Below, in pieces: positions 1 through 38,458 of a stretch of DNA of 38,458 bases. The position numbers were made by a program, and so were the translations under genes. Location: contig JADGCV010000003.1 in the NCBI GenBank assembly GCA_015228815.1, forward strand, positions 116,644 to 155,101, given 5' to 3'. Within the stretch, counting starts at the first letter, position 1. Each line of letters starts with the position of its first letter. A model generated the notes under the pieces. It was not told the origin of the DNA. It saw nothing but the letters and a program-made list of their open reading frames with translations, and made no database searches. The stretch comes from Magnetococcales bacterium. Lineage in GTDB: Bacteria; Pseudomonadota; Magnetococcia; Magnetococcales; UBA8363.

Positions 1-1
1 G

Positions 2-328
2 GAGGTCGTGAACATGTTGGCAAGAAATATTGAAAAATGGGAGAAGGATATCGAATGGAAAGGACGCAAGGAGGGACGCAAGGAAGGACGCCAGGAAGGA
101 CGCCAGGAAGGACGCCAGGAGGGACTTAAGGAGGGACTTAAGGAGGGACTCAAGGAGGGACGCAAGGAAGAAGCCGCAATCATTCTTCTCAAGTTGATTC
201 GCCGTAAATTTGGCCAGGTTCCCGACTGGACCAATGAAAAGGTGAAGTCGGCGGAATTGGAATTGATCGAACGATGGAGTGACAATTTCGTGTTCGCCGA
301 CGCTTTGGAGGATGTTTTTTCATCCTGA
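2..328 (+). CDS. Rpn-family (PD-(D/E)XK) protein, C-terminal fragment cut by window edge
   Basis: The reading frame is open to the window edge, so this is the 3' part of a gene that begins upstream. A GTG at 8 could be read as a start but has no need to be one. The visible part has a nine-unit tetrapeptide array (GRKE/GRQE/GLKE), then a compact tail with the pattern LIRRKFGQVPDW...ELIERWSDN. That tail resembles the C-terminal DUF4351-like end of Rpn-family recombination-promoting nucleases/putative transposases. The complete gene at 33569-34504 has the same plan (repeat array, then FGSIPDW...LDTLKRWSKK), which supports the call. The nuclease domain itself lies outside the window. Confidence 0.7.
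   Translation, partial: EVVNMLARNIEKWEKDIEWKGRKEGRKEGRQEGRQEGRQEGLKEGLKEGLKEGRKEEAAIILLKLIRRKFGQVPDWTNEKVKSAELELIERWSDNFVFADALEDVFSS
62..169 (+). repeat. Nine tandem 12-bp units inside the Rpn-family gene
   Basis: Nine consecutive 12-bp units (consensus ggacgcaaggag and variants) encode GRKE, GRKE, GRQE x3, GLKE x3 and GRKE. Units 3-5 and 6-8 form homogeneous blocks, as expected from recent slippage or unequal exchange. The encoded stretch should be a charged helical linker. Confidence 0.9.
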
Positions 329-437
329 CCGGTTCCTTGTCAAAGAAGTCTCCGGGGAAAGTCGGGGATGGTCAGGCCGTGGCCGTGGTTTTCATCCCCC
401 ATGTGGACGTGTACCGGATCAAACACGTCCACTTCCA

Positions 438-1742
438 TCACAAGTCTTCCTCGTCCCCCTTCCTGATGGCCTTCTTGTAGTGATTCAGAAGATCAATGGC
501 AAAGGCTTCCGGTGACATTCCCTTGATTGCCGCATGATCGCGAAGGTTTTTTCGGATGATACCAAGGTTTCCGGTTTCGGCGAGTAGGGCGTAATACAGC
601 ACCAGCAGGGATGCCCCTTTGCTGATGAATTCCACTACCGGTTGTTCTGGGTCCTTGAAGACATGTTGCATGATCGCCAGGACGATCTGTTTGTGGGCAA
701 CGAGTTCGTCCCGAATGCGCCCAATCGAATCGATACCGATACGCAGATAGATTTCCACCAACGAATCGACGAAACGGTCCTTGAAGACAAGTTTGGTCTC
801 GTAATGATCCGCAATCGTCCGATCCAGACCACGGACCACCGAATCGTCCAGAATGAACGCCTCCATCGCCTTCATGAACAGCACCTGCTTCGGCTCATCG
901 AGCAAGATGCCTTCCTGTACCCCGCGTGTTTCCACGCTCAATTCCGCCTCGGCACTTCTGGTTACAGGTTCCGTCGTCCCTTTCGATGCGGGCCCGGGTG
1001 ATTTCACAGCCGGTTCCGGGGGGGGGGCAACGGTTTCGGGGACTTTCGCGACCGGTTCGTTGGATTTTTTCCCTTCACCCAGGGCGACCGTCCCCTCCCG
1101 GACGAAAAATTCCTTGATGCGAACGAGTTCATCGTCCGCTGTTTTCAACAAGTAGGAAATCTGCGCCAGCTTGTTGGCATGCCGTCCCGAATGGCCCGCC
1201 TCGCGAAGGTTCGGATCGAATACTGCCTTCACCTCGGACCAGGAGTGTTGCAAAACCGTTCGCAGTTCCAACTGTACCTTGAGGGAAGAAAACCGTCGAT
1301 ATTCGATGCGCTGATGAAATTCCGGCAACAATGAAAGGGAAAAACGGTGCATGTTGATCCCGAGCGGATCCAGGTCATCCCCATCGGCAAAGGTGGCGTG
1401 CTCCAGGATGAATTCCTTGCGCAACACAGCGACTGCGGTATCGATGTCGTCATTGAAAAACATGACCACCTTGAGGACAATAAGATTGACGACATCCTCG
1501 ATCCGGGAATACGCCGGCTCATTTTTTGCCAGAAGGTCTTTCAGCTCTTTCCTGGACATTCTTCTGCTGTCGATCGAACTGAAGGGCAAACCGGAATTGA
1601 TGAAGATTTCCTTTAAATGGGACAATAAAATTTCACTGAAATTTTCGTATAATTCGTAACGTTCGTCATAGAGGTCAAGGAGACTGGATGAATCGGACGA
1701 TGAAGGAGCTGGATGGATCGTGTTCCGGGATAAAGCGCTCAT
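438..1742 (-). CDS. RelA/SpoT-domain protein with degenerate (p)ppGpp synthetase motifs
   Basis: 434 aa from an ATG at 1742; a TTG at 1802 would add 20 residues, and neither start has a strong ribosome binding site. Residues 25-210 follow the RelA_SpoT synthetase fold: IEDVVNLIVLK (81-91), FNDDID (96-101), an EYRRF segment, then LELRTVLQHSW (158-168) and a helix with YLLKTADDEL. Key positions differ from active alarmone synthetases. The G-Y-x-S-x-H motif reads GINMHR (128-133), so the guanine-stacking Tyr is missing. The E-x-Q-x-R-T motif reads QLELRT, with Glu and Gln exchanged. A Pro-rich linker (about 225-285) leads to an all-helical C-terminal domain I do not recognise. The fold call is fairly sure; loss of catalysis is inferred from the motifs. 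Monocistronic by position. Confidence 0.65.
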   Translation of the reverse strand: MSALSRNTIHPAPSSSDSSSLLDLYDERYELYENFSEILLSHLKEIFINSGLPFSSIDSRRMSRKELKDLLAKNEPAYSRIEDVVNLIVLKVVMFFNDDIDTAVAVLRKEFILEHATFADGDDLDPLGINMHRFSLSLLPEFHQRIEYRRFSSLKVQLELRTVLQHSWSEVKAVFDPNLREAGHSGRHANKLAQISYLLKTADDELVRIKEFFVREGTVALGEGKKSNEPVAKVPETVAPPPEPAVKSPGPASKGTTEPVTRSAEAELSVETRGVQEGILLDEPKQVLFMKAMEAFILDDSVVRGLDRTIADHYETKLVFKDRFVDSLVEIYLRIGIDSIGRIRDELVAHKQIVLAIMQHVFKDPEQPVVEFISKGASLLVLYYALLAETGNLGIIRKNLRDHAAIKGMSPEAFAIDLLNHYKKAIRKGDEEDL

Positions 1743-2004
1743 GGCACACCGACAAATAGGACCAACCGGATCATGATAAATGTGACCTTTCAGGCAAACC
1801 AACGCAGGAATGGAGTGCGTCCCTTGTCTCGTGCCATTCCGTCGGACCCGAAACGTCAGCTCGACTGGATACGATCGTGGCTGTCTGAATGTTCATGAAG
1901 AAGCCTCCTGGATCATGCCACAAGGTTTCGAAACGGGCAACGGCGTATCTTGAGCTTAAGGATGTCACGCGACACCAAGAAAAATTCGATCAAAAAAATC
2001 AGCG

Positions 2005-2355
2005 TCAATCAAGGATGGACAGCAGGTTTTCAGGGGGACGTCCGACAGCCGCCTTGAATGCGGTGACGGCAATGGGGCGTTCCAGAAGTTTTGGAAATTC
2101 GAGCAGGGCTTCAACAAGGGCATCGTGGGAAAGGTTGGGGTCATCCAGTTTGTTTTCCTTGTATTCCGCCTCTTTTTGCCGCATCAATTGTCTGGGATGA
2201 AGACGCAGTTTGTCCAGAATATCCAATAATTCTTTTTTTGTTGGGGGGTGGTTCAGATATTCGACCACGTTGGGATTGACCCCTTTGGATCGCAGCAGGT
2301 CCAAACCCGCACGGGATTTGCTGCATCGGGGATTATGGTAGTAGGTGATTTCCAT
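2005..2355 (-). CDS. arsC: ArsC-family (glutaredoxin-fold) arsenate reductase-like protein
   Basis: 116 aa, the usual size for the single-domain ArsC/YfgD family. The N-terminal motif HNPRCSKSR places the catalytic cysteine at position 11. The middle has the family pattern VVEYLNHPPTKKEL and the C-terminal half has RPI and VGRPPENLL. In E. coli ArsC this cysteine forms an adduct with arsenate that glutathione/glutaredoxin resolves. The YfgD subgroup has the same fold but an unproven substrate. No arsR, arsB or acr3 gene is adjacent, so a role in arsenic resistance is uncertain. The ATG at 2355 begins the fold exactly; an AGGAAAG lies about 12 bases upstream. Confidence 0.85.
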   Translation of the reverse strand: MEITYYHNPRCSKSRAGLDLLRSKGVNPNVVEYLNHPPTKKELLDILDKLRLHPRQLMRQKEAEYKENKLDDPNLSHDALVEALLEFPKLLERPIAVTAFKAAVGRPPENLLSILD

Positions 2356-2535
2356 GTCGATCGACTTTCCTGATGGCCGCATACCGGAAGGAGACGCCTC
2401 TCCGGAAGAACAAGAACATTGAATCGCCAAGCGTTCGTCATGTTTGACTAACATTCTCAGGCTGTTTGCGCAATGGGGTACGAGGAAAATCGGCACGAAG
2501 GATTTCCCGGCGGCGTTTGAAAAGAATGATTCTTG

Positions 2536-2898
2536 ATGGTAATCAACCGGGAGGAAGATGTGGATGCAAGGCATGCCTCCGAAGGGCATTCGCCCTTGCC
2601 GGAGGAAGCGGATTTCCAGGGCCGACTGACGTGGGCCCGAGAGGTTTTGGGGTTGGGAGAGACCGTCACCCGAATTGCGTTGAAGGACCGAGTCCGGGAG
2701 CTGCTGCACCGGTGGCATCCCGATCATGCCCGGACCGACCGCCCCCTTCACGAACGGCAAACCCGGTTCATTCTGATGGCTCGGGACATCATTGGGGACT
2801 ATTGCGATCATTACCGCATTTCATTCGCAAGCGAGGAAATCGACAAATACCTTCCGCCTGACGAATGGTTCAAAAAACGTTTTGGAGATCATTCTTGA
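2536..2898 (+). CDS. Small J-domain-like protein
   Basis: About 120 aa from an ATG at 2536; a TTG directly before it is an alternative, and no clear ribosome binding site helps. The central part, with LKDRVRELLHRWHPDH, carries the HPD tripeptide (about residues 61-63) at the end of a basic helix, followed by a second helix. This is the J-domain signature that stimulates DnaK-type ATPases. There is no G/F region, zinc-finger or substrate-binding domain of canonical DnaJ, so it is a stand-alone J-like protein. Its TGA overlaps the ATG of the DUF1643 gene by one base, so the two are co-translated and probably work together. The client is unknown. Confidence 0.65.
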   Translation: MVINREEDVDARHASEGHSPLPEEADFQGRLTWAREVLGLGETVTRIALKDRVRELLHRWHPDHARTDRPLHERQTRFILMARDIIGDYCDHYRISFASEEIDKYLPPDEWFKKRFGDHS

Positions 2899-3680
2899 TG
2901 AACGCATCGACCCGGGGTAAAGAGTCTGGCGGCGGACGGGACAGCAGGGAGGCCAACCGCCTCAAGGCTGCGGACATCAAGAAAATCTATTCTGTATTTG
3001 GCCAGTTTGTCACATTGTCACTGGGTTTGGGTACGGTTTCTCTGCGCCCGGTCCTTGAATTGATCCGCAAGGACCGACTTCCGGAGGATCCCGACCGGAT
3101 TGGCAGGATGATTCCCGACCTTCTGGTGGTGATGATGAATCCCGGATCCTCTCATCCTCTGGATCCGCACTACCAGCCGCGGCATGCGACGACACCGGAA
3201 GAAATCGATCCCCTGGGAGAACGGATCCCAACCCGACCCGACAACACCCAGTACCAGATCATGCGCATCCTGTGGGCCCGAGGGCTTGGACATGCCCGCG
3301 TTCTCAATCTGTCCGACCTGAGGGAAACGAAAAGCACCCGATTTGTCGCACTGTTTCAGGATCTGGAGCGGTATCCCAAAGGTTCGGCCCATTCGCTTTT
3401 TTCTCCCGAACGTACCCGGGAACGAATGATCCGCATGGGACAGGGGGCCGACATTCCCGTCCTGGTCGGATGGGGACGTCATCCCGGACTCCTGCCTTTG
3501 GCACGTCAATGTCTGGACACGCTCGTTCCGGAGCGGATCATCGGTGTTGCCATTCCCGGGGCGCCCGGATTGTATGCCCATCCCAGCCCCATGATGCAAT
3601 ATGCCAAGGAAGCCTGGGTCGAAGCGATTCTGGCCATTGATCATCCCTGGCACATTGCATCCGCCAATGACTTGGTGTGA
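2898..3680 (+). CDS. DUF1643-family protein
   Basis: 260 aa. The ATG at 2898 overlaps the stop codon of the J-domain gene. The layout matches DUF1643: LLVVMMNPGSS near residue 75 (the family's 'M-L-N-P-S' segment), then a histidine-rich stretch, ARGLGHARVLNLSDLRE (an 'x-V-x-N-L' strand), and IPVLVGWGRH toward the C-terminus. The biochemical function of the family is not established. Members are common in phages and accessory islands. Coupling with a J-domain gene is the most informative contextual feature. A MNT-type nucleotidyltransferase gene starts 8 bases downstream. Confidence 0.75.
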   Translation: MNASTRGKESGGGRDSREANRLKAADIKKIYSVFGQFVTLSLGLGTVSLRPVLELIRKDRLPEDPDRIGRMIPDLLVVMMNPGSSHPLDPHYQPRHATTPEEIDPLGERIPTRPDNTQYQIMRILWARGLGHARVLNLSDLRETKSTRFVALFQDLERYPKGSAHSLFSPERTRERMIRMGQGADIPVLVGWGRHPGLLPLARQCLDTLVPERIIGVAIPGAPGLYAHPSPMMQYAKEAWVEAILAIDHPWHIASANDLV

Positions 3681-3688
3681 GGGGCAAC

Positions 3689-4024
3689 ATGACCGATCTG
3701 ACTCAGGAATTATTGCTGGAAGCGACCCGGATCATCGTCGAGGCGGCGGATCCCGAACAGGTGATTCTCTTCGGCTCCCACGCCCGAGGCGAAGCGCGGA
3801 CCGATTCCGATCTCGATCTGCTGGTGGTGGAATCTGCCCCCTTTGGCCCGGAGCGCAGCCGCTACCGGGAGATGGCGCGGCTGGAAAGGGCCATGGGGCG
3901 GTTTCCAGCCCCCACGGACATCCTGGTCTACAGCCGAGAGGAAATCGAGCGTTTCCGGGATGCGACCTGCCATCTGGTCCATCGGGCCTTGCGGGAAGGG
4001 CGGGTGCTGTATGAGCGACCGTGA
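3689..4024 (+). CDS. MNT-type minimal nucleotidyltransferase (MntA-like antitoxin)
   Basis: 111 aa. The start is the ATG at 3689, preceded by GAGGGG. The protein has the nucleotidyltransferase signature GSHARGEARTDSDLDLLV (residues 29-46): a Gly-Ser pair, then two metal-binding aspartates at D41 and D43. A third candidate Asp sits in PTDILV (D77). In HEPN/MNT toxin-antitoxin pairs the MNT protein AMPylates and silences the HEPN RNase. The usual partner gene overlaps the MNT stop, as it does here (start at 4011), but it is truncated after 17 codons. The MNT gene looks intact. Confidence 0.85.
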   Translation: MTDLTQELLLEATRIIVEAADPEQVILFGSHARGEARTDSDLDLLVVESAPFGPERSRYREMARLERAMGRFPAPTDILVYSREEIERFRDATCHLVHRALREGRVLYERP

Positions 4025-4064
4025 AACCGCACGCCAGTTGTTGACGATGGCAGGCAAGGTATGA
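4011..4064 (+). pseudogene. Truncated HEPN-family toxin gene (N-terminal remnant)
   Basis: The frame starts at an ATG 14 bases before the MNT stop, in the +1 frame relative to it, and reads MSDRETARQLLTMAGKV then TGA. This is the opening of a typical HEPN-domain protein, which begins with a short 'D-R-E-x-A-x-x-L-L-x-M-A' helix. The rest of the domain, including the RX4-6H RNase motif, is missing. The lptG stop lies 30 bases downstream, so the body of the gene has been deleted rather than displaced. The resemblance rests on a very short stretch, hence moderate confidence. Confidence 0.55.
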
Positions 4065-4093
4065 TGTACCCGGTTTTTTCCGTTTCCCGACCG

Positions 4094-5185
4094 CTACCCG
4101 CCCCGCCGGGGTTGGGCCAGATGCAGGAACAGGAATCCGCCGATTCCCAGAAAGAACAGGACCGGCGCCCAGGCGGCCACCATGGGCGGCAGACGATTGC
4201 CCAACCCCAGGGCTGTCGCCAGATCCACCATCACGAACATGATGAAGCCCAGCACCAACCCGAAAAAAAGCGCTCGCGTCAATCCTCCCTGGCGCGGCAG
4301 GCGCAGCGCGAACGGAAATCCCAGCAGGATGGCGGTCATGGTGGTCAGGGGATCGACCATTTTTCGGTGGAAGGTCATTTCATGACTGGTCGTATCCACC
4401 CCTTCCTGTTCGAGGCGCGACATCAATTGCCAAAGTTGCGGCAACGACAGCGCCGCGGGTTCGGGAACCGAGGAGCGATCCATCCGCACCGGTTCAAGAT
4501 TGACGGGCCATTCCTTGCGCAGGAAGGGTTCGGCGCTGGCCTCCGGTCCGAAATGATAAAGGGTGCCGTTGCCGAGGAACCATCGGCCATCCTGATAGGA
4601 GGCGCTTTCGGCGTCGATACGGCTGACCAGGCTGTTGTTGCCATCGAAACGAAACACGCTGATCTCTTCGAGTTCGAGGCCGGTTGGATCGGCCTTGGCG
4701 GCATGGACGAGCTGGCGACCACTGCGTAACCAGAAACTTCCCGAACGCGACTGGGACGCGAGAAACCGACCGGTGATCTGGTTTTGCAGATGCTGTTCGG
4801 CCTGATTGCAGCGCCAGACGATCTGTTCCTGGAGCACCAGATGAAGCCCGGCAATGATGAATCCTCCCATCAGAAAAGGAATCAGAATACGGTAGAGCGA
4901 GACGCCACTGGCCCGCATGACGGTGATTTCGCTTTGCCGACTCAGGGTTGTCAGGACCATCATGGCGGTCAGAAGGGCAAAGGAGGGGAGGAGCATGGCC
5001 AGGAAGTTCGGCAGCCGGCTGAGAATCATCAAACTGATGTCTTCCCAATTGAAATTGACCTTCTGGGAATAGCGGCGAACGCTTTCGATCCCGTCGATCA
5101 GAAAGAACAATCCCATGAAGGTGCCGACCACACGCAGGAACGCGCCGAGAAACAGCCTCAGGAGGTATTGGAACAGGACAGGCAT
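4094..5185 (-). CDS. lptG: LPS export ABC transporter permease LptG
   Basis: 363 aa. LptG pairs with LptF in the inner-membrane LptB2FG transporter that extracts lipopolysaccharide and passes it to LptC/LptA. The ATG at 5185 has GGAGG upstream and lies 5 bases after the lptF stop. The plan is that of the YjgP/YjgQ family: an N-terminal helix (LLRLFLGAFLRVVGTF), helices 2-3 with the SEITVMRASGVS coupling segment (about residues 85-100), a periplasmic beta-jellyroll, and three C-terminal helices. A longer frame upstream is not the real start. The order lptF-lptG with pepA divergent from lptF is conserved in many Proteobacteria. Confidence 0.93.
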   Translation of the reverse strand: MPVLFQYLLRLFLGAFLRVVGTFMGLFFLIDGIESVRRYSQKVNFNWEDISLMILSRLPNFLAMLLPSFALLTAMMVLTTLSRQSEITVMRASGVSLYRILIPFLMGGFIIAGLHLVLQEQIVWRCNQAEQHLQNQITGRFLASQSRSGSFWLRSGRQLVHAAKADPTGLELEEISVFRFDGNNSLVSRIDAESASYQDGRWFLGNGTLYHFGPEASAEPFLRKEWPVNLEPVRMDRSSVPEPAALSLPQLWQLMSRLEQEGVDTTSHEMTFHRKMVDPLTTMTAILLGFPFALRLPRQGGLTRALFFGLVLGFIMFVMVDLATALGLGNRLPPMVAAWAPVLFFLGIGGFLFLHLAQPRRGG

Positions 5186-5190
5186 TCCGA

Positions 5191-6375
5191 TCAGACCTCC
5201 TTGGGCGCGCGCTGGACACGCAACACCATTTGCGGCAGGGATGAGAGAAACTGCGCCAGCCACACCAGGATACGAAAGGAGCCGTCACGCGCCGTGTGGA
5301 TGGTGACGTACACCGTCAACAGGGCCATCATGAGGTTGGGTATCCAGTAGCCCGCGCCCGGGAGGACCAGACCTCGGTGGACCGCCGCCTCGCCGAAGGA
5401 GAGCAGCATGAAATGGACGAGCAGCATGATCACCGCGACGATGAATCCATAGGCGCGTCCTGTTCGATGGGACTGCTGCAATCCGAGGGAAACGGAAAAA
5501 ATTCCCAGAATGAACCCGGCAAAGGGAAAGGCGAGGCGGCGATGAAATTCCGCCGCCGCCTTGAGTGATTCGTCCGGCATGTCGAACCTGATGGAATGAA
5601 TCAGCTCGCCGAGACCCATTTCCTTGTGTCCCGATTTGCGCGATTCTTCCTTCAAGCCAAGGGAAACCCCCAGGTCGAGGGTATAACTGGAAAACCGCAA
5701 CTGGCGGTATCGGCCTTCGGGCAATTTTTCGTGGCGGCTGCCCTCCTCCAGGAAAAGGACCGATTCTTCCGCGTCCCGGATTTGCAATTGTCCGCTGCGC
5801 GCGGTCAGGGTGACCGTTTCGTGGGGCTTGCGTTCATCGTGGATCAGCACCCCATTCAATAGTCCACCATTCTCCGATTTTTCGTGGATATAGATGGTCA
5901 ATCCCGGGATGGTCTGGTTGAAGGTCTGGGGTTTCAAGGCCAAGGTGGTCGAGGAGAGCAAGGCATTGCGCAACACGGCGAATTGATGAAAACTCCCTGG
6001 AACCCAGGTCATATTGAGAATGATGGTCAGGATGGTGAACAGGCTGACCAAGATTGCAATGGGGAAGAGGATCTGGTACAGACTCACTCCACTGGCCTTG
6101 AGCACGACCGTTTCACTGTCCTGTGAAAAACGGCCCAAAGCCAGAAGAATGCCGATCAACAGTGCCATGGGGGCAACCGATACCACGAATTGGGGCATGA
6201 GCCAGAAAATCATGTCGCCAAGGACGCCAATGGCCACCCCCTTGTTGACCCAGAGATCCACCAGGTTGAGCACCCGGGGCAACATGATCAGAAAGGTCAG
6301 CACGAACAGGACCAGTGCCGAGGAAATGGCACATTCCATGAAAATGTATCGGGAGAGTCTGTAGCGTCGGATCAT
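5191..6375 (-). CDS. lptF: LPS export ABC transporter permease LptF
   Basis: 394 aa from the ATG at 6375 (MIRRYRLSRYIF...). In-frame ATGs at 6393 and 6402 are alternatives, and none has a strong ribosome binding site. The protein has an N-terminal membrane helix, the family segment DSETVVLKASGVSLYQI in the cytosolic coupling loop, a periplasmic jellyroll in the middle and three C-terminal helices. It acts with LptG and LptB in LPS extraction. It is divergent from pepA, with about 70 bases holding both promoters. A much longer frame reading upstream through pepA on the opposite strand is an artefact. Confidence 0.93.
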   Translation of the reverse strand: MIRRYRLSRYIFMECAISSALVLFVLTFLIMLPRVLNLVDLWVNKGVAIGVLGDMIFWLMPQFVVSVAPMALLIGILLALGRFSQDSETVVLKASGVSLYQILFPIAILVSLFTILTIILNMTWVPGSFHQFAVLRNALLSSTTLALKPQTFNQTIPGLTIYIHEKSENGGLLNGVLIHDERKPHETVTLTARSGQLQIRDAEESVLFLEEGSRHEKLPEGRYRQLRFSSYTLDLGVSLGLKEESRKSGHKEMGLGELIHSIRFDMPDESLKAAAEFHRRLAFPFAGFILGIFSVSLGLQQSHRTGRAYGFIVAVIMLLVHFMLLSFGEAAVHRGLVLPGAGYWIPNLMMALLTVYVTIHTARDGSFRILVWLAQFLSSLPQMVLRVQRAPKEV

Positions 6376-6447
6376 GGCACCGCAGTCTATCATCTTTTCC
6401 ATCGAAATGCCTGGGGATGAAACAGCCTCGGAAAAAAAAAAGGATGC

Positions 6448-7986
6448 ATGGTGATGAAGAACGCTTCTGTCGTCGTGAAACTGGTTGCCGATCCGGGAGT
6501 TTCCTGGCCCTGTGACGCGGTTGCGATCGGAATCCATGACAATGGCAAACCCCAGGCGGCCCTTGAAATGATCAGTGGCGACTGGATGAGCGAAGTTCAA
6601 CGGATTTTGTCTCTGGGATGGATGCGTGGCAAGGAGGGAGAAACCCTTCTGCTTCCGCTGGATGCCGAGACCTCGGGACCGGGGCGTCTGCTTCTGATGG
6701 GGCTTGGCAAGGAAAACGCCATCACCCCTCGGACCCTGGAAAACACGGGCGCCCGATTGATCAAGGCGGCGCGGGCCCATGGGATTGCCCGGCTCGGATG
6801 CCTGATTCCCCGCGACCGTCACCATGGCATTTCCCGCAAACGCTGTATCGAACATCTGGCCCTGGGGGCATGGAACGGCGATTATCGTTTCGACCGGTTC
6901 AAGACCAGGGACAAGGACAAGGATCATGATCGGGACGACACCCGGGAGGTTGTGCTCGAACTGGCCGTTTCGGAACGCAAGAAAGATCGTCTGTCGCAAA
7001 AACTTGAACGGCTGCGTCATGTGTACGAGGGGCAGACCCTTGCCCGGGATCTGGGCAACATGCCGGGAAACCTTCTGACTCCCGAAGAGATGGCCCAGGA
7101 GGCGCGTCAACGGACCCGGAACCTTTCCATTGCCGTGACGGTGTGGAACGAGGACGCGCTGAAGAAAAATGGCATGAACGGAATCCTTGCCGTCGGTCAG
7201 GGGAGCGTCCATCCACCCCGGCTCATCATCATGGAATACCGTCATGGTGGAGACCGTCCGCTCCTGGCCGTCGTCGGCAAGGCGATCACCTTCGACTCGG
7301 GAGGCATTTCCCTGAAGCCGGGGGCCAAGATGGAGGAAATGAAATTCGACATGGCCGGTGGCGCCGCCGTCATGGGGTTCATGCAGGCCATCGCCGCCAT
7401 GAAACTCAAGGTCAACGTCGTCGGTCTCATTCCCGCCGCCGAAAATCTCCCCTCGGGCCATGCCCAGAGGCCCGGCGACATCATCCAGACCGCCAGCGGT
7501 CAATGGGTCGAGGTGATCAACACCGATGCCGAGGGACGGCTCATTCTTGCCGATGCCCTTCATCACGCCAAATCCTTCGCCCCCGACATGATCATCGATC
7601 TTGCGACATTGACCGGGGCGTGTGTCGTGGCCCTGGGGCACGAGGCCAGCGGTCTCATGGGGTACAACAAGAAACTGTTGCGCAAACTGGGCCGGGCGGG
7701 ACGGCGGGTCGGCGAACGGCTCTGGCCTCTTCCCCTCTTTCCCGGCTATCAGGAACTGCTCAAGTCGCCCGTCGCCGACATGAAAAACGTTGGCGGACGC
7801 GATGCCGGAGCGATCACCGGCGGATGTTTCCTCTCCCGATTCATCGATCGAAAAATTCCCTGGGCCCACATCGACATTGCCGGAACCGCCTGGGATCCTG
7901 GGAGCAAGAAGCCTTCCCAACCCAAGGGGGCCACCGCCGTCGGGGTGCGTCTTTTGTGCCGGTTTGCCGAAAAGGAGCTTGCCTGA
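6448..7986 (+). CDS. pepA: Leucyl aminopeptidase PepA (M17 family)
   Basis: 512 aa, the normal size for the family. The C-terminal catalytic domain has the metal and active-site motifs ITFDSGGISLKPG, MKFDMAGGAAV and the signature NTDAEGRL. The enzyme is a dizinc/manganese cytosolic hexamer that removes N-terminal residues; in enterobacteria it also binds DNA. AAGGA precedes the ATG at 6448, and an ATG at 6454 has the better spacing. A short insertion rich in Lys and Asp (about residues 150-165) is unusual. The holC start lies one base past its stop, so the two genes are coupled. Confidence 0.95.
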   Translation: MVMKNASVVVKLVADPGVSWPCDAVAIGIHDNGKPQAALEMISGDWMSEVQRILSLGWMRGKEGETLLLPLDAETSGPGRLLLMGLGKENAITPRTLENTGARLIKAARAHGIARLGCLIPRDRHHGISRKRCIEHLALGAWNGDYRFDRFKTRDKDKDHDRDDTREVVLELAVSERKKDRLSQKLERLRHVYEGQTLARDLGNMPGNLLTPEEMAQEARQRTRNLSIAVTVWNEDALKKNGMNGILAVGQGSVHPPRLIIMEYRHGGDRPLLAVVGKAITFDSGGISLKPGAKMEEMKFDMAGGAAVMGFMQAIAAMKLKVNVVGLIPAAENLPSGHAQRPGDIIQTASGQWVEVINTDAEGRLILADALHHAKSFAPDMIIDLATLTGACVVALGHEASGLMGYNKKLLRKLGRAGRRVGERLWPLPLFPGYQELLKSPVADMKNVGGRDAGAITGGCFLSRFIDRKIPWAHIDIAGTAWDPGSKKPSQPKGATAVGVRLLCRFAEKELA

Positions 7987-7987
7987 G

Positions 7988-8488
7988 GTGGCGCGAAAGG
8001 ATCCGGGGGCGACAGTGGTTCGGTTCTACCAGATGCCCCGGGAGGGGATGGAACGGGGCCTCTTCAACCTTCTCGGTAAAATATACGCCCAGGCCATCCG
8101 CTCCTGCCTCGTCGCCGCCGATGCGACCCAGGCGGTACGATGGGATGACCTGTTGTGGACGGGGCGGATCGATTCCTTTCTGCCGCACGGCTCCTGTGTC
8201 GGGGACGATGCTTCCGTTCATCCCATTCTGCTGTGCCTGGAACCTTCCGACATCAACGGCGCCACCCTTTTGATCCTGGTCCATGGCCGTTTCGCCGAGG
8301 AATTTTCACGGTTCGACATGGTCCTCGATTTCGTTACCGATCAGACCCCCGCCGGATTGCAATCGAGTCGCGATCGGTATCGGCGCTATCGCGACGCCGG
8401 CTGTCGGATGGAATATTGGATTCAGGAACCCTCTTCGGGTTGGCAATGTAAATTCAAGAGTCCCGAGACCATTCTTCGGGAAGGTTGA
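7988..8488 (+). CDS. holC: DNA polymerase III chi subunit HolC
   Basis: 166 aa from a GTG at 7988, which lies one base past the pepA stop and has AAGGAG about 10 bases upstream. The fold pattern is that of HolC: FYQM at the first strand, a helix ending in DDLLWT, then FLPHG, PILLCLEP and a final segment with DRYRRYRDAGCRMEYW. Chi links SSB to the clamp loader through psi. The pepA-holC order is conserved in Proteobacteria. Identification rests on pattern and synteny, and the sequence is diverged from E. coli chi. The stop lies 6 bases before the start of the next gene. Confidence 0.85.
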   Translation: MARKDPGATVVRFYQMPREGMERGLFNLLGKIYAQAIRSCLVAADATQAVRWDDLLWTGRIDSFLPHGSCVGDDASVHPILLCLEPSDINGATLLILVHGRFAEEFSRFDMVLDFVTDQTPAGLQSSRDRYRRYRDAGCRMEYWIQEPSSGWQCKFKSPETILREG

Positions 8489-8494
8489 GCCATC

Positions 8495-11182
8495 ATGACC
8501 ATACGACATCTTAAATTTCTTTTCAATCCATCCTCCGTTGCCGTGATCGGCGCCTCGAAGCGACCCGGTTCCATCGGTTCCCTGATCTGCCGGAACCTGC
8601 TTCAGGGAGGATTTTCCGGTCCGATCATGCCGGTCAATCCCAAACACGAGTCGATCGGTGGCATCCTTGCCTACCCGAGGATCGAGGATCTCCCCAAGGT
8701 TCCGGACCTGGCCGTGGTCTGCACCCCGCCGGTCACCGTGCCCGACATCATCGCCCGCCTGATCGCTCGCGGCACCCGGGCGGCGATCATCATTACCGCC
8801 GGCTTGCAGATGCATCTGGACAAGGACGGCAACAATCTGCGTGAGGTCACCCTGAAACTGGCCCAGGAGGGACGCATGCGTCTTCTCGGCCCCAACTGCC
8901 TGGGGTTGATGGCCCCCAATGTTGGTTTGAACGCCAGTTTCTCCCATATCCAGGCCCGCCCCGGTCACATTGCCTTCGTTTCGCAGTCGGGGGCCATGTG
9001 TACCGCCGTTCTGGATTGGGCCAATGCCCAGGGGATCGGTTTTTCGCATTTCATCTCGCTTGGAGACGCCCTCGATCTGGATTTCGGCGATGTGATCGAC
9101 TACCTCGGAAAGGACTCCCGGACCCGGGCGATTCTGTTGTATATCGAATCGATCCAGCAACGCCGTGATTTCATGTCTGCTGCCCGGGCCGCGGCGCGCA
9201 ACAAGCCGATCCTGGTCATCAAATCGGGGCGGGCGCCCGAGGGCATTCGTGCCGCCGCCTCCCACACGGGGGCATTGGCGGGGTCGGATCAAGTTTTCGA
9301 TTCGGCCATTCGCCGGGCGGGAATGCTCCGGGTCTACGAAATCGACGAACTGTTCGCCGCGGTGGAAACCCTTGCCCGCGCCAATCCGGTCCGGGGCAAC
9401 CGACTGGGAATCATCACCAACGGCGGAGGCATCGGCGTCATCGCCGTGGACAGCCTCATGGAAAAAGGAGGGGTCCTGGCGCAACTGAAACCTGAAACCG
9501 TTCAATCGCTCGACGCGATCCTTCCCTCGACCTGGTCCCGGGCCAATCCCATCGACATCATCGGCGACGCTTCCGGAGAACGTTATGGCCAGACCGTGGC
9601 GCTCCTGGCGGCAAGCAATGATGTCGATGCCCTGCTGGTCATGCACTCGCCGACCGCCACCGCCGACAGCACCGAGGCGGCCCTTGCCACCATCGGGGCC
9701 GCCAAACGGTTCAACACCAACATACTGACCTGCTGGATGGGGGGCAGCGGCGTTGCCGCGGCGAAGGAGGCCTTTCATCGCGCCGACATTCCAACCCATG
9801 ATTCCCCGGAACGGGCGGTCACTGCCTTCATGCACATGGTGCGGTATGCCCAAAACCAGGAAATGCTCATGGAAACACCTCCTTCGGTATTGGAGGAGTT
9901 TTTTCCTGCCACCGCCACCGCCCGGCTCGTCATCGAAAACAATCTGGCCGCCGACAAGGAACTCATGAGCGAGGCGGAATCCAAGGCGGTGCTGTCCGCC
10001 TACGGCATTCCCACGGTGGAAACCCACATCGCCAAAACTCCCGATGACGCCTTTGCCATCTCCAGGGAGATGAAATTTCCCCTTGCCCTGAAAATACTGT
10101 CGGAGGACATCATCCACAAAAGTGACATGGGCGGGGTCGTTCTTTTTCTCGATTCACCCCAGGTCGTCAAATCGGCGGCGGAATCGATGCTCAAACACAT
10201 CCGCGAAAAAATGCCCCATGCCCGTATCCAGGGATTCACGGTCCAGGAAATGGCCATTCGTCCCGGATCACATGAACTCCTGGTCGGAATGAGCACCGAT
10301 CCCATTTTTGGCCCGGTGATCATGTTCGGACAGGGAGGAACGGCGGTCGAGGTGATCGGCGACAACGCCGTCGCCCTGCCACCATTGAACATGAATCTGG
10401 CCCGGGAACTGATCGCGCGTACCCGGGTTTACAAACTGCTCAAGGGATACCGTGACCGCAAGCCGGTCGATATGGAAGCCTTGTGTACCCTGTTGATCAA
10501 AATGTCGCAGCTGATCGTGGACATTCCCGAAATCGCCGAACTCGACATCAACCCGCTCTTCGCCGATGAACATGGTGTCATCGCGGTCGATGCCCGAATC
10601 CGCATTTCCACCGCCGGTCGTTCGGGAGGGGTGGTGGAACGTCTGGCCATCCGTCCCTATCCCAAGGAACTGGAGGAAACCTGGTTTCTGCCGGGTCACC
10701 GACCGGTGCTTCTTCGGCCCATCCGCCCCGAAGACGAACCCCAGCATCATGAATTCATCTCCAGGCTTTCCCCGGAGGATCTGTTTTTTCGCTTTCTCTC
10801 GGTGCGCAAAGCCCTGCCTCATGCCGAGATGGCTCGATTGACCCAGATCGACTACAATCGGGAGATGGCGTTTATCGCCTCGGTCCGCGACCCCCTGAGC
10901 GGACAGAGAGAAACCCTTGGCGTCAACCGGATTTTTCTCGATCTGCACCGGGATTCCTGCGAATTTGCCATCGTTGTCCGCTCCGACATCAAAGGGCAGG
11001 GGCTGGGCCGGAAACTGATGGAAAAAACCATCGACTATTGCCGTCTTCGTGGCATCCGGGTCATGGAGGGACACGTCGATCCATCCAATCATCGCATGAT
11101 CGAGTTCGTCAAAGGATTCGGTTTCTCGGTCCATCACACCCAGGACCATGACCTGATCGTGGCCCACAAGGAAATCGATTGA
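8495..11182 (+). CDS. Pat-type protein: ADP-forming acyl-CoA synthetase domains fused to GNAT acetyltransferase
   Basis: 895 aa, typical of the Pat/PatZ family. Domains in order: a CoA-binding Rossmann domain (SVAVIGASKRPGSIGS near residue 12), a succinyl-CoA-synthetase-like flavodoxin domain with FVSQSGAMC (about 160), a second ligase domain with IITNGGGIGVIAVDS (about 308), an ATP-grasp domain (LKILSEDIIHKSDMGGV, about 530) and a C-terminal GNAT domain with VRSDIKGQGLGRKLM (about 828-842). The 'SHTGALAGSD' segment holds the histidine phosphorylated in active ADP-forming enzymes. Pat proteins acetylate lysines such as that of acetyl-CoA synthetase. Here both halves keep recognisable motifs, so some ligase activity is possible. 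GGAAGG precedes the ATG. Confidence 0.92.
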   Translation: MTIRHLKFLFNPSSVAVIGASKRPGSIGSLICRNLLQGGFSGPIMPVNPKHESIGGILAYPRIEDLPKVPDLAVVCTPPVTVPDIIARLIARGTRAAIIITAGLQMHLDKDGNNLREVTLKLAQEGRMRLLGPNCLGLMAPNVGLNASFSHIQARPGHIAFVSQSGAMCTAVLDWANAQGIGFSHFISLGDALDLDFGDVIDYLGKDSRTRAILLYIESIQQRRDFMSAARAAARNKPILVIKSGRAPEGIRAAASHTGALAGSDQVFDSAIRRAGMLRVYEIDELFAAVETLARANPVRGNRLGIITNGGGIGVIAVDSLMEKGGVLAQLKPETVQSLDAILPSTWSRANPIDIIGDASGERYGQTVALLAASNDVDALLVMHSPTATADSTEAALATIGAAKRFNTNILTCWMGGSGVAAAKEAFHRADIPTHDSPERAVTAFMHMVRYAQNQEMLMETPPSVLEEFFPATATARLVIENNLAADKELMSEAESKAVLSAYGIPTVETHIAKTPDDAFAISREMKFPLALKILSEDIIHKSDMGGVVLFLDSPQVVKSAAESMLKHIREKMPHARIQGFTVQEMAIRPGSHELLVGMSTDPIFGPVIMFGQGGTAVEVIGDNAVALPPLNMNLARELIARTRVYKLLKGYRDRKPVDMEALCTLLIKMSQLIVDIPEIAELDINPLFADEHGVIAVDARIRISTAGRSGGVVERLAIRPYPKELEETWFLPGHRPVLLRPIRPEDEPQHHEFISRLSPEDLFFRFLSVRKALPHAEMARLTQIDYNREMAFIASVRDPLSGQRETLGVNRIFLDLHRDSCEFAIVVRSDIKGQGLGRKLMEKTIDYCRLRGIRVMEGHVDPSNHRMIEFVKGFGFSVHHTQDHDLIVAHKEID

Positions 11183-11228
11183 TCCTGCCCCGATCCCAGG
11201 CCTGGCCTGAATGTTGGAGCGATGGTCC

Positions 11229-11265
11229 GGGGTTCCCCACCCCCTTCTTCCGGGAAGGGGAACCC
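11229..11265. terminator. GC-rich hairpin between convergent genes
   Basis: GGGTTCCCC at 11230-11238 pairs with GGGGAACCC at 11257-11265; an alternative inner stem pairs CCCCTTC with GAAGGGG. The hairpin lies between the 3' ends of the Pat gene and the hemerythrin gene, where a two-way terminator is expected. There is no T-tract on either side, so it is not a textbook intrinsic terminator. Confidence 0.5.
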
Positions 11266-11289
11266 GCCCGAGGGCCTGTTCGTGCCCCC

Positions 11290-11964
11290 CTAGACCAATT
11301 TTTGCATGGTTCGGATCAGACTGTCTGTCGTTCCGTCCAGATATTGGTCGGCCATGGGATAGAGCATTTGTTCTTCCTTGATGTTGTGTTGCCGCATCAT
11401 GATCACCAAGGTTGAAATAACACGAGTGACCCCGTCCAGTTTATTCTGTTCCATGGCCTGGGCCATTTGGCCAATCAGGCCCGACATCTGACGGTGCTCC
11501 ATGCGCATGACCATGGTCGGCCCCTGGGTCATTCCCGTGGATTTTTCGAAGGCGGGGAAAAATATGTTTTCCTCCATGCCGAAATGATGATCCATCCCTG
11601 TCCTGAACTGGCCAAACAACAATGCCGCTTGTGTCACATCGTTGGCTTGGGCGGCCTGTTCCAATTGACTGAACAGTTCGTCGCAACGCTTGTGATCGGC
11701 GCCGAGAAACTCCTGGATGGACCTTGTCGTCCTCTTGGATGGGGTTCGTGTCATGATGTATTGCCAAACCGGTGGACCCAATTGCAAGGGGGACCATTCA
11801 AATGCGCCCCAGAACCGACCTTGAAAATAGTCGAGCAGTTCGACACCCTTGTTGTCAAGTTTGATGATGATTCCTTCTTCGGGGTTCAGTTTTTCAAAGC
11901 GGGTTTGCAATAATTCGGTAGCCTGGGGTATCGTACTGCCCACAAGATCGATTGGATGTTCCAT
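11290..11964 (-). CDS. DUF2249-like domain plus hemerythrin HHE domain protein
   Basis: 224 aa. Residues 1-80 (PQATELLQTRFEKLNPEEGIIIKLD, then LLDYFQGRFWGAFEW) resemble the small alpha/beta DUF2249 (TusA-like) domain. From about residue 90 a four-helix HHE hemerythrin domain follows, with FLGADHKRCDELF, a DHHFGMEENIFFPAFE segment (H-x4-E type ligands), a histidine in RMEHRQM, and RQHNIKEEQMLYP. Such di-iron domains bind O2 or NO or act in iron-sulfur repair (RIC/YtfE-like). It lies beside the nitrite/NO reduction island, so a role in NO handling is plausible but inferred. An inverted repeat sits upstream of the start. Confidence 0.8.
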   Translation of the reverse strand: MEHPIDLVGSTIPQATELLQTRFEKLNPEEGIIIKLDNKGVELLDYFQGRFWGAFEWSPLQLGPPVWQYIMTRTPSKRTTRSIQEFLGADHKRCDELFSQLEQAAQANDVTQAALLFGQFRTGMDHHFGMEENIFFPAFEKSTGMTQGPTMVMRMEHRQMSGLIGQMAQAMEQNKLDGVTRVISTLVIMMRQHNIKEEQMLYPMADQYLDGTTDSLIRTMQKLV

Positions 11965-12000
11965 GGTTCAATCCTTGATAAAGTGTGGAAAAAAGAGGGC

Positions 12001-12030
12001 TTGATTGCGCCATGTATCGGCGGCAATCAA
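12001..12030. repeat. Inverted repeat upstream of the hemerythrin gene
   Basis: TTGATTGC at 12001-12008 is mirrored by GCAATCAA at 12023-12030, and the stem extends to GCC/GGC with one bulged base. It lies 37 bases upstream of the hemerythrin gene start and 48 bases upstream of the divergent small membrane-protein gene. It could be an operator or a leader hairpin; its function is unknown. Confidence 0.5.
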
Positions 12031-12077
12031 AAGGAATCGTCGCGAATCGGCATCTGTGTCGGAAAGGAAGATTACCA

Positions 12078-12317
12078 TTGGAAATCATCTATTTCACCCT
12101 GGCCGGTATCTTGCTTTATTGGATATCCGACGTTATCGTGCGCCACATCGAACGCAAACGTGGCGCCCTTTTGCCCAATCGCAGCCTGGTTTTTTTCGCG
12201 ATCATCCTGGTCCTGACCATGGCGCTTTTCCAGACGATCCAGACCCTTGTCCCCACCGCCACCGATACCGGACAGGCGCCATCCACAAGCCCGAATGATC
12301 CACTCAATAAAAAATAA
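12078..12317 (+). CDS. Small two-helix membrane protein, unknown function
   Basis: 79 aa from a TTG at 12078, chosen because GGAAAGGAAG ends 7 bases upstream and the first membrane helix starts right there (IIYFTLAGILLYWISDVIV). A basic loop (RHIERKRG) and a second helix (LVFFAIILVLTMALFQTIQ) follow, then a polar tail. I recall similar small proteins in Proteobacteria but no function. Its last 14 bases overlap, tail to tail, the end of the anchored protein gene that closes the NO-reductase operon. It is divergent from the hemerythrin gene. Confidence 0.6.
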   Translation: MEIIYFTLAGILLYWISDVIVRHIERKRGALLPNRSLVFFAIILVLTMALFQTIQTLVPTATDTGQAPSTSPNDPLNKK

Positions 12318-12807
12318 ACCGATTGGCCGCACCATCGAAACCGATGACCAGCGACGTACTGGTCCTGGTAACGATCTGCTTTTCTTCCACGTAGTCGAAG
12401 CCTTCGCTGCGGTTGCTGTCACGCATGCGAATGCTCAGCCTGTGGTCGCCGTCGGGTATGGGATATTTGGCGTAGACATAAGCGGTCCCGTCGTCCTGGA
12501 TTCCTGGAGGGGGAAACGTTTTGCTGGCCAGGATGTTGCCATCCAACAACAGTTCCACCAGAAGCGGCGCGCGCTTGCGGGAACACTCCTTGGGTTTGCG
12601 CATATTGGGAGCCAGACGTTGCAACTCCTCGCGACTCCTTTCGCGACACGCCTCCATACGCTGGGCTGCATGCTTGAAGGCAAGTTTCAGTTCTGCCCGT
12701 CCCGGCTCCAGATAATGATAACCCGGTGAAACGGAAAAAATATAAACCAGGGTAAAAAAGGCGGTATAAAACACGGCCTGCAAGGGCCACTGAATCGACC
12801 TAGGCAT
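12304..12807 (-). CDS. Membrane-anchored extracytoplasmic protein, last gene of the sNOR-like operon
   Basis: 167 aa. The ATG at 12807 overlaps the stop of the cytochrome b fusion gene by 8 bases, and AAGGATG lies upstream. One membrane helix (about residues 8-28, VFYTAFFTLVYIFSV) precedes a charged helix with a CxxxR pattern, then a beta-rich domain with repeated 'D-G-x-H-R-L-S-I-R-M-R-D' and 'LLLDGN...FPPPGIQDDG' segments. I do not recognise the family. The tight overlap says it is made with the cytochrome b/Fe-S fusion and may be an accessory subunit or assembly factor. Longer frames upstream run into the neighbouring gene and are not used. Confidence 0.7.
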   Translation of the reverse strand: MPRSIQWPLQAVFYTAFFTLVYIFSVSPGYHYLEPGRAELKLAFKHAAQRMEACRERSREELQRLAPNMRKPKECSRKRAPLLVELLLDGNILASKTFPPPGIQDDGTAYVYAKYPIPDGDHRLSIRMRDSNRSEGFDYVEEKQIVTRTSTSLVIGFDGAANRFIFY

Positions 12808-14335
12808 GATCAACATCCTTGTCTCTGGCAACAAGCTCCTTGTGGAACGCCTCAAGTTGTGCATCCAACGCCCGTCCCTTCCCCTCCGCCTCCCAGAAGA
12901 ATCGAATACGACCGCGGTCGGTGCGTTTGACGAGACGTGGTTCGCGATTTCCGGCAATGCGTTCTTCCGTCAGGAAGTCACCAAGGCGATGATAGCAGTC
13001 TCCCTGGCGGCAACCGGTGACCATCACCCCGTCCGCTCCCTTTTTCAGGACATAATCCAGGAAGGAGGGGGGCAACATTCCGGTGCAGGGAAGCCTGACC
13101 ACGCCGATGCGGGACACGTCATGGACGGTGGGGGTGACGCCATGATCGCAACCAAACACCATCAACCGCCCCTTGCCACTGAGTCCCGCCATGGCCTGGT
13201 CGGTTTTTTGCCGCAACAGGTCCAGGGACAAACCGGGCATGTGAATGCCGACCTTGAGCGCTTCTCCAGCCAGACGAAACGGGTTGGAGGCGGAACAGGA
13301 GCCTACGCAAATGCCACAGGCGGTACATAATGATGGATCGACCGTGGATTCGAACTGTTTGTCTCTGCCATCGGTGCGCGGACGCATGGTGGCCGCGCCG
13401 AAGGGACAATCCCGGGCGCAACCGCCACATCCCGTGCAGTGTTCCACCATGACGCTGGCCGGAGGGGCCTCCCGCCTGGGAGGCAACCACGGCAGCAGCA
13501 GCAGCAACAGGGTGGTCCCCAGGGAGAGCCCCCAGGCCCACCCCGGTCCCAACCGGTCCACCACCGGATAAATATTCAGATAGAACCAGTCCAGGTTGAG
13601 CACGAGTGGCGATTGCGACAAATTGGCCGGTGCATGGCTGACCGCCGGTTTGACGAGCGAAAGGATCAACAATGCCACCGTGGTGCCAATGGTCAAATCC
13701 CGCGGTGGCATGAAATCAACCTTGCTGATACGACTGACGTGGGTCCACAATAAAAAAACCAATGCCACGGGAAGCCCCAACAGGTGAAGAAATGCCATAA
13801 GGGTAAAAAACCGGTCCGTCACCTGCCCTGGCAGAAAGTTGAAGATCATGGCACTGGGAATGACGGGAAGCCAGTCGGACATTTCCGCCGTGGCGATGGC
13901 CACATATTGGGCCAGCATGTCCCATACCAGCCAATAGCCGGTAATTCCCAGCATGACCACCAACCACAGGGTGGGAACTCCGGTGAACCAGGAAAACCAG
14001 CGGACGCCACGATATCGATCACGACCGAATTCCCGGAACAAATGCAGAAAAATGGTCACCACCGCGGCATCCGAGGCATAACGATGCACGCTGCGCATGA
14101 CGCCAGCCAGCCACCATTGATCATTCGTCATGTACGCGACCGACGAATAGGCCCCCGTGACACTGGTGTCGAAGAAGATGAAAATATAGATGCCGGAGAC
14201 CAGTACGACCCAGAAAAAATAAAATGTAAGCGAACCAAGATGGTATAGAGGGTTTGATCGATTACCGAAGATAATGTTGAGCAACCCTTCCATCCAAAGG
14301 ATGATGCCATTGCAGAGTGTGCGAAAAATTTTCAT
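12800..14335 (-). CDS. Fused cytochrome b (N-terminal) / two [4Fe-4S] ferredoxin / MvhD-type iron-sulfur protein
   Basis: 511 aa. Residues 1-230 are a four-helix diheme cytochrome b of the bc1/b6 type: H84 and H98 on one helix (spacing 13), H184 and H199 on another (spacing 14), with 'GITGYW' between. One more membrane helix follows (about 268-285). A ferredoxin domain has two cysteine motifs, C300-C303-C306-C310-P and C337-C340-C343-C347. The C-terminal domain is like the FrhD/MvhD 'hydrogenase iron-sulfur subunit', with GCDHG (C396), LPCTGM (C417) and GCRQGDC (C442, C447). The parts suggest electron transfer between quinone or a membrane cytochrome and Fe-S centres. It lies 68 bases after sco inside the sNOR-like operon. 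Domain calls are firm; the role is inference. Confidence 0.85.
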   Translation of the reverse strand: MKIFRTLCNGIILWMEGLLNIIFGNRSNPLYHLGSLTFYFFWVVLVSGIYIFIFFDTSVTGAYSSVAYMTNDQWWLAGVMRSVHRYASDAAVVTIFLHLFREFGRDRYRGVRWFSWFTGVPTLWLVVMLGITGYWLVWDMLAQYVAIATAEMSDWLPVIPSAMIFNFLPGQVTDRFFTLMAFLHLLGLPVALVFLLWTHVSRISKVDFMPPRDLTIGTTVALLILSLVKPAVSHAPANLSQSPLVLNLDWFYLNIYPVVDRLGPGWAWGLSLGTTLLLLLLPWLPPRREAPPASVMVEHCTGCGGCARDCPFGAATMRPRTDGRDKQFESTVDPSLCTACGICVGSCSASNPFRLAGEALKVGIHMPGLSLDLLRQKTDQAMAGLSGKGRLMVFGCDHGVTPTVHDVSRIGVVRLPCTGMLPPSFLDYVLKKGADGVMVTGCRQGDCYHRLGDFLTEERIAGNREPRLVKRTDRGRIRFFWEAEGKGRALDAQLEAFHKELVARDKDVDHA

Positions 14336-14388
14336 TGGAGATATTTTTCTTTATTTTTTTTGTGATTTGACGAAGACAAGACCGGCGC

Positions 14389-14408
14389 CATGATGACGGA
14401 TCATCATG
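14389..14408 (-). repeat. Hairpin overlapping the sco stop codon
   Basis: CATGATGA (14389-14396) and TCATCATG (14401-14408) form a perfect 8-bp stem with the loop CGGA. It spans the end of sco and precedes an AT-rich 50-base spacer before the cytochrome b fusion gene. It may tune readthrough or mRNA processing between the two. Confidence 0.45.
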
Positions 14409-15222
14409 AGCGCAAGGTACGTCTCACCTCCCGAAAAAGCCAGATGGCGGTGCCAAGAATAATGCTCGCCCCGATGAACAGGCCGACAAACAAGGAATAA
14501 TCAAACCGATAGGCATTCTGGTTGGGATCGTAGGTCGTGCAGAAAAGGCGCACCCGGCGGACCAGATCCTCCATTACCGAATCCTCGCGACGGGGTGTGC
14601 CGAGGATCAATTCCTTGAGCGGGTCAACCAGCCATGGCAGCTGGATGATCTCTCCATAAACCTGCTGATGGATCACCCCATCGGCGTTGACGACCGTGGC
14701 CTGGGTCATGTGATCGAACCCCTTGGGGGACCGGACATAGCTGAACCCGACGTTTCGTGTCAGCCGTTCCACGGTATGGGCATCGCCACTCAGAAAATGC
14801 CAATGTTCATCTTTTACCCCTTGATGATCGGCAAACCAGGCCATGGCTTTTGGATTGTCCACCCGGGTATCGAAACCGATGGTCACGACGGTGAAACTGT
14901 CCACCCCAAGGGCTTCTCGCGCTTTTTCAACCATGTCTGCCAGCGAACGGGTAACTGTGGAACACGTCTGGAAGCAGCTGGTGTAGACGAAACTGATGAC
15001 CAGAGGTTTTCCCTTGAACGAGGCCAGACGAACCGCCTGTTCATGACGGTCAAGGAAGGAATAATCTTCAAGAGGTTTGCCCACGGCGTTCCGACTCATC
15101 GCCAAGGCTCTTTCGACGTCGAAGACATCGTCATTTGCGGCATTTGCCGTCAACCAGGGAACCGTGACCAGCAAGACCAGCCACACCCAGCGCGATAAAA
15201 CACCGTCCATGATCGTTTTCAT
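14404..15222 (-). CDS. sco: SCO1/SenC-family copper chaperone
   Basis: 272 aa. The ATG at 15222 overlaps the ctaB stop (ATGA). A signal/anchor helix (about residues 10-27) is followed by a thioredoxin-like SCO domain with the copper motif CFQTC (C83, C87) and the distal histidine in FDHMTQ (H171). Unusually, a second membrane helix lies near the C-terminus (about 238-262). SCO proteins load CuA of subunit II, and the CuA subunit in this operon keeps all its ligands. A senC gene also accompanies the sNOR genes of nitrifying bacteria. A hairpin (14389-14408) overlaps the stop codon. Confidence 0.92.
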   Translation of the reverse strand: MKTIMDGVLSRWVWLVLLVTVPWLTANAANDDVFDVERALAMSRNAVGKPLEDYSFLDRHEQAVRLASFKGKPLVISFVYTSCFQTCSTVTRSLADMVEKAREALGVDSFTVVTIGFDTRVDNPKAMAWFADHQGVKDEHWHFLSGDAHTVERLTRNVGFSYVRSPKGFDHMTQATVVNADGVIHQQVYGEIIQLPWLVDPLKELILGTPRREDSVMEDLVRRVRLFCTTYDPNQNAYRFDYSLFVGLFIGASIILGTAIWLFREVRRTLRS

Positions 15223-16106
15223 GTTGCCCAGGGTCCCATCCGGCCATCGAAGGAGGCAGCGACCAGGAGCACAAACAAATGCACCAGCGAGGCGCGAAAG
15301 TTGGCCATGGCCGGAATCGGCGTGGGGTCCCAGGTAAGGATGAGACTCCTGGACAGGAAGTATCCCCCGCCGATGACGGCCCCTGCCAGATAGAGCCAAC
15401 CCAGACCAAGGAAAAAGGGGACCAGGGAAACAACGACCAACAGGGTCGTATTGGCAAGGACCACCTTGGCGGCCCGCATCTCTCCGGCGACCACCGGCAA
15501 CATGGGAAGATTGACGGACTGGTATTCTTTTTTCAACGCGATGGCAAGACTCCAGAAGTGGGATGGGGTCCAGAGAAACAGAATGAACGCCAGGGAGGCG
15601 GCCAGAGGGGTCATGTCGGGGTCCACCGTGGCGGTACCGGCCAGGACGGCAAAGCTGCCGGCCAAACCACCGATGACGATATTCAACCATGTGCGCCGCT
15701 TCAACCAGATGGTATACACCACGCCATAAAAGAAAGCGCCCAGAAACACGTAAAGCGCCGCGGTGGCGTTGATGTAGCGCCAAACCGCCACCACGGGCAC
15801 AACCAGCAACATGGCAAAAAAGAATAGCCACCATGGGGAATGCGGGAGCTGCCCCGATGCGAACGGGCGATTGTGGGTGCGCGTCATGCGGGCGTCAATA
15901 TCATGGTCATGGTAATGGTTCAAGCCCCCGGCCGCTCCCGCCGACAGAAGGATGGCCGTCAACAATAAAAACACCTGACCCGCGCTCGGAGTGCCACCCG
16001 CCGTAACCGCAATTCCCATTCCGGCGGTCAACATCATCGCAAAACCGATACGGAGCTTGAGAAGTACGAAGACCTGCCTGGCCAAGATTCTCATGGTGAC
16101 GACCAT
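15219..16106 (-). CDS. ctaB: Heme O synthase (protoheme IX farnesyltransferase, CtaB/CyoE)
   Basis: 295 aa, UbiA prenyltransferase superfamily. The first aspartate-rich motif is in NHYHDHDIDARMTRTHNRP (about residues 63-81), and the family segment LWTPSHFWSLAIALKKEY is central; eight or nine membrane helices follow the usual plan. It farnesylates heme b to heme O, the precursor of heme A. Its presence implies that the heme-copper enzyme of this operon carries heme o- or a-type heme. The first ATG (16106) touches a GAGG, while ATG 16094 has it 12 bases upstream, so the start is uncertain by four codons. Confidence 0.93.
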   Translation of the reverse strand: MVVTMRILARQVFVLLKLRIGFAMMLTAGMGIAVTAGGTPSAGQVFLLLTAILLSAGAAGGLNHYHDHDIDARMTRTHNRPFASGQLPHSPWWLFFFAMLLVVPVVAVWRYINATAALYVFLGAFFYGVVYTIWLKRRTWLNIVIGGLAGSFAVLAGTATVDPDMTPLAASLAFILFLWTPSHFWSLAIALKKEYQSVNLPMLPVVAGEMRAAKVVLANTTLLVVVSLVPFFLGLGWLYLAGAVIGGGYFLSRSLILTWDPTPIPAMANFRASLVHLFVLLVAASFDGRMGPWAT

Positions 16107-16225
16107 CCTCGAAGATAGAGTAAACTGTAATAGATTATCGCTTTTTTATTAAAGATTGTTTGTTTTTAAATAACATAAGGCAATCACCCATCTTGATTCT
16201 TTCCTCTTGGGCAAACAAGTCCGTC

Positions 16226-16248
16226 GGGGGTGGGGTGACCCCACCCCC
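16226..16248. terminator. Near-perfect GC palindrome just after subunit I
   Basis: GGGGGTGGGGT (16226-16236) and ACCCCACCCCC (16238-16248) are mirror arms around one base. The palindrome begins 10 bases past the subunit I stop, before ctaB. No T-run follows on the minus strand. It may be a partial terminator or a 3'-end stabiliser separating the structural genes from the assembly genes. Confidence 0.5.
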
Positions 16249-16257
16249 CATGGAAAT

Positions 16258-17991
16258 TTATCCGAGCTTCCAGAGTGAAGACAGATATTTTGCGTTGATG
16301 AAGAAGTAGACGACAAAGGACAGCAGGAATACCAGGGCCAATACGAAGGTTCCCTTGGCTTCGGTGGCCTTGGCGCTGCCGGTATCTTCGATGGGGCTGA
16401 GTTCCAGCTTGTCGGGACGTTCCACCGTGTAGCTGGAGGCCGCCAACGGAAAGCCAAAGCTGGAGAACAAGGTCGCGCCATTGTCCAGGCGCTTGCCGAA
16501 GACCAGAGAGCCGACGGCGATGAGGCAATAGGAAGCGCCACCCACCGCGGCGAGCAAACCGCCGAATCCAGCCAGGCCCATCATGGTGATGGCGGTACCG
16601 GCAAACTGAAACTGGAGGCTGGCATCGGCAAAGTTGATGTCCCAGTGCCGACGGGGAACGCCCAGGGTGCCCGCGCCGAGCATGAAGAGGATCAACATCA
16701 ACATTCCGGCGGTGAAAATGTAGGGTTGCCATTTGGCCAATTGCGGCAGGATGAGCTGGCGACGGAACAGGACCGGAATCAAGAAGTAGGTAATGGCCAT
16801 GAATGCGAGCGTCGTGCCTACCGCGACGGTGGCGTGAAAATGGCCGGGGACGAAAATGGTGTTGTGAATGATCAGGTTGATCTGTTCGGTACCCATGACC
16901 ACTCCGGTGATACCGCCGATGAAACCGAAGACCATCAGGGAGAGGAACATGCCGGAGAAAACCGGATTTTCCCAGGGGGCCTTCTTGAGCCATTCGAACA
17001 AGCCGTTGTTGAACCCTTTTTTGCGCTGAGCCACCTCGATGGCGCCGGGAACGGTAAGTCCGTGAATCATGCTGGCCAGAACCGCCAGATACATGGCATA
17101 ACTGGTATTGAACACCTTCCAGGTGGAACCGATGCCCGGATCGACCAGGAGGTGGTGGGCGCTGGCAAGCTGCAAGAAAAGAATATAGAGCAGAAAGGCG
17201 CCACGGCTCACTTTTTCCGACATTGGTTTGGCGCCGAAAACGATGGCGGCGATGGCATACCACACCGCGACATGGGCCGAGACGTTGATCTGTTGGGAAG
17301 AGTGTCCCATGCCCCACCAGATGACACGATAAATGGCGGGATCGATGTTGCTGATCAAACCAACGGACCACAGAAAGGTGGGGATCAGGATGACCGCGCC
17401 CGTGGCGATCGTGAAAATGGCGATAATGGCGGCGGTGACGGCGCCGAAGGTCACCAGGGGGACGGAGCCGTCATAGGTTTTTTCGTCCTTGGCGACCACC
17501 AGCGTCGCCAGGAAAATAAAGCAACCGATCAACGCGCCCACGGCAAAGAGGATCAACCCCAGATAGAAGATCGGCTCCGCCTGCATGGGCACGTAGGAGG
17601 TGAACATGACGCTGGAATTGCCCCGCAGAAACGCCACCATGGCCAAAATGGACCCCAGCAGCATCAGGACAAAACCGATCCAGCCGATCATCGGCGTTGC
17701 CGGACGACACCGCAGCAGCGTCGAAGAGGCGAAGTAGAGTACCGCTACCTCGAAAAAGATGATCCAGAACAGCAGGATTGCCGTTCCATGCAGCGTCAGC
17801 GCCATGTAAAACGTCTCCGCATCCAATAAATGGATGCCGGGGGCGCGGGTGGCGGCCACCAGGAGACCGAAGATGCCACCGATCAGGAGGTAGACCACCC
17901 CCAATACGGCATGAGCCTTCATCAGAGACTCGGCCGATTTGTGAAAATACAGGCCCGAATCCGGGCATTGTCGAAACATTGCTACAGCCAT
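16258..17991 (-). CDS. B-family heme-copper oxidoreductase subunit I lacking the catalytic Tyr (sNOR-like)
   Basis: 577 aa, about 14 membrane helices; AAGGAG is 8 bases before the ATG. It aligns by eye with Thermus ba3 oxidase (B family), sharing HH-x-x-x-DPGI-x-x-TWK and HNT-x-x-VPGHFH. Metal ligands are present: H68 and H386 (low-spin heme), H384 (high-spin heme), and H230, H279, H280 (copper/iron B). In O2-reducing enzymes the residue four after the first of these is the cross-linked Tyr (GHPxVY); here the motif is GHSSQQ and the position is Gln234. NO reductases that arose from B-family oxidases (sNOR, NorSY of nitrifiers) also lack this Tyr. A glutamate (E369) sits near the active-site helix. 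With the nir operon next door, NO reduction is the likelier role; an unusual O2 reductase is the alternative. Confidence 0.8.
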   Translation of the reverse strand: MAVAMFRQCPDSGLYFHKSAESLMKAHAVLGVVYLLIGGIFGLLVAATRAPGIHLLDAETFYMALTLHGTAILLFWIIFFEVAVLYFASSTLLRCRPATPMIGWIGFVLMLLGSILAMVAFLRGNSSVMFTSYVPMQAEPIFYLGLILFAVGALIGCFIFLATLVVAKDEKTYDGSVPLVTFGAVTAAIIAIFTIATGAVILIPTFLWSVGLISNIDPAIYRVIWWGMGHSSQQINVSAHVAVWYAIAAIVFGAKPMSEKVSRGAFLLYILFLQLASAHHLLVDPGIGSTWKVFNTSYAMYLAVLASMIHGLTVPGAIEVAQRKKGFNNGLFEWLKKAPWENPVFSGMFLSLMVFGFIGGITGVVMGTEQINLIIHNTIFVPGHFHATVAVGTTLAFMAITYFLIPVLFRRQLILPQLAKWQPYIFTAGMLMLILFMLGAGTLGVPRRHWDINFADASLQFQFAGTAITMMGLAGFGGLLAAVGGASYCLIAVGSLVFGKRLDNGATLFSSFGFPLAASSYTVERPDKLELSPIEDTGSAKATEAKGTFVLALVFLLSFVVYFFINAKYLSSLWKLG

Positions 17992-18017
17992 TTGACAGCT
18001 CCTTTGGAATCAAGTCC

Positions 18018-18554
18018 TCATTTCACATAAATCTTGCCCAACATGGCATGGTGGCCGATGCCACAGAATTCGTTACAGACAACGCCAAATTCACCCGACT
18101 GCGTCGGCGTCATGGTAAACACCGTTTCGTATCCCGGAAGAATTTGCATGTTCATGTTGACCGGTTGCACGGAAAACCCATGTTGCACATCCAGTGAAGA
18201 GACATGCATGCGGTAGCTTTTGCCTTTTTCCAGTTCGAGGATGGGCCACCAGTCCCAGGTGCGACCCACCAGGTACACATCGCTGCCCTGGGGCGGGGCC
18301 ACCACGGGAATTTCCGCGCTCCCTTCCTTGCGTACCGTATACTGGTCCACCATGGCCTTGGCCTTGCTCTCAAACGCCTCGGGGGTGACCTGGTAGGCTT
18401 CGTTGGACAGGTTTTGATCGCCGTAGATGTGCCAGTACGGCATCCACAGGAAAAGCACCAGACACCAGATCAAGGCGATGGCAATCCACATGGCCTCGAT
18501 GGTGTGCAATTTTTCGTTCCACCATACTTTCGTTGCGGGGGGCATGATACTCAT
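18018..18554 (-). CDS. Heme-copper oxidoreductase subunit II with CuA site
   Basis: 178 aa. The ATG at 18554 has GGAAGGAG 9 bases upstream. One N-terminal membrane helix (about residues 18-40) anchors an exported cupredoxin domain. All CuA ligands are visible: H125 (DVQHGFSV), C160, E162, C164, H168 and M171 (CNEFCGIGHHAM). The single anchor and short length match subunit II of B-family enzymes. It would take electrons from a soluble cytochrome c or copper protein. The stop lies 26 bases before the subunit I start. Confidence 0.92.
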   Translation of the reverse strand: MSIMPPATKVWWNEKLHTIEAMWIAIALIWCLVLFLWMPYWHIYGDQNLSNEAYQVTPEAFESKAKAMVDQYTVRKEGSAEIPVVAPPQGSDVYLVGRTWDWWPILELEKGKSYRMHVSSLDVQHGFSVQPVNMNMQILPGYETVFTMTPTQSGEFGVVCNEFCGIGHHAMLGKIYVK

Positions 18555-18582
18555 GGACTCGTTCTCCTTCCTTGGTGTCGCT

Positions 18583-18741
18583 CTATCGGGCCAAAGGTAT
18601 GTTGACGACCTCGATGATGCCCCATATGACGTACAAAACTGTGGGTGATAACACACCTATAAAGAGAAGAAGGAACGGGTTGTCAAGAACTCTTTGCATA
18701 AACGGTACCTCGATACCAGTATCTTCTGTTTCTTTTTCCAT
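18583..18741 (-). CDS. Single-helix small subunit at the head of the sNOR-like operon
   Basis: 52 aa, beginning MEKETEDTGIEVPFMQRVL, with one hydrophobic helix (FLLLFIGVLSPTVLYVIWGII, split around a Ser-Pro) and ending IPLAR. The ATG at 18741 has GAGAGGG upstream, and the stop lies 28 bases before the subunit II start. Size, topology and position resemble subunit IIa of ba3-type enzymes, a single helix packed against subunit I. The homology itself cannot be shown at this length. Confidence 0.65.
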   Translation of the reverse strand: MEKETEDTGIEVPFMQRVLDNPFLLLFIGVLSPTVLYVIWGIIEVVNIPLAR

Positions 18742-18855
18742 GATGGCGCCCTCTCTTATGTTATAGAAATTGCATCTGACTGTTTGAATTCAAACCTCAG
18801 TTTCCGGAAAGACTACCAAAAAGCGATCCGTGCGGCATACGAAAAGAGGAGAGAA

Positions 18856-18869
18856 TTGATCCGGATCAG
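18856..18869 (-). promoter_or_regulatory. FNR/Dnr-type box upstream of the sNOR-like operon
   Basis: TTGATCCGGATCAG differs from the FNR consensus TTGAT-N4-ATCAA in only one base. Its centre is about 121 bases upstream of the small-subunit start, a reasonable place for a site near -41.5 with a leader of about 80 bases. CRP/FNR-family regulators that sense O2 or NO (FNR, Dnr, NnrR) use such sites at denitrification genes. Confidence 0.65.
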
Positions 18870-18991
18870 GTAGATAGTAAAAAGACTTGTGGCAAAAGGA
18901 GTTACATGGAGAGCAACCGTTCAGGGACAGTGCGTGGCCATCCACGACAGCCGCATTCCGGGGAATCCGGTCCGCTTGCGCGACCCGATGG

Positions 18992-20566
18992 TCAGTGGCT
19001 GGTTCCCGAGGAACGGTTTATTTTGTTGAAAACGTTATATTTTCCAACAGGTTTTTTCATGGGAATACGTTTGACCTCTTCCAGGGTGCCGCTGTCGTAC
19101 ACCACGAGCGCGCCATCCATTTCCCAGATGCTCAACAGGGCATGACGTCCATCCTTGGTGAATTCGACGTGCGCCGCGGTCTTTCCCGGGGCGGGACGCA
19201 GCGTTTTGACAATTTCCAGGGTGGATTTGTCGATGACATGGACCGAATCCTTGTTCGGACCCAGAAAAACATCGGCCCAGGCGTAGGGGGTGGCTTCGTG
19301 ACTGCGCAGGAAGAATCCAGGTCCCAACGTTTTGATGCGCTTGATGGTTTTCCATGTGTGCAAATCGACGACCGTGATTTCCCCCTCTTTCAGATTGGGG
19401 CTCGCCATGACGGTGGTATCCTGGTATTCCCAGGTGATCCCGGAGGCCAGATGCGGCATGCCGGCGATGTCGATCCGGGCGATCCCGCGCCCGACATTCA
19501 GGTTGACCACCTGTCCCGAAAGTCCGCTGCGGGAGGCGCCGATTAAATGATCATAGTTCTGGTCGAAGAAGAAATCATCCAGGACCGATTCCAACACAAT
19601 GCGACGGATGGGAAACGGACCCTTGGCCACCGGGCGCTCTTCACCCGAGGCGGCCTGGAAATCGTGGGTGGGGGCGGTCTCGACCGGACGCGCCTTGTCG
19701 TTGTAGGGAATCTCCCAGATTTCGGGCAAATCCTTGAGCGCAACAATAAAAGTATTGCGTGGCGCGGCGGTGTAGACGGCGCTGGGACGGGAACTTTTTC
19801 CCTGGTCATTGACGATGGGAATCATGTGTACCAGGGACAGGTCCCGTGCATCCAGCACCACCAGGGTATTGGGCAGGGTATTGGCCGCCATGATGTAGCG
19901 GCCATCTCCGGAGACAGCCACATTGCGTGTGTTGATCCCAACCCGTATTTCACAGGTCACTTGCAGACTGAAAAGGTCGAACTGGCTGATCCAGCCGTCG
20001 CGTGACGCCAGGATGGCGAAACGTCCATCCGGGGAATATTTGATGCCGCCGTGCAGGGCAAAGCGTGTGGGAAATCGATGAATCGGTTCCAATCGGTCGC
20101 CATCGAGCACGGTGGCGTGGTGATCACCCGCTTCCACCACCATGAACAGATTCATGGGGTCTGCCGCATGAACCGGTTGTCCCGGCAGACCGGTTCGATC
20201 ATGATGGACGACATGACTGGCCTCGATGGCCGCCTGGTTCCAGGAAACCGGAGTGGAACGGGGGGTATAGATGAATGTCACCAGGGATTGGATGTCGTCC
20301 GGGGACAGTTTTTGGTCGAAGCCGGGCATCTGGGTGGCGGGACGCCCTTTGGCGATGACCGCGATGGCCTCTTTTTTCGGGAACCGTTCGAGATTCTCCG
20401 GCAGCAGCGCCGGTCCCATGGCCCCCAGGCGGTCGATGTGATGGCATTGGGCGCAATGTTCCTGGTACAGGTCGGCGGTTTCCCGAGGTTCTCCGGCCAC
20501 GGCCAGACCTGCAATCATGAATGATACCCCGAACGATGGTGTCAGCCTGAATAGATTCATGATCAT
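18992..20566 (-). CDS. nirN: NirN-type cytochrome: c-heme domain plus heme d1 propeller
   Basis: 524 aa. The ATG at 20566 overlaps the nirJ stop (ATGA). A signal peptide (1-25, ending LAVAG) is followed by a cytochrome c domain with CAQCH (C38-C41-H42) and a probable distal Met in TQMPGF, then an eight-bladed beta-propeller similar to the d1 domain of NirS. NirN is a periplasmic paralogue of NirS that completes heme d1 by oxidising dihydro-d1. It is the last gene of the nir operon, and its end is about 120 bases from the box controlling the sNOR-like operon. It is told from NirS by context and by the separate nirS gene; an exact NirN/NirS split needs a tree. Confidence 0.85.
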   Translation of the reverse strand: MIMNLFRLTPSFGVSFMIAGLAVAGEPRETADLYQEHCAQCHHIDRLGAMGPALLPENLERFPKKEAIAVIAKGRPATQMPGFDQKLSPDDIQSLVTFIYTPRSTPVSWNQAAIEASHVVHHDRTGLPGQPVHAADPMNLFMVVEAGDHHATVLDGDRLEPIHRFPTRFALHGGIKYSPDGRFAILASRDGWISQFDLFSLQVTCEIRVGINTRNVAVSGDGRYIMAANTLPNTLVVLDARDLSLVHMIPIVNDQGKSSRPSAVYTAAPRNTFIVALKDLPEIWEIPYNDKARPVETAPTHDFQAASGEERPVAKGPFPIRRIVLESVLDDFFFDQNYDHLIGASRSGLSGQVVNLNVGRGIARIDIAGMPHLASGITWEYQDTTVMASPNLKEGEITVVDLHTWKTIKRIKTLGPGFFLRSHEATPYAWADVFLGPNKDSVHVIDKSTLEIVKTLRPAPGKTAAHVEFTKDGRHALLSIWEMDGALVVYDSGTLEEVKRIPMKKPVGKYNVFNKINRSSGTSH

Positions 20567-21732
20567 ATCCTCAAGTCTCCGACGATTTCTCCATCCGTAA
20601 GGTAACAACCGGGATCTTCGTTCCATGGGTCGCCTGTCGATTGGCAGGCCCTGACCCGCGTGTTGCCACCGCAGATGGACAGATAATGGCAACCGTGACA
20701 ACGTCCTTTGACCGGCCTGGGTTTCTGGCGCAGTTGTGCCAGAATGGGGTCGTCGTTGTCCTGCCAGATTGCGGAAAAAGGACGATTGCGCACATTGCCC
20801 AGACTGTGGTGACGCCAGAAAATGTCCGGATGGACCTCTCCCCGTTCATCGATGTTGGCGATTCCGACCCCCGACGCATTGCCTCCCCACTGGCGCAACA
20901 TTTTTTCCGCCCGATGTACCAGGTGGGGCCAATGATTCCGCACCCAAAACAGAAAATAGACCCCATCCGCATCATTGTTGCCGGTGACGATTTCACGCGC
21001 CGTCCCCGACTGGAGATCGTCATGACTCAGCGAAAACAACCAGTCCATGGTCTGTCGGATGGCCTGGTGGTCGGCGTCGGTGTCGCGGTTGGCCCATCCC
21101 CGTCCGGCATAGTTCCAGTGGGAAAGGTAAAACCGGTCCAGTTTTTCCTCGGTCATCAATTGAAACAATCCCGGCAAATCGGCGGCATTCTCCCTGGTCG
21201 GGGTGAAACGCAATCCCACCTTGACGCCCTGATCGCGGCAATTGCGGATTCCTTCCAGGGATTGGTCGAATGCTCCATCCACACCACGCATCCGGTCATG
21301 ATTGGTCCTCAGGCCATCCAGGCTGACGCCGACATAATGAAACCCAGCCTCGGCGATGCGTCTGGCCTTTTCCGTGTCCATCAACGTACCATTGCTTGAC
21401 AGTCCGACGTAGAATCCCAAGGCCCTTGCCCGTTCGGCAATGGTGAACAGGTCCGGATGCAACAGGGGTTCCCCGCCGGAGAGGATCAGGGCGGGTACGT
21501 TGCAAACCTTCAAATCGTCAAGCACCTGGAACATTTCGCGCAGGGAGAGTTCTCCATGAAATGTTTTGTTGGCCGATGCGGCGTAACAATGCGCGCAGGA
21601 AAGATTGCATCGTCGCAGCAAATTCCACACGACCACCGGGCCGGCGGGACGTTTTGGAGCGGAAGGACGTCCTGGTCGATCCGTGGTGCCGGGTTGCATC
21701 AGACGACGCATGAATCGGGTCAGCCGGAACAT
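20563..21732 (-). CDS. nirJ: NirJ, radical SAM enzyme of heme d1 synthesis
   Basis: 389 aa. The radical SAM motif is CNLSCAHC (C42-C46-C49), followed by SGGEPLLHP. The C-terminal SPASM-like region has the cysteine series CHGCHYLSICGGN and later cysteines in RACQSTGDP and PGC, for an auxiliary cluster. NirJ removes the propionates of 12,18-didecarboxysiroheme and installs the oxo groups of heme d1. Its start overlaps the end of the siroheme-decarboxylase fusion gene by 13 bases. Confidence 0.93.
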   Translation of the reverse strand: MFRLTRFMRRLMQPGTTDRPGRPSAPKRPAGPVVVWNLLRRCNLSCAHCYAASANKTFHGELSLREMFQVLDDLKVCNVPALILSGGEPLLHPDLFTIAERARALGFYVGLSSNGTLMDTEKARRIAEAGFHYVGVSLDGLRTNHDRMRGVDGAFDQSLEGIRNCRDQGVKVGLRFTPTRENAADLPGLFQLMTEEKLDRFYLSHWNYAGRGWANRDTDADHQAIRQTMDWLFSLSHDDLQSGTAREIVTGNNDADGVYFLFWVRNHWPHLVHRAEKMLRQWGGNASGVGIANIDERGEVHPDIFWRHHSLGNVRNRPFSAIWQDNDDPILAQLRQKPRPVKGRCHGCHYLSICGGNTRVRACQSTGDPWNEDPGCYLTDGEIVGDLRI

Positions 21733-22730
21733 GATGAAGTCTTTCTCGGGGATTGGATGCGCAGGCCGGTCTTTTTGAGAATGCGTGTGCTGTGCAATAC
21801 CTGGTATCCCTGGTGATCATTTCCGAGGATCTCTGCCAATGACGATACCTTGGTCGCCACGGCGTCGTGGTCGGGTCCATGAACCATGACGAACAGGTTG
21901 TATGGCCATGTGGGCCGATGGCGTGGTCGTATATAACAATGGGTCACAAAATCGAGCGTTCCAATGAGTTTGCCAAGCGCGGCAACCTTGTCGTCCGGCA
22001 CGTCCCAGACCGACATGCCGTTACCTGTCAACCCCAGACGATAATGGTTGGTTGCGGCGCCGATTCGTCGGATCCAGCCGCGGGCGATCATCCTTTGCAG
22101 CCGGTCCAGAAGTGTTGTGGTCGTCAAACCGATCGTTTCCGCGACGACCCGATAGGGTTCGGAAACCAAAGGAAGGCCTGTTTGCGTGGCGGTGATGATG
22201 GCATGGTCGATGGCATCGGGTTTTGCCGTGGCAGGAGACGTGATGTCCCTGACGGGCAGGGGACGGGTGTCGATATGGCCATCGTCGTCGAGATGTACCT
22301 GAAAGCCCAGACGAAATTCGTGCAGTTTGGGCAGGTCGAACACGGCAAGGCCGGTCAGGGATTCCAGGCGGGTCAGGACTGCCCTGATTTCATGTTCATG
22401 TTCCGTGGCCACGACGAACCACATGTTGAGTTCGTGATCACGGGCATAGTTGTGGGCAATTTCGGGTTGGGCGTTGACCAGGGTGGCTACGGTGTCAAAA
22501 TCCTGGGACGGGACGCGCATGGCCGCCAGGGTAAGGCCGCCTCCCATGAGCTCCGTATTGAAAAATGGACCGAAACGGGTCAGGTATCCGTCGTGAAGCA
22601 GCCCAGTCAGTTTTTCGATCAGGAATACTTCGTCCATGTGCAGATGGGCGGCAACGACGGCAAAGGGATGGGGATCAAGGGGAAAATCATTTTGCAGATG
22701 ATTGATGATACGGATGGCGAATGGATCCAT
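21720..22730 (-). CDS. nirDL: Siroheme decarboxylase, fused two-domain type (NirDL/NirGH)
   Basis: 336 aa made of two AsnC/Lrp-like halves. Residues 1-165 are of the NirD/NirG type with EIAHNYARDHELNMWFVV; residues 185-325 are of the NirL/NirH type with THCYIRPR and WPYNLFVMVHG. The family removes the C12 and C18 acetate carboxyls of siroheme to give didecarboxysiroheme. Fused NirDL occurs in some denitrifiers. Here it stands beside two separate single-domain paralogues, so four half-units are encoded in total, as in the nirDLGH set. Which pair is catalytic cannot be told from sequence alone. Confidence 0.9.
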   Translation of the reverse strand: MDPFAIRIINHLQNDFPLDPHPFAVVAAHLHMDEVFLIEKLTGLLHDGYLTRFGPFFNTELMGGGLTLAAMRVPSQDFDTVATLVNAQPEIAHNYARDHELNMWFVVATEHEHEIRAVLTRLESLTGLAVFDLPKLHEFRLGFQVHLDDDGHIDTRPLPVRDITSPATAKPDAIDHAIITATQTGLPLVSEPYRVVAETIGLTTTTLLDRLQRMIARGWIRRIGAATNHYRLGLTGNGMSVWDVPDDKVAALGKLIGTLDFVTHCYIRPRHRPTWPYNLFVMVHGPDHDAVATKVSSLAEILGNDHQGYQVLHSTRILKKTGLRIQSPRKTSSCSG

Positions 22731-22756
22731 GAAACAATCTCCGTGGACGTGTATCT

Positions 22757-22811
22757 CCCAGACCCCTTTTTTCTTTCAATAATGAAACCCGGAGGGTCCC
22801 TGGGCAGTTAC
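22757..22811. repeat. Dispersed repeat, copy A (about 55 bp)
   Basis: The stretch runs from CCCAGACCCCTTTTTTC to GGGCAGTTACG and matches, in reverse orientation, positions 38298-38352. Both copies share the poly-T/CTTTCAATAAT core and the TGGGCAGTTAC end, with differences in the middle. It lies between the NirDL fusion gene and the upstream decarboxylase gene and runs into the 3' end of the latter. Confidence 0.8.
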
Positions 22812-23285
22812 GTCAAAATATCTGGCACCACACTGTTTGAAACGACGGCGGCTGAACAGTATCTGTCTGGGAAAAGCTGTCAAACCACAACCTTTGGTAA
22901 TAATATCGGCACGATGAAGGGTCTCTTCCCGCCTTTGACCATGAATCATGCAGTAAAAATTATAAGGCCATCGGGGCAGAACACGTTTGCGCAAATAACT
23001 CAAGGAAACAAAATCGAAAGAAAGAACTTTTTCTCCCGCCTCCCGAACCATCCGGTCGGGAAGGTCCCACACCGCCATGGCATTGGCACGGTAGCCCAAC
23101 TCATGGTGATGCACGATGACCCCGGCACGCTTGATGACACCCTTGGCATGCAGTTCCCGTAACCCTTCCAGGACGTCCATCTCACTCAATCCCAGGGTCA
23201 AACCAATTTCGTGATAGGGACGCGGTACAAGAGGAAAACCATTCTGCACCGCGACCACCAATTGTTGTTCCTGAATGGTAAGCAT
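22776..23285 (-). CDS. nirH: Siroheme decarboxylase-type protein, NirL/NirH class
   Basis: 169 aa, one AsnC/Lrp-like unit with a winged-helix start (PLVPRPYHEIGLTLGLSE) and the class signature SLSYLRKR followed by WPYNFYCMIHG. Upstream, the NirD/G-type gene ends three bases before it, so the two are translated together and probably form a heterodimer. The last 12 or so codons (VTAQGPSGFHY region) lie in the dispersed repeat at 22757-22811, so the natural C-terminus was probably replaced when that element arrived. Assignment to NirL or NirH is arbitrary. Confidence 0.82.
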   Translation of the reverse strand: MLTIQEQQLVVAVQNGFPLVPRPYHEIGLTLGLSEMDVLEGLRELHAKGVIKRAGVIVHHHELGYRANAMAVWDLPDRMVREAGEKVLSFDFVSLSYLRKRVLPRWPYNFYCMIHGQRREETLHRADIITKGCGLTAFPRQILFSRRRFKQCGARYFDVTAQGPSGFHY

Positions 23286-23288
23286 GAA

Positions 23289-23783
23289 CTAGCGACCGAT
23301 CTCGAAACCAAGGTTGATGTAAAATTCCTCTTCCATCGGCATGGAATAAACCTGCAAACGGCTTTTGCGTTCAATTTCATCGATGATCGCCTGAAGACGC
23401 GATGGCGACGCCGCCGTGATGACAAACCAAAGATTCAGTTCATGCTCACGCTCATAATTGTGATTGACCTCGTGAAAACCATTCACGATACCAACGACCT
23501 TTTCCAACTGCTCCGTCGGTACACACATGGCAGCCAGAGTGCTGGCTCCAACCCGGCGCGGACGCAAAACCACGCCGACGCGACTGATCAAACCGGCCTG
23601 CCGCAACAGACAGAGCCGTTCCAGAACCTCTTCCTCCGTGATGCCAAGCTGTTCGGCCAATGCCAGATAGGGTCTTGGAACCAATGGAAAATCCTGCTGA
23701 AACTCATTGAGCAGACGATAATCCAGGCCGGTCGTCGTCGTTGCCGCCATGATCGTGGTATCCCGCACGCTTGGGTGGCCCAT
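23289..23783 (-). CDS. nirG: Siroheme decarboxylase-type protein, NirD/NirG class
   Basis: 164 aa from an ATG at 23783; an ATG at 23750 would give 153 aa, and neither has a clear ribosome binding site. It has a winged-helix start (DFPLVPRPYLALAEQLGITE) and the class signature EVNHNYEREHELNLWFV. It follows nirF by 3 bases and is followed 3 bases on by its NirL/H-class partner. D or G cannot be told apart from the sequence alone. Confidence 0.85.
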   Translation of the reverse strand: MGHPSVRDTTIMAATTTTGLDYRLLNEFQQDFPLVPRPYLALAEQLGITEEEVLERLCLLRQAGLISRVGVVLRPRRVGASTLAAMCVPTEQLEKVVGIVNGFHEVNHNYEREHELNLWFVITAASPSRLQAIIDEIERKSRLQVYSMPMEEEFYINLGFEIGR

Positions 23784-23786
23784 GGA

Positions 23787-24971
23787 TCAAAAACCGATTC
23801 TGTTGGCTCTTGAAGTCATGAAAATGCCACTGGGACTTTTTGCCGGCAAACTGGTCAGACGCACGAAACTACTGGTATCGAACACATCGATGCGCTCTTC
23901 GTCGCGCACCGAAACCCAAACCTGCTCCCCCCGAGGGGTGAATTCCATGTGCATGATTCCCGGTCCCGGGGTCATGGTCTTGACCACCTTCAACGTGGGA
24001 ACGTCGATCACCTGCAAGGTATTGTTGTCGGGGTGGGCAAAATTGACCCACACCTGACGCCCATCGGGTTGCGCCATGGCAAAAACCGGTTGGCTGTGAA
24101 CCGGGATGCGGCCAACCTCCTGCCATGACTTGCGGTCCACGACCAAGAGTTCGTGACGCCCCATGGCAGGGAGGAAAAGGAAGGAATCGGTCATGGCCCA
24201 GCCGCGCAGATGCGGCATTTTATAGACCGAAAGCCTGGGTTCACCGTGGCCGTAGTGGTCCAGGATGCGCCGGACCCCCTTTTCCCGATGCCATAAATCG
24301 ATCAATGCGAAACCATCCTCGCCGAACAGGCCGGCGACATAATAACGACCGTCCGGAGAAATCAAGGCATCGTAGGGTTTGCGACCGACATCCTTGAATC
24401 GGGTGATGGCAGGACTGGCAGGGGTGCTGACATCGACAAGCCAGATTTCGTCGGCATCGAAAAGGCTGAAAATAAAACGCTGTCCCGGGACGTCGGCCAG
24501 GCCCACCACCTTGGATGGATGGCCCCCGGCATCGACCGCGGCAATATCCGCGACCATTTCCAAGGTTTCCGAATTGAAAATACGCACGCCGCCCGGTTCA
24601 TAGTTGGCCACCGCCACCAGCCGCCCATCCTGGGAAATGGCCCCGCCGATGCTGTTGCCCGCCTGCACCACCCGTCCGACACGTTGACCGGTGAGCAGAT
24701 CGATCTTGCTCAACCCGCCATCGCGACCAAATATGAAAGCGAAGCGGGCATCCCTGGAGTAAACCAGCGATGCATGCGACAGATCTCCCAGTTCCTCGAC
24801 ACGCGACAGCCTTGTTTTATCGGTGGTTTCCACGACCAACACACTTCCCGAGGCCCGTTCGATGATCACCCCCAGATCGCCACTGCCGCGAGAAGCGCAT
24901 CCATGGAGAAAAAGGGACGGCAGCGAAAGGGCCAACCCAATGTAAAAACCTGGAAACGAAAGGCGCATCAT
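23787..24971 (-). CDS. nirF: NirF, heme d1 biosynthesis lipoprotein
   Basis: 394 aa. The ATG at 24971 overlaps the nirC stop and has GGAGG upstream. The signal peptide ends in a lipobox (FLHGCAS), so the mature protein is likely a periplasmic lipoprotein. The rest is a d1-type beta-propeller without a cytochrome c domain (no CxxCH), with blades such as YSRDARFAFIFGRDGG and ISPDGRYYVAGLF. NirF is needed for d1 formation; reported roles include dehydrogenation or binding of a d1 precursor next to NirN. Confidence 0.92.
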   Translation of the reverse strand: MMRLSFPGFYIGLALSLPSLFLHGCASRGSGDLGVIIERASGSVLVVETTDKTRLSRVEELGDLSHASLVYSRDARFAFIFGRDGGLSKIDLLTGQRVGRVVQAGNSIGGAISQDGRLVAVANYEPGGVRIFNSETLEMVADIAAVDAGGHPSKVVGLADVPGQRFIFSLFDADEIWLVDVSTPASPAITRFKDVGRKPYDALISPDGRYYVAGLFGEDGFALIDLWHREKGVRRILDHYGHGEPRLSVYKMPHLRGWAMTDSFLFLPAMGRHELLVVDRKSWQEVGRIPVHSQPVFAMAQPDGRQVWVNFAHPDNNTLQVIDVPTLKVVKTMTPGPGIMHMEFTPRGEQVWVSVRDEERIDVFDTSSFVRLTSLPAKSPSGIFMTSRANRIGF

Positions 24972-25306
24972 CGAAATCCTCCAGATTGCAATTTTTCGAT
25001 CAGCCAACGAATTTCTTCCCGGGTCAGCAATTCCTTCCATGCCGGCATGGCATTTTCCGCCCTTCCAAAGTAGACGGTATCTTCGAGCATGTCGGACGGT
25101 TTTCCCTCAAGGGCCTCTCTGGTCAACGCCGGCCCCAGACCACCTTTCATGGTCATGCCATGACAGGAGCCGCAATCCTGAAGTACCAGACGCGCCAGTT
25201 GTCGTTGCCGTTCCGGGGCCACTTCCGCAAGGGAGGAAGCCGCGCATGGAAACGACGACACGAGGAAAAACAGGACACCGATAAGGCTTCGATGGATTGC
25301 GCACAA
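24968..25306 (-). CDS. nirC: NirC-type periplasmic cytochrome c
   Basis: 112 aa from a TTG at 25306, the only start codon after an in-frame stop, with GAGGAG 11 bases upstream. A signal peptide precedes one c-heme motif CGSCH (C45-C48-H49), and the likely sixth ligand is Met87 in NAMPAW. NirC is a cytochrome c55x in nir operons that can donate electrons to NirS or act in d1 maturation. It lies 140 bases after nirS, separated by a long hairpin, and its stop overlaps the nirF start. Confidence 0.9.
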   Translation of the reverse strand: MCAIHRSLIGVLFFLVSSFPCAASSLAEVAPERQRQLARLVLQDCGSCHGMTMKGGLGPALTREALEGKPSDMLEDTVYFGRAENAMPAWKELLTREEIRWLIEKLQSGGFR

Positions 25307-25384
25307 ATCTCGCTGGTCTCCTCACTCCCGCCCTTCGCACTTTTATAAAAAGGGAAAGAAACAGGGAGGCTGAACGATGATCCC

Positions 25385-25416
25385 GGTCCGGGAAGGGGCT
25401 TGCCCCTTCCCGGACC
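25385..25416. repeat. Perfect 15-bp-stem hairpin between nirS and nirC
   Basis: GGTCCGGGAAGGGGC (25385-25399) and GCCCCTTCCCGGACC (25402-25416) are perfect complements with two bases between them. It lies 31 bases after the nirS stop. No U-tract follows on the minus strand. The placement fits a processing or stability element that lets nirS mRNA accumulate above the rest of the operon. Confidence 0.7.
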
Positions 25417-25446
25417 CATTGAATCGTTTCCGAATGTCAACACACC

Positions 25447-27268
<1,822 letters not shown>

Positions 27269-27344
27269 GTATTGTTCGTTATTTGCCGCCGGGAGAAAGA
27301 AGAAACGTGATCGAAGCCATCCGCGATTTGCGAATGACCTTTGC

Positions 27345-29849
27345 TCAACCGTTGATCCGGGATTTGATGCACGCCACCAGGTCCCGGGCCAGCTCGATGC
27401 ACCCTGGATAGCGGTTTTCCGGCTGGGGTTCGAGGCACTTGTGGATGATCCGATCGAGGCAATCGGGAATGGAGGCGGGCGTGGAGGCGGGGGGCGAATG
27501 TTCCGGAGGCGTCGCCATGGCGGGGTCGGTCTGGCCGGTGATCAACTGCGAAAAAATCCGCCCCAGGGCGTGGATGTCGGAGCGCCGGTCCGGGATATTC
27601 CCACTTCTTTGTTCCGGAGCGAGCAATGAATTCACTCTGTGCCAGGGGTGTTGGCGGTCGTCTTCGGAAATCGCCTCCAGAAGCAGGTACTGAGCGAAAC
27701 CGGTCAGTTTGATTTCCTGGGTGACATCGTCATGGATGATGTTTTCCGGCTTGAGATTGCCGTGAACGATTCGAAGCCGGTGGGCATGGTCCAGGGCCAT
27801 GGCCGCCTTGGCGACGATCTGGATGACCGTGGGCAGCGGCAGCAGCTGGCCGGGGGTGACATGTCGTGCCAGGCTTTGCCCCGGGCAGCGTTCCATGACG
27901 ACGATTCCCTGGCCATCGAGAATCTGGGTCTCCTCGGTACGGATGATGTTGGGATGGCGCAGGGACTGGCATTGATCGGCCATCCGCCCGAACAGCGACT
28001 TGGCGCGGGAAAAGGCGGTCCCATCGGGAAACCGTTCCTGAAGGGGAATGATCTTGATGGCGACCTCGCGGTGTTGGGTATCGTCGATGCCGTTCCAGAC
28101 GGTTCCGAAGAGGCCCCGTCCCAATTCCTCTTCCAGGCGGTAACGGTCGAGCAGTTCCAGTTTTCCTGGAATCAGGGCAACGTGTGGTTCGCCGTCGTCA
28201 CCCGTCGCACCCGCCGATATTGTGGCTCTCATCTCGGCCAATCGTTGTCCGCAGTCGCGATATCCGGGACTTTTTTGTTCCAGATATTCAAGGATTTCGA
28301 TGGATTCCGGGAAACACCCCGTCTCCGCGCAGACCACGGCCAGATGGTGGAGCATTTCCAGGGTCGATTCATCGAGCCGGCATTGTCGGAACCGTTCGAA
28401 GGCCAGGGAGAACGCCTCCTGGCCTTGCAAGGCCAGGCCCAACATTTTGTTGCCGTCCTCCATTTCGGAACGGGGTACAACCCGGTCTCGTCTCCTTTTT
28501 TCCCGGCTCGTCGCAAGGATCAGGGCGGATCCGGAAAAAAGAAACAATGCCGGACCGGTCCATGGGATCCAAAGCGAATGGTGCATCATCAGATGGATTG
28601 CGCCGATCCATCCCAAAACGGCCACGCCCATGCCGGTCACGCCACCAATGAATGGCGACAGCCACGGCATGAACAATACAAGTGCCGCGCCCACGGACAC
28701 AATCATGATCCATCCCGATTCATCGGTCCATGAAGGGCGTTTGAAGGCATCCTGGTTGAGGAGGGTCGCCACTTCATGTGCCAGGAGTTCGACGGGGGCA
28801 AGCGGCTGGCCCAAAGGGGTCGGATACCGCGGGATCAAACCTGGCGCGGTATCTCCGATCAGGACGATCTGATTGCGGAAGGTGGCGACCGGGACCTTGT
28901 CTTCCAGTACATCGATCAAGGAGACCATGGGAAAGGGACTTTGCCCCTGGGCATCGTGATAGAAAAAGGTCAACATGGTATCGGAAAAGCCCCGGGAAAT
29001 GTCCCATGTTCCCGGAACAATGGATCGGCCCGGCTGAAACTTGATTTCCGATGTCTGAATGTTCAGGCTTCGGGCCGCCACGCTCAATGCCAGGGATGGA
29101 AAGAATGCCTCTCCGACCCGATGACCGAGCGGGGACGAACGGACAACGGAATCGGAATCGGGTTCGACGGACAGCATTCCCAGGGCAAGCACATGCTTGG
29201 CAATTTCCGGGGGCGGCGCCTGGAGAAGGAGCAACTCGGGCATCCCCGTGGGCAATGAACCCGCTTCCATGGTGGACAGGGCGTGTTTCAGGAATTCCCG
29301 ACGAAGCGGGATTCGCGGCGATGAATCGGATGTTCGGGGAATCCCCCGGATCGACAGGATGACATTGCCCATTCCGCCGACGAATCGACCATATTCCAGG
29401 GAACGATCGATTTTTTGCATTCCTTCGGCCAGTTTTTTTTCCAGGTCGAAAAGGGTTTGCGCCAATTCCCGATCGGCCCGTGACTGGAAATCGCTGGAAT
29501 CGAGTTTTTTCTTTGCCTCGATGAGGATTTCCATGGCAGTTTGATCATCCTCGAAGCCAATTCCCCGGGTGTCCACGACAAGTCTGGGATTGCCAGGGGC
29601 CAGGGCGCGGATGAGTCGCATGTCATACCGCGGATCCTGGAACCCCTGTTCCATGGCGGCGAGTGAACGGGAATCGACACCGATCTGGATGATGCGCTGG
29701 GCCATGGGGCGCAGCGAAAAACGGACCCCCAGATCGTAGGTCATCCGTTCCAGGGACGCCAACAGCCCAAACCGGTCCGCCAACAGGAAACAGGTGGTCA
29801 GAAGGAGCAGCATCAAGCGGGTTTTGCTGAAAAAACGGGTCGCGGTCAT
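27345..29849 (-). CDS. CHASE2-domain transmembrane protein with Ser/Thr pseudokinase domain
   Basis: 834 aa. An N-terminal helix precedes a large extracytoplasmic CHASE2 sensor domain (about residues 30-360; family segments near MTYDLGVRFSLRP and VLIGDTAPG). Three membrane helices follow (about 380-455), then a short helical repeat and a Hanks-type kinase fold (about 565-825). The glycine loop (GRGLFGTVWNG) and VAIK lysine are kept, as are APE and the helix-F Asp (SDIHALG). The catalytic HRD loop reads HGNLKPEN (27756-27764) and DFG reads TGF (27696-27704), so both the catalytic base and the metal-binding Asp are lost. It should bind partners or nucleotide rather than phosphorylate. The start (29849) lacks a clear ribosome binding site. 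Confidence 0.85.
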   Translation of the reverse strand: MTATRFFSKTRLMLLLLTTCFLLADRFGLLASLERMTYDLGVRFSLRPMAQRIIQIGVDSRSLAAMEQGFQDPRYDMRLIRALAPGNPRLVVDTRGIGFEDDQTAMEILIEAKKKLDSSDFQSRADRELAQTLFDLEKKLAEGMQKIDRSLEYGRFVGGMGNVILSIRGIPRTSDSSPRIPLRREFLKHALSTMEAGSLPTGMPELLLLQAPPPEIAKHVLALGMLSVEPDSDSVVRSSPLGHRVGEAFFPSLALSVAARSLNIQTSEIKFQPGRSIVPGTWDISRGFSDTMLTFFYHDAQGQSPFPMVSLIDVLEDKVPVATFRNQIVLIGDTAPGLIPRYPTPLGQPLAPVELLAHEVATLLNQDAFKRPSWTDESGWIMIVSVGAALVLFMPWLSPFIGGVTGMGVAVLGWIGAIHLMMHHSLWIPWTGPALFLFSGSALILATSREKRRRDRVVPRSEMEDGNKMLGLALQGQEAFSLAFERFRQCRLDESTLEMLHHLAVVCAETGCFPESIEILEYLEQKSPGYRDCGQRLAEMRATISAGATGDDGEPHVALIPGKLELLDRYRLEEELGRGLFGTVWNGIDDTQHREVAIKIIPLQERFPDGTAFSRAKSLFGRMADQCQSLRHPNIIRTEETQILDGQGIVVMERCPGQSLARHVTPGQLLPLPTVIQIVAKAAMALDHAHRLRIVHGNLKPENIIHDDVTQEIKLTGFAQYLLLEAISEDDRQHPWHRVNSLLAPEQRSGNIPDRRSDIHALGRIFSQLITGQTDPAMATPPEHSPPASTPASIPDCLDRIIHKCLEPQPENRYPGCIELARDLVACIKSRING

Positions 29850-30130
29850 CCGGAATCGTCATGTCACCAGTGGGTCCCGGGGCGGGATGCCGGTCGGAAA
29901 AGCCGTCCGAGGGGATGTTTCTCAAGGATTACCGCAAATCATAAGGCATGCCATCGAATTGAACAATGCCTGCCGCTTGGCCTGGGAATTCTGGAGGCGT
30001 CGAAAAACAATTTGTTCAATGGACGGGAAGGGTCATGGAGACTGTTTCCATGGTCTTGAGTGTCCATCTTTAGGAAAATGATGATTTCAGGCATTGTTGT
30101 CAACCGTGTCGTTTCAGGTACAGGTGAGAC

Positions 30131-31177
30131 ATGATCCGCATTCAGGAGGAAGACTTTTCCGTCGAAGAGGAGATGACCCGGCTGACCCGGGGTTTGCAGC
30201 GTGTGGGTGGCGTGGTCGTGTTCGTGGGAACGGTCCGTGATCTGACCGGCGAGGGATCCCGGGAGAACAAGGAAGCGATCGTCGCCCTGGAATTGGAACA
30301 TTATCCAGGCATGACCGAGGGGGAGTTGACAAAGATCGAGCGTCAGGCAAGATCACGATTCGATCTTGAGGCGCTCCTGGTCATCCATCGGGTCGGGCGT
30401 CTTGCGATCGAGGAAAACATTGTCCTGGTGATCGCCGCCGCGGCCCACCGGGACCAGGCATTCGATGCCTGCCGCTACGTCATCGACTATCTGAAGATCT
30501 TCGCGCCCTTCTGGAAGAAGGAAATCCTTGCGTCGGGTGAACGATGGGTTCATTCCTGTCCCGGATGTATCGCGGCGGCCACCCGCTGGCACGATTTTGA
30601 TGCCGTCGCGCACCGGTCGGACGGCATGTGTCGGCATGATCACCCGCCGCGCCAGGGCGCCACGACGCCGCTCCCGTCACGGGAGAGAACGGTGGACTGG
30701 AGCGGTTTGAAGGCAGGGATTCTGACTCTTTCCGATTCCCGGAATCCGGCTTCGGACCAGAGCGGCGATGCCCTGGAACAACGGATCGCCCGGTTTGGCG
30801 TTTCCGCCCCCCTGCGGCGGATCGTGCGCGATGACCGGGAGGAGATTGTCCATTGTCTCCGGACCTGGGCCGATGTGGAAGGATTGGATGTGATCCTGAC
30901 GACCGGCGGTACCGGTCCGGGACCAAGGGATGTCACCCCGGAGGCGACGCGAATGGTGACCGAACGGGAACTTCCGGGGTTTTCCGAGACGATTCGTCAA
31001 GAGGGGCTGCAACAGGTGCGATCCGCCTTGTTGACCCGTGGAATCGCCGCTTTTCGTGGCACGACCCTGGTGGTGAATCTTCCGGGATCGACCCGGGGCG
31101 CCGTTCACAGTCTGAATGCGGTGGCGGATCTGATTCCACACGCTTTGAAAATGGCCAAGGGAGGCGGACATGGATGA
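30131..31177 (+). CDS. moaE: MoaE-MoaB/MogA fusion, molybdenum cofactor synthesis
   Basis: 348 aa. Residues 1-150 are MoaE, the large subunit of molybdopterin synthase: GGVVVFVGTVRD at the start, ALELEHYPGM, and the active-site lysines in APFWKKE followed by GERWV. A Pro/His-rich linker (about 150-190) leads to a MoaB/MogA-type domain with ILTLSDSRNPASDQSGD, RRIVRDDREEI and LTTGGTGPGPRDVTPEAT. That domain adenylylates molybdopterin before metal insertion by MoeA. The stop overlaps the moeA start by 8 bases. No moaD or moaA gene is present here. Confidence 0.92.
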   Translation: MIRIQEEDFSVEEEMTRLTRGLQRVGGVVVFVGTVRDLTGEGSRENKEAIVALELEHYPGMTEGELTKIERQARSRFDLEALLVIHRVGRLAIEENIVLVIAAAAHRDQAFDACRYVIDYLKIFAPFWKKEILASGERWVHSCPGCIAAATRWHDFDAVAHRSDGMCRHDHPPRQGATTPLPSRERTVDWSGLKAGILTLSDSRNPASDQSGDALEQRIARFGVSAPLRRIVRDDREEIVHCLRTWADVEGLDVILTTGGTGPGPRDVTPEATRMVTERELPGFSETIRQEGLQQVRSALLTRGIAAFRGTTLVVNLPGSTRGAVHSLNAVADLIPHALKMAKGGGHG

Positions 31178-32405
31178 ATCTCTGGAAAAAGAGGGACGGA
31201 AGATTTCGTTCGCGGAGGCGCGGGAACGGATGCGTGCCTCTGTCGTTGCCGTATCCGAAACCGAGACCGTCTCCCTGGAACAGGCCCCGGGACGGATTTT
31301 GGCCCTGGATGTGGTGGCGCGGATCGATGTCCCCAATCATGCCAATTCCGCCATGGATGGCTATGCCGTCGTCCATGGTGACCTGTCGGGGACGGGACGG
31401 GTTCGTCTGAAGGTCGTCCGCGAGGTTGCCGCGGGGGGCTTCAGTTCCATTCCGCTTGGCCGTGGGGAAGCGGTACGAATCATGACCGGAGCCCCGATTC
31501 CTCCCGGAGCCGACGCGGTGGTGATTCAGGAGGTCTGTCGGCACGAGGGGGACTGGGTGGAGGTTCCCTGTGGCGTCTCTCTGGCCGAGAACATTCGCGC
31601 GGCGGGGGAGGACATGAAGGTGGGTGATGAACTTCTGACCGCGGGCCGGCGGTTACGGTCGGGAGACGTGGCGGTGTTGGCGGCCCAGGGGATCGACCGG
31701 GTCGCGGTCTTTCGTCGGATTCGCGTGGCGATTCTTTCGACCGGAAACGAGGTGGTGTCGGTTCCCGGGACCCTTCGTCCCGGACAGGTCCATGACAGCA
31801 ATCGTGCCGGTCTCAAGGCCGCTCTGGGTCTTCAGGGGTGCGACGTGCTGGACCTCGGCATCGTTGCCGACGACCGGGAAGCCATCGAGACCGTCCTGGA
31901 ACGGGCTGCCCTCGATGCGGATGTCATCATCAGTACCGGCGGGGTGTCCCAGGGCGATTACGATTGGGTTCACCGGGCACTGGCGCGGAAAGGGACGGTC
32001 GATTTCTGGCAGGTGGCGATGAAGCCCGGAAAACCCCAGGCGTGCGGACGGTTGGGACGGGCGGTATTTTTTGGGCTTCCGGGAAATCCGGTTTCGGGAT
32101 TGACGGTATTTCACCTGCTGATCCGTCCGGCGCTCTTTCACATGATGGGATGCCGTTCCTGGACGCAAAGGGTGGTCGAGGCGGTGTTTTCGGGCCGTTT
32201 CTCCAAGAAACATGGACGCAAGGAATTTCTTCGCGCCGTGCTTCACCTGTCGCGGGAAGGACCCCGGGTCGAACTGACCGGCCCGCAAGGCTCGGGCATC
32301 GTGACAAGTCTGTCCCGTGCCAATGCGTTCATCGTGTTGCCGGAGGGACCGGTCGCCATTTCCGACGGCGATCGGGTGGAAGTGTGGCTGATGGAGGATG
32401 AATGA
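31170..32405 (+). CDS. moeA: Molybdopterin molybdenumtransferase MoeA
   Basis: 411 aa, normal length. It shows the MoeA order: SFAEARERM at the start, [40 protein letters not shown], the central MoCF-binding domain with ILSTGNEVV and [12 protein letters not shown], then [11 protein letters not shown] and LPGNPVSG, and a C-terminal beta domain. It inserts molybdate into adenylylated molybdopterin, the product of the upstream fusion partner. It overlaps both neighbours (8 bases upstream; ATGA with moaC downstream), so the three form one translational unit. Confidence 0.96.
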
Positions 32406-32908
32406 GGAACATGGACACGAATGCCAGGGAATTGACCCATTTCGACGCCAAGGGGGCGTCGCGCATGGTGGACGTGTCCGCCAAGCCGGAAACCGATCGC
32501 CTGGCCGTGGCCGAGGGATGGGTGCGCCTGCGTCGAGAAACCCTGAACCTGATCCTGGATCGGAAAATGGCCAAGGGCGATGTCCTGGAAGTTGCCCGCC
32601 TGGCCGGCATCATGGCGGCCAAGAAGGTCGATGACCTGATTCCCTTGTGCCATTCCCTGAACCTGACCGGGGTGGACATCGCCTTCGAACCCGAAATCGA
32701 GGAGGAATCGATCCGGATCGTCGCCCGTGTTCGTTGTCACGGGGCAACCGGGGTCGAAATGGAAGCCCTCACCGCCGTGGCCGTCGCGGGTTTGACCGTT
32801 TATGACATGTGCAAGGCCGTGGACCGGGAAATGTCCCTCGATGGAATCCGTCTCCTGGAGAAGTCGGGTGGACGCAGCGGACATTTTGTCCGTTCTTGCA
32901 TGGAATGA
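32402..32908 (+). CDS. moaC: Cyclic pyranopterin monophosphate synthase MoaC
   Basis: 168 aa. It has [17 protein letters not shown] at the N-terminus, the conserved [42 protein letters not shown], and a C-terminal [12 protein letters not shown] with the catalytic-loop lysine. MoaC, acting with MoaA, makes cPMP in the first step of Moco synthesis. GGAGG stands 4 bases before the ATG at 32402; an ATG at 32411 is an alternative. Confidence 0.96.
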
Positions 32909-32923
32909 TGGGAACGTCGATTC

Positions 32924-33529
32924 ATGGAAACCATGGCCATCATTGACTTCGAAACCACCGGACTGTCTCCCGGCGATGGGGCAAGGGCCACGGAAATCGC
33001 CGCCATCATTATTGAAAATGGGGAAATCGTCCGTCGTTATCAGAGTCTCATGAAGACAGGTGCGTGGATTTCTCATTTCATTACCGAACTGACCGGAATC
33101 ACCAACGAGATGGTACGTCACGCCCCACCAGCCGCCAAGGTCATGCAAGAAGTTGCCGCTTTTGTCGGGGAGTTGCCTCTGGTTGCCCATAATGCCGCTT
33201 TCGACCGCAAATTCTGGGATGCCGAACTGGCCTTGATTCACCACACACGGCAACAAGAATTCGCATGTACCATGCTGACGGCAAGGAGGATCTATCCGGC
33301 AGCGCCCAATCATAAATTGGGAACCCTTGCCGCATTTGCCAACCTTCCCGACACCGGCAAGGCCCACCGTGCCATGGCCGATGCACTGATGACGACCCAC
33401 CTGTTATGTCACATGGAAGAAACGCTACGCCAGCGGTACCAGATCCGGCACCTGACGCACCCCATGCTGCGCACCCTGCAACGGGCGAAGGTTTCAAATG
33501 TGCAGCAATCCATTGTTAAATTTAGATGA
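32924..33529 (+). CDS. DnaQ-like DEDDh 3'-5' exonuclease
   Basis: 201 aa. Exo I is IIDFETTGL (D8, E10), exo II is the segment VAHNAAFDRKFW, and exo III is KAHRAMADALMT with the general-base His and final Asp. This is the DEDDh family of DNA polymerase III epsilon and related proofreading or repair exonucleases. A C-terminal extension of about 35 residues has no motif I know. It starts 15 bases after moaC on the same strand but has no functional link to Moco. Whether it is the replicative epsilon subunit or a paralogue is not resolved. Confidence 0.9.
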   Translation: METMAIIDFETTGLSPGDGARATEIAAIIIENGEIVRRYQSLMKTGAWISHFITELTGITNEMVRHAPPAAKVMQEVAAFVGELPLVAHNAAFDRKFWDAELALIHHTRQQEFACTMLTARRIYPAAPNHKLGTLAAFANLPDTGKAHRAMADALMTTHLLCHMEETLRQRYQIRHLTHPMLRTLQRAKVSNVQQSIVKFR

Positions 33530-33568
33530 GTTTTTCCATGCTGCGTTTGGGTGGGATGCCTGGTCTGG

Positions 33569-34504
33569 CTACTGAAAAATCTGCTCAATCTTTTCCGCGC
33601 CGAAAATTTTCTTGCTCCATCTTTTCAGAGTATCCAGATCGGCGTCGGAAAGTTTGGCACGAGCCCAATCCGGGATGGAACCAAACCGTTCTTCGAGCTG
33701 GTCGAGCAGCATATCGACCTTGCCTTCCAACTTGCCTTCCAACTTGCCTTCCAACTTGCCTTCCAACTTGCCGAGGCCATAGGTGGATTCCACCATGCTG
33801 GCCTGGTAGTGGAGATCTTCCTGGTACTGTTCATAGGCCTGCCGCTCGGCTTGGGTAAGTTTCAGGATGTCCAATTGCTCCTTGGCCTTGTCAAGTCCCT
33901 GAGCGGTGAAGTTGTCTGGAATTTCCCCATTTTTGAGAAAATAGACCCACTCGTCCAGAGTGTCCCGCGCCACGTCGTTGAAGCGGTTCACCTTGAGCAG
34001 GTAATACTCCGGGAAGAGGCCGGAAATCGAATCGTGGCGGAACAGTTTTTTCTGGCCTTCGCTGAGCGCCAGTTCGTCGTGGGTGTGCAGTCCCCGAAAC
34101 GAGGTGGCGCCATGATAGACATAATCCTGTCCAGACCCCAGGTCAAAATACAGAATGCTGACGGAAATGACCTTTAAAATTTTTGCATAAGGTTCGCCTT
34201 GCTGAACATGTTCGAGAACCGCCTTGGAGGTTCCGTACAAGAGGCGCTGCAAATAATCATGTTCACGTTCATACTGGATTTCGATGAGAACCAGCTCACC
34301 TCTGGTGTTCCTGGCTTTCAGATCTACCTTGTTGTATTTGTCGAACCTGTTTTCCTGGTTGCTTTCGCTTTCCAGAATTTCCACAATGCGGACCTCTTCG
34401 CCAAACAGCACGGCCAGGAAACCTTCGAGGATTTCAAAGTTGGCTTTGCTGCGTAGCAGGCGCTTCAGGGCCCAGTCGAAGCTGATCAACCGACGTTGAG
34501 GCAT
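33569..34504 (-). CDS. Rpn-family PD-(D/E)XK nuclease/putative transposase with C-terminal DUF4351-like tail
   Basis: 311 aa, full length. The N-terminal part (FDWALKRLLRSKANFEILEGFLAVLFGE) and the core VDLKARNTRGELVLIEIQYERE carry the D-x(n)-(E/Q)-x-Q nuclease pattern of PDDEXK_2/Rpn proteins. A middle region (DEWVYFLKNGE) is typical of the family, then a GKLE repeat array and a tail with FGSIPDWARAKLSDADLDTLKRW. E. coli Rpn proteins cut DNA and promote RecA-independent recombination, and copy number varies widely between strains. The gene is flanked by nonhomologous housekeeping genes; no terminal repeats are visible. Confidence 0.88.
   Translation of the reverse strand: MPQRRLISFDWALKRLLRSKANFEILEGFLAVLFGEEVRIVEILESESNQENRFDKYNKVDLKARNTRGELVLIEIQYEREHDYLQRLLYGTSKAVLEHVQQGEPYAKILKVISVSILYFDLGSGQDYVYHGATSFRGLHTHDELALSEGQKKLFRHDSISGLFPEYYLLKVNRFNDVARDTLDEWVYFLKNGEIPDNFTAQGLDKAKEQLDILKLTQAERQAYEQYQEDLHYQASMVESTYGLGKLEGKLEGKLEGKLEGKVDMLLDQLEERFGSIPDWARAKLSDADLDTLKRWSKKIFGAEKIEQIFQ
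33719..33772 (-). repeat. Tandem 12-bp units (GKLE) in the Rpn-family gene
   Basis: The unit CTTGCCTTCCAA recurs about four and a half times and encodes GKLE repeats on the minus strand. Copies are identical, so the array is young or kept uniform. It sits at the same place in the protein as the array in the fragment at the left edge. Confidence 0.88.
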
Positions 34505-34638
34505 GCTGCAAGAGGCTCCATCATGAATGGTACCCGCGGTATATTCGGGCGTGGCGAAATTCCAGGGTAAGAGCAGTCAGACTCTTTTCGGCGTTGTTGT
34601 TTTGGTGGGAAAGGGACGACCTTCGTGTACGTTTCTTG

Positions 34639-35055
34639 TCATCGGACGCCCTTGGCGTTGAAGAACTCCTTGTATTGCATGTCGTGACGGTTGATGTGAC
34701 TGAAGAGCCAGTCGAGCAGGAAAAATTGCAGATCGACGGAGTAGGCGATTTCCTTGTGCGCTATTTTCTCGGCCAGGGTGTCGAGCGTTTCGATCAGCCG
34801 TCGATGTTCTTGCGCGTGTTCTTTCTTTTTTGGATAATCCATTTTGGCAAACAGGTCTTCTTCCGCCTGGAAATGGTATCTGGTATAACTTTTAAGTTCG
34901 TTGAACAGCTTTTCAAGCTGAATCCAGTCGGAAGGTTCTGGTTTCCTTTTTTTCAGTTGATCGACGATGGCGGTGATGGCGAGAATGAAGTCAACCAGTT
35001 TTTCATGGTCGGAATTGAACCGGGCGACCCCGACGTTGCGCAGTTTTTCTTTCAA
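34639..35055 (-). CDS. Bacteriohemerythrin
   Basis: 138 aa from a TTG at 35055, the only usual start codon in this stretch; no ribosome binding site is evident, so the N-terminus is uncertain. The iron ligands follow the order of single-domain bacteriohemerythrins: FNSDHEKL, YHFQAEEDLF, HAQEHRRL and, near the end, FSHINRHDMQYKEFF. The family reversibly binds O2 at a di-iron site in the cytosol and may deliver or buffer O2 in microaerophiles. It is divergent from mutL. Confidence 0.85.
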   Translation of the reverse strand: MKEKLRNVGVARFNSDHEKLVDFILAITAIVDQLKKRKPEPSDWIQLEKLFNELKSYTRYHFQAEEDLFAKMDYPKKKEHAQEHRRLIETLDTLAEKIAHKEIAYSVDLQFFLLDWLFSHINRHDMQYKEFFNAKGVR

Positions 35056-35197
35056 GTTTGGAAAACCATTGGCATGGAGTTGTTGTCTCGATCTTAATAC
35101 CAGGAAAATGCAGAATAAATGCTTGTGAATCGATGGTCAAGGTATTTCTGAACAAACAACGCATGGGACTTGTTCTTTGGAGGTGACGATACGGTCC

Positions 35198-37147
35198 ATG
35201 GATGTCCCGACAGGAATAAAACTTCTTCCCGAGACCCTTGCCAACCAGATTGCGGCGGGCGAGGTGGTGGAACGTCCGGCCTCGGTGGTAAAGGAGCTGG
35301 TTGAAAACAGTCTCGACGCGGGGGCGAATCGGATCGAGGTCGAAATCGACCAGGGGGGGAAACGGTTGATCCGGGTTGCCGACAATGGTCACGGGATTCC
35401 GGTCGCTGAGGTTCCCTTGGCGCTGTTGCGGCATGCGACCTCGAAAATTTCGCGGGTGGACGATCTTTTCAACATCCGTACCCTGGGTTTTCGGGGCGAG
35501 GCGCTCCCGTCGATCGCCTCCGTGTCGCAGATGGACATCGAGACGCGGACGGTGAATGCCCAGGAGGGGGTGCGCATTCGTACCCATGGAGGCCGGACGT
35601 TGGAAAGCGTCCCTCTGGTGATGGGCGTCGGGACGCGGATTCTGGTGCGCAATTTGTTTTTCAATACCCCGGCCCGTCTCAAGTTCATGAAAGCGGAGAA
35701 AACCGAGGCCGGGCATGTGTCGCATCTTGTGGAACGGTTTGCCTTGTCGCATCCCCATGTTTCCTTTCGTTTGTCGATCAATGGCCGGGAGGTATTTCAC
35801 CTGCGCGAAGGGGAGGACGAACGGGCGACACGAGAACGATTGAACCGTATTCTTGGGACCGACTTTGCCGATCATTGCATGCAATTCGAGGGGGACCAGG
35901 AAGGGATCCGGATTCTGGGATGGATGGGGCTTCCTTTATTGCATCGTGCCAATGCCCTGGCCATATATTTTTTCGTCAACGGTCGTCATGTTCGCGACAG
36001 GATCATGCAACATGCCGTGCGCGAGGCGTATCGGGATACCATTCCCCGGGACCGGTTTCCGACGTTGGCCCTGTTTCTGGAGATGGATCCCCGAGACGTG
36101 GATGTCAATGTCCATCCGGCCAAGCAGGAGGTTCGCTTCCATAATGGTGATCTGATCCATTCCATCATTCGTCGGACTCTGGGCAAGGTGCTTGAAGGGA
36201 GTGGCGTCCGGGCCAATACGATTCTGCCAGGGGCGACCATGGAACGATCGGGGATCGCTTCGCCGACATCGTCTTCCGGGGAAATCGATGCGACCCTCCC
36301 GGCGCATGTTTCCAGGCCCGTTCAATGGCCATCCGGGGAGGGGGGCGGTTCGAGGCCGGTCCAGGAAGAGACGACGGTTGGGGACAATCGTGGCGGCGGT
36401 TTTTCACCATGGAACGGTTTTTCCTCCAAGGGGGGGGTGGCTTCGGAGAACGTTTCCTCGTCGAGGGCGGCTGCGGGGGTTGCCGAGTCCTGCCATGGCG
36501 GCGCGGCGGCGGCGCGGTGCGACCCGGAAACCCGAACCGGGACGCTTCCTTCGCTGGAGCATGATTTTCCGCTGGGCGAGGCCCTGGGACAGATCCATGG
36601 AACCTATATTCTTGCCCGGAATCGGGAAGGATTGGTGTTGGTGGACCAGCATGCGGCGCATGAACGGATCGTCTACGAGCGATTGAAAGAGGCGATGGCC
36701 TCTGGAGCCAGGCTGCCGCGGCAAATGCTGTTGCTTCCCGAGGTTCTCAAGGTTTCCGCCGCCGAGGCCCGGTCGATTCGACGTCATGTCGTGGCCCTGG
36801 AGGAGGTGGGTTTGGTCCTGGAACCCTTTGGCGAAGATGCTTTTGCGGTTCGGGAACTGCCGGAGATCCTGGGCTGTTCGCATGTTCGCGCCCTGGTTCT
36901 CGATATTGTCGCCGATCTGGAACGGTTCGGAGCAAGCCAGGCCCTGGAGGATCGTCGGGACCGTATCCTGACGGCCATGGCGTGTCATGGTTCGGTCCGG
37001 GCCAATCGCAGGCTTCAGTTGGAGGAGATGAACACCCTTCTGCGTCAGATCGAGGTGAGTCGTCGATCGGGACAGTGTGGTCATGGCAGACCGACCCACA
37101 TACAACTGTCGCTGGCCGAAATTGAGAAGTTGTTCGGTCGGCGTTGA
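35198..37147 (+). CDS. mutL: DNA mismatch repair protein MutL (endonuclease-type)
   Basis: 649 aa. The ATG at 35198 is used; GGAGGTGA lies 11 bases upstream, and an in-frame TTG further up is unlikely. The GHKL ATPase domain has NQIAAGEVVERPASVV, DNGHGI and RGEALPSI. A disordered Gly/Ser-rich linker (about residues 335-460) follows. The C-terminal dimer domain has DQHAAHERIVYE at 483-494, which fits the metal-dependent nicking motif DQHA-x2-E-x4-E, plus ACHGSVR, CGHGRP and FGRR near the end. MutL of this type nicks DNA itself, unlike E. coli MutL, which relies on MutH. Confidence 0.95.
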   Translation: MDVPTGIKLLPETLANQIAAGEVVERPASVVKELVENSLDAGANRIEVEIDQGGKRLIRVADNGHGIPVAEVPLALLRHATSKISRVDDLFNIRTLGFRGEALPSIASVSQMDIETRTVNAQEGVRIRTHGGRTLESVPLVMGVGTRILVRNLFFNTPARLKFMKAEKTEAGHVSHLVERFALSHPHVSFRLSINGREVFHLREGEDERATRERLNRILGTDFADHCMQFEGDQEGIRILGWMGLPLLHRANALAIYFFVNGRHVRDRIMQHAVREAYRDTIPRDRFPTLALFLEMDPRDVDVNVHPAKQEVRFHNGDLIHSIIRRTLGKVLEGSGVRANTILPGATMERSGIASPTSSSGEIDATLPAHVSRPVQWPSGEGGGSRPVQEETTVGDNRGGGFSPWNGFSSKGGVASENVSSSRAAAGVAESCHGGAAAARCDPETRTGTLPSLEHDFPLGEALGQIHGTYILARNREGLVLVDQHAAHERIVYERLKEAMASGARLPRQMLLLPEVLKVSAAEARSIRRHVVALEEVGLVLEPFGEDAFAVRELPEILGCSHVRALVLDIVADLERFGASQALEDRRDRILTAMACHGSVRANRRLQLEEMNTLLRQIEVSRRSGQCGHGRPTHIQLSLAEIEKLFGRR

Positions 37148-37167
37148 TGGAAAAAAAGGAGTGCATG

Positions 37168-37596
37168 ATGCGTGAATTGATCCATGTCTCCACCCGTGAA
37201 CGCGAGGAGTTGGTGGACATTACCCCACGGGTTCAGGCGGTGGTGCAGCGCAGCGGCATTGCGAACGGACTGGTTTCGGTATATGCCCAGGGGGCGACGG
37301 CGGCGATCATGATCCAGGAAAATTGGGACGATTCGGTCCAACAGGATGTCATTCACTTGTTGCGCACGCTGATTCCCCGAGGGGTTTGGCGGCATGACCG
37401 CCAGGATGGCAACGGGGATGCCCATCTGAAGGCGGGATGGGTGGGGCCTTCCCAGACCATTCCCTTGATGGAGGGGCGCCTGGGTCTGTCGCAATGGCAA
37501 AACATTTTTCTGTGTGAATTCGACGGTCCCCGGAGCGAACGCACGGTTGTCTGTACCATCCTGGCGGACGAAGGAAAATCGGCAGCGATCGGTTGA
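37168..37596 (+). CDS. YjbQ/UPF0047-family protein
   Basis: 142 aa from the second of two adjacent ATGs (37168), which lies 6 bases after AAGGAG. It shows the UPF0047 pattern: VDITPRVQAVVQRSG, VYAQGATAAIMIQE, LLRTLIPRG, GNGDAHLKAGWVGPSQTIPLMEGRLGLSQWQNIFLCEFDGP. E. coli YjbQ has a weak thiamine-phosphate synthase activity and databases use that name, but the true role of the family is unclear. It starts 20 bases after mutL and may be co-transcribed. Confidence 0.9.
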   Translation: MRELIHVSTREREELVDITPRVQAVVQRSGIANGLVSVYAQGATAAIMIQENWDDSVQQDVIHLLRTLIPRGVWRHDRQDGNGDAHLKAGWVGPSQTIPLMEGRLGLSQWQNIFLCEFDGPRSERTVVCTILADEGKSAAIG

Positions 37597-37650
37597 GGAT
37601 CGGGCGGAAGTTTCCCCTTGATCCGGATGCGGTCAGGAAGCGGTTCGGCT

Positions 37651-37956
37651 TCAATCATAACGGGCGGCGATCTGGATGGCGGTCATGGCCATGGCTTCCA
37701 GGTCCAGGTCATGGACGTGGCAGTTTGGGGAACGGGTCCCTTTTTTCTTTTGTGTCTCGGTGCATTTGCACCATTTCAGGACATGGGGACGCATGGCATC
37801 GACCACCTGGGACACGATGTCTTCTTCCTCGATGGTCCCCCGGCCCATGCAACGATCACAGGGAAAAAACGAGGCCCGGGTCCCCTCGGGAGGGGAAATC
37901 AGTCCGGTGCCGTGGCAGGTCTTGCACAGATGAAGGTGCGAATAATTGATCTTCAT
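37651..37956 (-). CDS. Small cysteine-rich protein with paired CxxCxGxG motifs
   Basis: 101 aa from the ATG at 37956. CKTCHGTG and, 23 residues later, CDRCMGRG make a single zinc-ribbon-like site of the type repeated in the DnaJ central domain. A second group of cysteines (WCKC, PNCHVH) follows. The remainder is helical. No known family can be named. It is convergent with the YjbQ gene, with 54 bases between the stop codons. In-frame start codons further up (to 38004) lack support. Confidence 0.6.
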   Translation of the reverse strand: MKINYSHLHLCKTCHGTGLISPPEGTRASFFPCDRCMGRGTIEEEDIVSQVVDAMRPHVLKWCKCTETQKKKGTRSPNCHVHDLDLEAMAMTAIQIAARYD

Positions 37957-38297
37957 GACGACATGATCTTTCTTCAGGTTGAACGGCGGGCCATGCCCGT
38001 CCATTGCGGTAGGTCATTCAGGCGGTAACGAGTGTGAAAAAAGGGATTTGGCACGGGTTTCGTCAAGGAAGAAACGCAGGCCGGCAAGGTGCGATGGGAT
38101 GATTCCTGGAAGCCGATGGATCGATTCGCCCGGATAACCGATGGCTGGTAATTGGCAAAAGGTCGAGATGATGACGTTGACCTTAAGAGCCTCTCTAAAT
38201 CTAACCAAGTACCCTCCAACAATCGCCTCAGGATAGCGGTATTCCTGGTGCCTGGCAATGTTTTTTCCTTGGGTCGGGGGATTGTTGTCGATTGGTT

Positions 38298-38352
38298 GTA
38301 ACTGCCCAGGTACCCTTTGGGTTCAATTATTGAAAGAAAAAAGGGGTCTGGG
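38298..38352. repeat. Dispersed repeat, copy B (about 55 bp, inverted relative to copy A)
   Basis: The stretch runs from GTAACTGCCCA to AAAAAAGGGGTCTGGG and is the reverse complement of 22757-22811 with scattered substitutions in the centre. The right end merges with the hairpin CTGGGGG-ATTG-CCCCCAG (38348-38365), which copy A lacks. Confidence 0.8.
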
Positions 38353-38390
38353 GGATTGCCCCCAGGGTTTTGACTTTGTTTTTTTTCCAC
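38348..38390 (+). terminator. Terminator-like hairpin with T-rich tail
   Basis: CTGGGGG (38348-38354) pairs with CCCCCAG (38359-38365) across ATTG. Downstream on the plus strand the sequence is T-rich and ends in a run of eight T. The distance from stem to T-run is longer than in a classic intrinsic terminator. Confidence 0.4.
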
Positions 38391-38407
38391 GCGCCCTTTC
38401 ACCCGAA

Positions 38408-38442
38408 GCAAGATTCCCGCGTGGTTTTTGCGGGAATCTTGC
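38408..38442. repeat. Perfect 13-bp stem-loop near the window edge
   Basis: GCAAGATTCCCGC (38408-38420) is mirrored by GCGGGAATCTTGC (38430-38442) around a 9-base loop. No T-tract follows. It may be the end of a mobile or REP-like element that continues past the window. Confidence 0.6.
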
Positions 38443-38458
38443 GTAGGCGCGCGCCTTG

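Follow-up and report, generated by a model that had tools for sequence, protein, structure and literature searches.

A cytochrome b–ferredoxin–MvhD fusion protein encoded alongside a putative eNOR in Proteobacteria

The window analysed here, i.e., the whole stretch of 38,458 nucleotides from a Magnetococcales bacterium (contig JADGCV010000003.1, forward-strand positions 116,644 to 155,101), carries on its minus strand a gene at 12800..14335 whose 511-aa product, starting with ATG, joins a cytochrome b (residues ~13–288), a ferredoxin with two predicted [4Fe–4S] clusters (~295–349) and an MvhD domain (~391–501). This gene is currently annotated merely as 'cytochrome b N-terminal domain-containing protein'. 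Upstream of it on the same strand lie, in order, the genes for an SCO1/SenC copper-assembly protein (14404..15267, start approximate, with the ORF extending to 15834), the heme O synthase CtaB/CyoE (15219..16106, scoring above the TIGR01473 cut-off), a B-family, eNOR-type heme-copper subunit I (16258..17991) and subunit II, in which the CuA motif is complete (18018..18560). A denitrification block of cytochrome d1-type and heme d1 synthesis genes follows (18992..27261, minus strand), encoding cytochrome c-d1 proteins, NirJ, siroheme decarboxylase proteins (Ahb/NirDLGH-type) and a cytochrome cd1 nitrite reductase-like protein.

At the other end, a minus-strand gene at 12304..12807 encodes a small membrane-anchored protein of 167 aa with one predicted transmembrane helix and a periplasmic domain. 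Its ATG (12807–12805) precedes the fusion's stop codon (12802–12800), and this overlap of the two genes points to translational coupling, and a homologue accompanies the fusion at 75 of the 80 named loci discussed below. No Pfam or PDB relative of this partner protein was found. A role as a Rieske-like protein or copper carrier is not supported, since two Mariprofundaceae-type orthologues have lost both members of its Cys pair. A small conserved membrane protein (11985..12317, plus strand), usually convergent to the operon end, has orthologues at about half of the loci and matched no known family. A hemerythrin-domain protein (11290–11964, minus strand) also adjoins the operon, and related genes occur close to the operon in several Gammaproteobacteria as well as on a Defluviimonas plasmid. 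In many operons the last gene encodes a second heme-copper-like subunit I, ~460 aa long (e.g., L054:12013-13470, L095:7964-9349 and L154:2126-3649), which keeps three heme His and one CuB His, with the helix VII His–His pair absent in the alignment. No NCBIfam model or PDB relative was found for this second protein, which is possibly a heme-only or regulatory homologue.

The preliminary description of this DNA had placed the fusion in an operon for an NO reductase-like heme-copper enzyme, and the signature of subunit I and the CuA subunit both agree with this assignment. The closest PDB relatives of subunit I are the B-family ba3 oxidases; where oxidases show GHPxVY (GHPVVY), it shows GHSSQQIN, with Gln replacing the cross-linked Tyr. 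This residue, Q234, is Gln in 47/47 relatives and in the plasmid copies of Thermus and Thermomicrobium, and is Tyr in a distant control (G333). Subunit II presents the CuA ligands H127, C162-N-E-F-C166, H170 and M173, the full set being conserved in 43 sequences. The Gln is given as the mark of eNOR (PMC8756737), and eNOR is placed with the B-family and called biochemically characterised (PMC11388526). The B-family membership and the Gln signature lead us to treat the neighbouring enzyme as an eNOR (PMC8756737, PMC11388526), with a putative NO reductase activity. No fusion gene lies beside the eNORs of Thermus and Thermomicrobium, the Thermus copy adjoining Rrf2-family and DUF542 genes instead, so that the fusion is not intrinsic to eNOR catalysis. 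The genome of the window also encodes a cNOR, a cbb3 oxidase and a CtaD-type oxidase subunit I, and given this cNOR, the eNOR is an additional NO-reducing system rather than the sole one. In this genome (G000:C46; L170, L173), a CtaD-type oxidase gene stands beside a divergent 466-codon heme-copper-like gene that has no solved relatives.

That the three parts form one polypeptide, as the preliminary description had it, is borne out by Pfam, which finds Cytochrome_B (residues 29–203, 8.9e-17), Fer4/Fer4_7 (295–349, 2.9e-8) and FlpD/MvhD (409–501, 2.6e-14) within one ORF; the heme ligands H84, H98, H184 and H199 and the eight ferredoxin Cys were likewise correctly located there. The suggestion that all three domains normally occur on separate proteins stands only in part: the ferredoxin–MvhD pair is already a known unit, found at the C-terminus of HdrA2. 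The reservation that the domain order might be a sequencing fusion can be dismissed, as relatives are encoded on at least 264 other genome contigs, and the aligned ones share both the domain order and the ligands. All four His are invariant in the 104 aligned FeS-type sequences (104/104), as are the 12 Cys, eight in the ferredoxin and four in the MvhD part, with the exception of C300 (103/104). This conservation of the heme, Fe–S and MvhD ligands fits an unbroken electron wire, in which the hemes and clusters are predicted from their ligands.

The cytochrome b part shows the four-helix diheme core and two His pairs of the cytochrome b/b6 superfamily and is of the b6 type, with heme His spacings of 14 and 15 and cytochrome b6 as its best PDB matches. 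An AlphaFold2 model built from 87 family members (pLDDT 86, pTM 0.81) replaced a poor model from 16 sequences (pLDDT 62); in it, residues 13–288 are predicted to align with cytochrome b helices A–F over ~255 residues (Z ~20–23, rmsd ~3 Å). Almost all of the fold-search matches listed are to these residues, so that the identity assigned to the tail follows from sequence matches. The stretch after helix D gives a weak but in-register match to b6f subunit IV (E 3e-4), in which LDWF faces the quinol-site motif PEWY. D249 and W250 show no variation across the 104 FeS-type and 11 NAD(P)H-type sequences (the latter being described below), and position 251 is Phe in 100/104 and 10/11 of them, respectively. 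The cytochrome b part may thus bind quinone. Helices G and H are absent, and a heme c_n as in b6f is unlikely, no Cys being apparent there when the sequence is inspected by eye. Both termini of cytochrome b6 lie on the cytoplasmic side; by analogy, the two further helices of the fusion should leave its C-terminal domains in the cytoplasm as well. No match to Rieske or cytochrome c1/f proteins was found among the operon ORFs scanned, which sets the operon apart from those of bc1 and b6f complexes.

The MvhD part bears four further Cys (C396, C417, C442 and C447, each 104/104) and scores 53.7 bits against PF02662, well above the cut-off of 22.3. Residues 291–501 of the fusion match HdrA2 residues 570–768, i.e., its C-terminal ferredoxin–MvhD unit. 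The HdrA flavin domain is missing, and since the tail alone matches, the score against HdrA2 is 70 bits vs. a cut-off of 1100. No hdr or hydrogenase genes were found among the window ORFs scanned, in keeping with the earlier statement that there are none nearby; an HdrA2-like protein with a ferredoxin–MvhD tail is encoded on another contig of the same genome. A role for this protein as a specific partner is not supported, as its gene is present in congeners that lack the fusion and so does not track it.

A sister protein carries the same kind of cytochrome with a different tail. In the order of G377, a cytochrome b inside the same operon is fused to Fer2–FAD_binding_6–NAD_binding_1 at 11 of the 14 loci examined, the tail domains being identified by Pfam in one of these eleven and by similarity to that one in the other ten. 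Its cytochrome b is 45–51% identical to that of the fusion; the four heme His are present, and the plant-type [2Fe–2S] Cys motif is intact in 11/11. Both forms often occur within one operon, and two genomes (G426 and G495) have the NAD(P)H form only. In the tree the NAD(P)H-tailed forms make up one clade (100/99), so that a single tail exchange suffices as an explanation. One 1194-codon ORF with an NAD(P)H-type cytochrome b (L157:7904-11485) overlaps the positions of SCO and CtaB, which probably reflects a frame that stays open ahead of the true start and not a larger fusion. Where differing copies are paired, they would fit a dimer such as those of bc complexes, although this is a guess by analogy.

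The distribution of the fusion was examined in a scan of a genome collection, in which 264 stretches, a lower bound, encode relatives. The best 80 named loci were tabulated, and come from Magnetococcales, diverse Gammaproteobacteria and one Mariprofundaceae MAG; a Defluviimonas plasmid carries the same operon. Among these 80, eNOR subunit I is present at 52, and at 10 SCO/CtaB continue until the contig or stretch ends; 6 have too little upstream sequence, and 12 have no eNOR genes upstream. The concern that homologues might occur mostly without a heme-copper operon is thus not borne out, with 62/80 adjoining eNOR-operon genes. For the non-adjacent loci, a whole-genome search found eNOR in 9 of the 12 genomes tested (one partial). 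In the Magnetococcales family f4, eNOR occurs in 13/15 fusion-bearing genomes, where the two co-occur even though their genes lie on different contigs or ~20 kb apart. Across 48 Magnetococcales genomes, 25 have eNOR and fusion, 1 eNOR only, 3 the fusion only and 19 neither. The sole genome with eNOR only (G065) has a contig that ends right after SCO, and the three with the fusion only are fragmented or incomplete, two of them keeping SCO or CtaB next to the fusion. In the second proteobacterial order, that of G377, 150 genomes were compared, and eNOR and this cytochrome b occur in exactly the same 16. The corresponding Fisher p values (~2e-9 for Magnetococcales and ~7e-22 for the order of G377) ignore kinship and hence overstate the association. 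However, the distribution is patchy and the two also co-occur where their genes are unlinked, both of which speak against common descent as a simple explanation. Of eight genomes in the genus of the window, only the window's own has either eNOR or the fusion. Two tandem fusion copies, both with ferredoxin–MvhD tails, occur in Mariprofundaceae-type genomes. One locus (L101) is a second, orphan fusion copy that lacks the small partner, its genome carrying a complete eNOR operon besides (L122).

We tentatively favour the reading that the fusion serves proteobacterial eNOR as a dedicated transmembrane subunit for electron input, and give this reading slightly less than an even chance. A soluble cytoplasmic donor would reduce the MvhD [2Fe–2S] site and, through it, the two [4Fe–4S] clusters; in the NAD(P)H-tailed form, electrons would instead pass from the cytoplasmic donor through the FAD domain to the Fe–S cluster. 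From the Fe–S clusters they would move to the inner and then the outer heme b, and from there to CuA of eNOR, either directly or by way of quinone occupying the outer (Qp-like) site, whereupon eNOR would reduce NO to N2O. The 12304–12807 protein may serve as a structural periplasmic partner without a cofactor. Within this scheme, the direction of flow, the direct contact with CuA and the identity of the donor are our inferences. The scheme draws on the conserved ligands, the predicted fold and the joint inheritance with eNOR in two orders, and also on the sister protein: an NAD(P)H-tailed form that occurs alone in two genomes implies that the cytoplasmic half is exchangeable, which favours an input module carrying cytoplasmic electrons via the b hemes towards eNOR. 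With the membrane cytochrome constant and its cytoplasmic redox end exchangeable, the simplest reading is a conduit in which that end selects the donor, and this favours entry of cytoplasmic electrons over the departure of quinol electrons to an Fe–S partner. However, several points count against an input subunit. We found no soluble protein that would donate electrons to the MvhD tail, outward electron movement costs membrane potential, and NAD(P)H reductase modules are able to run in reverse. The cNOR in the same genome, the Thermus and Thermomicrobium eNORs without an adjacent fusion, and a genome (L081) with the fusion and a second heme-copper-like protein in which no eNOR was detectable also weigh against it.

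Another reading, unlikely but deserving serious attention, starts from the fact that the fusion gene directly follows CtaB and SCO, both assembly factors: the fusion would be a metal reductase, similar in function to CcoG or to cytochrome b/FAD metalloreductases, using cytoplasmic electrons to reduce periplasmic Cu(II) and so loading CuA and CuB of eNOR together with SCO. The layout of a cytochrome b with an NAD(P)H–FAD module resembles that of ferric/cupric reductases such as FRE/NOX, and an assembly factor would likewise be co-inherited with its client. However, the Pfam scan gave no FixG_C/CcoG match to the fusion at 0.001, setting it apart from CcoG/FixG itself, and helices A–F, LDWF and the invariant D249 and W250 suggest the geometry of a quinone site, which a metal reductase would not need. 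Moreover, the partner protein (12304–12807) has no clear metal site, some orthologues having lost both of its paired Cys, and the eNORs of Thermus and Thermomicrobium occur without the fusion.

The same quinone-site features allow electrons to be pictured as running the other way. In a quinol bifurcation or reverse-flow scheme, quinol would be oxidised at the outer site, one electron going to CuA and NO while the second crosses the b hemes and reaches the Fe–S/MvhD or FAD domain, reducing ferredoxin, an Hdr-like partner or NAD(P)+. The complete diheme cytochrome b with its PEWY-equivalent motif and tails of kinds able to reduce low-potential acceptors would suit this scheme, as would the hosts, many of which bear the names of sulfur oxidisers, iron oxidisers or magnetotactic bacteria, organisms that need reverse electron flow. 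Nevertheless, we consider it improbable, as Rieske and cytochrome c1/f are absent among the operon ORFs scanned and the Qp site has no demonstrated adjacent acceptor for the first electron, the quinone sites themselves being putative. Its most far-reaching version, which we regard as quite improbable, is a transmembrane supercomplex of proteobacterial eNOR in which a Rieske-less b6-type cytochrome would split quinol electrons between CuA/NO and the Fe–S/MvhD or NAD(P)H module, such that NO reduction drives the reduction of ferredoxin or NAD(P)+. The b6/bc-type fold with quinone-site motifs and the existence of an NAD(P)H-tailed form would also suit a plain oxidoreductase between a cytoplasmic donor and quinone, feeding the pool and serving eNOR indirectly through bc1 and cytochrome c. 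We give this little credence, as a reductase serving the quinone pool at large would be expected in genomes lacking eNOR too, whereas the two sets of genomes coincide.

NO reductases are thought to be fed by cytochrome c or quinol. If the fusion is indeed an electron-input subunit, this class of NO reductase would depend directly on NADH or an Fe–S donor and bypass the bc1 complex. For sulfur oxidisers, iron oxidisers and magnetotactic bacteria, N2O formation and NO detoxification would then have to be placed differently, and proteobacterial eNOR would gain a marker gene pair. The parts of the protein are known; their combination, and the strict link with eNOR in Proteobacteria, seem not to have been described in the literature searched. 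The eNOR literature covered by this search, outside which the main eNOR paper falls, yielded no description of the fusion gene, and an earlier description is possible.

A comparison with known systems shows what is shared and what is particular to the fusion. The eNORs of Thermus and Thermomicrobium share the Gln with the neighbouring subunit I, but the fusion is not beside them. In CcoG/FixG, NosR and NapH, cytoplasmic Fe–S clusters on a membrane protein serve a periplasmic or respiratory enzyme; the fusion resembles them in these clusters, whereas they have neither a bc-type diheme cytochrome b nor an MvhD domain. Among named cytochrome b models, ExtP of the selenite/tellurite operon scores best (E 3e-29), and the next stretch has a weak match to ExtQ; the fusion differs in scoring 102 bits vs. 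the ExtP equivalog cut-off of 290, in the absence of an ext operon and in its additional Fe–S/MvhD tail. The tail itself is like the C-terminal ferredoxin–MvhD unit of HdrA2 and QmoB, except that the fusion has no HdrA flavin domain, has a membrane cytochrome b attached, and is encoded in a window without HdrB/C. Finally, cytochrome b6/subunit IV and bc1 cytochrome b share with the fusion helices A–F, the b6-type His spacing and a PEWY-equivalent motif; in contrast to them, the fusion has no Rieske or c1/f protein among its operon ORFs scanned, has Asp in place of the Glu of PEWY, lacks helices G–H, and carries a cytoplasmic Fe–S/MvhD or FAD/NAD domain.
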